NCBI GenBank assembly: GCA_902635845.1
Contig: CACPPK010000001.1
Span: forward strand, 1 to 64,000
Reading direction: 5' to 3'
DNA from: an uncultured Pelagibacteraceae bacterium
GTDB taxonomy: Bacteria; Pseudomonadota; Alphaproteobacteria; Pelagibacterales; Pelagibacteraceae
DNA length: 64,000 bases
Shown piece by piece: positions 1-64,000 of the stretch. Each line of letters opens with the position of its first letter. Positions within the stretch are counted from its first letter, which is position 1. The position numbers and the translations under genes are program-made. The notes under the pieces are model-generated. The model saw nothing but the letters and a program-made list of their open reading frames with translations, made no database searches and was not told the origin of the DNA.

Positions 1-535
1 CCGTAACTGAAATTAGAGAGGTATCTTTTAAAGTTATTTGCCAAACATTGCTTAAATTTGGAATAGCTAGTCTTAACATTTGAGGTAGAATTATTTTATA
101 AAATTGGACAAATTTATTTACACCTAAAACCTTAGCAGCTTCAAACTGACCTTTGTCTATTGATTGTATTGCACCTCTAAAAACTTCAGTTGAATAAGCG
201 CCTGAAATAATTCCAATTGCCATAGATCCTGTAATGAATGCATTAATTTCGATATACTCATAATAACCAAATATGGATGCTACATACATGATTGCTCCAC
301 TTCCTCCAAAAAAGAAAAGATAAATAACTAAAAGTTCAGGCACACCACGAATAACTGTCGTATAAAAATTTCCAACTAAATTTAAAGATTTATATTTTGA
401 AAGTTTTAATGGAGTAAAAATTAAAGCAAAAACAAAACCAACCAGCATTGCTGTTATAGAAACAGCAATTGTCATTAAGGTTGCGTAAAATAACTCGTCA
501 CCCCAACCAGTTTTGCCAAATACGAGAAGTTCCAT
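1..535 (-). CDS. Amino-acid ABC transporter permease (HisM/ArtQ-type), partial, C-terminus beyond left edge
   Basis: Hand translation of minus strand from ATG at 535: MELLVFGKTGWGDELFYATLMTIAVSITAMLVGFVFALIF...GAYSTEVFRGAIQSIDKGQFEAAKVLG, with the permease EAA-type motif; next to an SBP. Confidence 0.85.
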   Translation of the reverse strand, partial: MELLVFGKTGWGDELFYATLMTIAVSITAMLVGFVFALIFTPLKLSKYKSLNLVGNFYTTVIRGVPELLVIYLFFFGGSGAIMYVASIFGYYEYIEINAFITGSMAIGIISGAYSTEVFRGAIQSIDKGQFEAAKVLGVNKFVQFYKIILPQMLRLAIPNLSNVWQITLKDTSLISVT

Positions 536-542
536 ATAGATT

Positions 543-565
543 GGCGACTATATATTATAGTCGCC
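543..565 (-). other. Intercistronic stem-loop between SBP and permease genes
   Basis: GGCGACTATA-TAT-TATAGTCGCC, perfect 10-bp stem, 3-nt loop; no strong T-run. Confidence 0.7.
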
Positions 566-580
566 TAATCTGAAATTGAA

Positions 581-1432
581 TTACATAGAAGCGTCGAAAC
601 CAAAATGCTTAATAGCAAGTTTGCTAATAATTCCTTGTTTTCTAGCTTTATTAATTGCTTTATTGAAGTCTTTTAAGATTTTAGCATCTCTTTTTCCAAT
701 AGCGCTGTCGCTAGCTTGTCTGATACCAACACCTACGCCATTACCAAATGCACCACCTGAAAAAGTTGGTCCAACTAATACAACTGGTTTACCTGATTTG
801 TCTGCATAATCTGTAAATGCTACTGCTGCAGCTAAAGCAACATCACATCTTCCAGAAGTTAGATCAAGGTTAACTTCATCTTGAGTTTTATAAGTTCTAA
901 CATTTACACTTCCAACATCACCTGACTCTAAAAAATTTTGGTGGATAGTTCCTGTTTGAGTACAAACAGTTTTGCCAGCAAGTGCTCCTGTCAAAGTTTT
1001 GAGAGCTTTCTTAACATCAGATCCACCTAATGATAAATTAATACCTTCTGGTGTATCCATACCCTCTAAGCTTGAACCTTTCATTACTGCAAGAGAAGCA
1101 ACTTCATCAGCATAACCTTGAGAAAAAGTAATTGTTTTTTGTCTTTCAGCAGTAATAGACATTCCGGCCATGATTGCATCAAATTTTCTCATTACTAGAG
1201 CTGGAATCATTCCATCCCAATCTTGCTCAACAATTGTACACTCATATTTCATGATCGCACAAAGCTCATTAGCAAGCTCAACCTCAAAACCGATTAGATT
1301 ACCTGAAGCATCTTTTGAATTCCATGGAGGGTAAGCACCCTCAGTTCCAATTTTTATTTTTTCAGCAGAAACATTTCCAATGATAAATAAAGAGGCAAGA
1401 ACTGTTAAAATAGTTTTTTTGAATATATTCAT
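581..1432 (-). CDS. Amino-acid ABC transporter substrate-binding protein (HisJ/ArtJ-like, SBP family 3)
   Basis: Signal peptide; KIKIGTEGAYPPWNSKDASGNLIGFEVELANELC motif. Confidence 0.9.
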   Translation of the reverse strand: MNIFKKTILTVLASLFIIGNVSAEKIKIGTEGAYPPWNSKDASGNLIGFEVELANELCAIMKYECTIVEQDWDGMIPALVMRKFDAIMAGMSITAERQKTITFSQGYADEVASLAVMKGSSLEGMDTPEGINLSLGGSDVKKALKTLTGALAGKTVCTQTGTIHQNFLESGDVGSVNVRTYKTQDEVNLDLTSGRCDVALAAAVAFTDYADKSGKPVVLVGPTFSGGAFGNGVGVGIRQASDSAIGKRDAKILKDFNKAINKARKQGIISKLAIKHFGFDASM

Positions 1433-1491
1433 TATTTTCTCCTTTAATAAGGAATAATTATTTCACAAATTTAAAAAAGAAAAAAGAAAAA

Positions 1492-2532
1492 TTAATGATT
1501 TATTGAGGAAGAAAAATTCCAAGAACAATCAAAACTAGGTATATAAACTCTTGATAATTTTGCATTACCAAAGTTTTTGTTAAAAACATTTAACCAATTT
1601 TCAACCTGCTGTGGTTTTTTATCCTGACTTCCTACTTGAGCTGTAATAACTCCCTTTGGTTTTAATATTCTTACAAGTGAGTCCATATTTTTAGCAGCTA
1701 AATCTATACAAAATTGATCATCATTAAGATCTACAAAAATATGATCATAAGTATCATCACTTGCTGATTTAATACTTTCAAATGCATCGCCCCAAACACA
1801 TTTTACTGAATTCTTCTCAGTTGATTTTTTTCCAATATCTCCTAAATGCTTGTTACAAACATCGACTACTTCTGGATCTAGCTCATACCAATCTATAAAA
1901 TTAAAATTTTTTGAAATGCATTCTCTTGCCACACCGCCATCTCCACCACCAATAATAGCAGCTCTTTCTTTATCATTATTTAAATCTAAACCAGAACCAA
2001 CAAAAGTTGAGCTGTACAAATGTTCATCTATCGAAGCAACCTGAATTTCACCATCTATAAATAAAGATTTTCCAAATTGCTCTAAATCTAAAATTTCAAT
2101 GTGCTGACCAACTTTAGATTTAAAATCTTCTAAAACATCATTCACTACATATGATTTTTGTAAACCTGGTGAGCTATAAATGTCATGGTAAAGGGATTTT
2201 GTGTCTCTATTAAATTCTTTTTTTACTATTCTTTTATGCTCAAACTCTTTTTTTATAATATCTATTGCGACTGATGGACTTACTTTTCCACATGTAAAGA
2301 AATCAAAACTTATAATACCTTTTTCTGGAAATGTATGAAAACTAATATGGCTTTCTGCTAATAACGCTAATATTGTAAAACCTTGTGGTTCAAATTTATA
2401 TTTTGAAATTTTTAAAATTGTTACCTTTGCAGCTTTTGCAATATCATAAATAACTCTTTCGAAAACTGAAGGATCATACTCTTTTATAGTTCCAATTATA
2501 TCTAGAGTTATATGTTCACCAACTTTAGTCAA
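1492..2532 (-). CDS. Fused S-adenosylmethionine decarboxylase (SpeD) - spermidine synthase (SpeE)
   Basis: N-terminal ESHISFHTFPEKG...FFTCG (SpeD) and C-terminal GGGDGGVARE (SpeE) in one 346-aa ORF. Confidence 0.9.
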   Translation of the reverse strand: MTKVGEHITLDIIGTIKEYDPSVFERVIYDIAKAAKVTILKISKYKFEPQGFTILALLAESHISFHTFPEKGIISFDFFTCGKVSPSVAIDIIKKEFEHKRIVKKEFNRDTKSLYHDIYSSPGLQKSYVVNDVLEDFKSKVGQHIEILDLEQFGKSLFIDGEIQVASIDEHLYSSTFVGSGLDLNNDKERAAIIGGGDGGVARECISKNFNFIDWYELDPEVVDVCNKHLGDIGKKSTEKNSVKCVWGDAFESIKSASDDTYDHIFVDLNDDQFCIDLAAKNMDSLVRILKPKGVITAQVGSQDKKPQQVENWLNVFNKNFGNAKLSRVYIPSFDCSWNFSSSINH

Positions 2533-2536
2533 TTTT

Positions 2537-3196
2537 TTATACCTTTTTATATCCTCTTACTTTTTCTAAGATTTTTTGCATTTCCGCAAAAGTAAGATTC
2601 TGTGGTTGACCAAGTTTTAGTGCAAGAAAGTATTGATGGCAAATATTTTCTACTTCTTGTGCAAGTTCAAAAGCTTTGCTTAAAGACTCAGCAAATGCAA
2701 TCTGACCGTGATTTGCCATAAGACATGCTTTTCTATTTTCTAAAGCTTTTATTAAGTTCATAGACAATTCCTTTGTTCCAAAAGTTGCATACTCTGCGCA
2801 TCTGATATCTTCTCCTCCCATTAATGCTATCATGTAGTGAAAGGGTGGTATCGATTTCCTGTGAGTTGAAATGGCTGTAGCATGAGCAGAATGGGCATGA
2901 ACTATAGCTTTTGCCTCTCTTTTGTTTTTATAAATGTCCTGATGAAATCTCCATTCAGAAGATGGGTTTAATCCTGAATTAAAAATTTTTAAAAAATCAT
3001 ATTCTTTCTCATTTGATAAAAACACTATATCCTCTTCTTTTAAATCCTCATATTTTATTCCTGATGGGGTAATATAAAATCCATCTTCACCGTCAATTTG
3101 GGTTCTAACAGAAATATTCCCTGATCTAAGTGGAGATAAGTTAGTACTATTCAGCTTTTTTGAAAATTCAATTACTTCTAACTTTTCATTTTTCAT
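2537..3196 (-). CDS. Class II aldolase/adducin family protein (MtnB-like or Ald2/FucA-like)
   Basis: SGNISVR and IVHAHSAHATAIS metal-binding motif; 4 bp from the SpeDE fusion. Confidence 0.85.
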   Translation of the reverse strand: MKNEKLEVIEFSKKLNSTNLSPLRSGNISVRTQIDGEDGFYITPSGIKYEDLKEEDIVFLSNEKEYDFLKIFNSGLNPSSEWRFHQDIYKNKREAKAIVHAHSAHATAISTHRKSIPPFHYMIALMGGEDIRCAEYATFGTKELSMNLIKALENRKACLMANHGQIAFAESLSKAFELAQEVENICHQYFLALKLGQPQNLTFAEMQKILEKVRGYKKV

Positions 3197-3252
3197 ATAA
3201 ATATTACTTGATTTTATAGCTGATAAATAACAAACTATATAAAAAATAAAAC

Positions 3253-4615
3253 ATGTCAGATACTATTAAATATTTTCTTGAAGAAAGCAAAATGCCAAAA
3301 ACTTGGTACAATATTGCTGCAGATTTACCCAAACCTATGGAGCCTCCACTTCATCCAGGTACTTTAAAACCAATTGGGCCAGATGATCTAGCTCCTCTGT
3401 TTCCAATGGCTTTGATAGGACAAGAAGTTTCTCAAGATAGAGAAATAGAAATACCAGAGCCTGTGCGAGAAATTTATAAAAAATGGAGACCATCACCATT
3501 ATATAGAGCTAGAGCATTAGAAAAACATTTAGATACACCTGCAAAAATTTATTATAAATATGAAGGTGTAAGTCCTTCAGGTAGTCACAAACCAAATACA
3601 GCGGTCGCTCAAGCATTTTATAATAAAGAAGAAGGAACGAAAAAAATAACTACGGAAACAGGCGCGGGACAATGGGGAACTTCCCTAGCATTTGCATGTA
3701 AATTGTTTGGAATTGAATTAGATGTTTACATGGTAAAAGTTAGTTTTGAACAAAAGCCATACCGAAAACTTGTAATGCAAACTTATGGTGCTAGATGTGT
3801 AGCTAGTCCATCTAATGAAACAGATAGTGGGAAAGCCATTTTAGCAAAAGATCCAAATAATACGGGAAGTTTAGGTATAGCAATCTCAGAAGCAGTAGAA
3901 ATGGCTGCAAAAAATCCAGATACAAAATATGCATTAGGAAGTGTTTTAAATCACGTATTAATGCATCAAACTATTGTAGGTAATGAGGCGATACTTCAAA
4001 TGGAAATGGCAGATGATTATCCAGATATTTTAGTTGGTTGCACAGGTGGTGGAAGTAATTTTTCAGGATTAGCTAATCCTTTTTTTAGGAAAAAATTTTA
4101 GAGAGGGAAAAAAAACAAGAGTTATCGCATGTGAACCTAAGTCATGCCCTACATTAACTGAGGGGAAATATGTATATGATTTTGGTGATACTGGTAAATT
4201 AACACCTTTAGTAAAAATGCATACACTTGGGTCACAATTTATTCCTCCAGCTACTCATTCAGGAGGTTTAAGATATCATGGAATGGCTCCGTTAGTTAGT
4301 CACCTAAAGGAAATTAATGCTCTAGAAGCAAAAGCATATGGCCAAAAAGAATGTTTTGAAGCTGGAGTAAATTTTGCAAGAACAGAAGGTATAGTTCCGG
4401 CACCTGAAGCGACACATGCTGTTAGGGGTGCTATTGATGCTGCTTTAGAGTGTAAAAAAAATGGAGAGTCTAAAACAATATTATTCAATTTATGTGGTCA
4501 TGGTCATTTTGACATGAAAGCATATGGAGATTACTTCGAAGGAAGCTTAGCGGAAGATAAGTTTGATAAAGGAAGTATGGATAAAGCTTTAGAAGATCTT
4601 CCAAAAATTGCTTAA
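3253..4615 (+). pseudogene. TrpB-like (TrpB2-type) tryptophan synthase beta chain, split by a single frameshift near 4080-4100
   Basis: ORFs 3253..4101 and 4217..4615 are the N- and C-terminal parts of one PLP enzyme ([42 protein letters not shown]). Removing one T from the T7 run 4080-4086 gives [22 protein letters not shown]. Confidence 0.85.
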
Positions 4616-4623
4616 TTTAAAAA

Positions 4624-5727
4624 TTGAGTCTCATTAAACCATTCAGCGGTATAAGGCCAAAAAAAAAATTTGCAAAAAAAGTTACTTCTCCAAACTTAAC
4701 TTATATTAATAATTACAAACTAAATAAAAAATTAAATTTTCTTAATTTATTAAATACTTCTAACATCAATAAATCAAAAAAAATGCTAAAAAGTCTTAAT
4801 GATAAAGGTATTATTAAACAAGATCGATCAAATCATTTCTATTTATATCGAATTACGTACAGTAAAAAAAAATTACTAGGGATAGTTGGAAAAATAAATT
4901 TAGACAATTATGATGACAAAAAAATATTAGGTCATGAAGAAACCTTTGTGGAAAGGATTAAAAAAAGAAAAGAGCAATTATTAAAATTTAATAGTCAAAT
5001 AAGCCCTATATATACTGCATATAGGTCTAACCGAAATTCTATAAAGAAATTAAATAATATTTTTAAATATAAACCAGATTACAATTTTAAATCTGAGGAT
5101 AAATGTAGGCACGAACTTTGGGTTGTTAAAAAAGCAAATATAGAAAAATTACTCAAAAATTATCTTAAAAATATTAAAAAAATATACATATGTGATGGAC
5201 ACCATCGGATACAGGCTATGTTAAAAAGTAAAAAAAAAATAGCTCCCATGGTAATTGCTTTCCCCCATAATCAGGTAAATATATTAGATTATAATAGAGT
5301 TATTAAAACTAGCTTAAAGTTTGAAAAAATTAAAAAAATAATTTCAAAAAACTTTATTATAGAAATTTCCAAAAAGGATAAGCAACCCAAACAAAATCAG
5401 ATTGAAATGTATGCAAATAAAAAATGGTATTTGATTAAACCTTTTAAGAAATCAAAAGAATTAGATGTAACGATATTGAGAAAATTTATATTAAATAAAA
5501 TCCTGAAAAACAAAAAAAATGTTAAATTCGTATCAGGTTTTAAAGGAAAAAAAGTTTTAGAAAATTTTATAAATACTAAAAATTACGATTTAGCATTTAG
5601 GTTATATCCTACAAATATTTCACAAGTTTTATCTTTTGCAGAAAGCAAAAAATATATGCCCCAAAAGTCTACTTGGTTTCACCCAAAACCACTTGATGGA
5701 TTAATTTCATCAAAAATTACTTCTTAA
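4624..5727 (+). CDS. DUF1015 family protein
   Basis: N-terminal IKPFSGIRPKKKFAKKVTSP and YICDGHHRIQAML typical of DUF1015; TTG start. Confidence 0.7.
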   Translation: MSLIKPFSGIRPKKKFAKKVTSPNLTYINNYKLNKKLNFLNLLNTSNINKSKKMLKSLNDKGIIKQDRSNHFYLYRITYSKKKLLGIVGKINLDNYDDKKILGHEETFVERIKKRKEQLLKFNSQISPIYTAYRSNRNSIKKLNNIFKYKPDYNFKSEDKCRHELWVVKKANIEKLLKNYLKNIKKIYICDGHHRIQAMLKSKKKIAPMVIAFPHNQVNILDYNRVIKTSLKFEKIKKIISKNFIIEISKKDKQPKQNQIEMYANKKWYLIKPFKKSKELDVTILRKFILNKILKNKKNVKFVSGFKGKKVLENFINTKNYDLAFRLYPTNISQVLSFAESKKYMPQKSTWFHPKPLDGLISSKITS

Positions 5728-6796
5728 ATAATTGTTTTAAACCAGAAAATGAAGCTTCTGAAATTCCTCTTTCAGTAATAAAACCTGTTACGTATTTTGC
5801 AGGTGTAACATCAAAGGCTAAGTTCATTGCCTTACTTTTGTTAGGATATATCAGAACTCTTTTAATTTGATTGTTCTCATCAATACCCTCAACATGAGAT
5901 AATTCATCTGAATTTCTTTCTTCTATTGGAATATCTTTTGCATCTTTAGTGTCCCAGTCAATAGTTGAACTTGGAAGAGCTACATAAAAAGGAACATTAT
6001 TATCATTTGCAGCTAATGCTTTAAGATAAGTTCCAATTTTATTACAAACGTCTCCATTGGATAAAGTCCTATCAGTTCCTACAATGCACATATCAACCTC
6101 TCCTCTCTGCATTAAAATACCGCCTGTATTATCAGCAATAATAGTATTGCTAATTTCTTCTTCATTTAATTCATATGAGGTTAAATTAGCACCTTGGTTT
6201 CTTGGTCTTGTTTCATCTACCCATACATGAACTGGTATACCTTTTTTGTGTGCATGGTAAATTGGTGATGTAGCAGTACCCCAATTAATTGTTGCTAACC
6301 AACCAGCATTACAATGTGTTAATATATTTACAGTATCTTTCTTTTTATTATAAATTTCTTCAATTATTTTTAATCCATTAATACCAATTTTTTCACAAAA
6401 CTTTTCATCTTCATCGCATATTTCTTTTGCTTCATTCAGGGCAATGCTTAATATTTGATTACTATTAATTCCTGATAATTTTTTCATCATACGATCTACA
6501 GCCCATTTTAAATTAATGGCAGTAGGTCTTGATTGGATTAAATATTCTGAGCTTTTTTTAATAAAATTAGAATCATTTTTTTCCATAATAGCTAAAACAA
6601 TACCGTAAGCAGCGGTTCCACCTATTAATGGCGCTCCTCTAACCTCCATAATTTTGATGGAATTGATTGCATCTTTTACAGTTTTGAGATCTTTAATTAT
6701 AAATTGATGTGGAAGTTTTGTTTGATCAATAATTTTAACAGTTTGACTTTTCTCATCAAACCAAATTGTTCGATATTCTTTTCCTTCTATTTTCAT
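5717..6796 (-). CDS. mtnA: S-methyl-5-thioribose-1-phosphate isomerase
   Basis: MEVRGAPLIGGTAAYG, LTHCNAGWLAT, DNTGGILMQRGEVDMCIVGTDR motifs. Confidence 0.93.
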   Translation of the reverse strand: MKIEGKEYRTIWFDEKSQTVKIIDQTKLPHQFIIKDLKTVKDAINSIKIMEVRGAPLIGGTAAYGIVLAIMEKNDSNFIKKSSEYLIQSRPTAINLKWAVDRMMKKLSGINSNQILSIALNEAKEICDEDEKFCEKIGINGLKIIEEIYNKKKDTVNILTHCNAGWLATINWGTATSPIYHAHKKGIPVHVWVDETRPRNQGANLTSYELNEEEISNTIIADNTGGILMQRGEVDMCIVGTDRTLSNGDVCNKIGTYLKALAANDNNVPFYVALPSSTIDWDTKDAKDIPIEERNSDELSHVEGIDENNQIKRVLIYPNKSKAMNLAFDVTPAKYVTGFITERGISEASFSGLKQLFKK

Positions 6797-7734
6797 TTCA
6801 ATCTTGATGCGATATAATCTAATATTGTTGGATTATAATATTGAAAACAAAGTCCAACATCCATATCATGACCTTTTTTTACTGGTTCCTCCCAGTCATC
6901 TCCTTTTCTCTTACAGCTCTTTCCATTAATTTTATAATTTTCTGAAATTACTATTCTTTTCATCCCAGGAATTTCTTCTAACCAATCAGATAATAATCCT
7001 TCATATTTATCCTTTGGGTGTGTGAAGGCTAATATAGGAACTTTTAAATTATTTTTAATTTCGTCATTCATCTTTTGTCGCAAATCATGGGGTCCTTGAT
7101 ATTTTTTTCTAAATTTAGCCATTGCTTTTTCTACACCATTTTTTTTTACTTTATATTTAGAAGATAATTTTCCAAAACATGCTTGCATATAAGATATGCC
7201 TCCACCCGCCTTATCTGGGTACCTAGACATAAACAATAACGTGGTTAAACCGCCACAAGAATGTCCAGTAACAAAAACTTGTTTTCTTGGTACTCCCGCA
7301 TCTACAAATTTTTCAATTAATTCTAAATTTAATTCTACTCTTTTATCCAATATATGCTTACCCTCATAAATTTTTGGTACAGGCTTTAACCACCACCAAT
7401 CCTTTTTTTTAGACATATTTTTAGACATATCTCCTCTAAGATGAGTTGAGCATAAATTATAAACCATTATTTTTTTTCCATTAACCTCTTGGTCTATCAA
7501 AGATGCATGATTTCTTAACATTGATACCCATGTACAATTTATTGCGATATCATTTTCGTCTTGTCCGTGATTATAAATTAAAATAATTTTATTTTTAGGA
7601 TCCTTAATTTCAAAATTCTTAATCAATCTAACCTCTTTATTAATAAATCCGCTTTCATTAATCTTATCGTAAGGTCCTGCATAAGCTAGAGTTGAAAATA
7701 ATATAAAAGTAAAAATTAATAATATTTTTCTCAT
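6793..7734 (-). CDS. Secreted alpha/beta-hydrolase-like protein
   Basis: Signal peptide; GHSCGG nucleophile elbow; overlaps mtnA and mtnP by 4 bp each. Confidence 0.7.
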   Translation of the reverse strand: MRKILLIFTFILFSTLAYAGPYDKINESGFINKEVRLIKNFEIKDPKNKIILIYNHGQDENDIAINCTWVSMLRNHASLIDQEVNGKKIMVYNLCSTHLRGDMSKNMSKKKDWWWLKPVPKIYEGKHILDKRVELNLELIEKFVDAGVPRKQVFVTGHSCGGLTTLLFMSRYPDKAGGGISYMQACFGKLSSKYKVKKNGVEKAMAKFRKKYQGPHDLRQKMNDEIKNNLKVPILAFTHPKDKYEGLLSDWLEEIPGMKRIVISENYKINGKSCKRKGDDWEEPVKKGHDMDVGLCFQYYNPTILDYIASRLK

Positions 7735-8606
7735 TTTTTTAAAAGTACCCTTCCTGCTACTGTTTTAAGTTTATCTTTTGTTTTTTGTGTTCTTTTTTCT
7801 GGGGCTGTAATTATAGCTAAATCCAAACAATTATTTGTAGGATCTTTTGGATCAATATGATTTTCAAAATTCTCAATTAAATTTTTAATCATATTTTTTG
7901 CTTTTGCAGCATTTCCTAAAAGAACTTTGATAACTTGCTGAACGTCAACGTTTTCATGATCTGGATGCCAACAATCATAATCAGTTACCATTGAAACTGA
8001 AGCGTATCTAATTTCGGCTTCTCTTGCTAATTTTGCTTCTGGCATATTAGTCATTCCAATTACATCTGCTTTCCAAGATCTATATAAATTAGATTCTGCT
8101 AATGTTGAAAACTGTGGCCCTTCCATAACAACATAGGTTCCATTTCTTTGATAATCTATATTTGATTTTTTTATTGCTTCTTCGCAAGCATTCATTAATC
8201 CGTTAGAGGTTGGGTGAGCCATCGATACATGAGCTACAATTTCATCATCAAAAAAAGTTTTTATTCTTGCAAATGTTCTATCTATAAATTGATCAACAAT
8301 AACAAATTTACCTGGTGGCAATTCTTCTTTTAAAGAACCCACGGCAGAAACAGAAACTATATCTGTTACACCAAGCTGTTTGAGTGCATCTATATTTGCT
8401 CTAAAGTTAATATTCGATGGAGACACAAAATGGCCCCTTCCATGTCTTGGTAAAAAATAAACTTCTTTATTATTATAGTTTGTTTTTAAAATTTGATCTG
8501 AAGGTTTTCCCCATGGTGTCTTTAAGTCAAGTAATTCCCTATCTTTAAACTCCTCTACATCGTATAGACCACTTCCTCCTATTATTGCTAATTTATTTGT
8601 TGTCAT
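7731..8606 (-). CDS. mtnP: 5'-methylthioadenosine phosphorylase (S-methyl-MTA type)
   Basis: LAIIGGSGLYDVEEF, FLPRHGRGHFVSPSNINFRAN, MTNMPEAKLAREAEI. Confidence 0.93.
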   Translation of the reverse strand: MTTNKLAIIGGSGLYDVEEFKDRELLDLKTPWGKPSDQILKTNYNNKEVYFLPRHGRGHFVSPSNINFRANIDALKQLGVTDIVSVSAVGSLKEELPPGKFVIVDQFIDRTFARIKTFFDDEIVAHVSMAHPTSNGLMNACEEAIKKSNIDYQRNGTYVVMEGPQFSTLAESNLYRSWKADVIGMTNMPEAKLAREAEIRYASVSMVTDYDCWHPDHENVDVQQVIKVLLGNAAKAKNMIKNLIENFENHIDPKDPTNNCLDLAIITAPEKRTQKTKDKLKTVAGRVLLKK

Positions 8607-8647
8607 AATTTATAAATTATTTATTTATACTTTTATATTTAACTATT

Positions 8648-9175
8648 ATGAACTTAAAAGATTATATTCGATCAATTCCAGATTATCCAAAAAAAGGTAT
8701 TTTATTTAGAGATATAACCACACTGATTAAAGACGAAAATGCATTTGAAGAAACGATTAATCAAATAATAGAGAGATCAAAAAAATACAATTTTACAAAA
8801 ATTGCAGCTATAGAATCCAGGGGTTTTGTATTTGCTTCAGCTGTTTCCTTTGTTCTTAAAAAACCATTTATTATGCTTAGAAAAAAGAACAAATTACCAG
8901 CAGATGTTCACTCAGTAGATTTTGAGCTAGAATATGGAACAGCAACAATAGAAGTGCATAAAGATTCCATAAATAAAAAAGATGAAGTTTTAATAATAGA
9001 TGATCTTATTGCAACCGGAGGTACTGCTGAAGCAGCAGCAAAATTAGTTGAAATTTCTAATGGTAAAGTTGCAGCTTTTATATTTGTAATAAACCTCTTT
9101 GATCTAGGCGGATCAGATAATTTAGTCAAAAATAATTATAAAGTTGAGAATTTAATTGAATTTCCAGGACATTAA
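8648..9175 (+). CDS. apt: Adenine phosphoribosyltransferase
   Basis: LKDYIRSIPDYPKKGILFRDITTL; VLIIDDLIATGGTAEA PRPP motif. Confidence 0.95.
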   Translation: MNLKDYIRSIPDYPKKGILFRDITTLIKDENAFEETINQIIERSKKYNFTKIAAIESRGFVFASAVSFVLKKPFIMLRKKNKLPADVHSVDFELEYGTATIEVHKDSINKKDEVLIIDDLIATGGTAEAAAKLVEISNGKVAAFIFVINLFDLGGSDNLVKNNYKVENLIEFPGH

Positions 9176-9246
9176 GAAGTCAAAAAACTTATCCACAGGC
9201 TATATATTGTTTGAAATTAATTTTTATGGTTATAACTTAATTGCTC

Positions 9247-10281
9247 ATGAGAATTGAAGAGGAGTTAAAATTAGATTATTCGGATGTGCTGTTTAGACCT
9301 AAAAGAAGCACATTAAAAAGCCGAAAAGACGTAAATCTTTTACGAACTTACAGATTCAAATATAGCAAAAACGAATGGTCTGGTATTCCAATTATGGCAG
9401 CAAATATGGATGGAGTTGGTGAGTTGGGTGTTGCTGAAAAATTAAATGAATACGGAATGATCACCTCTTTAACAAAACAACATGATGTCAAAAAAATTAA
9501 ACAGAATAAAAATATTAAAAAATTATACCCCAATATTGCTCTAAGTGTTGGTATAAAAAAAGAAGATTTTCAAAATTTAGATAAGGTTTTAAAAGAATTT
9601 AATTTTTTTAAATTTATTTGTATTGATGTTGCAAATGGATATACAGAACATTTTACTAATTTTATTAAATCTGTAAGAGATAAATATCCTACGAAAACAA
9701 TCATAGCTGGTAACGTAGTAACAGCTGATATGACACAAGAATTAGTTTTAAGTGGAGCAGATATTGTAAAAGTTGGGATTGGGCCTGGAAGTGTTTGTAC
9801 GACAAGAATTCAAACTGGTGTTGGTTATCCTCAATTGAGCGCAGTAATCGAGTGTGCTGATGCAGCTCACGGTCTTGGAGCACATGTGATAGCTGATGGT
9901 GGATGTACATGTCCCGGTGATGTTGCCAAAGGCTTTGGGGGTGGAGCAGATTTTGTAATGCTTGGAGGTATGCTTGCTGGACATGATGAAGGTAATGGTA
10001 AAATTGTTAAAGTTAATGGTGAAAAATATATAGAATTCTATGGATCAAGTTCAGAAGTCGCTAACAAAAAACATTATGGTGGTCTATCAAATTATCGAAG
10101 TAGTGAAGGAAGAAAAGTGCGGGTAAAATATAGAGGAAAAATAAACGATACAATTTTAAATATCCTTGGTGGTGTAAGAAGTAGTTGTACTTATGTTGGT
10201 GCTCCTTCACTCAAACAACTAAGTAAATGTACAACATTTGTAAGGGTATCCAATCAGTTTAATGATAGTTTAATAAAATAA
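9247..10281 (+). CDS. guaC: GMP reductase (IMPDH/GMPR family)
   Basis: KVGIGPGSVCTTRIQTGVGYPQLSAVIECADAAHGLGAHVIADGGC; ATG at 9247 preferred over upstream TTG. Confidence 0.88.
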   Translation: MRIEEELKLDYSDVLFRPKRSTLKSRKDVNLLRTYRFKYSKNEWSGIPIMAANMDGVGELGVAEKLNEYGMITSLTKQHDVKKIKQNKNIKKLYPNIALSVGIKKEDFQNLDKVLKEFNFFKFICIDVANGYTEHFTNFIKSVRDKYPTKTIIAGNVVTADMTQELVLSGADIVKVGIGPGSVCTTRIQTGVGYPQLSAVIECADAAHGLGAHVIADGGCTCPGDVAKGFGGGADFVMLGGMLAGHDEGNGKIVKVNGEKYIEFYGSSSEVANKKHYGGLSNYRSSEGRKVRVKYRGKINDTILNILGGVRSSCTYVGAPSLKQLSKCTTFVRVSNQFNDSLIK

Positions 10282-10282
10282 T

Positions 10283-10801
10283 TTATTTTTCAAACTCAAA
10301 ATCTTTTATATTTGTGGTTTCATATTTCTCAAAAGGCATATGTATCCATGGAGAGTCCTCTAAATATTCAACACAATAATCAGGTTTAAATTTTGAAGTT
10401 GATTTATGCCATATTACAGCTGTCTTTATTTTTTCATCCAAATAAAATCCATAAAAATGCTCCAACCATTTAATACTTTTAGTTAAAGTTTTTCCAGAAT
10501 CTGCTAAATCATCAACCAATAAAACATGTGAACCTAAGTTTGGAGTGGTTTTTGCTAAATCTCTTGAAAAAGTAAATTGTCCTTGTTGATTTTTAATATC
10601 ATCACTATCTCCATGATAAGATTCTACAGATAAGATCGCCAAAGGAATATTGAAAAGTCTACTAAAAACATCTCCTACTCTTAATCCACCTTTTGCAATA
10701 CAAATAATTTGATTAAATTTTAAATTATCTAAATGAACTTTTTTAGCTAATTGCTCTATCTTTTTATGATAATCTTCCCAAGTTATATAAATATCTTTCA
10801 T
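10283..10801 (-). CDS. Phosphoribosyltransferase (xanthine/hypoxanthine-guanine type)
   Basis: ICIAKGGLRVGD and VLLVDDLADSGKTL PRPP-binding motif. Confidence 0.8.
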   Translation of the reverse strand: MKDIYITWEDYHKKIEQLAKKVHLDNLKFNQIICIAKGGLRVGDVFSRLFNIPLAILSVESYHGDSDDIKNQQGQFTFSRDLAKTTPNLGSHVLLVDDLADSGKTLTKSIKWLEHFYGFYLDEKIKTAVIWHKSTSKFKPDYCVEYLEDSPWIHMPFEKYETTNIKDFEFEK

Positions 10802-10807
10802 AATTTA

Positions 10808-10884
10808 TGGTAGCGGGAAGTGGGATCGAACCACTGACCTCGGGCTTATGAGTCCCGCGCTCTAACCAACTGAGCTACCCCGCC
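10808..10884 (-). tRNA. tRNA with CAU anticodon, probably elongator tRNA-Met
   Basis: Minus strand GGCGGGGTAGCTCAGTTGGTTAGAGCGCGGGACTCATAAGCCCGAGGTCAGTGGTTCGATCCCACTTCCCGCTACCA: cloverleaf, TTCGATCC T-loop, encoded CCA. Confidence 0.93.
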
Positions 10885-10952
10885 TTAATTGATAAATGAT
10901 TTATAATATAAATCTTTTTTGTTTCAATAAACTTTTTAAAACAAATTCTAAA

Positions 10953-11162
10953 CTAAATGATAAAATAAACTGCTAATAAACAAACTGAACAAGCTAAAAT
11001 AATTGAAAAAACAATTCTTTTTGTTAATGTTTTTTTTTGGTCTAATCTAACCCTATTTAGTAAAATATTTACATCGGTAGTTTTAATCTTATCTATTCCA
11101 AAATCTTTCGTTGAAGTATTGGTGGGACTAAATAATTGAGAGTCTATATCTTTTTTTTTCAC
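10953..11162 (-). CDS. Small tail-anchored membrane protein, unknown function
   Basis: 69 aa; C-terminal hydrophobic segment IVFSIILACSVCLLAVYFII; architecture resembles ORF 26852..27049. Confidence 0.6.
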   Translation of the reverse strand: MKKKDIDSQLFSPTNTSTKDFGIDKIKTTDVNILLNRVRLDQKKTLTKRIVFSIILACSVCLLAVYFII

Positions 11163-11211
11163 ATCTTATTAAACCAGTTAATAAGCTTTAATACAATAAA
11201 ATTAGATAAAA

Positions 11212-13656
11212 CTAGGTTCTTCTAAAATCTTTTGTATTAAGTGGTTTTGAAAGGATTTCTGCTGGATGTTTGATCTTCTCAACTTCTATAAATAAATCTT
11301 TATCTTTGAGTGTTTCTATTGTGTTTCCTGAATTAACATAGCCAAATGATAAATTTTTATCAAAGCAGAACGAATAATTTCCTGAAGTTGTTCTTCCAAT
11401 GATTTTATCATTTAAATAAATAGGTTCTTCATGTAACAACAATGGTTTACCAGGTTTACTATCTTTTATAGTAAACATCATCATTGTTTTATCTAATGGT
11501 TTATCTTTAATTTTTAACACAGCATCTTTACCAATAAAATTAACATTTTTTTTATAGCTAATTGTAAACTCTAAACCTGCTTGGTACTGATTTTCCTCTG
11601 GAGAAATATCATGACCCCAATGCATAAATCCACTTTCCATTCGCATTATGTCCATCGCATGCATTCCACAATGAGATAAATCAAAATTTTTACCCTCTTC
11701 AATTAAAATTTTATATAATTTTAAGGCGTATTCTTTATCGACATATAATTCAAACCCAAGTTCACCAACATAAGATATTCTTTGCGCCCAAACTTTTATA
11801 TTATTTATTATAACATTTTTACCTGTGCCAAATTTAAAATTTTCAGAACTAAAATCACCACTACTTATCTTTTGAATCATATTTCTACTTTTAGGACCAA
11901 ACAAACCAAGACAACAAATAGTTTCCGTTACGTCAATAAGTTCAACTTCATCAGATAAATATTTGAGAATATGATATTTATCTCTTTCTCTTGTTGCTGC
12001 CGAACTAACTATTCTAAAATAATTTTTATCAATACAAACAACTGTTAAGTCTGTTTCGATGCCACCATCCTCATTAAGCATATGGGTATAAGTTGATTTG
12101 CCGATTTCATTTTTAATATTAGCTGTACAAATTTTTTGTAAATCACTATGAGTTTTTTCACCTTTTAAATCAAATTTTGAAAAAGTTGAAAAATCAAAGA
12201 GACCTACATTTTTTCTAGCATTTATTGTTTCATGTTTTACAGATGGATACCAATTTTGATAATTAAAACTATAATTATACTTTGGTTCTTCTCCATTTAA
12301 AGAATACCACATAGGTCTTTCAAAACCTCCAGCAACTCCAAAACATGCACCTGCTTTTTTTAATTCATCATGATAAGGTAATAATTTTTCATTTCTTGAA
12401 GTTTTGTGTTGTTTGTATGGCCAGTGCATACTATACAAATCTCCTAAAGTTTCGGTTACCCGTTCCATAATGAATTTTTTGGATGAGTGAAATTTCTGAA
12501 ATCTTTTTATATCTAGAGAAAATAAATCTTCATTTATATGTCCATTAACAATCCATTCTGCAGTTACTCTTCCCGCTCCCCCAGAACTTGCTATTCCGAT
12601 ACTGTTAAAACCACAACATGTATATAAATTTTTTATCTCTGGAGTTTCTCCTAACAAATACTGAGTGTCAGGCGTAAATGACTCAGGACCTGAAAAAAAT
12701 TTTCTTATACCTGCGTTTTCTAACATTGGTAGCCTATGAAAAGATTTTTCTAGGTAAGGTTCAAAGTGATCAAAATCATCAGGAAATTCTCCAAAAGAAA
12801 AATCATCCGGAACTCTGCCGCTATCTTTAAAAGCAGGTTTTGCATTTGGTTCAAAAATTCCAACTAACATTTTTCCAGCATCTTCTTTTAAATAAAGACA
12901 AGCATTGTAATCCCTTAAAACAGGTAGGTCTTTTGGTAGATCTTTCATTGGTTCTGTAATTACATAAAAATGCTCATTAGGATATAGTGGAACACTAACA
13001 TCAATATCTTCTCCAATTTGTCTAGACCACATTCCTGAGGCTAAAACAATATATTCACAATCAATTTTACCTTGATTAGTTTCAACGCCACATATACGTT
13101 TATTTTTTACTAATATTTTTTTTACCGGTGACTTCTCAAATATTTGAACACCCAGCATTTTAGCAGCTTTAGCTAATACATTTGTAACACCTACTGGATC
13201 TGCCTGACCATCTTTAGGCATATAAACACCACCAACTAAATCCTCATTTTTTACTACTGGATATAGTTCTTTTATTCTTTCTTTGTTTAAAACTTCTACT
13301 TCAACATTGGATAATTGTGCTGTTGTAGCTTGTCTTAATAATTCTTGCATTCTTTCTTTGGAAGAAGCTACTGTTATTGCTCCGTTTTGTTTAAGACCAG
13401 TAGACAATCCTGTTGTATTTTCAAGTTCTTTGTAAAGATCTAAAGAATATTTTCGTAATTTAGTAATTGTAGAAGTTGCTCCCAATTGTCCTATTAGTCC
13501 TGCTGCATGCCAGGTTGTACCAGATGTTAATTGATCTCTTTCTAATAAAACAACATCTTTCCAACCAAATCTTGCTAAATGGTAGGCACAAGAGGTACCA
13601 GCTACTCCACCCCCTATTACAACTACCTTTGTGCTTGAAGGATAGTTTTTTTTCAT
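11212..13656 (-). CDS. FAD-dependent dimethylglycine/sarcosine dehydrogenase-like protein with C-terminal GcvT (THF-dependent) domain
   Basis: VVVIGGGVAGTSCAYHLA; TSGTTWHAAGLIGQL; C-terminal aminomethyltransferase region RMESGFMHWGHDISPEENQYQAGL. Confidence 0.88.
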   Translation of the reverse strand: MKKNYPSSTKVVVIGGGVAGTSCAYHLARFGWKDVVLLERDQLTSGTTWHAAGLIGQLGATSTITKLRKYSLDLYKELENTTGLSTGLKQNGAITVASSKERMQELLRQATTAQLSNVEVEVLNKERIKELYPVVKNEDLVGGVYMPKDGQADPVGVTNVLAKAAKMLGVQIFEKSPVKKILVKNKRICGVETNQGKIDCEYIVLASGMWSRQIGEDIDVSVPLYPNEHFYVITEPMKDLPKDLPVLRDYNACLYLKEDAGKMLVGIFEPNAKPAFKDSGRVPDDFSFGEFPDDFDHFEPYLEKSFHRLPMLENAGIRKFFSGPESFTPDTQYLLGETPEIKNLYTCCGFNSIGIASSGGAGRVTAEWIVNGHINEDLFSLDIKRFQKFHSSKKFIMERVTETLGDLYSMHWPYKQHKTSRNEKLLPYHDELKKAGACFGVAGGFERPMWYSLNGEEPKYNYSFNYQNWYPSVKHETINARKNVGLFDFSTFSKFDLKGEKTHSDLQKICTANIKNEIGKSTYTHMLNEDGGIETDLTVVCIDKNYFRIVSSAATRERDKYHILKYLSDEVELIDVTETICCLGLFGPKSRNMIQKISSGDFSSENFKFGTGKNVIINNIKVWAQRISYVGELGFELYVDKEYALKLYKILIEEGKNFDLSHCGMHAMDIMRMESGFMHWGHDISPEENQYQAGLEFTISYKKNVNFIGKDAVLKIKDKPLDKTMMMFTIKDSKPGKPLLLHEEPIYLNDKIIGRTTSGNYSFCFDKNLSFGYVNSGNTIETLKDKDLFIEVEKIKHPAEILSKPLNTKDFRRT

Positions 13657-13658
13657 TT

Positions 13659-14777
13659 CTAATGTTTGATAGCTTCTCCAGGTTCTATAAATTTATGTCC
13701 AAAAACATCTGCAACAGCTTTGTAAGTCACTTGACCTTTATGAACATTTAACCCTGCTAAAAAATTTTTATCTTCACTGAGTGCTTTTTGATAACCTTTA
13801 TTTGCTAGTTTTACTAAATAAGGTAGAGTTGCCTGATTTAATGCAAATGTAGAAGTTCTTGGAACTCCACCTGGCATATTCGCAACACAGTAATGAACCA
13901 CATCGTCAACAATGTAAGTTGGATCTCCATGTGTCGTGGGTTTACTTGTTTCAACACATCCACCTTGATCAATTGCAACATCAACAATCACTGAACCTCT
14001 TTTCATTAATTTCAACATATCTTTAGTTATTAGTTTTGGAGCTTCCGCACCTGGTATTAATACACCTCCGACCAAAAGATCTGCCTCTGCAACTAATTTA
14101 TTTAAATCAACTTTATCACTTTGTTCAGGTATAATTTTATCACCAAACATTTCTACAAGTTGTTTTAATCTTGCTTCTGATTTATCAACAATATGAACTT
14201 TCGCTTGCATACCAGTTGCAATTGTCGCTGCGTTCTCCCCAACTACCCCACCTCCTAGAATTAATACATTAGCTGGTTCACCTCCTGGTGCTCCTCCTAA
14301 TAATACTCCTCTGCCTTTTTGGTTTTTTTCTAAACAATGAGCACCAGCTTGTACTGACATTCTGCCTGCAACAGCGCTCATAGGTGCAAGTAAAGGGAGC
14401 CTTCCGTTATTATCTGTTACTGTTTCATAAGCTATATTAATACTTTTAGATTTTATTAATCCCTCGGTTAATTCTTTTGCTGCAGCTAAATGAAGATAAG
14501 TATATACGATTTGATTTTCTCTAATCATATCAACTTCTATTTTTTGAGGTTCTTTTACTTTAACAATTATTTCTGCATCATTAAAAATGTCAGCTGCACT
14601 ATCAACAATTTTAGCTCCAGCTTTTAAATATTGATCATTTTCAAAACCAGCTTCAAATCCACCATTATTTTCTACTAAAACCTTATGACCCTCTGAAACT
14701 AAAGTTTTAACACTATCAGGTGTTAAACCAATTCTATTTTCTTGTGGTTTTATTTCTTTAGGAACTCCAATTTTCAT
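13659..14777 (-). CDS. ald: Alanine dehydrogenase
   Basis: MKIGVPKEIKPQENRIGLTPDSVKTL; VLILGGGVVGENAA. Confidence 0.93.
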   Translation of the reverse strand: MKIGVPKEIKPQENRIGLTPDSVKTLVSEGHKVLVENNGGFEAGFENDQYLKAGAKIVDSAADIFNDAEIIVKVKEPQKIEVDMIRENQIVYTYLHLAAAKELTEGLIKSKSINIAYETVTDNNGRLPLLAPMSAVAGRMSVQAGAHCLEKNQKGRGVLLGGAPGGEPANVLILGGGVVGENAATIATGMQAKVHIVDKSEARLKQLVEMFGDKIIPEQSDKVDLNKLVAEADLLVGGVLIPGAEAPKLITKDMLKLMKRGSVIVDVAIDQGGCVETSKPTTHGDPTYIVDDVVHYCVANMPGGVPRTSTFALNQATLPYLVKLANKGYQKALSEDKNFLAGLNVHKGQVTYKAVADVFGHKFIEPGEAIKH

Positions 14778-14786
14778 AAACGAAAA

Positions 14787-16133
14787 TTAATTCTTTTTAC
14801 TTTTTGCGTAATTTGTTATTCCTGTTCGAAGTTTTTCAATTATCTCATCAATATGTTTTTTTTCACAAATAAACATTGGAGCAATGATCAAACAATCACC
14901 AGTTGCTTTGAAATTTACTCCTGCTTCATAGCAATGTTTGAAACAAGTTAATCCTGCTGCACCTGGTTTTTTATCCATAACAATATCAATACCACCCATC
15001 ATTCCATATCCTCTAATGTTATCGACAACATCAATATCTTTTAAAGACATTAAACCTTCTTGGAAATAAGGTGCTAAATTTTTTGCTCTATTAAAAATAT
15101 CATCCTTTTCAATAATATCCTGTACAGCTAAACCAGCAGCTACTGAAATTGGTATTCCAGAATAAGTATAACCATGAAACAATTCGATTGTTCCTTTAGG
15201 AGCATTTTCTGCAATTGCATCATAAATATCTTCTTTACAAGCAACTACTCCCATTGGACTAATACCATTTGTAGTAGCTTTTGCCATTGTCATCATATCT
15301 GGAGTTACACCATACTCCTGTGCTGCAAATGGAGATCCGGTTCTTCCCCATCCAGTAATTACTTCATCAAAAATTAAAAGTATTCCATGTTTATCGCAAA
15401 TCTCTCTTAATCTTTGTAAATATCCTTTAGGTGGAACTAATGTGCCGGTTGATCCTGCAATAGGTTCAACAATACAAGCTGCTATATTTTCAGCTCCAAA
15501 GTTCATACAAATTCTTTCTAAATCTTCTGCTAACTCTACACCTGTTTCTGGTTGACCACTTACAAATTTATGTTCTGGTAAATGTGTATGCCTCATATGG
15601 ACAACACCTGGCATTAAAACACTTGCAAAAGTTTTTACGTTATTAACCATACCTCCAACAGAAGTCGCACCAATGTTCATTCCATGGTAACCTCTTTCTC
15701 TACCAACAAATCTAAATCTTTGACTATCTCCTCGTGCTCTATGGTATGCTATTGCAATTTTAATTGCAGTCTCAACAGCTGTTGAACCACAAATAGTGTA
15801 AAACATTCTATTTAAGTTTCCTGGAGTATGTTTTGAAATTCTAGTCGCCAACTCAAATGATCCACCAAAACCTTGTTGGAAAGGTTGACAATAATCTAAA
15901 GTTTTTAATTGATTTGTTATTGCTTCAATTATTTCTTCTCTACCATGTCCTAAAGGATTACAAAACAGTCCTGAGCTTGCATCAATTTGAGTTTGACCTT
16001 GATGGTTTTTTAAATACACACCCTTAGCTTCAACAATTAATCTTGGGTTTTCTTTAAAATCTTTGTTAGATGTAAATGGCATCCAATGCTCATTTAAAGA
16101 ATTTGGAATTGATGTTTTATTTTGTGTGCTCAT
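14787..16133 (-). CDS. Class III omega-amino acid:pyruvate aminotransferase (beta-alanine/taurine type)
   Basis: NEHWMPFTSNKDFK start; LLIFDEVITGWGRTGSPFAAQEYGVTPDMMTMAKATTNG PLP motif. Confidence 0.85.
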   Translation of the reverse strand: MSTQNKTSIPNSLNEHWMPFTSNKDFKENPRLIVEAKGVYLKNHQGQTQIDASSGLFCNPLGHGREEIIEAITNQLKTLDYCQPFQQGFGGSFELATRISKHTPGNLNRMFYTICGSTAVETAIKIAIAYHRARGDSQRFRFVGRERGYHGMNIGATSVGGMVNNVKTFASVLMPGVVHMRHTHLPEHKFVSGQPETGVELAEDLERICMNFGAENIAACIVEPIAGSTGTLVPPKGYLQRLREICDKHGILLIFDEVITGWGRTGSPFAAQEYGVTPDMMTMAKATTNGISPMGVVACKEDIYDAIAENAPKGTIELFHGYTYSGIPISVAAGLAVQDIIEKDDIFNRAKNLAPYFQEGLMSLKDIDVVDNIRGYGMMGGIDIVMDKKPGAAGLTCFKHCYEAGVNFKATGDCLIIAPMFICEKKHIDEIIEKLRTGITNYAKSKKN

Positions 16134-16315
16134 AAAAATTTCTTTCTATAAATTATTTTAATTCAATCTTAAGGCCTCTTTAGACTAAAATAAATGGATT
16201 AACTACCACATTATTGACACAACTAAGGATTGTATAAGTTTCTTTTTTTGTTTTACTTCGGAGACAATTTGAATTTAAATATCCAGAATTTAATTAATTA
16301 AACATAGGGGAATAA

Positions 16316-17257
16316 ATGAAAAAAATACTAAGTTTTATTCTAGGATCTATTTTTGCACTTAACCTATCAATTTCAGTTGCAAATTCAGCTGCAAATGAAG
16401 TTAGAGTTGCATACTTTCTAGAATGGCCAAGCCCAAATTTAGAGGACATGCAGAAAAAGAATTTTGCTAAAGCTCTTGGTGTTCCAGTTAAATGGACAAA
16501 CTTCACTAATGGTGGAGCTATGACTGATGCAATGTTAGCAGGAGATATTGATATTTCTTACTCTCAAGGATTAGTACCTTTTATTAATGCTGTTAAATCA
16601 AACGCACCTATCAAATTAGTTGATATTGCTATGGAATACGGAATGGGTGGAACTACATGTGTTACATCTAATGCTTCTGGAATTACAAAAGCAAACGCTA
16701 CTGAATTAGAAGGTAAAAAAGTTGCTGTTCCATTAGGAACAATGGCTGAATACGTTTTTGATGAAAGTATGAAAGTAGTTGGTGCTGACAGAGGTAAAAT
16801 GGACATCATTCAAATGGACCCTGAAGAAGGTGCTGCCGCATTAGTAAGCGGTGATGTTGTTATGGCATGTTTGTTTGGTGGTAATTCTATCAAAGCTGCA
16901 ACTGCAGTTGGTTCAAGACTTTTAACAGTTCAAGAAGCTAGAGATGCTGGTATTTTAGGTATCGATATTACTTCTGTAACTGACAAGTTTATGAAAGAGA
17001 ATCCAGGAATGTTAAGAACTTTTATTGAAGTAACTCATGAAGCAAATGCTAGATATGCTGCAGGAAAAAGTGATATGAGTGCAATGTCTAAAGCATCTGA
17101 GATGAAAGTTGCAGATATGAAAGATACTTTAAGTGGATTTAAATTCTTAACTCCAGAAGAAACTAAAACATCTATGGAAAGTGGAAATCTGCATAAGTTC
17201 CTAGAAGGAATGGGAACTCCAGGTGGAAATGTAGATACAAGTTTCTTACCTTTATAA
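16316..17257 (+). CDS. Taurine-type ABC transporter substrate-binding protein (TauA/SsuA family)
   Basis: Signal peptide; VRVAYFLEWPSPN; next to TauB- and TauC-like genes. Confidence 0.85.
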   Translation: MKKILSFILGSIFALNLSISVANSAANEVRVAYFLEWPSPNLEDMQKKNFAKALGVPVKWTNFTNGGAMTDAMLAGDIDISYSQGLVPFINAVKSNAPIKLVDIAMEYGMGGTTCVTSNASGITKANATELEGKKVAVPLGTMAEYVFDESMKVVGADRGKMDIIQMDPEEGAAALVSGDVVMACLFGGNSIKAATAVGSRLLTVQEARDAGILGIDITSVTDKFMKENPGMLRTFIEVTHEANARYAAGKSDMSAMSKASEMKVADMKDTLSGFKFLTPEETKTSMESGNLHKFLEGMGTPGGNVDTSFLPL

Positions 17258-17279
17258 TTTTAAGGGTTTAAAACTTTTT

Positions 17280-17318
17280 AAATAGGCACTGATTTATAAT
17301 TGGTGCCTATTTTTTTTA
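17280..17318 (+). terminator. Intrinsic terminator/attenuator between SBP and ATPase genes
   Basis: AAATAGGCAC ... GTGCCTATTT stem followed by a T-run. Confidence 0.8.
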
Positions 17319-17342
17319 TAAAATTTTTAATATAAGGCACTT

Positions 17343-18140
17343 ATGAGTGATCTGATTTCTCAAAATCTGAATATGATTTTCAAAACTCCAAAAGGAGAAA
17401 CAGTTCATGCACTAAAAGATGTAAGTTTTACTTTAAAAAAAGGTGAGTTACTTACAGTGCTTGGTCCCTCTGGTTGTGGAAAAACAACTCTCTTAAATAT
17501 AACTGCAGGATTTTTAAGACCTACTTCAGGAAAAATAACTCTTAATAATAATGAAATAGATGGTCCTGGTGTAGAACGAGGAATGGTTTTTCAACAAGGT
17601 GCTTTATTTGAATGGTTAACAGTAGCTGAAAATGTAAACTTTGGTCTTAGGATGAAAAAAGAAGATCCTGAAGTTACGGCTAAGAAAGTTGATGAATGGT
17701 TAGATATAGTTGGTCTTAAAGGTTTTGGTAACACTCCTACTTATCAATTATCAGGTGGTATGCAGCAAAGAGTTGCTCTTGCAAGATGTTTAATAAACGA
17801 TCCTGATTTAATTTTAATGGACGAACCATTAGGAGCTTTAGATGCATTAACCAGAGAAAAAATGCAGTCATTAGTTTTAAAAATTTGGAAAGAGACGGGA
17901 AAAACAATTATCTTAATTACACACTCTGTCGAAGAAGCATTGTTACTTGGAGAAAGATTATATGTAATGGCACCAAGACCAGGTAGGATACATAAAGAGT
18001 ATAATCTTCCATTTGCAGAAATGGGTCTTACACAAGACTTAAGAGAAATTAAAAAAAATAAAGAATTTTCATCAACAAGAGAAGAAATTTTATCCATGAT
18101 TTGGAATATGGAAGAAGAAATAATGGGGAAAGAAAATTAA
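17343..18140 (+). CDS. ABC transporter ATP-binding protein (TauB/SsuB family)
   Basis: Walker A GPSGCGKTT; signature LSGGMQQRVALARC; Walker B LILMDEP. Confidence 0.9.
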   Translation: MSDLISQNLNMIFKTPKGETVHALKDVSFTLKKGELLTVLGPSGCGKTTLLNITAGFLRPTSGKITLNNNEIDGPGVERGMVFQQGALFEWLTVAENVNFGLRMKKEDPEVTAKKVDEWLDIVGLKGFGNTPTYQLSGGMQQRVALARCLINDPDLILMDEPLGALDALTREKMQSLVLKIWKETGKTIILITHSVEEALLLGERLYVMAPRPGRIHKEYNLPFAEMGLTQDLREIKKNKEFSSTREEILSMIWNMEEEIMGKEN

Positions 18141-20066
18141 ATGTTAACCCAATTTATCACAATCTTTATATTTGTAGCTGTAATTGGATGTATACTTTAT
18201 GGAAGAAGATTAATTAGAACTGAAAAAGTTGATGCTGTCTTTGGTAATCCGGAAAGAGCTAAAGGAGGTACGCATTGGGTAATCGTTGGTAGCAGTGCAA
18301 TTCTAATGCTATGGCTTTATTATTCATGGGACATCGCAAAAGGTTTTTATCCAAAATCAGCGAACGAATTATGTCAGGTTGCTAAAATAAATGAGTCACT
18401 ACTTGGTTTAAAATACCAATTCCCTATTGAAGAAAGAGAATTTAAAAGCACATCCATTATTAAAATTGAAAATAAAAATCTTATAAAAATTGCAAATGAA
18501 ATAAATGCATCTCCTGATCTAAATGATCAACAAAAAACAATCCTTGTAAGTTACATTGATAGAACTTCTAAATTAATTCCATTTTTAACAAGTGAAGAGC
18601 TAATGGAAATGGATACCAAAATTAAACTTAAGGAAATAACAGAAGAAATAAAACTTCTAAGTTCCAATTTCCAAAAGAAAGATTACCCATTTGAGACAGA
18701 TATACAAAAAACTGAGAGACAGAAACTTATTGATGAACAAGGTGGCTGGGGAATTACAACTATAGACTCTGGAACTGGTACAATTGAAAATACCATTGAA
18801 ATACCTACTGCACCTCAAACCAATAAAGGTTTAAAATTTCATGCAGCTGCAGCAGAACTAAAAAAAATTGACGACAAATTTTTTAAATTAAAAAACCACA
18901 ACCCACAGTTCAAAAGCGCAATCAAACAACTTAAAGATGATATTAAAGCTTACAGAAAAGGATTAGATGATAGTGAAGAAATGGCATCTGACTATGCAAA
19001 AAATATTGTTAAAATTGCAAGAAGAATAGAGTTTGCAAGCATCTATCCTCCTAATGCATTAAATGAAATGCAAGCAGCAATAATAGAGTTTGACGAATTA
19101 CAAAATAAAGAGCAAGGTGGATTAAGATTAATTGATATTCTTTTATTTCCAGCAGGAACAATTGTAGCAAGTGGACCAACATGTTCTGAACAAGGTTCAG
19201 GTAGATGGTTACCCAAACCATCAGATACATTTAATAAGTTTGTATTGATGTCTAAACCAAGTGTTGGATACAAAAATATTCCTCTTTTATGGATTGAGAT
19301 GGTTGATGTAAGTAAAATGATCGGATTTATTTTACCTGATTGGATAGCAGATATGTTGCCTGGTGAATATCCGGTACATTCAAAAGATGGAATTGTAAAA
19401 GAAAACTTTAAAAGCAATGTTTTAAAAGTTGTTACGGGTGACTTTAAATTATTTAAAGTGCCTGTTCCATATGGACATATATGGGACTCATTCTTAAGGG
19501 TATTTTTAGGTTTAGTTTTTGGAATTCTTATTGGGGTGCCATTAGGATTGTTTATGGGTCTAAATCGATTTGCTAAAGGTTTCTTTGATCCTTTAATCGA
19601 ATTATACAGACCTGTTCCACCATTAGCTTGGGCGCCATTGATTATTTCAGTTCTTGGAATAGATAATACGGGTAAAATATTTTTACTATTTATGGTCTCT
19701 CTTTCAATTATGATTATTTCTGCAAGAGCTGGTGCATCAGGAACACAGCTTTCAAAAATACATGCTGCACATTCATTAGGAGCTACTAAAAAACAAATTT
19801 TAAGATATGTGATTTTCCCTAATTCACTTCCTGAAATTCTTACAGGAATTAGAGTTGCTGTTGGTATGTGCTGGGGAACACTTGTTGCTGCAGAGTTTCT
19901 AGCAGGTACAACTGGTATTGGTTTTGTTGAAAATGTTGCAAAAAAATACTTTCAATATGAAGTTATTTGGATAACAATTTTCATAATGGGTCTGCTGGGT
20001 CTTTTATTTGATATATCTTTAAGAAAAATAATAGATAAGACTATTCCTTGGAGAGGCAAAGGTTAG
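18141..20066 (+). CDS. ABC transporter permease (TauC/SsuC family) with an unusually long N-terminal region
   Basis: C-terminal ~200 aa is a permease (RPVPPLAWAPLIISVLGI; EFLAGTTGIGF); 641 aa in total. Confidence 0.88.
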   Translation: MLTQFITIFIFVAVIGCILYGRRLIRTEKVDAVFGNPERAKGGTHWVIVGSSAILMLWLYYSWDIAKGFYPKSANELCQVAKINESLLGLKYQFPIEEREFKSTSIIKIENKNLIKIANEINASPDLNDQQKTILVSYIDRTSKLIPFLTSEELMEMDTKIKLKEITEEIKLLSSNFQKKDYPFETDIQKTERQKLIDEQGGWGITTIDSGTGTIENTIEIPTAPQTNKGLKFHAAAAELKKIDDKFFKLKNHNPQFKSAIKQLKDDIKAYRKGLDDSEEMASDYAKNIVKIARRIEFASIYPPNALNEMQAAIIEFDELQNKEQGGLRLIDILLFPAGTIVASGPTCSEQGSGRWLPKPSDTFNKFVLMSKPSVGYKNIPLLWIEMVDVSKMIGFILPDWIADMLPGEYPVHSKDGIVKENFKSNVLKVVTGDFKLFKVPVPYGHIWDSFLRVFLGLVFGILIGVPLGLFMGLNRFAKGFFDPLIELYRPVPPLAWAPLIISVLGIDNTGKIFLLFMVSLSIMIISARAGASGTQLSKIHAAHSLGATKKQILRYVIFPNSLPEILTGIRVAVGMCWGTLVAAEFLAGTTGIGFVENVAKKYFQYEVIWITIFIMGLLGLLFDISLRKIIDKTIPWRGKG

Positions 20067-20085
20067 GTAAACACTTTTTTATTAA

Positions 20086-20595
20086 TTAGACCTTTTTTAT
20101 AAAACCAATAGCGGCACCAATGGTAGTCAAAAATCCAGCTAAAGGGAGGATAGCTACTGCATATTTTTTGGGCATATAATTCGGTTTGAATTCAATACCT
20201 TGCATACTAATTTCAAGATACCACATTTCCCAATACTTACCCCGCATACCTTCTACAAGTTCAATTCCATAAATAATTAAGACTACACCAATTATCATAA
20301 TCATAATTTTCCAAAACTGGCGTATGTATAACGAAACTCTTTCTGGTAACTTTTCATAAATTAAATTTAAAGCTACATGTTCATTATCTCTTGCTGTTAA
20401 GGAAAGTGCTATAAACATCAACCAAATATTACTTAATACTGTTAGTAAATCTCCCCAAACAGGAGGGTTATTAAAAACATATCGCATTGTAACATTGTAA
20501 AGAGTAAAACCAACCATAGCAGCCAACAAGAGTGAGCACATAGCTTCCAACGTACGATGAATAAAACGATCAATACTGTTTAAAAATTTTATCAT
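20086..20595 (-). CDS. TRAP transporter small permease (DctQ)
   Basis: Four hydrophobic segments; NPPVWGDLLTVLSNIWLMFIALSLTARDNEHVAL. Confidence 0.85.
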   Translation of the reverse strand: MIKFLNSIDRFIHRTLEAMCSLLLAAMVGFTLYNVTMRYVFNNPPVWGDLLTVLSNIWLMFIALSLTARDNEHVALNLIYEKLPERVSLYIRQFWKIMIMIIGVVLIIYGIELVEGMRGKYWEMWYLEISMQGIEFKPNYMPKKYAVAILPLAGFLTTIGAAIGFIKKV

Positions 20596-21878
20596 TAATT
20601 ACTCAATAAATTTGGAAGAAACATTGTTAGTTCTGGTACAATAAGAATAAAAAACAAAAGTAAAAACAATCCAATCAAATAAGGAATTAATGCAATAGCA
20701 ACCTTTTCAAGACGTACTTGCGCTATTGTTGCAGAGGTAAAGTAGGCAACACCAACAGGTGGCGTTACTGATCCTATTAAGAAACCAACTATCACAACCA
20801 TAGCTGCTTGTACCTCAGGAAAGCCTGCTTGAGACATAACATTGACTAATACCGGGCCAACGATAATAATGTTAACAGCTGAGTCCATTACTGTTCCAAG
20901 AAGAAAGATGAATAATATCAAAGCTAAAATAAATAATATAGGTGAATCCGATAAGCCTAAAAGCCAGGTTTCAAGATCACCGATTGCACCAAGAGAAGTA
21001 AGCAACCAACTGAAAGGTCCTGAAGCAGCTATGATAATAAAAACCATTGCTGAATTACGGAATGCTCGTCGAAAAGCTCCTGTACAATCTTTCCATTTGA
21101 TAGTTCGATAAACAAATACACCTGTAAACAATGCAACCAAAGCTGTGATTGCTCCTGCTTCAACAACAGATGCGACACCTCCCATTACTGAACCCACTAA
21201 AACTAAAGGTATTAAAAGAGCAAATGAAGAACGATATAATTCTTTACCAGCTCGACGTACTGAGAATGGTTCATCACTACGCTCAAAGTTATATTTAACT
21301 GCAAAGTAATGATTGATTACCATTATCACAACACCAATCAAAATCCCTGGTATGATTCCAGCTGCAAATAATGCTGCAATCGAAATCTCAGTTGCATTAG
21401 CAAGTACAATCATCATGATACTAGGTGGAATAATCCCTCCTATTGTGGAACTTACACCTGTTACTGCAGCTGAAAATGCTGCTGGATAACCTGCTTTCTT
21501 CATTGCTGGTAATACTAATGCACCAACTGTAGCTGTGTCTGCTACGACAGATCCATTCATACCCGCAAAAAACATACTTACCAAAACATTAACTTGAGCT
21601 AATCCTCCTCGTATACGCCCGATCAACGCCCTACTCAAAGCAACTAAACGATCTGTAATTGTTGCACTTGTCATTAACTCACCTGTCAACATAAAGAATG
21701 CAATTGCAGTTAATGGAACTGAGTCAATAGCGGTAAACATTTGACTAGGGATTAAAACAAGAGGCACAGCATCTGTGAGAAGAATATAAACAAATGGAAT
21801 CAGTATTAATATAAAACCAATTGGAGCTCCTAATAAAATTAGAAAAAGGAGTACTACAAGTAAAATAATACTTTCCAT
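20595..21878 (-). CDS. TRAP transporter large permease (DctM)
   Basis: FFAGMNGSVVADTATVGALVLPAMKKAGYP; GGIIPPSIMMIVLA. Confidence 0.93.
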   Translation of the reverse strand: MESIILLVVLLFLILLGAPIGFILILIPFVYILLTDAVPLVLIPSQMFTAIDSVPLTAIAFFMLTGELMTSATITDRLVALSRALIGRIRGGLAQVNVLVSMFFAGMNGSVVADTATVGALVLPAMKKAGYPAAFSAAVTGVSSTIGGIIPPSIMMIVLANATEISIAALFAAGIIPGILIGVVIMVINHYFAVKYNFERSDEPFSVRRAGKELYRSSFALLIPLVLVGSVMGGVASVVEAGAITALVALFTGVFVYRTIKWKDCTGAFRRAFRNSAMVFIIIAASGPFSWLLTSLGAIGDLETWLLGLSDSPILFILALILFIFLLGTVMDSAVNIIIVGPVLVNVMSQAGFPEVQAAMVVIVGFLIGSVTPPVGVAYFTSATIAQVRLEKVAIALIPYLIGLFLLLFFILIVPELTMFLPNLLSN

Positions 21879-21907
21879 GAATACTTATAAATTATGATTT
21901 TTTTTAG

Positions 21908-21947
21908 GTAAAGACCATCTAATTCTAAATAATTAAATGGTCTTTAC
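21908..21947 (-). other. Intercistronic stem-loop between TRAP SBP and DctM genes
   Basis: GTAAAGACCAT ... ATGGTCTTTAC, perfect 11-bp stem, 18-nt loop, no T-run on the minus strand. Confidence 0.65.
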
Positions 21948-21966
21948 ACAATTTTTATTGAACAAA

Positions 21967-23007
21967 TTATAGAGCGCCAGCTGCTTCTAACTGAGCTACA
22001 AATCCATCCATACCTTGTTCTAGAAGTACTCTTTTAGCTACTTCTGGTTCAAAAGTACCCTTAGCGTCTAACCAAGCACCGATTGCACCTGCTCTCCACT
22101 TAGTCATTTCCGCTTCTGTTGGTACATACCACTCTTTAGCAGATGCTTTAATTGCATCTTCACCATTTTTAATCCAAGCGTTATCCAACTCGTTTACTTT
22201 TTCTCCATAAGCATCAGCTGCTTCGTGTAACCATTTTCTTTGTTGGTCAGACAATGCATTGTACTGTTTAGCATCCATCGCTAAAATATTTCCAGACCAC
22301 ATTCCTCCGATCTCAGTGAAATATTTTGCAACTTCATGAAGTTTTGCTACATGCTGCCATGGAGTAGCAACATATTGACCTTCAACTACACCTGATTGAA
22401 GACCTTGATACAATTGACTCCAGTCATAAGGTGTTGGTGTTGCACCCCAATTTTTAACTAGCATGAACTCAACTGGACTTTTAGTAGTTCTCCATTTAAG
22501 TCCTTTCATATCATCTGGTTCATGAACAGGTTTAGTTGCATTTCCAAGCTGTCTAAAACCTCCACTTGAATATACAGAAAGACAAATGTGACCAGCATTC
22601 TCAAGAGCTAGTTTACACTGTCTTTCAGCTAACCATTCATCTGATATTCTTTTAGCATCCTCTAGTGATTTGAAAATAAAAGGCAAATCGAAAATTGCTA
22701 ATTCTGGACCAAAGTTACCGTAGTTTGCAGTAGAACTAGTCCACAAAGCTATAAGTCCTTGGTTAGCTTGTTCTCCACATTTTTGCTCTGCGCATAAGCT
22801 TCTTTGATAATGAGGTTCAATTTTCATTTTACCTCCAGATGCTTTCTCCATAGCCGGTATAAGCGCCTGATCTATTGCATCACCAATTGGCATACCTAAT
22901 CTACCAGTAGTTCCAAGCTTAAGAGTAATCTCTGCATAAGCAGCTTGTGCGAAGAAAATAATTGCAATCACTTTAATAAGTGTCTTGCTTATTGTTTTAA
23001 TAAACAT
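21967..23007 (-). CDS. TRAP transporter substrate-binding protein (DctP family)
   Basis: Signal peptide; MKGLKWRTTKSPVEFMLVKNWGATPTPYDWSQLYQGLQSGVVEGQ. Confidence 0.92.
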   Translation of the reverse strand: MFIKTISKTLIKVIAIIFFAQAAYAEITLKLGTTGRLGMPIGDAIDQALIPAMEKASGGKMKIEPHYQRSLCAEQKCGEQANQGLIALWTSSTANYGNFGPELAIFDLPFIFKSLEDAKRISDEWLAERQCKLALENAGHICLSVYSSGGFRQLGNATKPVHEPDDMKGLKWRTTKSPVEFMLVKNWGATPTPYDWSQLYQGLQSGVVEGQYVATPWQHVAKLHEVAKYFTEIGGMWSGNILAMDAKQYNALSDQQRKWLHEAADAYGEKVNELDNAWIKNGEDAIKASAKEWYVPTEAEMTKWRAGAIGAWLDAKGTFEPEVAKRVLLEQGMDGFVAQLEAAGAL

Positions 23008-23212
23008 TTAATTTCTCTCCTCTAGTTAGTTAAATTATCTATTTAAAAATATTAAAGCCTAGTTAAGTTTTTCTCCGAAGTACATACAAAAAAGAACTGA
23101 TACAATTTAAAGTTGTATACATAATGTCTTAGGTAATCTATTTATTTTAGTCTTAAGGTGTCTTAGACTAAATTTAAGAAATAAAATAAATACAATTTAT
23201 AGGAAAAATTTT

Positions 23213-24700
23213 ATGAGTTCAGGTAACAAATATAAATTAATAGCCAGTAAACTTAAATTTGAAGGAAGAGCATTTATTAATGGCAAATATGTAAATGCTA
23301 TTGATGGTAAAAAATTTGAAACAATAAATCCCGCAACTGGTAAAAAACTTTGCGCTGTTGCAAAATGTAATCACAAAGATGTTAACTTAGCAGTTAAAGT
23401 TTCAAGAAAAGCTTTTAATAGTGGAGTTTGGTCTAAAAGCTCACCTGAACATAGAAAAGAAGTTTTATTAAAATTTGCTGAATTGCTTAGAAAACATGGT
23501 GATGAAAATTCAGTTTTAGAAAGTGTTGATACAGGTAAACTTATCACGGATTGTATTAATGAAGTTGCAAATGATGCACCAATGCACTTTCAGTGGTATG
23601 GAGAATTAATTGATAAAGTATTTGGGAAAGTTGGTCCAACAGAACCTTCCATTACTAGTTTAATTGTTAAAGAACCAATTGGAGTTGTTGCTGGAATTGT
23701 TCCTTGGAACTTTCCTTTAATGATGGCGGTATGGAAAATGGCACCAGCTCTTGCAGCAGGCTGTTCGGTAATAATTAAACCAGCAGAGGACACACCTCTT
23801 ACTGCAATAAGAGTTGCTCAAATTGGAAAAGAAGCTGGAATACCAGATGGAGTTTTAAATGTACTTCCAGGTTATGGTGATGTTGGTGAAGCTTTAGGTC
23901 GACACAAAGATGTAGATGCAGTTTCGTTTACAGGTTCAACTGAAGTAGGTGGTTATTTTTTAAAATACGCAAGTGAAAGTAATTTAAAACCTGTTGCATT
24001 AGAGATGGGAGGAAAAAGTCCATTTATAGTTTTAGAGGATGCTAAAATCACTGAAGATTTGATTGATAATGCTATGAATTCTGCATTTTGGAACGGTGGA
24101 CAGAACTGTTCAGCAAATATGAGACAGATAGTTCATAAAAAAGTAAAAGATGAATTTTTACATAAAATTTTTAAAAAAGTTAAAAAATTAAAAGTGGGAG
24201 ATCCATTAGATCTAAAATCAAATATGGGATCTATGATTTCAAAAGGACATTTACAAACTGTTGATGGATATATCCAAAAAGGAATCGATGAAGGGGCAAA
24301 ACTTTTATCTGGAGGAGTTTCAGATAATAAGCAAAAAGGTTTTTATGCAAAACCAACTTTATTTGATGGATTAAAAGAAAATATGACCATCGCTCAGGAA
24401 GAAATATTTGGACCAGTACTTGGTGTTTTAACGGTTAAAAATGATGAAGAAGCTTTAAAAATTGCTAGTAATTCTAAATATGGATTACATGCAAGTGTAT
24501 TTACTCAAGATATAAATAGAGCATTCCATTTAGCTAAAAGTTTACCTTGTGGAACTGTGTCAGTGAATACTTTTTCTGAAGGAGACATCAAAACTCCTTT
24601 TGGTGGATATAAACAATCTGGTTCACTAAGTAGAGATCAAGGTACCGAAGCTTTAAATTCATTTCTTCAAACAAAAACAATCTGGATAAGTCATAATTAA
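23213..24700 (+). CDS. NAD(P)-dependent aldehyde dehydrogenase
   Basis: GIVPWNFPLMMAVWKMAPALAAG; LEMGGKSPFIV; GQNCSANMR active-site Cys; EEIFGPVLGV. Confidence 0.93.
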   Translation: MSSGNKYKLIASKLKFEGRAFINGKYVNAIDGKKFETINPATGKKLCAVAKCNHKDVNLAVKVSRKAFNSGVWSKSSPEHRKEVLLKFAELLRKHGDENSVLESVDTGKLITDCINEVANDAPMHFQWYGELIDKVFGKVGPTEPSITSLIVKEPIGVVAGIVPWNFPLMMAVWKMAPALAAGCSVIIKPAEDTPLTAIRVAQIGKEAGIPDGVLNVLPGYGDVGEALGRHKDVDAVSFTGSTEVGGYFLKYASESNLKPVALEMGGKSPFIVLEDAKITEDLIDNAMNSAFWNGGQNCSANMRQIVHKKVKDEFLHKIFKKVKKLKVGDPLDLKSNMGSMISKGHLQTVDGYIQKGIDEGAKLLSGGVSDNKQKGFYAKPTLFDGLKENMTIAQEEIFGPVLGVLTVKNDEEALKIASNSKYGLHASVFTQDINRAFHLAKSLPCGTVSVNTFSEGDIKTPFGGYKQSGSLSRDQGTEALNSFLQTKTIWISHN

Positions 24701-24703
24701 TTG

Positions 24704-25858
24704 ATGATCAAACCTTACAAGATAAGTGTACCTAAAAGTACACTTAATAATATATATAAAAAAGTAAAATCCTATCCATGGAAGATGATGCAAAATGTAA
24801 ATGGATGGGAATATGGAACTAATTATAATTTTCTAAAAAAAATATCTAAATATTGGGCTTCAAAATATAATTGGAGGAAGTTTGAGAATAAAATTAATTC
24901 TTTTAAAAACTATAAGACTAATGTTGATGGCATAAATTTACACTTTATAAGAGAAAAAAGTAAAAATCCTAAATCAAGACCGCTATTACTTTTACATGGA
25001 TGGCCAGGAAGTGTAATTGAATTTTTTGATATCATTCCAAGGCTCGCTCATCCTGAAAATTATGGGGGTAAAATTGAAGATGGGTTTGATGTCATTGTGC
25101 CCTCTTTACCAGGATTTGGATTTTCAACACCTATTAAAAAAGCTTTAGGTCCAAGAAGGATTGGAAAAATTTTAAATAAATTTATGGTCAAAAATTTAGG
25201 TCATAAAAATTATATTGTACAAGGTGGGGATTGGGGAGCTACTATTGCTGCATGGATTGGTCTTGATAGTGCAAAAAATTGTAAAGGAATTCATATTAAT
25301 TGCTTACCAATCAGGCATCCAAAAGGGCCAAAAAATAATAAAGAAAAAAAATGGGAAAAAAAATTCAATTTTGATCAAATAATGCAGGAAGGATATAGAA
25401 CTCAACAAGCTACAAAACCTCAAACCTTATCTTATTCAATGATAGACAGTCCAGTAGGAACTGCAGCATGGATTTTAGAAAAATTTCACGGTTGGTCTGA
25501 CCTAAACAGGGGTGATATAGAAAAAACATTTTCAAAAGATGAATTAATATCAAATATAATGATCTACATAATTACTAATAGTTTCAATACTGCTGCTTGG
25601 ATATATTTTGGGAGAAGAAAGGAAGGTGGTCGATCTTTCCCCAAAAATTTCAAAAAAATAAAAGTCCCTACTGCAATTGCGGAATTTCCAAAAGAAATGC
25701 TTGAATGGCCTCCTAAATCATACGTTAACAGAATTTTTAACATAAAAAGATGGAAAAAATTTTCTAGAGGTGGTCATTTTGCGGCTTTAGAGGTTCCAAA
25801 TTTATTAATAAATGATATTAAGATTTTTTTTAATAAAGACATAAAAATATTCAAATAA
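24704..25858 (+). CDS. Epoxide hydrolase family (EHN domain) alpha/beta hydrolase
   Basis: LLLLHGWPGSVIEFFDIIPRLAHP; GGDWGATIAAWIG nucleophile region. Confidence 0.88.
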   Translation: MIKPYKISVPKSTLNNIYKKVKSYPWKMMQNVNGWEYGTNYNFLKKISKYWASKYNWRKFENKINSFKNYKTNVDGINLHFIREKSKNPKSRPLLLLHGWPGSVIEFFDIIPRLAHPENYGGKIEDGFDVIVPSLPGFGFSTPIKKALGPRRIGKILNKFMVKNLGHKNYIVQGGDWGATIAAWIGLDSAKNCKGIHINCLPIRHPKGPKNNKEKKWEKKFNFDQIMQEGYRTQQATKPQTLSYSMIDSPVGTAAWILEKFHGWSDLNRGDIEKTFSKDELISNIMIYIITNSFNTAAWIYFGRRKEGGRSFPKNFKKIKVPTAIAEFPKEMLEWPPKSYVNRIFNIKRWKKFSRGGHFAALEVPNLLINDIKIFFNKDIKIFK

Positions 25859-26863
25859 GTGAAAACACCTCTTCTAAAAAAACAAATTGTTAAGATTTTT
25901 CAAAAATATGGTTTAAGTAAAGATCATGCTTTGATTTCTGCCAACGCATTAATCAATGCTGAACTAGTTGGTGCATATGGACATGGTTTATCAAGACTTA
26001 AAATGTACTGTGATCGAATTTCCAAAAAAGTAATTAATCCGAAACCAAAAATTATAATTAAAAAAATTTCTTCTTCTATTTCACACATAGATGCAAAAAA
26101 TAGTATTGGTTTTGTTGCAGCTGATCTAGGTATTAAAACTGCAATTAAACATGCACAAAAAACTGGTATAGGAATGGTAGCAGTTAAAAATAGTGGTCAC
26201 TATGGTTTGTCTGGTTATTACGCAGAACAAGCAGTAAAGAAAAATTTAATTACAATGATCTATACAAATGCTCCACCTGCAGTTGCTCCCCATGGTGCTT
26301 TAAAATCTTTATTTGGAACAAATCCAATTTGTTTTGGATCCCCTACCGGTTCTAAAATTCCTTTTATTTTAGATACATCGATTTCAGTAATTAATAGAGG
26401 CAAAATTAGAGTTGCAGCAAGAAACAATCAATCTATTCCTGCGGGAGTTGCTTTAGATAAATTTGGCAAACCAACTATTAATGCAAAAAAAGCGTTGGCG
26501 GGTGTACAATTACCAATTGCAGGTTTTAGGGGTTCAGGGCTTGCTTGGATGGTAGATATTTTAAGTGGAGTTTTAACTGGAGGAAATCATGCAGGAAGAG
26601 TCAAAGATCCATTTGATGATTTTTCAGGCCCACAAAATATTGGACATTTATTTATAACTTTTAAAGCAAATTTATTTCAGAAAAATTATAACCAACGAAT
26701 TAAAGACAATATTAAAACTATAAAAAAACTTCCAAAGATAAAAGGTATTAAGGAAATAATGTATCCAGGACAAAATAAATATGCCCGGTATAAAAAAAAC
26801 TCAAAAAAAGAAATTTCTATACCGGATATAATAAAGAAAGATTTGGAAACCTTAATAAGTTAA
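25859..26863 (+). CDS. Malate/L-lactate/ureidoglycolate dehydrogenase family (Ldh2) oxidoreductase
   Basis: NSGHYGLSGYYAEQAVKKNLITMIYTNAPPAVAPHGALKSLFGTNPICFGSP; GTG start directly after the preceding stop. Confidence 0.88.
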   Translation: MKTPLLKKQIVKIFQKYGLSKDHALISANALINAELVGAYGHGLSRLKMYCDRISKKVINPKPKIIIKKISSSISHIDAKNSIGFVAADLGIKTAIKHAQKTGIGMVAVKNSGHYGLSGYYAEQAVKKNLITMIYTNAPPAVAPHGALKSLFGTNPICFGSPTGSKIPFILDTSISVINRGKIRVAARNNQSIPAGVALDKFGKPTINAKKALAGVQLPIAGFRGSGLAWMVDILSGVLTGGNHAGRVKDPFDDFSGPQNIGHLFITFKANLFQKNYNQRIKDNIKTIKKLPKIKGIKEIMYPGQNKYARYKKNSKKEISIPDIIKKDLETLIS

Positions 26864-27049
26864 CATCGTTAGAGCACCCAAAGAAACGATAACAGATGAT
26901 AAAATTATTGTTCGTTTAACTTTTTCTTTCTTCTTTTCTTCTAGAAGTCTTTGCTTTAGAACATCCACGTTAACCCTTTTTGGAGTTACGACATATTGAG
27001 AGGGGGTCTCTACAATCTCGGATGTTCTATTTAAGCTTTCTGTACTCAT
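26852..27049 (-). CDS. Small tail-anchored membrane protein, unknown function
   Basis: 65 aa; VNVDVLKQRLLEEKKKEKVKRTIILSSVIVSLGALTMLTY. Confidence 0.6.
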   Translation of the reverse strand: MSTESLNRTSEIVETPSQYVVTPKRVNVDVLKQRLLEEKKKEKVKRTIILSSVIVSLGALTMLTY

Positions 27050-27105
27050 ATTTCGTTTATAAGTTTAATTTTAATCATTATTAGTCTAGTTTTTACATAC
27101 TAGGG

Positions 27106-27153
27106 TTGTCCAAAATGGGTTGACTCTTATTTTACTATTGTTCATATTGGGTT
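27106..27153 (+). promoter_or_regulatory. Pair of imperfect 16-bp direct repeats, candidate operator
   Basis: TTGTCCAAAATGGGTT (27106-27121) and TTGTTCATATTGGGTT (27138-27153): 13/16 identity, start-to-start distance 32 bp. Confidence 0.5.
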
Positions 27154-27165
27154 TTTTTTAAAAAC

Positions 27166-28125
27166 ATGAGTACTTTACCTAGTATATCCGAGCACATTGA
27201 TGAGAAGATTATTAATAAAGTAATTCAAGATAATTTTGCCGCACTAGCACCCTGTTATTTTACTTTAACAAGTAATTGGTTTGTAAGAGCCTATGATCAT
27301 TGGAAAGACATAGATAAGTTCGTCATCATTATATATTTGATACATCAAGACCTTATATATTTCAGACAAAATGGCTTAAAAATTAACTACGAAACGTTTT
27401 ACGAAAAAAAATCAATTGAAATTAATAAAATTAATATTTCAGACATATCAAAAGATCTAGGAGTTCCTAAAGAAAGTGTTAGAAGAAAAGTTTTAGAATT
27501 GGAAAAACAAAAAGTTATTAAAAGAATGGGTAAGAAAATTTTTGTTGTTAGAGATACACTTTACTCAGCTAAAGCAGTCGAAACACTTACGGAGGTTGCT
27601 AATATATTACATGAATTTAATAAAATTTTAAAAAAAGAGAAACTAGTAACTGAAGTTTATTCTGTTAAAGAAATAATATTAGCAATAAAAGAAAATTTTT
27701 CCTACAGCTTGTATCAGTTTAATAAATTTTGGTTTGCTTACATAAATAGATGGAGAAAAGAGCTAAAAGATTTAGAAACTATGTGTATTGGTATGGTTGT
27801 ATTAATTAACGCAGTTAAAAATAAAAATTTTGTTCCAAAAAAAAATATAAGTTCTTACCATAAGGAACTTATGGACTCTGATACTAGAGGTGTAAATGCT
27901 ATGTCAATTTCTGAGATAACTGGTATTCCAAGACCTACGGTTGTGAGAAAACTAAAATATTTAATTGATAAAAAGTATCTTCATATAAATGAAAAAAAAT
28001 TAATTACATTCAAAGCTAAAGACAGTGCATTTATAACAACTAAGGGAATGGTCAACAAAAATATGATTAGCTTAAGTAATTTTATTTATAAAGTTTTTAA
28101 TCAGATAAGAATAATAAATTCTTAA
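27166..28125 (+). CDS. Putative transcriptional regulator with two tandem helical + winged-HTH units
   Basis: ISDISKDLGVPKESVRRKVLELEKQKVIKR and ISEITGIPRPTVVRKLKYLIDKKYLHINEKK are two HTH-like segments in equivalent halves. Confidence 0.7.
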   Translation: MSTLPSISEHIDEKIINKVIQDNFAALAPCYFTLTSNWFVRAYDHWKDIDKFVIIIYLIHQDLIYFRQNGLKINYETFYEKKSIEINKINISDISKDLGVPKESVRRKVLELEKQKVIKRMGKKIFVVRDTLYSAKAVETLTEVANILHEFNKILKKEKLVTEVYSVKEIILAIKENFSYSLYQFNKFWFAYINRWRKELKDLETMCIGMVVLINAVKNKNFVPKKNISSYHKELMDSDTRGVNAMSISEITGIPRPTVVRKLKYLIDKKYLHINEKKLITFKAKDSAFITTKGMVNKNMISLSNFIYKVFNQIRIINS

Positions 28126-28973
28126 TTAGACTTTCTTAAAATAAAAATAAAAATAAATCCTGTTATATACATGATTAATGCATAAGCAGCTGTCGGTATT
28201 GCGTATAATATATCAGTGCCAAAAATTTGTGTAGAAACGAATATAGCTAAAGTACCATTTTGTAATCCACATTCTAAGGCAATACACCTCATTTGCTTAA
28301 TCCCTGTGGTAAAAGCTTTCGCGATGTAGTATGCAATAACCATCATCGATACGTTTAATATTAAAGTAATTAAACCAGCTTGCATTATAAAACTAATTAA
28401 ATTTTCTCTTTCTTCGTAAAACGCTGCGAAGAAGAAAATTACAAATAAAACAATATTAAGCTTGTTAAATATACCAACTTTAGATGCTATAAAATTTTCA
28501 GCAACTTTTCTGATAATCATTCCTAAAATTACAGGGACCGTTACAACTAAAAACATTTTTAGTGCTATTCCTGTCATTGAAATATTTTGTGACATTTCTG
28601 TTATTCCAAGTAAATCTGCAGATGTAAAAATTATCAACGGAACAGTAATTATACTTAATAAACTAATTACAGCAGTCAAAGATATTGATAATGCAACATC
28701 TCCATCAGCAAATTTTGTCATAATATTAGATGTAACTCCACCTGGAGCTGCAGCTATGATCATAACCCCTATTGCTATTTCTGGCGGTGCTCTAAAAATT
28801 AAAATTAATATGTATGCTACAATTGGAAGAATTATTAATTGAGAAACAAAGCCTACAATAAAATCTTTTGGTGTTTTTAATACTCTTCCAAAATCTTCTA
28901 GTTTTAATCCTAGACCTAAGCCTAGCATTATCAAAGCCAATATAATTGGCGCTATTTTAGTTACAATTTCCAA
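28122..28973 (-). CDS. Bile acid:sodium symporter family (BASS) transporter
   Basis: MIIAAAPGGVTSNIMTKFADGDVALSISLTAVISL; ECGLQNGTLAI. Confidence 0.88.
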   Translation of the reverse strand: MEIVTKIAPIILALIMLGLGLGLKLEDFGRVLKTPKDFIVGFVSQLIILPIVAYILILIFRAPPEIAIGVMIIAAAPGGVTSNIMTKFADGDVALSISLTAVISLLSIITVPLIIFTSADLLGITEMSQNISMTGIALKMFLVVTVPVILGMIIRKVAENFIASKVGIFNKLNIVLFVIFFFAAFYEERENLISFIMQAGLITLILNVSMMVIAYYIAKAFTTGIKQMRCIALECGLQNGTLAIFVSTQIFGTDILYAIPTAAYALIMYITGFIFIFILRKSN

Positions 28974-29126
28974 AGTCCCCTCTCAGAAAAATTATACAAT
29001 AATTTTAATGTATTTGATAAATAAAATAAATTTTAAACCTGGAAGTGAATTTTTTAACAAAACAGTAACAATTTTATTAAATTCATATTAACTTTATTAA
29101 CAATATAACTTTAGAGAGAGGAAATA

Positions 29127-30164
29127 ATGAAAAATCTAATCAAGATAGCATCTATTGTCCTTCTTTTTTCAATTACATTGTTTGGTCTTACAAACAAAGC
29201 TTCTGCAGCAAAATTAACTTTATATTGCAGTGTAGAAATTGATGTTTGTGAAATGCTTGAACAAGCTTATGAAAAAGAAACAGGCACAAAAGTTGCGATG
29301 ACAAGAGCAAGTAGTGGTGAAACTTTTGCTAAAATTAAAGCAGAAGGGTCTAATCCAAAAGGAGACGTTTGGTTTGGAGGAACTGGTGATCCACACTTAA
29401 CAGCTGCTCAGGAAAATTTAACTGAAAAATATAAATCAAAACATTTTGATGATTTATTACCTGCAGCACAAAACCAAGCTAAAAATGCTGATTATAAATC
29501 AGTAGGGATTTATGTTGGTGCATTAGGTTTTGGATACAATAAAGATCTTTTGGCTAAAAAAGGTCTTCCAGCTCCAAAATCATGGATGGACTTAACTAAA
29601 CCTATTTATAAAGGTGAAATCCAAGTAGCAAATCCAAATTCATCTGGAACTGCTTACACAACTTTAGCTACAATTCTTCAAATTTTTGGAGAAGACAAAG
29701 GTTGGGATTACATGAAAAAACTTCATGCAAATATCAATACATACACAAAATCTGGTTCTGCTCCTATTAAAGCAACTGGAAGAGGTGAAAACTTAATTGG
29801 TATTTGTTTCCAGCACGATGGTGTTAAACAAACCAAAAAAGGTTTACCTGTTGTAACAGTATCTCCTGCTGAGGGAACTGGTTATGAGGTTGGATCAATG
29901 AGTATTATTGCTGGTGCAAGAAATATGAAAGAAGCTAAAAAGTTTTATGACTGGGCATTAAGTCCTGCAATACAAACTATGGTTTTCACTTCAGGAAAAT
30001 CTTTGCAAGTACCATCAAATACTAAAGCAAAAGCTGATCCTGATGCTCCAGATTTATCTACAATTAACTTAATTGATTACAATTTTAAAGTTTATGGAGA
30101 TAAAAGTACTAGAGCGAGCTTGTTATCCAAGTGGGATAACGATGTATCTGTAATTCCTAGATAA
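29127..30164 (+). CDS. ABC transporter substrate-binding protein, AfuA/FbpA-type fold, substrate unknown
   Basis: Signal peptide; LEQAYEKETGTKVAMTRASSGETFAKIKAEG...GDVWFGG. Confidence 0.85.
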   Translation: MKNLIKIASIVLLFSITLFGLTNKASAAKLTLYCSVEIDVCEMLEQAYEKETGTKVAMTRASSGETFAKIKAEGSNPKGDVWFGGTGDPHLTAAQENLTEKYKSKHFDDLLPAAQNQAKNADYKSVGIYVGALGFGYNKDLLAKKGLPAPKSWMDLTKPIYKGEIQVANPNSSGTAYTTLATILQIFGEDKGWDYMKKLHANINTYTKSGSAPIKATGRGENLIGICFQHDGVKQTKKGLPVVTVSPAEGTGYEVGSMSIIAGARNMKEAKKFYDWALSPAIQTMVFTSGKSLQVPSNTKAKADPDAPDLSTINLIDYNFKVYGDKSTRASLLSKWDNDVSVIPR

Positions 30165-30176
30165 TTTTAGGAATTA
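30151..30176 (+). other. Stem-loop spanning the SBP stop codon and abutting the permease start
   Basis: TAATTCCTA-GATAATTT-TAGGAATTA, 9-bp stem. Confidence 0.55.
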
Positions 30177-32375
30177 ATGAGAGGACTCGTTATCTGTTGG
30201 ATGCTCATAGGAGGATTGGGCTTCCTAATCTTTCCATGGTATGTAACAGGTGACGGGTTTTTCTCATTAAACTGGATATTAGAATATTCTTTAGAAGATT
30301 ACGGTTCGGTATTACCACAAGTATTTATAAATAAAAAGTATTGGCTTTTACCGATATTAGTTCCATTAATTTTTCCTTTAACAACATTAAAATTAAATCA
30401 GAATAATCCGATATATTCTAAAATTTTCTTATACTCAGGGTTAATTGGTTTTTTTTACTTTTTTCTTCAGGGATTTTCTATTGGCATAAGAGGATGGAAT
30501 TTTGAAATTTTACAATCTATTTTTGGTGATGTAGAAAATCAATTTGGTGTTGGTTCAGGTGCAGTTTTAACTTGTTGTACATTTGTATTTTATATCACTC
30601 ATGGTCTATCAGCACGTGGGTGGTTGAATGGGGATAATTTTATAGTTGGAAGTATAGGTAGTATTATAATTTTAGTTTCAACTTTTGTATTTTTTCCAAT
30701 TTTCAGAATGTTTGCAGTTGCTTTTAAAGGTACCGAAGGTGGATATGAAATAAGTAATTTTTCAGACAAAATATTTAATAAAGGAATTTGGGGGCTAGAT
30801 TGCCTTTACAGTGATTATGCTTGTGGTGTTTTTTGGAATACAGTTACTATGGGTACACTTACTGCATTTTCATCAACAATTTTGGGGTTAGCTTTTGCTT
30901 TATTAGTTGCAAGAACTAGTTTCAGATTTAAAAGAACGATTAGAATATTATCGGTATTACCAATAATTACTCCACCATTTGTAATTGGATTAGCTATAAT
31001 AATTTTATTCGGAAGAACTGGTGTTGTGAGTTCGTTTCTTGAATGGGGATTTGATATCGAGCCTTCTAGGTGGATTTATGGATTACCTGGAATATGGTTT
31101 GCCCAAACACTTGCATTCACCCCTATCGCATTTTTAGTTTTAATTGGAGTTGTTGAAAGTGTTAGTCCTTCTATGGAAGAGGCTTCACAAACATTGAGGG
31201 CTTCTAAATGGCAAGTTTTTAAAACTGTTACTTTACCATTAATGAGACCAGGTATAGCAAATGCATTTTTATTAGGTTTCATTGAAAGTTTAGCAGATTT
31301 TGGTAACCCATTAGTGCTTGGAGCAGAATACGATGTATTATCTACTGAAATATTTTTTGCAATTGTTGGTGCACAGTACGATGAAACTAAAGCGGCAATA
31401 TTAGCTATGATTTTATTATCTGTTGTTCTAGTAGTATTTTATTTACAAAACCAATGGTTAGGAAAAAAATCATATATTTCAATTTCAGGTAAAGGTGATA
31501 GCGGCGTTCATCCTGAACTTCCAAATAAAACAAAATGGATAATTTACTCAACGGTGCTTCCTTGGGCTTTATTAACATTTATTATTTATGTAATGATCAT
31601 GTTTGGTGGATTTGTAGAAATGTGGGGTGTTGATCATAGCTTTACATTAAGACATTATATTGAAGCTTTTAGTGTTGATTGGGTAAAAGAGAGAGGTTTC
31701 TTATGGACAGGAACTGCTTGGAACTCCTTTAACACTACATTTACTATAGCTCTAATTTCCTCTTTACCAACTGCTGCAATTGGAATTTTAACTGCCTACC
31801 TATTAACAAGACATAAATTTAAAGGAAAAAATGCTTTTGAATTTGGTACAATGTTAAGCTTTGCAATACCTGGTAGTGTTATCGGTGTAAGTTACGTTTT
31901 TGCTTTTAATGTTCCTCCGCTTGAAATAACAGGAACTGGAATAATCTTAGTAATCGCATTTGTATTTAGAAATATGCCTGTTGGAGTTAGAGCAGGAATA
32001 GCTGCAATGAACCAGCTAGATCCACATTTAGATGAAGCTTCATCAACTTTAAACGCCTCTAGTTCTCAAACATTTAGAAACATAATTCTTCCATTACTAA
32101 AACCTGCAATTACTGCATCTTTAGTGTTTAGCTTTGTAAGAGCTATGACTGCAATTAGTGCGGTTATCTTCTTGGTCAGTGCAAATTATGACTTAGCTGT
32201 TTCATACATACTTGGAAGATTAGAAAATAATGACTACGGCCTTGCAATAGTGTATTCATCTGCATTAATTGTAGTAATGCTGTTTACAATTACTTTGATG
32301 CAATTAATAATAGGAAAACGTAAATTAGGAAGAAGAGACCAAGCCGCTGGAATTTTACAAGGAAATTTAGGATAA
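30177..32375 (+). CDS. ABC transporter permease, FbpB/AfuB-type (two permease domains)
   Basis: Two EAA-like loops: SMEEASQTLRASKWQVFKTVTLPLMRPGI and HLDEASSTLNASSSQTFRNIILPLLKPAI. Confidence 0.92.
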   Translation: MRGLVICWMLIGGLGFLIFPWYVTGDGFFSLNWILEYSLEDYGSVLPQVFINKKYWLLPILVPLIFPLTTLKLNQNNPIYSKIFLYSGLIGFFYFFLQGFSIGIRGWNFEILQSIFGDVENQFGVGSGAVLTCCTFVFYITHGLSARGWLNGDNFIVGSIGSIIILVSTFVFFPIFRMFAVAFKGTEGGYEISNFSDKIFNKGIWGLDCLYSDYACGVFWNTVTMGTLTAFSSTILGLAFALLVARTSFRFKRTIRILSVLPIITPPFVIGLAIIILFGRTGVVSSFLEWGFDIEPSRWIYGLPGIWFAQTLAFTPIAFLVLIGVVESVSPSMEEASQTLRASKWQVFKTVTLPLMRPGIANAFLLGFIESLADFGNPLVLGAEYDVLSTEIFFAIVGAQYDETKAAILAMILLSVVLVVFYLQNQWLGKKSYISISGKGDSGVHPELPNKTKWIIYSTVLPWALLTFIIYVMIMFGGFVEMWGVDHSFTLRHYIEAFSVDWVKERGFLWTGTAWNSFNTTFTIALISSLPTAAIGILTAYLLTRHKFKGKNAFEFGTMLSFAIPGSVIGVSYVFAFNVPPLEITGTGIILVIAFVFRNMPVGVRAGIAAMNQLDPHLDEASSTLNASSSQTFRNIILPLLKPAITASLVFSFVRAMTAISAVIFLVSANYDLAVSYILGRLENNDYGLAIVYSSALIVVMLFTITLMQLIIGKRKLGRRDQAAGILQGNLG

Positions 32376-33430
32376 TGAAAAAAGCAGAAGTAAAATTTGA
32401 AAATATAACAAAAAAATTTAATGAAACTACAGCGGTAGATAATGTAAGCTGTAAATTTGACGCTGGAACTTTAACTACTTTGCTTGGTCCATCAGGTTGT
32501 GGAAAAACTACTTCACTAAGAATTATTGCAGGTCTCGAAAGAGCTACAAGCGGTAAAATATTAGTAGATGATGAAGACGTAACATTATTACCTGCAACTG
32601 ATAGAGATGTATCAATGGTATTTCAGTCTTATGCTTTATTTCCACATATGAGTGTTATTGAAAACGTATCATACGGATTAAAAATGATAAATGTTGAAAA
32701 GGAAGAATATATTCAAAAATCTTTAGAAACCCTTAAGCTAGTGAATTTAGAAGGATATGAAAATAGAATGCCATCAGAACTATCTGGTGGACAGCAGCAA
32801 AGGGTTGCTGTTGCAAGAGCAATCGTTTTAGAACCAAAAGTATTGCTTTTCGATGAACCTCTTTCAAATTTGGATGCAAAATTAAGACGACAAGTAAGAG
32901 AAGATATTAGAGAAATTCAACAAAAACTTGGAGTAACTACAATTTATGTAACCCATGACCAAGAAGAAGCTTTAGCAATATCTGATAAAGTAATTGTAAT
33001 GAATAATGCTGTTATTGCTCAAGAAGGTAGTCCAAAAGATCTTTATAATTATCCAAAAAATAAATTTGTAGCTAATTTTATAGGTGATGCAAATGTTGTA
33101 AAAGCAGAAATTTTAGACAAACAATCAAATACTTATAATTTAAAAATAGCTGAAATGAAAATTAAAGTGCAAAGTGATAAAAATTTAGAAAGTAGCGTAT
33201 CTGTAGCGCTTAGACCTGAAAAAATTTCAATTAATAAAGATAAAAAAGAAAATTCTATTCATGCAACTGTAAATAATGCTTCATTTGTGGGAAGTAGTTA
33301 TCAATATATATTAAATTCAGATGCTGGAAAACTGTTTGTTGTTTCGGGAGAAACAAATGACATATTTAAAGTTGGAGAAGAAGTCTTTTTAAGTATAAAT
33401 GACCAAGAAGTAAAAATTCTTAACGATTAA
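32375..33430 (+). CDS. ABC transporter ATP-binding protein, FbpC/PotA-type
   Basis: GPSGCGKTTSLRIIAGLE; LSGGQQQRVAVARAI; C-terminal TOBE-like region. Confidence 0.92.
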   Translation: MKKAEVKFENITKKFNETTAVDNVSCKFDAGTLTTLLGPSGCGKTTSLRIIAGLERATSGKILVDDEDVTLLPATDRDVSMVFQSYALFPHMSVIENVSYGLKMINVEKEEYIQKSLETLKLVNLEGYENRMPSELSGGQQQRVAVARAIVLEPKVLLFDEPLSNLDAKLRRQVREDIREIQQKLGVTTIYVTHDQEEALAISDKVIVMNNAVIAQEGSPKDLYNYPKNKFVANFIGDANVVKAEILDKQSNTYNLKIAEMKIKVQSDKNLESSVSVALRPEKISINKDKKENSIHATVNNASFVGSSYQYILNSDAGKLFVVSGETNDIFKVGEEVFLSINDQEVKILND

Positions 33431-33435
33431 ATATT

Positions 33436-34347
33436 ATGCTATCAAGTAAAGAAATTATATGCCCAAATAATCTTCTAGATCTAGCTCATAAGAAAAAAGG
33501 TGTTAAGGTTGCAGTTGTAAACGCAGGAAAGCCTTTGCCAATGTTATCCATTCAAGATGCGGTAAATGAGAATCTAATTGAGCCAATTTTTATTGGTCAT
33601 AAAGTAGAGATAGAAAAATGTGCCGAAGATATTGGATGGGATATTTCTAAGTACGAACTTATTCATGAGCCTGTGGAGAACGATACAGCAAAAATTGCAG
33701 CTAAACTTGCAAGCGATGACAAGGTTAAAATAGTTGTCAAAGGACATATTCATACAGATGTTCTCATGAAAGAGGTTTTAAAACGTGAATACAATTTGTT
33801 AGGTAAAACAAGGTTAAGTCATATTTGGCATATGAGTATTGGTAAAGATGACAAGCCTTTGATAATCACTGATGGAGCATTAAATGTATTACCCAATGTA
33901 AAAACTAAAATGCATATCTTGAAAAATGTAGTAAATTTTTCACATAGAATAGGAATAGATAGACCAAAGATATCTGTTTTATCTGCAACAGAAGAAGTTT
34001 TAGAAAGTGTCCCAAGCTCTATTGAAGCTGCAGAAATTACAAAATTAGCTAAAGATGAAAATTTAAATGCCGATGTTTTTGGTCCTTTAGCATTTGATAA
34101 TAGTATTTCAAAAAAATCGGCAGCAATAAAAGGAATTAAAAATTTGGTTGCTGGTGAGGCAGATGTATTGTTAGTACCAAGTGTAGAAACTGGGAATGCT
34201 TTGGTTAAAATGCTTATCTATTTTAGTGGAGCTTGTGCCGCAGGAGTTGTTGTTGGTGGAAAAGTACCAGTCGTCATAACAAGTAGATCTGATGAAGCTC
34301 AAGCGCGATTAGCTTCAATTGCTGCAGCAGTAGTCGCTTTAGACTAA
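33436..34347 (+). CDS. Phosphate acetyl/butyryltransferase family protein
   Basis: VVKGHIHTDVLMKEVL; DGALNVLPNVKTKMHILKNVV; AAIKGIKNLVAGEADVLLVP. Confidence 0.85.
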   Translation: MLSSKEIICPNNLLDLAHKKKGVKVAVVNAGKPLPMLSIQDAVNENLIEPIFIGHKVEIEKCAEDIGWDISKYELIHEPVENDTAKIAAKLASDDKVKIVVKGHIHTDVLMKEVLKREYNLLGKTRLSHIWHMSIGKDDKPLIITDGALNVLPNVKTKMHILKNVVNFSHRIGIDRPKISVLSATEEVLESVPSSIEAAEITKLAKDENLNADVFGPLAFDNSISKKSAAIKGIKNLVAGEADVLLVPSVETGNALVKMLIYFSGACAAGVVVGGKVPVVITSRSDEAQARLASIAAAVVALD

Positions 34348-34406
34348 ATGATTCATTGAATTTCAAAAGAAATTCATTTAAATAAACGAAATTTTAAAGG
34401 AGAGAA

Positions 34407-35693
34407 ATGGCAATTATATACTTAAAAAAATCACCAAAAACATCATCAACTGACGACACAAAAACAAGAGGAATAGTAGAAAATATTCTAAAAGATATTG
34501 AGACTAGTAAAGAAGAAGGATGTAAGGAGCTTTCAAAAAAATTTGATAAATATGAAGGTGAGGTAATTGTTTCAAAAGAAAAAATCGAAGAAATAAAAAA
34601 AAATCTAGATCAAAAAACTAAAGATGATATTCAGTTCTCTCATGAAAGAGTTAGAAAATTTGCTGAAGCACAATTAAAAAATTATGGCCAAGACTTTGAA
34701 GTTGAATTATCTGACGGTTTATTTGCTGGACAAAAACTTATTCCTGTAAACACAGCAGGTTGTTATGTGCCTGCAGGAAGATATGCTCATATAGCCTCAG
34801 CCGTAATGAGTGTAACAACAGCAAAAGTAGCTGGTGTTAAAAATATTCTAGTTTGTAGTTCACCTAAACCTGGAGTTGGAGTACACCCATCAATTGTTTA
34901 TACAGCTGACTTATGCGGAGCTGATGTGATAATGAATTTAGGAGGTGTACAAGCTATTGCAGCAATGACAAATGGATTATTTGGTAACGCACCTGCAGAT
35001 ATTTTAGTTGGGCCTGGAAACCAATTTGTTGCTGAGGCGAAAAGAATTTTATTCGGAAAAGTTGGTATAGATTTATTTGCAGGACCTACAGAAATTGCAG
35101 TAATTGCAGATGAGACAGCAGATCCTGAGATGGTAGCATATGACTTAGTTGGACAAGCTGAGCATGGGTACAATTCACCTGCTTGGTTATTTACCAAAAG
35201 TAAAAAGGTTGCTGATTATGTTATGCAAAGAGTTCCAGAATTAATTGCTGATTTGCCAGATCTACCGAGAGAAAATTCAGAAGCAGCGTGGAGAGATTAT
35301 GGGGAAGTAATTCTCTGCGATACTGATGAGGAAATTGCTAAAGTGAGTGACGAATATGCTCCAGAACATTTAGAGGTTCAAACTAAAAACTTACAATGGT
35401 ATCACGATAGATTAAAGAATTATGGATCTTTATTCATTGGTGAAGAAACAACTGTTGCTTATGGAGATAAATGCTCAGGCACAAACCATATATTACCAAC
35501 CAAAGGTGCTGGTAGATATACAGGTGGTTTATTTGTTGGTAAATTTATAAAAACTTTGAGTTTTCAAAGAATGACTAAAGAGTCAACAAAAGAAGTTGGT
35601 GCGGCCTGTGCAAGAATTTCTAGGTACGAAGGAATGGAAGCACACGCAAGAACAGGTGATGTAAGATTAAGAAAATACGGCTTCTCAAACTAA
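34407..35693 (+). CDS. Histidinol dehydrogenase superfamily protein; possibly sulfopropanediol 3-dehydrogenase (HpsN-like)
   Basis: GPGNQFVAEAKRILFGKVGIDLFAGPTEIAV; APEHLEVQ; CSGTNHILPTKGAGRYTGGL; adjacent to transporter and Pta genes, with no his genes nearby. Confidence 0.75.
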   Translation: MAIIYLKKSPKTSSTDDTKTRGIVENILKDIETSKEEGCKELSKKFDKYEGEVIVSKEKIEEIKKNLDQKTKDDIQFSHERVRKFAEAQLKNYGQDFEVELSDGLFAGQKLIPVNTAGCYVPAGRYAHIASAVMSVTTAKVAGVKNILVCSSPKPGVGVHPSIVYTADLCGADVIMNLGGVQAIAAMTNGLFGNAPADILVGPGNQFVAEAKRILFGKVGIDLFAGPTEIAVIADETADPEMVAYDLVGQAEHGYNSPAWLFTKSKKVADYVMQRVPELIADLPDLPRENSEAAWRDYGEVILCDTDEEIAKVSDEYAPEHLEVQTKNLQWYHDRLKNYGSLFIGEETTVAYGDKCSGTNHILPTKGAGRYTGGLFVGKFIKTLSFQRMTKESTKEVGAACARISRYEGMEAHARTGDVRLRKYGFSN

Positions 35694-36952
35694 TTTTGAT
35701 TAAGTTTTAAATCCAAGTAAAGTGCTGCTGACCAAGAAAAATTTTTTGCTCCCATAGGTTGACCATTCTTACAACTGAAATATTCAAAAAAACCTTTTTT
35801 TTCTAATATTTGGATGGTTTTATTTTTTATTTTATCAGAAAAGAACTTATCTTTATTTTTTAGTCCTCTATAAATAAACCAATTACAATTAATCCACACA
35901 GGACCTCTCCAGTATCTTTTCTCTTCAAAACTTTTATGATTTGGTTTAATTGATGAAAAAAAATATTTTTCTTTTGAATTATGTTTTTTTAGATTTTGGA
36001 TTAGTTTTTTATTAATTTTGTCATTATTTAAATCAGCAAATAATACAAAATAATTAGTTATTGATGGAATGTAAATTTTTTTATTATTTTTTATATCTTT
36101 TGAAAAAAAAGTTTTTCTTTTTTTGTCATATAATTTAAGAAAATTTTTTTCTGTAAGTTTTATGTAATTATCTATTTTAGTTTTATTAAAACTAAAGGTT
36201 TCTAATAAAGAAACGAGATCTTTATTTGCTTTAAGAAATATAGAATTAAAACCAACATCTACTACATTAAAAAAAGAGGCCTTGTAAACTTTTTTGGGAT
36301 TATATTTTATTTTTCTTAAATTATTTTTTATTGTGACATACCTATCGTAATCTATATTAAGCGGTCTAAAATCTGGATTTACAACTTTGTTATCAGCTCT
36401 TTTATATTTTATATTTTTCTCAATTTTTACTTTATGCATAGGTTCATCCCATATAGGAGAATTATCGTATCCACTTTCCCAAGGATGTAAAATAGATACT
36501 AAACCAGTTTTTTTTGGATCTCTATATTGAATAAACCATTCATGAAATTTTTTAATTTTTTTAATTATTTTTTTAATATTTAACAATTGGCTTTTATTGA
36601 TTTCATTTTTATTTAAAATTTCTTTTAAAATTGTTGCTAATATTGGTGGTTGAGTTATTCCAGATGAGTGGATTTTATTACCACAATTCCATGCTGTGTA
36701 ATTTGGGTAATAATTTGTTTTTGTGTTATGAAATAAAATATGAGGGACCATTCCATCCTTCCATTGTCCATCTAACAATGTATTTATTTCTTTTAATGCA
36801 AAGTTTAAATTAAAATAAGAATACCCTAAAGCTATAAAGCCAGAGTCCCAATTCCATTGAGCAGGATAAAGTTTGTTGTTAGTTGGTAAAGTATAACCCC
36901 GTCTTCTATTACCAAGTAAAGTTTTTTTTGCTCTATTAATTGAAACTTTCAT
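35690..36952 (-). CDS. GH63/MGH1-like glycoside hydrolase
   Basis: QWNWDSGFIALGYSYFN; DGQWKDGMVPHILFH; HPWESGYDNSPIWD; YWRGPVWINCNWFIYRGL. Confidence 0.82.
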   Translation of the reverse strand: MKVSINRAKKTLLGNRRRGYTLPTNNKLYPAQWNWDSGFIALGYSYFNLNFALKEINTLLDGQWKDGMVPHILFHNTKTNYYPNYTAWNCGNKIHSSGITQPPILATILKEILNKNEINKSQLLNIKKIIKKIKKFHEWFIQYRDPKKTGLVSILHPWESGYDNSPIWDEPMHKVKIEKNIKYKRADNKVVNPDFRPLNIDYDRYVTIKNNLRKIKYNPKKVYKASFFNVVDVGFNSIFLKANKDLVSLLETFSFNKTKIDNYIKLTEKNFLKLYDKKRKTFFSKDIKNNKKIYIPSITNYFVLFADLNNDKINKKLIQNLKKHNSKEKYFFSSIKPNHKSFEEKRYWRGPVWINCNWFIYRGLKNKDKFFSDKIKNKTIQILEKKGFFEYFSCKNGQPMGAKNFSWSAALYLDLKLNQN

Positions 36953-38145
36953 TAACCTTTTACGCTACCTGCTGTTAAACCACTTACTAAATATTTTTCA
37001 AAATAAACAAATATAAATAATACAGGCAATGTTACTACAACTGATCCTGCCATTAAATATTGTCTCGGAGTTTCGGCATCACCACTTAGATATTGAATTG
37101 CCCTTGATAATGTAAATGAATTTGGATTATCCAAAAACATTAAAGAAAACAAAAACTCATTCCAAGCAATCATAAAAACGTACAAAGCAACAGATGAAAT
37201 TGCAGGAATGCTTAAAGGGATTATAATTTTTGTTATAATTCCAAACCAACTTAATTTGTCTAAAATTGCAGCTTCTTCTAATTCTTTTGGTATGCTTTTG
37301 AAATATCCTTGTAACATATAAATTGCTACTGGAAGTGTTGTTGCCGTATAAACAATTAATAAACCCTCTATTGAATTACGTAAACCTAATTGACTAAATA
37401 TTGTATACAACGGAATAACAAGAACGATTGCAGGAAACATGTATATTATAAGTATAGATGTAGATAAAAATGTTTTTCCAAAAAAATTTAATCTTGCAAC
37501 TGCATATGCTGCAGGTATTGCAAAAATAAGAGTGATAACAACAGTGCCAACAGAAACAATAGTGCTGGTAACAATATATTTTCCAAATTTATAAGATTTA
37601 AAAATTACAAAATAAGATTTAAATAAATCTTTTATATCTTGACCAAAGTTTATACTAAAATCTAAAGGATTCACTAACAAAGCTATTTGTGTTTTGAAAC
37701 TTGTTACTAACATCATGTAAAATGGAAAAAGTATTACAAAAGAGAAAAATAAAATTCCAAATAAAGTTAAGAAGTCGAATAAAATTACTTGTGTAGAGTG
37801 CTCCTCTTTTAAACCTATAAAAGTATATTTGCTAATTTTATTGACGAAAAAATATAATATTAAAAATACGCCCACATTATACCAAATTGGTAATTTTTGT
37901 ATCAAATAACCATCACAGAAAACGAATATGGATGAAAAAATGATTGATTTATAAATTGATTTAATTCTATCACCTATTCCTAAGTGAGCTAATGATATTA
38001 AAAAACCAAATATAAAAATTATTTCTATATTAAAACTATTAATACTTAAACCTTGCAATGTTGCTAATATCTTCCAAATCGAAATTAAAAAAATTAGAAA
38101 AAAAGTAGATATCAATGAAAATAGTATCGTATTTTTAGTTCTCAT
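36952..38145 (-). CDS. Carbohydrate ABC transporter permease (MalG-like) with extended N-terminus
   Basis: EEAAILDKLSWFGIITKIIIPLSIPAISSVALYVFMIAWNEFLFSL. Confidence 0.9.
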   Translation of the reverse strand: MRTKNTILFSLISTFFLIFLISIWKILATLQGLSINSFNIEIIFIFGFLISLAHLGIGDRIKSIYKSIIFSSIFVFCDGYLIQKLPIWYNVGVFLILYFFVNKISKYTFIGLKEEHSTQVILFDFLTLFGILFFSFVILFPFYMMLVTSFKTQIALLVNPLDFSINFGQDIKDLFKSYFVIFKSYKFGKYIVTSTIVSVGTVVITLIFAIPAAYAVARLNFFGKTFLSTSILIIYMFPAIVLVIPLYTIFSQLGLRNSIEGLLIVYTATTLPVAIYMLQGYFKSIPKELEEAAILDKLSWFGIITKIIIPLSIPAISSVALYVFMIAWNEFLFSLMFLDNPNSFTLSRAIQYLSGDAETPRQYLMAGSVVVTLPVLFIFVYFEKYLVSGLTAGSVKG

Positions 38146-39394
38146 CTACTCTCTTTCCCAAAAGTTTAAAATAAAAAAACATAAACATTAAAAGCAATAC
38201 AACAATTACTATTGAAACAGCTGAGCCCATTCCAATATCTGATATTGCAAAACCTTGTTGATAAACATTTATTGGTAGAGTTCTTGTTCCTGATGCACCT
38301 CCAGTTAATAAAAATACGTCCTCAAATTTATTAAAATTCCATATAAACCTGATCATAAATAAAATTGAAATTACTGCCGTAATTTGAGGGAGTGTAATAT
38401 TAAAAAATTTTTGAAAGGGACTGGCCCCATCAACATCAGCTGCCTCATATAATTCTTTTGGAATAGCTTGAAGTCTCGCAAGTATAAATAAAAAGGCTAA
38501 AGGAAAATACCTCCAAATTTCAAACATTATAACTGTTGTAAGTGCTAACCTTAATTTAAAATCAAAGCCCAAAATGCTAATTTCAATATATTTTTGTCCA
38601 AGAAGGTTTATTGGGGTTTCAATAATTTGATAATTTAATAATAAACTATTTAAGGTACCGCTGTTTGGGTCTAGTAGAAGTTCCCAAGTATAAGCTAATG
38701 CAACAACTGGAGCAACATAAGGGAAAAGTAGAACGCTCCTCATGAATGTTCGTCCATAAAATTTTTGATTTACCATTTGAGCAGTTAAAATACCAAATAC
38801 TATTGAGCCAACAGTTCCAAAAAATGTGTAATAAAAAGTTGTAAGTAATAAGTCTACAAATTCATTTTCAAATAGAACCTTTTTAAAGTTTTTGAGAGTA
38901 AAGTTAGTATTAAGTAATATGTTGTCAGATTTTCCCTCTAATTTTGGTTTAATTGATTTAAGATTTTTTTTGTCTATTTTTGATCCATCATTTGTTGCAA
39001 ATATTACTTGGAAATTTTCCCTATATTTAGCTGGCCAATTTCCAAATTCACATTTTAGGTTTTGCCTTTTATAAGAGCATCTTGGATCTAAATTTTCTAT
39101 TTCAAAAGTTTTAGGAAAATTATCTTGAAATGAAACATCTCTTATCTCTTGAATTAATGAACTGTTTCTTAACTTATATAATATTTTTATTTTAGAGGGC
39201 TCATCAGAAATAGATTTTACAATTTTTTTTGCTCTTGGTTCTGGAATTCGAATATCTTTTAATTCAACTTCTTTAAAACTAATCCAAATATTTGCAAAAA
39301 TTGGAAATAAAATTATTGAAAAAACTAAAAGGACTGCAGGTAAAGTTAGAATATATGCAGTTTTTTTTTCTGTATTTGCTAAAGTATCATTCAT
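38135..39394 (-). CDS. Carbohydrate ABC transporter permease (MalF-like)
   Basis: YEAADVDGASPFQKFFNITLPQITAVISILFMIRFIWNFNKFEDVFLLTGG. Confidence 0.9.
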   Translation of the reverse strand: MNDTLANTEKKTAYILTLPAVLLVFSIILFPIFANIWISFKEVELKDIRIPEPRAKKIVKSISDEPSKIKILYKLRNSSLIQEIRDVSFQDNFPKTFEIENLDPRCSYKRQNLKCEFGNWPAKYRENFQVIFATNDGSKIDKKNLKSIKPKLEGKSDNILLNTNFTLKNFKKVLFENEFVDLLLTTFYYTFFGTVGSIVFGILTAQMVNQKFYGRTFMRSVLLFPYVAPVVALAYTWELLLDPNSGTLNSLLLNYQIIETPINLLGQKYIEISILGFDFKLRLALTTVIMFEIWRYFPLAFLFILARLQAIPKELYEAADVDGASPFQKFFNITLPQITAVISILFMIRFIWNFNKFEDVFLLTGGASGTRTLPINVYQQGFAISDIGMGSAVSIVIVVLLLMFMFFYFKLLGKRVDEN

Positions 39395-39395
39395 A

Positions 39396-39429
39396 AAAAA
39401 AGCGGATAATTTATATTATCCGCTTTTTT
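39396..39429 (-). terminator. Intercistronic terminator between sugar SBP and MalF-like permease
   Basis: AAAAAAGCGGATAAT-TTAT-ATTATCCGCTTTTTT, perfect 15-bp stem with A/T flanks. Confidence 0.85.
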
Positions 39430-39441
39430 AAAATATTTAAA

Positions 39442-40773
39442 TTATTTGAATTTAGCTAATGATTTGTTAATCATATCAACAGCTTCATCGACATCAATTT
39501 GATCATCGATATAAAGTCTAGTAATTCTATTTATAAATTGAGAATTTATGACTTTTGATGCTCTTGATAGTTCACCTTCTTTAACACCCCATCTATTTGC
39601 AGTATCTAAACCAGCTACAATGTTATTAATAACATCTGGGTCATATAGATCTGACAAAGGAGCTTTTCTATCAACTCCAACAGGTAGTTTACTCCAAGCT
39701 TTTGTGAAAGCTTCAGGGTCGCTTGAATTTCCTCTTCTTACAGGAAATTTACCTTCCGGAGCTATCGATAATGTACTTGTGTAACCTTCATCCATTGAAT
39801 ACATGATAAATTGTTTAGCTTCATCTGTATCAGCGTCAGCTGTTATACCAAAATATCTAACATCTGCCCATGCAGCGCCTTTTTTATTACTAGGTCCACT
39901 AAAATTAGTTATAAAACCAGTTTTAGAAGCTAGTTCAGGTGATGTTGGATCACTGTTAATTGTTGGTGGAGCCGAGTCTCTTAAACCAGCAAGCTCATCC
40001 ATAATGAACGGAGACCAAATAATCATTGGAGTTTTACCTGCAAAGTAAAGTGCTCTAGATTGTTTCCAGTACAATTCTCCTGGAGGACTTGCTTTTGCAA
40101 TTACTTTATAAAACTCTAGTGCTTCTTTTAGTTTCTTGCCTTGTTTTTTAATACCACCTTTTTTAACAATATTAACTCCATTTGCCAAAAGGACGTGTTC
40201 TAAAACCTGACTCATGAAATTTTCGTCAGTTTTAGTTGCAGCTACAAAACCAAACATACCATTTTGTTTTGATAATTTCTCAACAGCAGCTACGATATTT
40301 GCATAGCTTGTTGGTGGTGCTAAATCAGCATTTTCAAAAAGATCTTTTCTATAAACAACCATTTGTGTCCATCCATCAACTGGAACGGCTGCAATCTTTG
40401 AACCCTTTTTCGCCATGTTAAGTGCACCTGGCGCAAATGTATCTTTACCTAACTCTTTTACAACAGCATTGTTAGCATCTACATCTAATATTCCTGCTTC
40501 AGCCCATGGCAATACATATTGTAAGGTATGGTAGATCACATCTGGTAAGTCACCTGCTGCTGCTGCAGCTGTAGCTCTTGTTCCCAAATCTTTTTCTTCT
40601 ACTGGGATCACATCAACTTTAATACCTGTTTTAGCTTCAAAAGCTTTAGCCATTTCTTCCTGTTTTGCCATTCTGGCTGGCTGAACTTCAGTAGTCCAAA
40701 ACTTTATGTCTGCGTAAACAACATTCGAAATAAAAAACGAAATTACGCAAAACAATTTTATTATATTTTTCAT
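39442..40773 (-). CDS. Carbohydrate ABC transporter substrate-binding protein (SBP family 1)
   Basis: Signal peptide; AFEAKTGIKVDVIPVEEKDLGTRATAAAAAGDLPDVIYH. Confidence 0.9.
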   Translation of the reverse strand: MKNIIKLFCVISFFISNVVYADIKFWTTEVQPARMAKQEEMAKAFEAKTGIKVDVIPVEEKDLGTRATAAAAAGDLPDVIYHTLQYVLPWAEAGILDVDANNAVVKELGKDTFAPGALNMAKKGSKIAAVPVDGWTQMVVYRKDLFENADLAPPTSYANIVAAVEKLSKQNGMFGFVAATKTDENFMSQVLEHVLLANGVNIVKKGGIKKQGKKLKEALEFYKVIAKASPPGELYWKQSRALYFAGKTPMIIWSPFIMDELAGLRDSAPPTINSDPTSPELASKTGFITNFSGPSNKKGAAWADVRYFGITADADTDEAKQFIMYSMDEGYTSTLSIAPEGKFPVRRGNSSDPEAFTKAWSKLPVGVDRKAPLSDLYDPDVINNIVAGLDTANRWGVKEGELSRASKVINSQFINRITRLYIDDQIDVDEAVDMINKSLAKFK

Positions 40774-40834
40774 TTCCCCTCCTATATATATTGAAACTAT
40801 ATTAAAATGATTCTATTTAGCAAAGATACGACTG

Positions 40835-40853
40835 TCACATATCAGGTATGTGA
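40835..40853. promoter_or_regulatory. 19-bp palindrome upstream of sugar SBP, candidate operator
   Basis: TCACATA-TCAGG-TATGTGA, perfect 7-bp arms. Confidence 0.35.
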
Positions 40854-40915
40854 TTGATTCATGCTTATTATCGAAAAATTGGGAAAAAATTGAAATTAGT
40901 CAATTATAAGTTGTG

Positions 40916-41971
40916 TTATAATTTGATCCTATTTCCATTTTCATCAAAAATAAAAATATCATTTAAATCAAAACCTAGAGAATTTCCTATTTCGACATTG
41001 CTAGGAATTTTTGCACTTATTTGATGTTCATCTTTTTTTATATACACAATTTTTTCATTTCCAAGATTTTCTATTAATTCTATTTCGGGACTAAAACTAA
41101 ATTGAGTATTTTGATTTGCTTTTAAATACTCAGGCCTAATACCTACAAAATGTTTAGTTTTATTTAATTTTAATTTATCAAACTGGATATCATTACCTAA
41201 TAATTTAATTGTATTTTCTGAAACAATATTTTCCTCTTTCACATCTAAAATATTCATTTTTGGTGTACCAATAAATTGAGCAACAAAAATATTTGCAGGA
41301 TCATTATAAATTTCCTCTGGTGTACCAACCTGTTCAATATTTCCTTGATTTAAAATAACTATTCTGTCTGCTAGTGTCATAGCTTCCACTTGATCATGAG
41401 TTACATAAATCATGTTGGTTTTTATTTGATTGTGTAATTTAGATATTTCGACCCTCATTTCTGCTCTCAGTGCTGCGTCTAGGTTAGATAGAGGTTCGTC
41501 AAACAAAAATATTTTTGGATTTCTTGTAATAGCTCTTCCAATAGCAACACGTTGTCTTTGACCTCCAGATAATTGTTTTGGTTTTCTCTCTAACAGTTCC
41601 TCAATTTTTAGGATTTTTGCAGCTTGCATAACTTTTGTATTGATTTCTTCTTTAGGTCTTTTTTCAATTTTTAAACCAAAAGACATATTTTCATAAACAT
41701 TCATATGAGGATAAAGAGCATAAGATTGAAAAACCATCGCAGTTTGACGTTTTGACGGATGAAGTTCATTTATTTTTTGATCATTAATAAATATTTCACC
41801 TTCATCTATTTTTTCTAATCCTGCAATCATTCTTAGAAGAGTTGATTTTCCACAACCTGATGGTCCTACCAAAACAAGAAATTCATCTTCTTTACCTAGA
41901 AGATTAAAATTTTTAATTATCTTATTGGCACCAAATGATTTATGAACACTAGAAAATTTTATGTTTGCCAT
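40916..41971 (-). CDS. Carbohydrate ABC transporter ATP-binding protein (MalK/UgpC family)
   Basis: GPSGCGKSTLLRMIAGLE; LSGGQRQRVAIGRAI; GIRPEYL. Confidence 0.92.
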   Translation of the reverse strand: MANIKFSSVHKSFGANKIIKNFNLLGKEDEFLVLVGPSGCGKSTLLRMIAGLEKIDEGEIFINDQKINELHPSKRQTAMVFQSYALYPHMNVYENMSFGLKIEKRPKEEINTKVMQAAKILKIEELLERKPKQLSGGQRQRVAIGRAITRNPKIFLFDEPLSNLDAALRAEMRVEISKLHNQIKTNMIYVTHDQVEAMTLADRIVILNQGNIEQVGTPEEIYNDPANIFVAQFIGTPKMNILDVKEENIVSENTIKLLGNDIQFDKLKLNKTKHFVGIRPEYLKANQNTQFSFSPEIELIENLGNEKIVYIKKDEHQISAKIPSNVEIGNSLGFDLNDIFIFDENGNRIKL

Positions 41972-41996
41972 TTAATCCTTTATCTTTTTAAGAATA

Positions 41997-42749
41997 TTAA
42001 TCTAAAAAATTTTTTATTAAAATATTAAAATTGTCCGGTTGTTCTAAATGAACATTATGACAACATCCTTTAAAAATTTCTAAACGGCTATTTTTAATAT
42101 TTTTATTTAAAGTATCAACTTGATCAAAATTATAGGAAATATCTTTATCTCCCCAAATAATTAATGTTTCATTTTTGATATTTTTTAAATTATCAATTCC
42201 TCTCCAATTTTTCATAGCAAGCAAAGCATTGTCAGCTGTTTCTAACGAAACATTGGTTACTGCATTTTCACATAAAAAATAATTCTTATCTTTATCACCT
42301 TTTACAAACCATTTTGGAGGAACTCTTGAAAACGAAATTTTTATTCCATCTTTTTTAAGTTTTTCTCTTGTTTCATCCATCGTTTCAAATCTACCGGGAA
42401 TATCTCCTATTGATCCTGTAGCAAAACAAATTAATTTATTTACTCTCTTACCAACAATTTTAGTAATTTCTTGAACAATCATTCCTCCCATGGAGTGACC
42501 AATTAAATTAAATTTATCAATTTTTTTTTGATTAAGTATTTCTATTATTTTATTTGCCATATCATTAATAGACTTTAAAGATTTTGCTTTATAACTCTCA
42601 CCAAATCCAGGTAAAGCAGGTGCTATGACTCTGTAATATTTTGAGAAATAATTTTTTTGAAAACACCACATTTCGGATGAACCAAGATATCCATGAACAA
42701 ACACAAATGGAAAGCCTGTTCCTAAATCGTCTACATAAATATCACTCAT
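41997..42749 (-). CDS. Alpha/beta hydrolase
   Basis: FVFVHGYLGSSEMW; LIGHSMGGMIVQE. Confidence 0.88.
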   Translation of the reverse strand: MSDIYVDDLGTGFPFVFVHGYLGSSEMWCFQKNYFSKYYRVIAPALPGFGESYKAKSLKSINDMANKIIEILNQKKIDKFNLIGHSMGGMIVQEITKIVGKRVNKLICFATGSIGDIPGRFETMDETREKLKKDGIKISFSRVPPKWFVKGDKDKNYFLCENAVTNVSLETADNALLAMKNWRGIDNLKNIKNETLIIWGDKDISYNFDQVDTLNKNIKNSRLEIFKGCCHNVHLEQPDNFNILIKNFLD

Positions 42750-43351
42750 AATATTTCCTTTACAATATATAAAACCAAAATACTCATAAAAGTTATAATA
42801 AATATATTAATAACTCTCCAAACTTTTTTACTTTTAGCATATTTGGATAAATAGTTTGATAAGTAACCTAAAGCAAAAAAAAATAAAAATGAAGCAATAG
42901 CTGCACCTATACCAAAAGCTATTTTTTGATTTAATAAATAATTCTTAGAAAAATTGCCAAGAAAAAAAACTGTATCTGAGTAAACATGTGGATTTAGGTA
43001 AGTAAATCCAAGAGTTTTTATAAATATATTTGTTTTTGAAATGTTTGTTAGTTCGTCATGAAAATGTATTTCTGAAAAATTTATTTTTAATTTTGTATAA
43101 ATAAAGTGCAATAAAAACAAAATAAGAAGTATATTTAAAATTAATTCTACTGTGTGATTAAAGAATTGATTGAAATAATGAAAAAGAAAAATACCTAGAA
43201 ATATTAAAATTAAATCAGATACTGAACATATTAAACAAACAAGAAAAATATGTTGTTTTTTTAAACCTTGCTCAATAACAAAAATATTTTGAGCACCAAT
43301 AGCTAAAATTAAACTTAATCCTGTGAAGAATCCTAATAAAACATATTCCAT
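42746..43351 (-). CDS. LysE/ArgO family amino-acid exporter
   Basis: GFFTGLSLILAIGAQNIFVIEQGLKKQHIF; TYLNPHVYSDTVFFLG. Confidence 0.88.
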   Translation of the reverse strand: MEYVLLGFFTGLSLILAIGAQNIFVIEQGLKKQHIFLVCLICSVSDLILIFLGIFLFHYFNQFFNHTVELILNILLILFLLHFIYTKLKINFSEIHFHDELTNISKTNIFIKTLGFTYLNPHVYSDTVFFLGNFSKNYLLNQKIAFGIGAAIASFLFFFALGYLSNYLSKYAKSKKVWRVINIFIITFMSILVLYIVKEIL

Positions 43352-43360
43352 TAGGACTAA

Positions 43361-44872
43361 TTAAACTCTTTTCTTACCCTGAACAACTCTATCAAGAATA
43401 AGAGCTACAAATAATATAGCTACACCTGCTAAGATACCTTGTCCTACATTAGCATACTGAAGTGCTTCTAGAACATCTTGTCCAAGACCCTTTGCACCAA
43501 TTAGAGATGCAACTACTACCATTGCTAAACTTAACATTACTGTTTGATTCACGCCTGCTAAGATAGATGGGGTTGCTAATGGTAAATCTACTTTTCTAAG
43601 CAAATACCATTTTGATGCTCCGTAAGCAATTGCAGCTTCTCTAATTGTTTCAGGTACGCCTCTTAACCCTAAAACTGTTAATCTAACTACAGGAGTTCCT
43701 CCAAAAATCATTGTAATAATTACTGCAGCAACCTTTCCAGTTCCAAAAAATGCAATAACAGGAATCATAAATACAAAGGCTGGCATTGTTTGCATAAAAT
43801 CCATTATTGGTCTTATCATTGAATAAAATCTTTGCCGCCTTGCACAGAAAATTCCAAGTGGAATTCCAATAACTATACTCAATACAGCAGCTGTTCCTAA
43901 AAGAGCTAAGGTAGTCATAGCTTTTACCCAAAAACCTAAAAATCCCATGTAACATAAAAATCCTGCTGAATAAATTGCAGCTCTTGGACCTGCTGCTAAA
44001 CCAGTTAAAGTTACTATGGTTGTTATGATTACTATCCATGGAGTTTTAACAAATAATAATTCTAAGAAATCCAATACTGATCTAATTCCAATTGTAATAG
44101 CTGTAAATAAAGCATCTCCTTTTAAAACTGCGTAATCAAAAATAGTTTCCACCCATTTAATTGAGGTAAGTCTTATGTCTGGATGAGTTGGAAAGTCATC
44201 CATTATAGTAATAACGCCTGGAAAACTATAATGCACAACTGAGAAAAACATAATTACTGCAGCAAAAATTGTGCTGGAGATAAAGTTCTTAGTTTGCATT
44301 CCTGGTCTTATTGTTTTGTCAGATAACCATTCAGAATATCTTTTTTCTAATACAGAATTAGCTAATATTCCTTGAACAATTTTAATTGAAATTAATAAAG
44401 CAAAACCAAAAATAGTTATCCAAATTGCAGATGCTTCAATTCTTGCAACTTCATCAATATATCCCTGCATTGCATCCTCTAAGGATTTAATATTACGTTT
44501 ATAAACATCAACTTTATCTGGATTATTAGTAATAGCTGCTTCTAACTGTTTATTTCTAAATGCTATTGTAGATTCAACTTGTTTTATTTTTTCAACAGCA
44601 TCTTTAGTAATATTCCCAAATAAACCTCTAATTATTTGAACAACTGAAAATGTTTCGATAATTAAAAAAGCTAATGCCCAATTCCATATATTTCTCATAC
44701 CAAACCAAATAGGACCTAAGATTCCTGCATATAAATTAAATGAAAATGAGAATGTGGGTTTACTTCCGATTTTTTGGAACTCTTTAATATAATATTCTGG
44801 ATTTGACTTTACAAAATCAGTAATTAGCTCAGATCTACTAGGATTATTTATTTGTTTATTCTCCATCTCCAC
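43361..44872 (-). CDS. Glycine betaine/proline ABC transporter permease (ProW-like)
   Basis: PIMDFMQTMPAFVFMIPVIAFFGTGKVAAVI; REAAIAYGASKWYLLRKVDLPLATPSI. Confidence 0.92.
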   Translation of the reverse strand: MEMENKQINNPSRSELITDFVKSNPEYYIKEFQKIGSKPTFSFSFNLYAGILGPIWFGMRNIWNWALAFLIIETFSVVQIIRGLFGNITKDAVEKIKQVESTIAFRNKQLEAAITNNPDKVDVYKRNIKSLEDAMQGYIDEVARIEASAIWITIFGFALLISIKIVQGILANSVLEKRYSEWLSDKTIRPGMQTKNFISSTIFAAVIMFFSVVHYSFPGVITIMDDFPTHPDIRLTSIKWVETIFDYAVLKGDALFTAITIGIRSVLDFLELLFVKTPWIVIITTIVTLTGLAAGPRAAIYSAGFLCYMGFLGFWVKAMTTLALLGTAAVLSIVIGIPLGIFCARRQRFYSMIRPIMDFMQTMPAFVFMIPVIAFFGTGKVAAVIITMIFGGTPVVRLTVLGLRGVPETIREAAIAYGASKWYLLRKVDLPLATPSILAGVNQTVMLSLAMVVVASLIGAKGLGQDVLEALQYANVGQGILAGVAILFVALILDRVVQGKKRV

Positions 44873-45917
44873 CCTCTATTACAGCTTTTAAAAGATCTGA
44901 TTGTGTAATCACTCCAACATTTTTTTGCTCATTATTTTTAACAACTAATGGCTTATCCTTTGATTTTGAAACTTCGATTAATTTACTAAGCAATTCATGC
45001 TCATATACACTTTGTAAATTTTCTTCCAACTTACCATTTGAATTTTCATAACTTTCAATTGTCTGCATGATTGTTTTTGCCTGAACAACTTTGAGTCTAG
45101 AAATTCCTTTAACAAAGTCTGCAACATATTCGTCGGCTGGATTAACAACAATTTGTTCTGGACTTCCAATTTGAATAACTTTTCCATCTCTCATGATTGC
45201 AATTCTATGTCCTACTCTTACCGCCTCATCTAAATCATGGGTTATAAAAACTGTCGTCTTTTTCATCTGTTTTGAAAGTTTGATAAATTCTGATTGAAGT
45301 TGTCTTCTAATAAGTGGGTCTAATGCACTAAAAGGCTCATCCATTAAAAGAAATTCTGGATCAGCAGCTAATGCCCTTGCAAGTCCTACCCTTTGCTGCA
45401 TTCCTCCAGATAATTCATGAGCAAATTTATTACCCCAACCTTGTAATTCAACTATTTCTAAAATTTTATTAGCTGCATCTAAACGATCATTTTTACTTAC
45501 GCCTCTTATTTCAAGAGGCATTGCAATATTATCTACTACTGATCTATGAGGCATAAGCGCAAAGTTTTGAAAAACCATGCCTATCTTTTTATTTCTTAGT
45601 TCTTGTAAATGGTCACGATCAAGCTGCATTACATCTTGACCGTTTATCAAAATCTTTCCCGATGTAGGTTCTAAAAGTCTATTTATATGCCTGACTAGTG
45701 TGGATTTTCCACTACCAGATAAACCCATCACACAAAATATTTCTCCTTGATTAACATCAAATGAAACATCTGATACACCAATAACTGAGTTATATTCTTC
45801 TAAAGCTTCAGTTTTTGAAATTCCTTTATTTTGGATTGCATCCAATGCTTCGGTAGAAGTATTGCCAAATACTTTCCAAACATTTTCAATTTTTATAGCT
45901 GAACTCGATGAATCCAT
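44856..45917 (-). CDS. Glycine betaine/proline ABC transporter ATP-binding protein (ProV-like, CBS-type C-terminus)
   Basis: GLSGSGKSTLVRHINRLLEPTSG; LSGGMQQRVGLARALA; C-terminal VGVITQSDLLKAV. Confidence 0.92.
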   Translation of the reverse strand: MDSSSSAIKIENVWKVFGNTSTEALDAIQNKGISKTEALEEYNSVIGVSDVSFDVNQGEIFCVMGLSGSGKSTLVRHINRLLEPTSGKILINGQDVMQLDRDHLQELRNKKIGMVFQNFALMPHRSVVDNIAMPLEIRGVSKNDRLDAANKILEIVELQGWGNKFAHELSGGMQQRVGLARALAADPEFLLMDEPFSALDPLIRRQLQSEFIKLSKQMKKTTVFITHDLDEAVRVGHRIAIMRDGKVIQIGSPEQIVVNPADEYVADFVKGISRLKVVQAKTIMQTIESYENSNGKLEENLQSVYEHELLSKLIEVSKSKDKPLVVKNNEQKNVGVITQSDLLKAVIEGGDGE

Positions 45918-45940
45918 TTTTATCTTACATTATAGGAAAA

Positions 45941-45971
45941 TATACTCGGCAATTTAAGATTGCCGAGTATA
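45941..45971 (-). terminator. Intercistronic stem-loop/terminator between ProX and ProV genes
   Basis: TATACTCGGCAAT-TTAAG-ATTGCCGAGTATA, perfect 13-bp stem; minus strand continues TTTTCC. Confidence 0.75.
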
Positions 45972-45985
45972 AATTTTGATTTAGA

Positions 45986-46948
45986 TTATAGTCCTAACCA
46001 ACCGTCTACAGTTGATTTATTTGCTTCCATCCAAGCTCTAGCAACAGCAGCTGGATCTTTTTTCTCAACTGAAACTGCATAAGCCATCGCAGAAACATCA
46101 TCAGCTGTTAATTGAAAATTCTTAAAGAATTCTACAATCGCTGGTGACTGACTCTCTAAAGAAGTAGCCCAACCGATTTGGATTTGCTTAAGAGCATCTT
46201 TTGATGCAACATAAGATTTCTTGTACCAGTCAGCATCTGCTTTAGGTTGAATCATTTTATATTTTGCAGGATCATATTTTGGTTCTGTTAACATCACTAC
46301 GTCAGCCATTCCCCAAATTGCATGAGGTTTGTAACAATAGAATGCATAACCTTCACCTTTTTTGATTGAATCTAATACTCTTGCATTTTTAACTGCTTCA
46401 GCAGCTCTAACTGCTTCAATACCAGCATCATATAAACCATAGTCTCTTAATTTAACTTGGTTTACATTTGCAGAAGCCCAACCATCAGCACCAATCCAAA
46501 ACTCACCTTTTCCGTTGCCATCGCTATCCATAGCTTTAACAACTTCAGGTCTTGCTAAGTCTTCAATTGCCGTAATGTTCATTTTTTTAGCAAACTGTTG
46601 TGAAACACAATAACCTTGGTTTCCTTCATAAGGTTTACTACTTAATTTTAAAGTTCCTTTTGGAACTAAATCATTTGTGTAAGCTTCTTGGTTTGGTAAC
46701 CAAATGTCAGGATGTACATCAATTTCACCTTTTCCTCTATCAATCGCTGCATAAATTGCAGTATTGTTTCCTGGAACAAGCTCAGCTTCTCCACCCATTT
46801 TGTCTGTAACAACTGCAGCTAATAAGTTTGCAATAGCTGTGGCACCTGTCCATCCTGGATCTCCAATTTTAACTTTTTCTGCTTGTGCAGAAAAGATTGA
46901 TAAAACTGAGATTAATCCAGCTACAAGTGTAGTTTTAATTATTCGCAT
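45986..46948 (-). CDS. Glycine betaine/proline ABC transporter substrate-binding protein (ProX-like)
   Basis: VKIGDPGWTGATAIANLLAAVVTDKMGGEAELVPGNNTAIYAAIDRGKGEIDVHPDIWLPN. Confidence 0.9.
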   Translation of the reverse strand: MRIIKTTLVAGLISVLSIFSAQAEKVKIGDPGWTGATAIANLLAAVVTDKMGGEAELVPGNNTAIYAAIDRGKGEIDVHPDIWLPNQEAYTNDLVPKGTLKLSSKPYEGNQGYCVSQQFAKKMNITAIEDLARPEVVKAMDSDGNGKGEFWIGADGWASANVNQVKLRDYGLYDAGIEAVRAAEAVKNARVLDSIKKGEGYAFYCYKPHAIWGMADVVMLTEPKYDPAKYKMIQPKADADWYKKSYVASKDALKQIQIGWATSLESQSPAIVEFFKNFQLTADDVSAMAYAVSVEKKDPAAVARAWMEANKSTVDGWLGL

Positions 46949-47056
46949 ATTATCTCCTTTTAAATTTAAAAATTAAGCTTAACGCGAATTGAGATAATGA
47001 GTCAAAGAAAATTGAGGTCTATATATTGTTGTATATATTAGAATTATTATAAAGAA

Positions 47057-47467
47057 CTAGTCTGGATTTGAAGTAAGAGTTTTTATTTCTAAAATATTTT
47101 CATTAGGATCTTTTACAAAAAAAGTCTCCTGTTCATACTTAGTTCCTTTAAATCTTAAATAAGGCTCATCATAATATTTAGTACCACTATCTTTTAATCT
47201 TTGCTTAAGAGCATCAAAATCTTTTCTAGATAAATGAACTCCAAAATGTGGAACTGACACATTACCCATATCCACATCATGTCTTTCATTGTCTAGCTTG
47301 TGTTCACTTTTATGAAGAGTAAGTTCGTTGCCCCAAAAATCAACGTCAGCCCATTCTTGTGCAGAATTATCTAATCTACATCCTAAAGTTTCGCTATAAA
47401 ATTTCTTTGCTACTTCTAAGTCTCCACAAGGTATTGCTAAATGAAAACAATTAGTATTTTTATACAT
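47057..47467 (-). CDS. VOC (glyoxalase/dioxygenase superfamily) protein
   Basis: CFHLAIPCGDLEVAKKFYSETLGCR; FFVKDPNENILEIK. Confidence 0.88.
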   Translation of the reverse strand: MYKNTNCFHLAIPCGDLEVAKKFYSETLGCRLDNSAQEWADVDFWGNELTLHKSEHKLDNERHDVDMGNVSVPHFGVHLSRKDFDALKQRLKDSGTKYYDEPYLRFKGTKYEQETFFVKDPNENILEIKTLTSNPD

Positions 47468-47542
47468 AATAAGACCTTTAATATAATAAATTAATCACTA
47501 TATAAAGCCTGTTTTTAACACAAAATCAAAAAAAAAATAATA

Positions 47543-48127
47543 ATGAGCGATTTTTTACAATCAATAATTGATAGAGATCCTGCAGCAAAATCTAAATTAA
47601 GTTTAATATTAACTTACCCAGGTGTTAAAGCAGTATTCTTTCACAAACTAGCAAACTTTTTTAGTACTGCTAAATTTCATTTAATTGCAAGAATCATTTC
47701 TCAATTTTCAAGATTCTTAACTGGAATTGAAATTCACCCAAATGCAAAAATTGGAAAAAATTTATTTATAGATCATGGGATGGGTGTTGTTATTGGTGAG
47801 ACATCTGAGATTGGTGATAACGTAACTATTTACCATATGGTTACATTAGGCGGTATTGCTCCAAGTATTAATTCAAATGACCAACGAAATATGAAAAGAC
47901 ATCCTACTATAAAAGAAGATGTAGTTATTGGTTCAGGTGCACAAGTATTAGGTCCTGTAGTCGTTGGCAAAGGTGCTAGAATTGGAGCAAATGCAGTTAT
48001 TACTAAAGATGTTTCAGAAAATGCTGTAATGGTTGGAATTCCTGCAAGAAGTGTTGGAATAGCAGATAGTGAATTTAAACCTTATGGAATTACGTCTGAT
48101 AGTGATAAAAAATCAGATAATGAGTAA
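47543..48127 (+). CDS. cysE: Serine O-acetyltransferase
   Basis: [44 protein letters not shown] left-handed beta-helix repeats. Confidence 0.92.
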
Positions 48128-49121
48128 TACCCAAAACGATTTTATTTCTGGAATAGGAAATACTCCATTAATTAAACTCAGAGCAGCCTCTGAAATTACT
48201 GGGTGTAACATTTATGGAAAAGCAGAATTTTTAAATCCTGGAGGATCTGTAAAGGATAGAGCTGCACTTGCTTTAATAAAAGATGCACAAGAAAAAAAAT
48301 TGATTTCTAAAGGTGGGACTGTTGTTGAGGGAACAGCTGGTAATACAGGAATAGGTTTGGGTCTTTTAGGAAATTCTCTTGGTTATAAAACAATAATTGT
48401 AATGAATGACAATCAAACACAAGAGAAAAAAGATTTACTTAGAAACCTTGGAGCTGAATTAAGATTAGTTCCACCTAAGCCTTATAAGGATGATAACAAC
48501 TTTGTAAAAGTAGCAGCGAGACTTGCAGACGAACTAAGACCTACAAATAATAACGGGGTTATTTGGGCTAACCAGTTTGATAATACTGCAAATGCTAAAG
48601 GACATTATGAAGGCACAGGTCAAGAAATCTGGGAACAAACCGATGGTAAAATTGATGGTTTTGTTTGTTCTTCAGGTACTGGAGGCACAATTTCAGGTGT
48701 TAGCAATGCTCTGAAAGAAAAGAATAAAGATATAAAAATTTATTTATCAGATCCAAAAGGTTCAGCTCTTTATAATTACATTAAAAATGGTGAACTTAAA
48801 TCGGAGGGTGGTTCAATTACTGAAGGTATTGGTTCGAGTAGAGTGACTGCTAACTTTGGTGAGGCCAAAATTGATGACGCATATTCAATTGATGACCATG
48901 AGGCTCTGCCTATTCTATATGATTTAATTCAAAACGAAGGTTTAAGCCTAGGTACAAGCTGTGGGATAAATATTGCAGGAGCAATTAGAATGGGGAAAGA
49001 GTTAGGGCCAGGAAAAACTATTGTAACTATTCTTTGTGATAGAAGTGACAAATACGCAACTAAAATGTTTAATAAAAAATTTTTAGAAGAAAAAGGTTTG
49101 CCGATACCTAATTGGTTTTAA
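48120..49121 (+). CDS. cysK: Cysteine synthase
   Basis: [30 protein letters not shown]; start ATG at 48120 overlaps the cysE stop. Confidence 0.92.
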
Positions 49122-49534
49122 ATATAAATTTTATCAGCTAATCCGTAAGTAAGAATAGCACTTAAAATCGTAAGTACTCCAGCAGCTATTACACCTTCAC
49201 TGTTAGTCTTTTCAGTGTGTCCAAGTTTATTTATGTAAATGGTATAAATACCGAATATTAAGTACATTAAATTTTGAACAAATACTAAATTAAAGAACGC
49301 CCAAGTTCCATTTACCCCACCATCTCTAACAAACATAATATAAAGAGCCATTAAGAAAGACCCAACAAAAGGAGCTCCAAAAAATCTTGTAATCACAGCT
49401 GCCGAATGATCGATGTTATATTGATCCATAAAACTCTTTGTTCCAACTATAGCTCTAAAAGCATAAACAGCATAAACAAGGAAATGAACAATAAAAATTA
49501 TTAGATAAACAATTCCGTTGAATTTTTCGATCAT
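49118..49534 (-). CDS. Small integral membrane protein, unknown function
   Basis: 138 aa, ~4 hydrophobic segments. Confidence 0.65.
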   Translation of the reverse strand: MIEKFNGIVYLIIFIVHFLVYAVYAFRAIVGTKSFMDQYNIDHSAAVITRFFGAPFVGSFLMALYIMFVRDGGVNGTWAFFNLVFVQNLMYLIFGIYTIYINKLGHTEKTNSEGVIAAGVLTILSAILTYGLADKIYI

Positions 49535-49633
49535 ATATAATTATTATCAAATATTTAGATTAAATAAAACAGCATAATCAGCATTTTTATGCTCTGAAAT
49601 TGCATAACTGTCGCGCGCTATAAACACGAGTGA

Positions 49634-49680
49634 CTCCTTAACAATTATGTAACAGTGTTATGTTAAATAACTTTAAGGAG
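49634..49680 (+). promoter_or_regulatory. Candidate Shine-Dalgarno-sequestering 5' leader structure
   Basis: CTCCTTAA (49634-49641) complementary to TTAAGGAG (49673-49680), overlapping the SD of ATG 49687; nested 7-bp hairpin 49647-49653/49657-49663 (two G-U pairs). Confidence 0.4.
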
Positions 49681-49686
49681 GTAAAA

Positions 49687-50163
49687 ATGAAAAAAATTTT
49701 ATTTTTAATAATATTTTTAACGATCTCAAATTACTCGTTAGCAGAATCAGGAAAATTTAATGCTGCTGGAGCAGGATCATGGTCATTAAATGCGATGGAT
49801 GCTGGAAACGGAAACATGAGTATTACTTATGATGGTAATGCTGGACTAATGGATAAAGAACCTGGAAGTATTTTTGATAAATCTACTATGCATTGCATTG
49901 GTGGGTTAACATTGGTAGCTGGAAAGTTTGATGATGAAACGGGTATGTGTACTTTTTATCTAATGGATGGAGAAAAGGTTTACATAAATTACAAAGGTAA
50001 AGGAACTGGTGGTCAAGGTGGAACTGGTACTTTTGTTATTATTGGTGGAACTGGGAAATATGAAAATATTACTGGAAGCGGTTTCTCAAGCAGACAAAAT
50101 ATCAGAGGTAAAGCTGGTATGGCTCACTCTATGAATCAAATGAGTGGGGAGTACACTTATTAA
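49687..50163 (+). CDS. Secreted protein with allene-oxide-cyclase/dirigent-barrel-like features
   Basis: Signal peptide MKKILFLIIFLTISNYSLA; GGTGKYENITGSG; RBS AAGGAGG. Confidence 0.6.
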   Translation: MKKILFLIIFLTISNYSLAESGKFNAAGAGSWSLNAMDAGNGNMSITYDGNAGLMDKEPGSIFDKSTMHCIGGLTLVAGKFDDETGMCTFYLMDGEKVYINYKGKGTGGQGGTGTFVIIGGTGKYENITGSGFSSRQNIRGKAGMAHSMNQMSGEYTY

Positions 50164-50196
50164 AAAGAATAATAAAATAAAAAAAAGGAGAAAAAA

Positions 50197-50478
50197 ATGA
50201 AAGATATATTGGTAGTAGGAAAATTAAAAGAAGGAGCCTTTGAAAAGTTTATGGGCTTTATGCAATCAGATGAGGGTATGGCTGAAAGAAAAAAAGTTGC
50301 AGATGTAACAAAAACAATAGCTAGTGTTTCACCTGATAAATCAACAGTAATGTTTAAAATTGTAGTTCATGACATGGCAGCACTTCATTCATTCATGGAT
50401 GGATCAAATCCAGTTTCAAAACCTATATTTGATGAAGTAATGACTGGTTATGAAATTTACGAATTAGCTAAAGTTTAA
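50197..50478 (+). CDS. Small protein of unknown function (GYD/ABM-like size and pattern)
   Basis: 93 aa, AAAAAAGGAG RBS, tight operon context. Confidence 0.6.
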   Translation: MKDILVVGKLKEGAFEKFMGFMQSDEGMAERKKVADVTKTIASVSPDKSTVMFKIVVHDMAALHSFMDGSNPVSKPIFDEVMTGYEIYELAKV

Positions 50479-50555
50479 TAGAAGAACTGAGGCTACAAAA
50501 GCTGACTAATCTCTGATAGACTTTGTAACTAAATTATTAGTAACAAGGAGGAAAA

Positions 50556-50906
50556 ATGGCTGGAATAGAAGTAAAAAGTTTTGATAAAGCAGATGAAGTA
50601 AATGATAATTTTAATAATGCTAAAATTGAAGCAGTCAAAGTTGGAAACCAAAGATTGATGAAACTTACTTTGCAACCTGGTTGGCAATGGTCAAAAGATA
50701 TAAAGCCAACAGTTGGTGGTGAAAGCTGTCAGGCTACACACCTTGGTATAATTATCTCAGGTGCTGTTTGTGCAAAACATAATGATGGAACTGAACTAAC
50801 TTATAAAGCTGGTGATGCATATTCAATACAACCAGGTCATGATGGATGGGTTGTTGGAGATAAACCAGCAGTAGTATATGAATTTCATGGAATGTGGGGT
50901 GAATAA
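50556..50906 (+). CDS. Cupin-domain protein
   Basis: LTLQPGWQWSKDIKPTVGGESCQATHLGIIISGAVCAKHNDG...GDAYSIQPGHDGWVVGD. Confidence 0.8.
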   Translation: MAGIEVKSFDKADEVNDNFNNAKIEAVKVGNQRLMKLTLQPGWQWSKDIKPTVGGESCQATHLGIIISGAVCAKHNDGTELTYKAGDAYSIQPGHDGWVVGDKPAVVYEFHGMWGE

Positions 50907-51229
50907 TGTCAAAATTTTATGTAATTGGAAAGGCAAGTCCTGAGTTATTAAAAAAAATGCATGCTGACCCTGCTGCAGATAGAGGTGCAGTAATGAAATC
51001 CATGTGTGACAGCTTAGGAGTAAAAGCTATAAGTTACGAATGGTTAAGAGGACGTTTTGATGTTCTTTTCTGTGTTGAAGGTGATTACGAAAGTGTTCTT
51101 GCTATGAAAGTAACTGTTTTAAATAGTGGAATGATGTCAGATCTAATGGTTCATGAAGTATTTGATTACAACAGTGCATTTAAAAAGGCAGCTGATGTTT
51201 CAAAAAGTTATAAAAAACCAGGTGAATAA
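50906..51229 (+). CDS. GYD-domain-like small protein
   Basis: ISYEWLRGRFDVLFCVEGDYESVLAMKV resembles the GYD pattern; start overlaps cupin stop. Confidence 0.55.
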   Translation: MSKFYVIGKASPELLKKMHADPAADRGAVMKSMCDSLGVKAISYEWLRGRFDVLFCVEGDYESVLAMKVTVLNSGMMSDLMVHEVFDYNSAFKKAADVSKSYKKPGE

Positions 51230-51244
51230 ATAGAAAGGAATAAT

Positions 51245-51565
51245 ATGTCTATATTAGAAAAATATAGTGCTGCTTTGAAAAATAAAGATGAAGCAGTAAT
51301 GAATGAGCTTTTGCATGATGATTTTAAATTCATAATGCACAAGTCAGGAAATGTTTTAACCAAAAGTGATGTTATCAAATGGGCGATGAGTGGTGATATT
51401 AATCAAGATAAGGTTAGAATTGTCTATGAAAATGACGAAGTTGGTATTCATCATGCGTTTGTAACATTTAACGATGGTAATGTTGAGGCGGTAATGGCAG
51501 TTTATAAATATGACAATGGAAAAATTGTTAGTTTAGAAACTGGTGCTACACCAATGCCAAAATAA
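51245..51565 (+). CDS. NTF2-like/SnoaL-type small protein
   Basis: YSAALKNKDEAVMNELLHDDFKFIMHKSGNVLTKSDVIKWA. Confidence 0.7.
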   Translation: MSILEKYSAALKNKDEAVMNELLHDDFKFIMHKSGNVLTKSDVIKWAMSGDINQDKVRIVYENDEVGIHHAFVTFNDGNVEAVMAVYKYDNGKIVSLETGATPMPK

Positions 51566-52156
51566 GTGAGTGAAATTGATTTTTATTTTTCGATAGGTAG
51601 TACTTACACCTATCTTTCTGTAACTAGAATACTTGATGTTGAAAAACAGCATCAAGTAAAATTTAATTGGAAACCCTTTTCAGTTAGAGCAATTATGAAG
51701 GAAATGAATAATATCCCATTTCCAAAAGACAAAATTAATAAAGTCAATTACATGTGGAGAGATATTGAGAGACGTGCAGAGGGATATGGTTTTTTTGCTA
51801 AGACACCAGTTCCCTACCCTTTATCAGAATTCGATTTAGCAAATCAAATAGCAATCTTTGGTTTTGAAAAAGGCTGGGGAGAAAAATTTGTAATGCTGAG
51901 TTATAAAAAATGGTTTCAAGAAGGCAAAGAACCTGCAATTGAACCTAGTATTTCTGAGGTTTGTAATGAATTAAATTTAAATAAGGATGATATAATATCA
52001 GAGGCAAAATCAGAAAATATAGAGGCAAAATATAACGAAAACACAAATTCAGCTCGTGAAAATAAAATTTTTGGTAGTCCATCTTTTATAGTTAAAAATG
52101 AAATCTTCTGGGGAGATGATAGAATGGAAGATGCTATTAAATGGTCTCTTAAATAA
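51566..52156 (+). CDS. DsbA-like/2-hydroxychromene-2-carboxylate isomerase family protein
   Basis: IDFYFSIGSTYTYLSVTRI...FNWKPFSVRAIM; IFGSPSFIVKNEIFWGDDRMEDA; GTG start abutting previous stop. Confidence 0.82.
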   Translation: MSEIDFYFSIGSTYTYLSVTRILDVEKQHQVKFNWKPFSVRAIMKEMNNIPFPKDKINKVNYMWRDIERRAEGYGFFAKTPVPYPLSEFDLANQIAIFGFEKGWGEKFVMLSYKKWFQEGKEPAIEPSISEVCNELNLNKDDIISEAKSENIEAKYNENTNSARENKIFGSPSFIVKNEIFWGDDRMEDAIKWSLK

Positions 52157-52194
52157 TTCTATAAATTCTTTTAAAATTCATTTAAAGTCATTGT

Positions 52195-52527
52195 ATGAGT
52201 CTTGCTAGTTCATATTTATTTTTAGGTATTGCAGTATTTTTGGGTGTTACTTCAAACAGTTTTGCAAAAAGTGCTGAGGGTTTTACACTATTTGTTCCAA
52301 GTTTAATTACAGCAATTACAATTGTATTGTGTATGTATGCACTTTCATTAGTAATGAAAAATATTCCTATGGGAATTACTTACGCTTCCTTTGCAGGTTT
52401 AACAATTATTGCAACTGTAGTGGTTGGAGTAATTAGATTTAATCAAGTACCTAATTTATACTCATTAATTGGTTTAGCTTTTATTATTGTTGGTGTTTTC
52501 ATGGTCAACTTGTTAGGTAATAATTAA
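52195..52527 (+). CDS. SMR (EmrE-like) family membrane protein, atypical
   Basis: YLFLGIAVFLGVTSNSFAKSAEGFTLFVPS...LIGLAFIIVGVFMVNLLG aligns gaplessly to EmrE TM1 as recalled. Confidence 0.8.
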   Translation: MSLASSYLFLGIAVFLGVTSNSFAKSAEGFTLFVPSLITAITIVLCMYALSLVMKNIPMGITYASFAGLTIIATVVVGVIRFNQVPNLYSLIGLAFIIVGVFMVNLLGNN

Positions 52528-52529
52528 TT

Positions 52530-52757
52530 ATGATTTCAAAAAAATACGCCCAAACTTTATTTATGATTTTAATGTCTTTAGGTATGAGTGTTATTATGAG
52601 TGGTGTAGTTGTAGCTGTAAATACAGGTATCTCAGATGGTTTCTTTTTTAGATGGGGATATTCTCTAATGTTTGCATATCCAATTGCTTTAATTGCTGCA
52701 TTTACATTAGCGCCTTTAATAAGACCTTTAGTTAATAAAATTGCATCAAAAGAATAA
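52530..52757 (+). CDS. DUF2798-like small membrane protein
   Basis: 75 aa; ISKKYAQTLFMILMSLGMSVIMSGVVVAVNTG...FAYPIALIAAFTLAPLIRPLVNKI. Confidence 0.75.
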   Translation: MISKKYAQTLFMILMSLGMSVIMSGVVVAVNTGISDGFFFRWGYSLMFAYPIALIAAFTLAPLIRPLVNKIASKE

Positions 52758-52759
52758 TC

Positions 52760-53095
52760 ATGAAACCATTATTAGGATATTTATTTTTAGCTAATGGAAT
52801 AATTTTTGGTATCGCATCAAATAGTTTTGCAAAAATTTCCGAAGGATTTACAAAACTAACTCCTTCTGTTCTATGTATTTTGTTTATGTGTATTACAATG
52901 TTTTCTATTGCAAAAGCCATGTCAGCACTACCAGTTGGATTTGCCTACTCTACTTACAGCGGCTTAACAGTAACTGGAGTTGTCCTTTTTGCTGTTTTAA
53001 AATTTAACCAAGTACCTAATTTTTATGGAATTATTGGAATTATTTTAATTATAATTGGTGTAGTAATGGTTAATTACCTTGGTCGACTAAACTGA
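52760..53095 (+). CDS. SMR (EmrE-like) family membrane protein, atypical
   Basis: YLFLANGIIFGIASNSFAKISEGFTKLTPS...IIGIILIIIGVVMVNYLG. Confidence 0.8.
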   Translation: MKPLLGYLFLANGIIFGIASNSFAKISEGFTKLTPSVLCILFMCITMFSIAKAMSALPVGFAYSTYSGLTVTGVVLFAVLKFNQVPNFYGIIGIILIIIGVVMVNYLGRLN

Positions 53096-53445
53096 TACTT
53101 TTTTAAAATTTCTGGAAGCTCATGACTTCCATCTTCATTTAAAGGTAGCTCATATTCGTTTACAACTGTGCTGGTATCTAAAGGTGAGTATAAATGAGGA
53201 TACATATCTCCATTAGATGCTTGTTCCCATAATAAATGTTCAAGCTTAAAAGCATTTACTCTTAATAAAACTAAATTTTTCTTTTTGGGGTAATGTTTGT
53301 TTAAAGTTTCTTTTACCTGATCCTCCTCTGAAAAATGAATATATCCATCTTTAAGATCTTTGTCTGACCCACCATAGGTTCCAGATTGTTTAGCTTTTTG
53401 CCATTCATCTTTATCAATAACTTTAAAAATAAATTCTAAATTCAT
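53074..53445 (-). CDS. DUF952 family protein
   Basis: FIFKVIDKDEWQKAKQSGTYGGSDKDLKDGYIHFSEEDQVKETLNKH. Confidence 0.8.
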   Translation of the reverse strand: MNLEFIFKVIDKDEWQKAKQSGTYGGSDKDLKDGYIHFSEEDQVKETLNKHYPKKKNLVLLRVNAFKLEHLLWEQASNGDMYPHLYSPLDTSTVVNEYELPLNEDGSHELPEILKKYQFSRPR

Positions 53446-53446
53446 T

Positions 53447-54010
53447 TTACCAAGAAGAATTTGGGCCTTTTAAAAATTCTATTTCTTCCTCTGTAGACTC
53501 TCTTCCTAAGATTTCATTTCTATGAGGATATCTATGAAATTGTCTAACTACTTTTGTATGATCTTGCCAAAATTTTTTTATTTCATTGTAACCTTCGTGC
53601 TCTCTTAAATATTTATTTAACAAATAATAAGCCATTTCATGATCACTAATTTCTTCACTGTGAATAAGTGGTAACAACATAAACAATCTTTGATTTACAT
53701 TCATAGCTTCTAAATAACCAGAATAGACCGCATCATTAACAATTAATCTAGTTTTTTGATCTTGAGCAAAAGATTTTTTATCATTTCTGAACATATTACG
53801 AGAGAACTGATCAAAAAGTATAACTAAAGCTAAACAGCTCATGGGGTTGTCCTGCCAATCATCATATTCATTTTGGCAAGCAAGTTCATAATCTTTTAAA
53901 AAATTATCTCTAATTTTTTGATCAAACTTTATATCTTTTTTGAAACGCATCTCAGAAGGAGTTTCTTTAAACCAGAAATCTAGAATAACTTGTGCTCTTT
54001 CTGATATCAT
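53447..54010 (-). CDS. DUF924 family protein
   Basis: ILDFWF...DWQDNPMSCLALVILFDQFSRNMFRNDKKSFAQD. Confidence 0.85.
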   Translation of the reverse strand: MISERAQVILDFWFKETPSEMRFKKDIKFDQKIRDNFLKDYELACQNEYDDWQDNPMSCLALVILFDQFSRNMFRNDKKSFAQDQKTRLIVNDAVYSGYLEAMNVNQRLFMLLPLIHSEEISDHEMAYYLLNKYLREHEGYNEIKKFWQDHTKVVRQFHRYPHRNEILGRESTEEEIEFLKGPNSSW

Positions 54011-54813
54011 TCAGCTAATGGTTTTAATAATTTTAGAATCTTTTTGTGATTAGCTTTATTATTTGAGACAATAATATTTCCCCCAACAACAGGATTTTTG
54101 TTGCCCCAAGTAGTTACTATCGCTCCACTTGCTCTCACGATTGGCATAATCGGGTGAATATCCCAAATCTTATTTGCACATTGTGAAACCATTTCAAGTC
54201 TACCTTCTGCTAATTGGCAATATGTCAATGCATCAAAACAAGGAAATTGCATTCGTTTAATAAATTTTTTAATTTTAGATTGCTGTTTTAAAGTTAATTG
54301 ATTATGAAAAGCAGCAGCTAATTTTGCGTTAGCAAAATTTAATTTACTATTAACTTTAAGTTTTCTTTTTTTATTATTTTCAAAAACATACGCTGTATTT
54401 TTGTTTACATTTAAATAATATTTTCTCATTTTAGGAAAATTTGCTAATCCTAAAACTGGTTCTCCATTATAGTTTAGTGAGATTAAATTGCTCCAACTAG
54501 GATTACCTACAACATATGATCTGGTTCCATCAATTGGGTCAATTACCCAGGAAAACTCACTTTTAGTATTTTTATGACCATACTCCTCACCTATAATTTG
54601 GTGATTTGGAAATTTTTTTGAAATTTTAGATCTTATAAATTTTTCAAATGCTTTGTCAGATGTGGTTACTGGGTCATAACCTTTACCTTTCATCTTATTA
54701 GTTATCTTGAATGGTTTATCTAACTTAGCGTAGTAAAATCTTGTTAAATCTTTAGCAAGTTGATTTAAAAAGCTTGCATATATTGGATATTTTTTTGTAT
54801 CAAATTTTTTCAC
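54007..54813 (-). CDS. Inositol monophosphatase family (possibly histidinol-phosphatase type)
   Basis: DPVTTSDKAFEKFIRSKI; IIGEEYGHKNTKSEFSWVIDPIDGTRSYVVGNPSW. Confidence 0.85.
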   Translation of the reverse strand: MKKFDTKKYPIYASFLNQLAKDLTRFYYAKLDKPFKITNKMKGKGYDPVTTSDKAFEKFIRSKISKKFPNHQIIGEEYGHKNTKSEFSWVIDPIDGTRSYVVGNPSWSNLISLNYNGEPVLGLANFPKMRKYYLNVNKNTAYVFENNKKRKLKVNSKLNFANAKLAAAFHNQLTLKQQSKIKKFIKRMQFPCFDALTYCQLAEGRLEMVSQCANKIWDIHPIMPIVRASGAIVTTWGNKNPVVGGNIIVSNNKANHKKILKLLKPLAE

Positions 54814-54880
54814 AGAGAACTCTTACTATTTAATTTATGTTGATTAAAGTTAAATTTTAAATAATCCTTGGCTATGTAGT

Positions 54881-55984
54881 ATGAAAATTGAGCTGATTAA
54901 AAACAAGGTTTATTTTAATAATGGGTCTGAGAAAAAAGAAATTCACCCATTCTGGTTACGCGAAAGGGCAAATGGTGAAGAATATTTGGATAAAGGAACT
55001 CAGCAAAGACTTTTTGATCCTACTTTTCTAAGTAATGATGTTTCAATAAATAACGCCAACATTAATGAAAAATATTTAGAAGTTGATTTTAATGACGGTG
55101 TTAATTCAAAACTAGAAATAGATAAAATCGCTTCTGAGTTTTCTAAAGAAGATATTGTAATTAGGTCTATAGAAAAAACTAAATGGGACTCCACTCTAAA
55201 AAATATTAAAAATTTCGAATACCAGGAAAATTTTTATGAGAGTAAAGAAATGCATGATTTACTTGTTTCATTTTATAAATATGGATTTGTTATAGTAAAA
55301 AATATTCCAACATCAAAAAATTACATCGTAGAATTTGCAAATTCTATAGGAAGTGTTCGAAGAACAAATTTTGGTGAATATTTTGACGTAAAATCTAAAC
55401 CTGATCCTAACGATCTTGCTTATACATCTTTAGCTTTGGCACCTCATACAGATAATCCTTATAGAAATCCTGTACCATGTATTCAGCTTTTACATTGTAT
55501 TGAAAGTAAAGTTTCTGGTGGGTTATCAACATTGGTAGATGGTTATACAGTTACTGAAGATTTAAAAAATGAATACCCAGAATTTTACAAAATATTAACA
55601 GAGGTAAAAGTAAGATTTAGATTTATTGATAAAGAAGTTATCTTAGAAACAATTTCCCCTTTAATTGAATTAAATGATGATAAAAGTTTCAAGCAAGTAA
55701 GATTTAGTCCCAGATTAGACTATGTTCCAATTTTAGAAAAAGAAAAATTAGATCTTTACTACCAAGCAAGAAAAAAAATATCTGAAATGTATAATTCAGA
55801 TAAGTATAGAATTGAATTTAAACTTGAACCAAAAGACTTAATGATGATGGATAATCATAGACTGCTCCATGGAAGAACAGCTTATGAAACAAAGGAAGGT
55901 GAGAGATTTTTACAAGGTTGTTACATTGATTACGATAGTACTGAAGGAAAACTTAGACACCTAAAAAGGAAGTTTAATCTTTAA
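54881..55984 (+). CDS. TauD/TfdA (gamma-butyrobetaine/trimethyllysine dioxygenase-like) Fe(II)/2OG oxygenase
   Basis: LAPHTDNPYRNPVPCIQLLHCIE...GGLSTLVDG; MMMDNHRLLHGRTAY; N-terminal IHPFWLRERA domain. Confidence 0.85.
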   Translation: MKIELIKNKVYFNNGSEKKEIHPFWLRERANGEEYLDKGTQQRLFDPTFLSNDVSINNANINEKYLEVDFNDGVNSKLEIDKIASEFSKEDIVIRSIEKTKWDSTLKNIKNFEYQENFYESKEMHDLLVSFYKYGFVIVKNIPTSKNYIVEFANSIGSVRRTNFGEYFDVKSKPDPNDLAYTSLALAPHTDNPYRNPVPCIQLLHCIESKVSGGLSTLVDGYTVTEDLKNEYPEFYKILTEVKVRFRFIDKEVILETISPLIELNDDKSFKQVRFSPRLDYVPILEKEKLDLYYQARKKISEMYNSDKYRIEFKLEPKDLMMMDNHRLLHGRTAYETKEGERFLQGCYIDYDSTEGKLRHLKRKFNL

Positions 55985-56561
55985 ATAAATTATTTATTTG
56001 TGTTTCAGCTTCTTTGATTGATTTTTCATAGTCTAGTGCCATTTGGTCTGCACTGATTATATCTACTTTTTCGATACCAAAGAAGTTAAGAATAAATTTT
56101 AGCCAAGGAGTTAAAAAATCTTCTGAGCTATTTAATTTTGTTCCTCCAGAAGTAATAACTAAATAAGCATGTTTGTTTTTTAATAATCCTTCTCTTCTCC
56201 CATTTGGTTTAAATCTAAAAGTTTCACCTATACGAGCAGCTAAATCCGACCAAGCTTTAAGAGTTGCTGGAGGTCCATAATTATAAATTGGTGCTGAAAT
56301 TATTATGATATCACTTTCTTTTAATTCTTTTACAAGCTTGTCAGAAAGCTCAAACATTTTTTTATGTTCTTCTGTTTGATCTTTTTCATCAATGTTCATT
56401 CCAGATTCTGTAAGCCCACTTACAAAAAGCATCTCATCATCTAAATCTCTATAAATTACTTCATCTTCTGGTTTTTTAATTTTATCTAATAGTTTTTTTG
56501 CTAAAGCTCTTGAGGTAGAGCCTTTTTTTCTAGCACTGGAATCTATTTGATAAATCTTCAT
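55974..56561 (-). CDS. FMN-dependent NADH-azoreductase/flavodoxin-like NAD(P)H oxidoreductase
   Basis: IYQIDSSARKKGSTSRALAKKL; IISAPIYNYGPPATLKAWSDLAARIGETF. Confidence 0.85.
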   Translation of the reverse strand: MKIYQIDSSARKKGSTSRALAKKLLDKIKKPEDEVIYRDLDDEMLFVSGLTESGMNIDEKDQTEEHKKMFELSDKLVKELKESDIIIISAPIYNYGPPATLKAWSDLAARIGETFRFKPNGRREGLLKNKHAYLVITSGGTKLNSSEDFLTPWLKFILNFFGIEKVDIISADQMALDYEKSIKEAETQINNLFKD

Positions 56562-56570
56562 TAATACTTT

Positions 56571-57278
56571 TTATCCGAATTTTTGCATAAATGGAAAGAT
56601 TTCAATTATATAAAATCCTATTGCTTGTAATTGATTAGTTAAAATTAAAATACCTGTAACTAAAAGAGTTATTCCACCAATTTTTGAAATTAAATTTATA
56701 TTTTTCTTAAAATTTTTAGAAAATAATAAGAACCTTTGAATTAAGTATCCAGACAAAACAAAAGGAATAGCAAGACCTAATGAATAAGAAATTAACAAGA
56801 TTACAGCTCTTGATAAAGTTTCTTCAATAGATGCTAAAGCTAAAATTGAACCTAAAATTGGACCAATACATGGTGTCCAGCCAAAACCAAAAGCAACACC
56901 TATAACATATGGAAAAAGAATATTTCTTGATTCTTTTGCATCAAACCTTTTTTCAAAATTTAAATATGGAATATTGATAATTCCAATTAATTGAAGCGAA
57001 AAAATTATAATAATTACTCCGGCTGAAATTCTTAAAACTTCTGAATTTTGTAATAGCGCCTGTCCCAAAAAAGATGCTGATGCACCTAAAAGAACAAATA
57101 CAGTTGAGAACCCTAAACAAAATAAAATTAATGGAAAAAAATTGATTTTTTTTTGGTTTAAAATTTCTTGTAATGATTGACCAGAGACATAAGAAATATA
57201 TCCAGGTATTAACGGTAGAACACATGGAGACAAAAAGCTTATAAGTCCTGCCCCAAAAGCTATTAAGTATTCAAACAT
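56571..57278 (-). CDS. CcdA-like cytochrome c biogenesis/thiol transporter
   Basis: FGAGLISFLSPCVLPLIPGYISYVSG; GVAFGFGWTPCIGPILGSIL. Confidence 0.92.
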   Translation of the reverse strand: MFEYLIAFGAGLISFLSPCVLPLIPGYISYVSGQSLQEILNQKKINFFPLILFCLGFSTVFVLLGASASFLGQALLQNSEVLRISAGVIIIIFSLQLIGIINIPYLNFEKRFDAKESRNILFPYVIGVAFGFGWTPCIGPILGSILALASIEETLSRAVILLISYSLGLAIPFVLSGYLIQRFLLFSKNFKKNINLISKIGGITLLVTGILILTNQLQAIGFYIIEIFPFMQKFG

Positions 57279-59969
57279 TTATCCAGTATTTTTCATTGCT
57301 GCAGAAATACCTGCAATCGATGTCATCAAAGCATCTTCAAGAAATTTTTTATCTAAACTTTTATATTTTTTGTTTGTTAATTTATTCATTACATTTGCCT
57401 GAAGTATATTTAACATCTCAGTATAATTATTTCTTATAAATAAAGACTTTCTAAATTCTTTTCTCTCTTTTACTACTTCTTTAGGGGTAATTTTATTATG
57501 CAATTTGACCAGTACCTCAAATTGATATCTTAATTTCTTACCAATTCTCTTTAATGAAGCATCAGCTAAATTGTTTTCATAAATAACTGATATTTCTGGA
57601 TCAACCTTGGAAATTACCATATCTAAAATATCCATCGTTGATACAAAATATGGCCAATTTCTTTCCATATCAGTCATTGTTCTTTTAAACTTTTTAATTG
57701 ATCCGTACCTCAATGCTTCAGTTGTACCAAGCCAAGCGGGTAACATTAATCTAATTTGTGTCCAAGCAAACACCCAAGGGATAGCTCTTAAACTTTGAAT
57801 ATTATCAACATTCTTTCTTTTGGTTGGTCGTGATCCAATTGCAAGTTTTCCTAGTGATTTATGTGGCGTAACTGTTTTGAAGTAACGAATAAAATCCTCA
57901 CTTTGATTTAAGTATTTTCTATATGAGGATGTTGAAATTTCTGACATTTTTTGAATCAAATCACGCCAATTTGATTTTGATCTTGGCGGTGGATTTAAAG
58001 AAGCATCCATTACAGAGCCAATATAACTACAAAGGTTATATTCAGCCAAAGGTTTATAACCATACTTTTGTTGAATTACCTCTCCTTGATCAGTAATTCT
58101 AATTTTACCATTAACAGTTCCTGAAGGTTGTGATTTTAAAGTAGCCTGAATAGGTCCACCTCCTCTTCCTGGAGATCCACCTCTACCATGGAAGAAAACA
58201 AGATCTATTTTATATTTTTTAGCTAAACTTCTAAGCTCCTCTTGAAGTTTATATTGATGCCAACTTGCAGATAATTTTCCAGCATCTTTACTAGAGTCAG
58301 AATATCCAATCATTACTTCCTGCTTTGAATTAATCATTTTTCTATACCATGAAAGTTTGAATAAATTTGTCATTACAAAATTAGCATTTTTTAAATCATC
58401 CAAAGTTTCAAAAAGTGGCACAACTCTTAATAAATTTTTGTTTTGTGCCTGCATTTGTAAAAAATAAACAGATAAAATATCAGATGCCGTTGAGGTCATT
58501 GATATTACATATGCACCTAGGCACTCAATTGGTGTTTTTGATATCTGTTTGAAAGTATTCCAAACTTCTTTATTTTCTTTATCTTTTATTTTTATTTTAT
58601 CTACAAAAAATTTTTTTTCTTTTATAGATTTATTTAATAATTTTACTTTTTCAATTTCAGTTAAAGAAGAATATTTTATATTTTTTTTCTTTTTAAAAAT
58701 TTCGTTTAAAAGTTTTTCATGTCTATCTGCCTCTTGTCTTATATCTAATCTTGCTAAATTAATTCCGAAGCACCTGACTCTTCTCATTAAATCTAATAGG
58801 TCTGCATTTGCAATATACTCTCCTCGGTTTGCTTTTAAAGATTTTCTTACTTCTCTTAATGGAATAGTTATTTCATTTTTATTTTGAATTAATTTTTTTT
58901 CATCTAAATCTGCATCGTTATTTAAATGATTTTCAATCAATTGATGGGTTAGTCTTACCTTATCCCTAATTGGTCTCAAAAAAACTCTATAAGGTTCATA
59001 GCTGTTTCCTGTTGCTCTTTTAATTTTTGTAGAGCATTCTTCCATTGATAAATCTTGTATCAATTTAGTCAGTTCTTTCTCATATAATTTTGCAGCTTGC
59101 CATCTAGAAAATAAAATTACCTTCTTTGTAACTTCAGCTGTTACATTAGGATTTCCATCTCTATCTCCCCCCATCCATGATCCAAATTGAATTGGATTAA
59201 AATCACGCGGCAAATCTTTCTTTAAATTTTTTCTAAATATGTCGTTAAGTCTTTTATAAACTTTAGGAATGGTGTCCCATAGACTATCCTCGATAACAGC
59301 TAAACCCCACCTTGCTTCATCTAATGGAGATGGTTTAGTCCTTTTTAGTTCATCTGTTTTCCATATTATTGCAATTTCCGAGTAAAGCTTTCTATCTAAT
59401 TCTATAATCTTAGATGGATATTTTTTATAAAGATGTCTTTGCTCCATAATTTCAATTAAATTGGCATATTTTTGAATTAAAGTTCTTCTTTTTACTTCAG
59501 TAGGATGAGCGGTAAGTACAATACCTATATCAAGTTTTGTGGCTTGTTCGTAAATTTTTTTATCCGGAATTTTTTTATTTTTAAATAAACTTTCTATTAT
59601 ATCTTCAATGAAAAGATTTTGATTTTTACTTTTAAAATATGGATTTTCAAATTCATTTAATTTTCTAGATGCATCTAATGACTCAGCTAAATTCATTAAA
59701 TTTAAAATATGTGAAAATGCTCTTGTTAATTTAAACGTATTTTTAGGAGAAAGTTTTTTTACTTCTTTCGAAATTTTTGAAAAAATTTTACTTTTATTTT
59801 TATCTGATAAAGTATTTTTTGATAATAATCTAAATTTTTCAACAATTTCAAAAAAAACTGAACCTTCCTGATCTTTAATTACTCTTCCAAGAAAAGTTCC
59901 TAATAATCTAATATCTTCTCTTAAAAGCTTTGTTGGTATTCGCTCATAGTAAAGATCTCTTTTCTTCAT
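57279..59969 (-). CDS. ppc: Phosphoenolpyruvate carboxylase
   Basis: VLTAHPTEVKRRT; MGGDRDGNPNVT; MIGYSDSSKDAG; FFHGRGGSPGRGGGP. Confidence 0.97.
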   Translation of the reverse strand: MKKRDLYYERIPTKLLREDIRLLGTFLGRVIKDQEGSVFFEIVEKFRLLSKNTLSDKNKSKIFSKISKEVKKLSPKNTFKLTRAFSHILNLMNLAESLDASRKLNEFENPYFKSKNQNLFIEDIIESLFKNKKIPDKKIYEQATKLDIGIVLTAHPTEVKRRTLIQKYANLIEIMEQRHLYKKYPSKIIELDRKLYSEIAIIWKTDELKRTKPSPLDEARWGLAVIEDSLWDTIPKVYKRLNDIFRKNLKKDLPRDFNPIQFGSWMGGDRDGNPNVTAEVTKKVILFSRWQAAKLYEKELTKLIQDLSMEECSTKIKRATGNSYEPYRVFLRPIRDKVRLTHQLIENHLNNDADLDEKKLIQNKNEITIPLREVRKSLKANRGEYIANADLLDLMRRVRCFGINLARLDIRQEADRHEKLLNEIFKKKKNIKYSSLTEIEKVKLLNKSIKEKKFFVDKIKIKDKENKEVWNTFKQISKTPIECLGAYVISMTSTASDILSVYFLQMQAQNKNLLRVVPLFETLDDLKNANFVMTNLFKLSWYRKMINSKQEVMIGYSDSSKDAGKLSASWHQYKLQEELRSLAKKYKIDLVFFHGRGGSPGRGGGPIQATLKSQPSGTVNGKIRITDQGEVIQQKYGYKPLAEYNLCSYIGSVMDASLNPPPRSKSNWRDLIQKMSEISTSSYRKYLNQSEDFIRYFKTVTPHKSLGKLAIGSRPTKRKNVDNIQSLRAIPWVFAWTQIRLMLPAWLGTTEALRYGSIKKFKRTMTDMERNWPYFVSTMDILDMVISKVDPEISVIYENNLADASLKRIGKKLRYQFEVLVKLHNKITPKEVVKERKEFRKSLFIRNNYTEMLNILQANVMNKLTNKKYKSLDKKFLEDALMTSIAGISAAMKNTG

Positions 59970-60855
59970 TACTTATAATAAATTTTTTTTGTAAAACTCC
60001 TCTTACATTTGTTTTTACACTAAAAAAGAATCCTGAATATCTAAATTTTCGCAGATCTGCTTTGCTCATCCCTTTTGTTGCTGTTGAAACGTAAAGTTCT
60101 TTAGTATTTTTACCGCCAAATGCACAATTGGTTATATTTTTTGCAGGAAACTGAATTCTATGAATTAATTTTGCTTTTTGATTGAAAACAGAAACACAAG
60201 CACCATGAAAATGAGCTACCCATAAATTTTTATTTTTATCTAAAGTCATACCGTCAGGTGCTCCATTTTTAATAGAGAATTTTTTAAATATTTTTTTACT
60301 TACTATTTTGTTATTTTTATTAATCTTAATTTTATAGATAGTTTTTTTTGCGCTATCTGTGTGATAAAAATTATGCTGATCAATAAATGCTGGTCCGTTA
60401 GTAATTCTGTAATTTTTATCAACTTTTATTAATTTAAAATTTTTATCTAATTTATATAAAGAACCCTTTTCAATTTTTCTTTCAAGGTTGTCCATTGTGC
60501 CAAACCAAAGATTTCCAATAGGATCTGTTTTTCCATCATTGATTCTATTTAGTTTCAAGCTTGGTTCTATTTTAATTGATTTTAAAATTTTTTTGGATTT
60601 TAAATTTTGAATTCTTAATTCACCCTGAAGGCCTAAAATAAAAATATGATCTTTGATATGAGCAATAAAACCAATTTCTTTATTTACTTTAAAGATTTTC
60701 TTTTTTTTATTTTTAATATTGAAAGAACAAATTTTCTTTTTTTTAATATCTACAAAATAAATTGAATTATGTTCGCCAACCCACAATGTCCCTTCACCCA
60801 AAGTACATTTTATTTTCCAAAGAGGTTTTGGTTCTGAAGTTTTTATTTTATTCAT
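59944..60855 (-). CDS. SMP-30/gluconolactonase/LRE family lactonase
   Basis: CTLGEGTLWVGEHNSIYFVDI; RINDGKTDPIGNLWFGTMD; NGAPDGMTLDKNKNLWVAHF. Confidence 0.88.
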   Translation of the reverse strand: MNKIKTSEPKPLWKIKCTLGEGTLWVGEHNSIYFVDIKKKKICSFNIKNKKKKIFKVNKEIGFIAHIKDHIFILGLQGELRIQNLKSKKILKSIKIEPSLKLNRINDGKTDPIGNLWFGTMDNLERKIEKGSLYKLDKNFKLIKVDKNYRITNGPAFIDQHNFYHTDSAKKTIYKIKINKNNKIVSKKIFKKFSIKNGAPDGMTLDKNKNLWVAHFHGACVSVFNQKAKLIHRIQFPAKNITNCAFGGKNTKELYVSTATKGMSKADLRKFRYSGFFFSVKTNVRGVLQKKFIISNEEKRSLL

Positions 60856-62020
60856 TTACTTCAAACTCTTTTATAAAGACTTGATCAGGATTAATTCCTA
60901 TACCCACATTATCTGTTACTGATGCAAAACCATTTTTGTTTTTAACTTGCTCTAAAATTGAAAATTCTTCTTTTGGCAAATCTGTGATAAAAATATTTTT
61001 TTCTGTTGTATCAAACTCAAGCATAGATTTAGATGGAAATAGTCCGCCTGGCATATCTGGTTGTGCTGTCAACAAATGAAGGTTAACCGCAATACTAACT
61101 GCAGAACCCCATACATGATTAATTACTGGTATAAAATTTGCTTGAGCTAATGCTGCAACTTTTAAATACTCCGTAATTCCACCTAGTCCACAAACCTCTG
61201 GTTGAGCTATATCAATACATTTATTAGATATTAATTTGTTCCAACCATATTTGGTAAATTCAGCCTCTCCTCCTGCAATGCTAGTAGAGATTTTTTGTTT
61301 TAATTCTCTGTAACCCTCATAATCTTCAGGGGCAACAGGTTCTTCAAACCAATAAATATCTAGTTCGTCTAAACCTTTTCCAACATAAAGAGCATCTTTC
61401 AAATTATAAGCGTGGTTGGCATCAACCATTAATTTAAAATCTTTTCCAACAGAGTCTCTTACAGACTGAACCAACTTTAAATCTTCTTTTGGACCTAATC
61501 CAACTTTCATTTTCATAGCTTTAAAATTTTTAGATTTTATTTGCTTAGACTCTTCTTTGAACAAGTCGACCAATTCATCGACTGATTTTTTTTGTAACAT
61601 CATTCCGTACCCATAAACAGGAATGTTGTTATTACATTTACCACCAACAAGCTGATAAAGAGGAGAGTTTGTTTTCTTTCCAAGAATATCCCATAAAGCA
61701 ATATCTACACCTGATAATGCTTGTATTGGCATGCCCTTTTGACCACTATCTCTTAAAAGATTGTATACTTTTTGCCAGATATGTTCTTTATTTAAAGGGT
61801 CTTCGCCAATTACTAAAGGCTGAATAACCTTTTCAACAATAAACTTGTTAGCTAAAGCTATATTTCCAGGACCAAAACATTCACCCCAACCCGTTATTCC
61901 TTCGTCTGTTTGAACTTCAACTAGATGAGCTGTACGATGTTTGTAATATTGTTGTGAATAACCAAGTTCTTTTTCTAACTCATATCTAAGTACATGACTT
62001 TTAATAGAAGTTATTTTCAC
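60848..62020 (-). CDS. Enolase-superfamily sugar-acid dehydratase/cycloisomerase (mandelate racemase family, Gci-like)
   Basis: GWGECFGPGNIALANKFI; ALSGVDIALWDILGKK; MKMKVG; MVDANHAYN; WFEEPVAPED; INHVWGSAVSIAVNLHL. Confidence 0.85.
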   Translation of the reverse strand: MKITSIKSHVLRYELEKELGYSQQYYKHRTAHLVEVQTDEGITGWGECFGPGNIALANKFIVEKVIQPLVIGEDPLNKEHIWQKVYNLLRDSGQKGMPIQALSGVDIALWDILGKKTNSPLYQLVGGKCNNNIPVYGYGMMLQKKSVDELVDLFKEESKQIKSKNFKAMKMKVGLGPKEDLKLVQSVRDSVGKDFKLMVDANHAYNLKDALYVGKGLDELDIYWFEEPVAPEDYEGYRELKQKISTSIAGGEAEFTKYGWNKLISNKCIDIAQPEVCGLGGITEYLKVAALAQANFIPVINHVWGSAVSIAVNLHLLTAQPDMPGGLFPSKSMLEFDTTEKNIFITDLPKEEFSILEQVKNKNGFASVTDNVGIGINPDQVFIKEFEVNE

Positions 62021-62026
62021 AATTAA

Positions 62027-62869
62027 TTATAAAGCAACTACCTTAGAGTTTTGCTCTCCTAAATTTTCAATTGATAATTTCATAGTATCACCTGCTTTTA
62101 AGAATTGTTGAGGTTTCATTCCCATACCAACTCCTGGGGGTGTTCCAGTTGTAATTATATCACCTGCTTGAAGAGACATATATTTACTCAAATAAGAAAC
62201 AATTACATCGACATTAAATATCATTGTACTTGTATTACCTGTTTGCATTCTTTTTCCATTAACATCTAAACTCATCTTTAAATTGTTAACGTCTGCAATT
62301 TCATCTTTAGTAACAAAGTAAGGGCCGATTGGTCCATAAGTGTCGTGAGATTTTCCTTTAACCCATTGACCCATTTTTTCAATTTGCCATTCTCTTTCAC
62401 TTACATCATTAACCAAACAATAACCTAAAATATGATCTTGAGCTTGGCTTTCAGAAATATGTTTTGTTTCTTTTCCGATAATAATTCCAAGTTCAACTTC
62501 CCAGTCTAATTTTTTAGATCCAGAAACTATTTCAACGTCATCATTAGGTCCAACTATACAACTAGTAGCTTTCATAAAAACTATTGGTTCAGAAGGTACA
62601 TCAGCTCCAGTTTCAGCAGCATGATCAGAATAATTTAGTCCAATTGCAACAAATTTACCTGGCTTAGTAATACAAGATCCAATACGATCACTTGCTGATA
62701 ATTCTGGTAAAGATGATAAATCAGCACTTTGTAATTTAGAAATAGTTTCAAAATTTAAATGATCAGGATTTAAATCTTTAACATGAGAACTTATATCTCT
62801 GATTTTGCCATCTTTATCTAAAACTGCTGGCTTTTCGCTTCCTTTTTGTCCTACTCTTAATAGTTTCAT
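62027..62869 (-). CDS. Fumarylacetoacetate hydrolase family protein
   Basis: FVAIGLNYSDHAAETGADVPSEPIVFMK; LDWEVELGIIIGK; GDIITTGTPPGVGMG. Confidence 0.92.
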   Translation of the reverse strand: MKLLRVGQKGSEKPAVLDKDGKIRDISSHVKDLNPDHLNFETISKLQSADLSSLPELSASDRIGSCITKPGKFVAIGLNYSDHAAETGADVPSEPIVFMKATSCIVGPNDDVEIVSGSKKLDWEVELGIIIGKETKHISESQAQDHILGYCLVNDVSEREWQIEKMGQWVKGKSHDTYGPIGPYFVTKDEIADVNNLKMSLDVNGKRMQTGNTSTMIFNVDVIVSYLSKYMSLQAGDIITTGTPPGVGMGMKPQQFLKAGDTMKLSIENLGEQNSKVVAL

Positions 62870-62890
62870 ATTTATCCTTTTGTTATTTAA

Positions 62891-63634
62891 TTATATTGAA
62901 ATTCCACCATCAACATGAATTGTACTTCCTGTTGTAAATTTTGCATCATCGCTAGCTAAATAAACAGCCACAGCTGCTATTTCTTCTGCTGTACCTAATC
63001 TTCCCATAGGTTGTCTTGCTATAAAATCTTTTTTTGCTTGAACGGGGTCTGGACTTTGATTTACCCTATCTTGCCAAGAGGGTGAATAAACAGTACCTGG
63101 CGCAATTGAATTACATCTAATATTTTGTTTAACAAAATCTGCAGCGATAGCTTTTGTTAAACCAATCACCGCACCCTTTGTTGTTCCGTAAACAAATCTA
63201 TTCGGAAAACCTTTAAAGCTAGATGCACATGAAGATATATTAATAATACTTCCACCATTCTGTTTAATCATTATAGGTAAAATAGCTTTGCACATAAAGT
63301 ACATCGACTTAACATTTACATTAGAAGAAAAATCCCAATCTTTTTCATCACATTCCAATATTGTTCCATGATGAACAAATCCAACAGCATTAAATAAAAC
63401 ATCAATTCCATCTAAAGTTTTAGTAAACTCTAAAATTGCATTATTATCTGTTGAGTCTAACTTTTGAACTTTAATCTCAGGATATTCTTTGTTTAAATCA
63501 GCTAAAGTTTTATCATTTAAATCAGTAGCAATTACATGAGCGCCCTCTTTATGAAATGCTATTGCTGTTGCTTTTCCAATTCCTTGTCCTGCTGCCGTTA
63601 CGAGAATTTTTTTGCCTTCTAATCTTCCACTCAT
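62891..63634 (-). CDS. Short-chain dehydrogenase/reductase
   Basis: ILVTAAGQGIGKATAIAF; NISSCASSFKGFPNRFVYGTTKGAVIGLTKAIA; STIHVDGGISI. Confidence 0.92.
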   Translation of the reverse strand: MSGRLEGKKILVTAAGQGIGKATAIAFHKEGAHVIATDLNDKTLADLNKEYPEIKVQKLDSTDNNAILEFTKTLDGIDVLFNAVGFVHHGTILECDEKDWDFSSNVNVKSMYFMCKAILPIMIKQNGGSIINISSCASSFKGFPNRFVYGTTKGAVIGLTKAIAADFVKQNIRCNSIAPGTVYSPSWQDRVNQSPDPVQAKKDFIARQPMGRLGTAEEIAAVAVYLASDDAKFTTGSTIHVDGGISI

Positions 63635-64000
63635 TTTTTATTTATCCTTTCGATTTCATTATAAAGTGAACTATGATCAGTGTTTCCATGACCATTATCG
63701 ACAAGAGTTTTATACATTTCTTTCACTAAATTTGAAATAGGTAAATGTGTATTATATGAATTTGCACACTCTAAAATGTTATTCATATCTTTTAAATGGG
63801 TAAAAGTTTTACCTTTTGGAGTAAAATCTTTATCTATCATTCTTTTTCCATGAGTTTGTAAAATTTTACTATCCGCCCAACCTCCAGAAAGAGCTTTAAT
63901 TAATTTTACTGGATCAGCTCCAGCTTTTTCACATAAGGTTATCGCCTCCGCAACCGCTCCTATGGTAACCCCTACCACAATTTGATTTGCTAACTTTGAA
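63631..64000 (-). CDS. NAD-binding beta-hydroxyacid dehydrogenase family (GarR/HIBADH-like), partial; N-terminus beyond right edge
   Basis: Frame open to edge: SKLANQIVVGVTIGAVAEAITLCEKAGADPVKLIKALSGGWADSKIL. Confidence 0.82.
   Translation of the reverse strand, partial: SKLANQIVVGVTIGAVAEAITLCEKAGADPVKLIKALSGGWADSKILQTHGKRMIDKDFTPKGKTFTHLKDMNNILECANSYNTHLPISNLVKEMYKTLVDNGHGNTDHSSLYNEIERINKK

Follow-up and report, generated by a model that had tools for sequence, protein, structure and literature searches.

In the small multidrug resistance (SMR) family, the central glutamate (E14 in EmrE) is held to be essential for proton-coupled transport, and to our knowledge the only subtype described without it is the little-studied group of lipid flippases. 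What, then, do SMR-type proteins do that have lost this residue but belong elsewhere in the family? The question is raised by a locus in a 64,000 nt stretch of DNA (in the following called the window) from an uncultured Pelagibacteraceae bacterium, a member of the SAR11 bacteria, which are among the most abundant in the ocean. An initial reading of the letters, without database searches (the sequence-only reading), had described here two SMR-type proteins (A and B) flanking a DUF2798 protein (D), and suggested a heteromeric complex working without the canonical carboxylate, with DUF2798 as a partner.

This gene arrangement was confirmed. Three open reading frames of 110, 75 and 111 amino acids follow each other on the plus strand at distances of 2 bp each (Table 1), and all three exceed the respective Pfam cut-offs. 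A and B matched Multi_Drug_Res (PF00893; gathering cut-off 23.7) with 60.0 bits (E-value 3.3e-16) and 58.8 bits, respectively, and D matched DUF2798 (PF11391; cut-off 23.5), a family without assigned function, with 65.4 bits. Two long helices are predicted for D (residues 4–32 and 38–72), a fold search of the PDB with this protein gave no significant match, and we found nothing in the literature on DUF2798 that bears on the present subject. The predicted model of A, of moderate confidence (pLDDT 71, pTM 0.47), consists of four helices. Its best 13 matches in Foldseek were all Gdx-Clo or EmrE structures, with TM scores up to about 0.8, which assigns A to the SMR fold within the confidence of this model. 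By homology and fold, A and B are members of the SMR family. Among the NCBIfam models, those of Qac-type exporters scored best (up to 80 bits), yet both proteins remained far below the cut-off of every SMR subtype; ArnE reached 15.6 and 15.4 bits at a cut-off of 92.

Table 1 Coordinates of the features in the window and in related loci (L numbers).
Feature	Position	Strand	Basis or remark
SMR-like protein A, 110 aa	52195..52527	+	ORF call, Pfam, gapless EmrE alignment
DUF2798 protein D, 75 aa	52530..52757	+	ORF call, Pfam; optional neighbour
SMR-like protein B, 111 aa	52760..53095	+	ORF call, Pfam, gapless EmrE alignment
Codon of Gly17 in A (GGT), EmrE Glu14 position	52243..52245	+	computed from ORF start
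Codon of Gly17 in B (GGT), EmrE Glu14 position	52808..52810	+	computed from ORF start
Secreted 167 aa, 93 aa, cupin-like, GYD-like, SnoaL/DUF4440-like and DsbA/HCCA-isomerase-like genes	49660..52156	+	upstream, same variable island
Island boundary: hexapeptide acetyltransferase (CysE-like) and PLP enzyme (CysK-like)	47543..49121	+	
Island boundary: inositol monophosphatase-family gene	54007..54813	-	
DddP-like gene and E14-less singleton SMR	L152:186-1827 and L200-L222		other small-genome family
E14-bearing SAR11 SMR, carnitine/betaine clusters	L196:5706-6041, L263:4962-5297, L264:4984-5316, L265:5020-5355		nearest relatives of the E14-less clade

Using EmrE (PDB 3b5d) as the reference for residue mapping, phmmer alignments were gapless over residues 6–108 of A and 7–109 of B and agreed exactly with the earlier alignments of TM1 and TM3. 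E14 corresponds to Gly17 and T18 to Asn21 in both proteins, W63 to Phe66 in A and to Tyr66 in B. Both proteins retain the tyrosine switch Y60 (Tyr63), which is invariant in A-type and B-type proteins. In the GxG fulcrum of TM3, G65 is kept and G67 is replaced by Thr or Cys in these two types (GLT in both window proteins); with one fulcrum glycine lost, A and B could perhaps no longer alternate. Further changes in both types are Y40 to Ile or Met and F44 to Met, while G90 and G97 are kept. The residues G14, N18 and F63 (EmrE numbering) occur in 109 of 109 readable A-type proteins, and G14, N18 and Y63 in 104 B-type proteins, compared with E14 and W63 in all 51 sequences scoring best with EmrE. 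Acidic residues are absent from the TM segments of 106 A-type proteins and of 101 out of 105 proteins assigned to the B bin; the remaining four are probably E14-bearing relatives, judging from the residue table. Aligning the proteins differently, so that an acidic residue would fall on position 14, was ruled out because there is neither a gap nor an acidic TM residue. The loss of the canonical carboxylate, as claimed from the letters alone, therefore stands.

We compared A and B with the known SMR systems. They share with the Qac exporters (EmrE, QacC/G/H/J) the length of about 110 amino acids, the four TM helices, the gapless alignment and Tyr60, but differ from them at E14 and W63 as well as at positions 18, 40, 44 and 67. 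The lipid SMRs ArnE/ArnF, in which position 14 is often Asn, likewise lack the central Glu, keep the tyrosine switch and are thought to be possibly uncoupled (PMC9574504), which provides a precedent for the loss of E14 in A and B. In contrast to ArnE/ArnF, however, A and B have Gly at this position, score near noise with the lipid-type profile and branch from E14-bearing, Qac-like sisters, and no arn genes were recognised nearby on inspection. EbrAB, YkkCD and MdtIJ are likewise encoded by pairs of neighbouring SMR genes that apparently share an operon, but combine Glu14 with opposite charge biases, neither of which is found in A and B. Finally, the SMR of the carnitine island (L060, L263, L264 and L265; PMC12421898) resembles A and B in a K-x-x-Q-x-P-N loop and in the TM2 pattern, but keeps Glu14 and Trp63 and occurs as a singleton in carnitine/betaine catabolism clusters. 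Judged by these residues and profile scores, A and B lack residues that define the proton-coupled subtypes and do not match the profile of the lipid subtype.

In a maximum-likelihood tree, A (support 86/85), B (87/87) and the singleton L152 formed one E14-less clade with a support of 100/99. The next branches outward are L060 and L047, both with E14 and W63, although long branches, notably those of L152 and L155, blur the exact placement. The simplest history would be a single loss of the glutamate from an E14-bearing SMR, followed by duplication into A and B. When copies were assigned by their profile scores (>140 bits for those that are full-length and E14-less; three at 115–124 bits are of the E14-bearing sister type), we found an E14-less copy in 76 of the 79 sampled genomes of this SAR11 genus and at least two copies in 54. 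The median dN/dS was 0.040 for A, 0.051 for B and 0.113 for D; A and B are thus under strongly purifying selection. These values rule out pseudogenes and, together with the fixation of the E14 loss across the clade, decayed pumps. A single E14-less copy (G153:C16:20643-20948) contains an internal TAG stop and is likely a recent pseudogene or an assembly error. Beyond SAR11, we found members of the E14-less clade in a single further family of the class (f32), whose genomes mostly measure 1.0–1.4 Mb. Outside SAR11, all readable top relatives in a phylum-wide sample of 399 genomes carried E14 and W63, and L152 alone lacked E14 among the loci read in a class sample of 385 genomes; both searches refer to the top-scoring relatives. 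No relatives were found in the viral contigs searched.

The tight 2-bp spacing suggests that A, D and B might assemble into a single obligate heteromer in the membrane, A and B being fixed facing opposite ways and DUF2798 serving as an accessory subunit. Conservation of the trio at close range is consistent with this: among the 80 closest loci, A-D-B occurs in 60, A-B without D in 15 and A-D without B in 5. Across the 79 genomes of the genus, however, the trio is contiguous in any order only 30 times (SDS 14, DSS 15, SSD 1; S, E14-less SMR; D, DUF2798), next to 18 cases of SS, 9 of DS, 6 of SD, 21 solitary S and 22 solitary D. Of 67 DUF2798 copies, 46 are at most 300 bp from an E14-less SMR, and the other 21 are farther away or on a different contig; D is missing altogether in 11 of the 76 genomes with E14-less SMRs. 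The SMR genes are also found apart: the single-contig genomes G012 and G063 have B but no A, G039 has A but no B, and in G005 both lie about 28 kb apart on opposite strands. Moreover, when two SMR genes are adjacent, the Arg/Lys biases of their products are opposite in >95% of cases, with centres near +4 and −4 (PMC9574504). For A and B the bias is near 0, with (0,0) in 70 of 87 A-B pairs, including the pair in the window, and such a balance is, at the level of sequence, the signature of dual-topology proteins. Since the biases are near 0 and the two genes also occur separately, pairing of A with B is not required, and an obligate heterodimer was rejected; D, being often absent or distant, is optional. 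An obligate complex is therefore quite improbable. From the sequence-only reading, the part on the lost carboxylate, which takes canonical coupling out, is retained, and the heteromer with DUF2798 is supported only in part, not as an obligate complex. A looser functional link is possible because D lies near the SMRs more often than expected at random and recurs in varied orders, but the variable island around these genes, full of small same-strand genes, by itself promotes such neighbourhoods.

Hints at the substrate came from relatives of A and B. In 25 loci of the f32 family, from 23 genomes, a DddP-like gene is directly followed by a lone E14-less SMR (N18, Y63). These loci fall into two sequence clusters, between which the SMRs are about 79% identical, and the two open frames are separated by −8 to +22 bp. 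DddP is a lyase that splits DMSP into acrylate and DMS (PMC4108388). The DddP-like protein matched the DddP structures 4rzy (302 bits) and 4b28 (288 bits), and its alignment retains the residues named in PMC4108388, i.e., the six metal ligands Asp295, Asp297, Asp307, His371, Glu406 and Glu421 as well as Tyr366 and Asp377. The SMR frame of L152 has no ATG, GTG or TTG start near its N-terminus, only CTG, ATT or ATA, which suggests translational coupling or a non-standard start.

The E14-bearing sister, in turn, adjoins TauD/BBOX-like, GMC dehydrogenase, BKACE and EamA genes (L196, L263, L264, L265), in most of these clusters together with a 3-hydroxyacyl-CoA dehydrogenase gene. This matches an island of Arctic SAR11 described as carnitine-related (PMC12421898), in which an SMR gene accompanies those for carnitine dehydrogenase and gamma-butyrobetaine dioxygenase; this was the only paper that our literature search on SAR11 and small multidrug resistance retrieved, and its SMR is, as far as gene order shows, of the E14-bearing type. 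According to work cited in PMC13300293, EmrE exports glycine betaine and its E14C mutant is inactive. Taken together, the DddP-like neighbour, the carnitine clusters and betaine export by EmrE suggest that the ancestral substrates were small metabolites of the osmolyte type; by analogy, this substrate class may have been carried over to A and B.

From these results we suggest that A and B, paralogues within an E14-less SMR clade found in streamlined marine Alphaproteobacteria, act as uncoupled SMR facilitators for a small, probably osmolyte-related metabolite, a proposal to which we give a chance not far from even. Each subunit has the four-helix SMR fold with tyrosine switch and balanced charge, and given the charge balance of dual-topology proteins, antiparallel A2, B2 and A-B dimers would all be possible. 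With no carboxylate in the membrane, we infer that such a dimer cannot exchange protons for cations and, lacking the Glu14 site, would be either an uncoupled facilitator or non-transporting; the strong constraint on the pocket positions favours the facilitator. The dimer would work by alternating access and pass a small neutral, zwitterionic or anionic metabolite, for instance a breakdown product of DMSP, betaine or carnitine from osmolyte catabolism, driven by the metabolite's own gradient or the membrane potential. As a ligand, the lost Glu is probably replaced by the invariant Asn21, which lies one helical turn away, and DUF2798 would be a frequent island neighbour rather than a required subunit. 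Several observations weigh against this proposal: the link to a DMSP lyase belongs to the sister lineage and not to A or B, neither DMSP nor carnitine genes were recognised in the window island, the replacement of the second fulcrum glycine could mean that alternation is lost, and DUF2798 lies close to E14-less SMRs more often than expected at random. That the clade constitutes a fifth functional SMR subtype, arisen by one Glu loss, with the tyrosine switch kept and an invariant Asn in TM1 instead, and working as an uncoupled facilitator for neutral, zwitterionic or anionic compounds linked to the breakdown of marine osmolytes, for example the cleavage of DMSP, is a wider claim that we regard as possible but doubtful. 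A natural clade with one E14 loss and strong selection thereafter would amount to an evolutionary experiment on minimal transporter coupling, and the E14-bearing and E14-less sisters make the coupling question directly testable. Should the link to DMSP or betaine be true, a transporter would also have been identified for what is formed from a major class of marine sulfur and nitrogen compounds.

In a more specific form of the facilitator proposal, the proteins would export acrylate or another anion, and the loss of the carboxylate would have converted a cation/proton antiporter into an anion uniporter that runs on the membrane potential. This idea fits the position of the E14-less singleton right behind the DddP-like gene in 23 genomes, the formation of acrylate by DddP and the disappearance of all acidic TM residues. 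However, no DMSP lyase adjoins A or B, the DddP homologue was identified from its sequence, and the TM core of A has gained no cationic residue, and we consider this form unlikely. Alternatively, A and B could be glycolipid flippases working like ArnE/ArnF, possibly uncoupled proteins (PMC9574504) with which they share the missing E14 and the tyrosine switch; A and B also have an Asn in TM1. Against this stand the ArnE score of about 15 bits compared with up to 80 bits for Qac-type models, the Gly instead of Asn at position 14 and the location of the nearest E14-bearing sisters in carnitine/betaine gene clusters; furthermore, no lipid-A modification genes were recognised near the inspected loci, including 14 diverse SAR11 A/B loci. 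Glycolipid transport thus appears rather improbable.

Because a canonical SMR with E14 and W63 is also encoded in most SAR11 genomes, and mixed dimers of wild-type and E14Q EmrE have been prepared and solved (8uoz), A and B might instead be modulatory subunits that dimerise with it to form asymmetric pumps with one glutamate. Yet the A/B-type genes occur without a canonical SMR in G001, G005, G009, G021, G025, G028 and G031 (all incomplete genomes), the f32 singleton is paired with the DddP-like gene and not placed beside a canonical SMR, and the pocket positions 18, 40, 44 and 67 changed together, as expected for a distinct pocket. We consider a modulatory role very improbable.

The genes for A, D and B lie in a hypervariable island that extends from cysE/cysK-like genes to an inositol-monophosphatase gene (window:47543-54813) and was also found in L180-L192, L197 and L232. 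Its gene sets vary and consist of small, same-strand genes such as DUF1330, SnoaL-like, GYD-like, cupin, DUF2798 and SMR genes. No DMSP or carnitine gene was recognised in the window island, and Rfam searches of the window region and 11 related loci gave no guanidine or other riboswitches. At the cysK end, the window encodes a 138-aa membrane protein on the minus strand (49118-49534), whereas in most related islands its homologues are on the same strand as the island. Two divergent DUF2798 types lie close together in L019 (904-1131 and 1257-1478), one 64% identical to D of the window, the other 38% identical and like the type common in other SAR11. L182 (8394-9383) and L195 (8159-9145) contain an arginase-family gene that is 89% identical between both loci, along with an EamA transporter gene; one of the two loci has E14-less A-B nearby, the other, from a different genus, an E14-bearing SMR.
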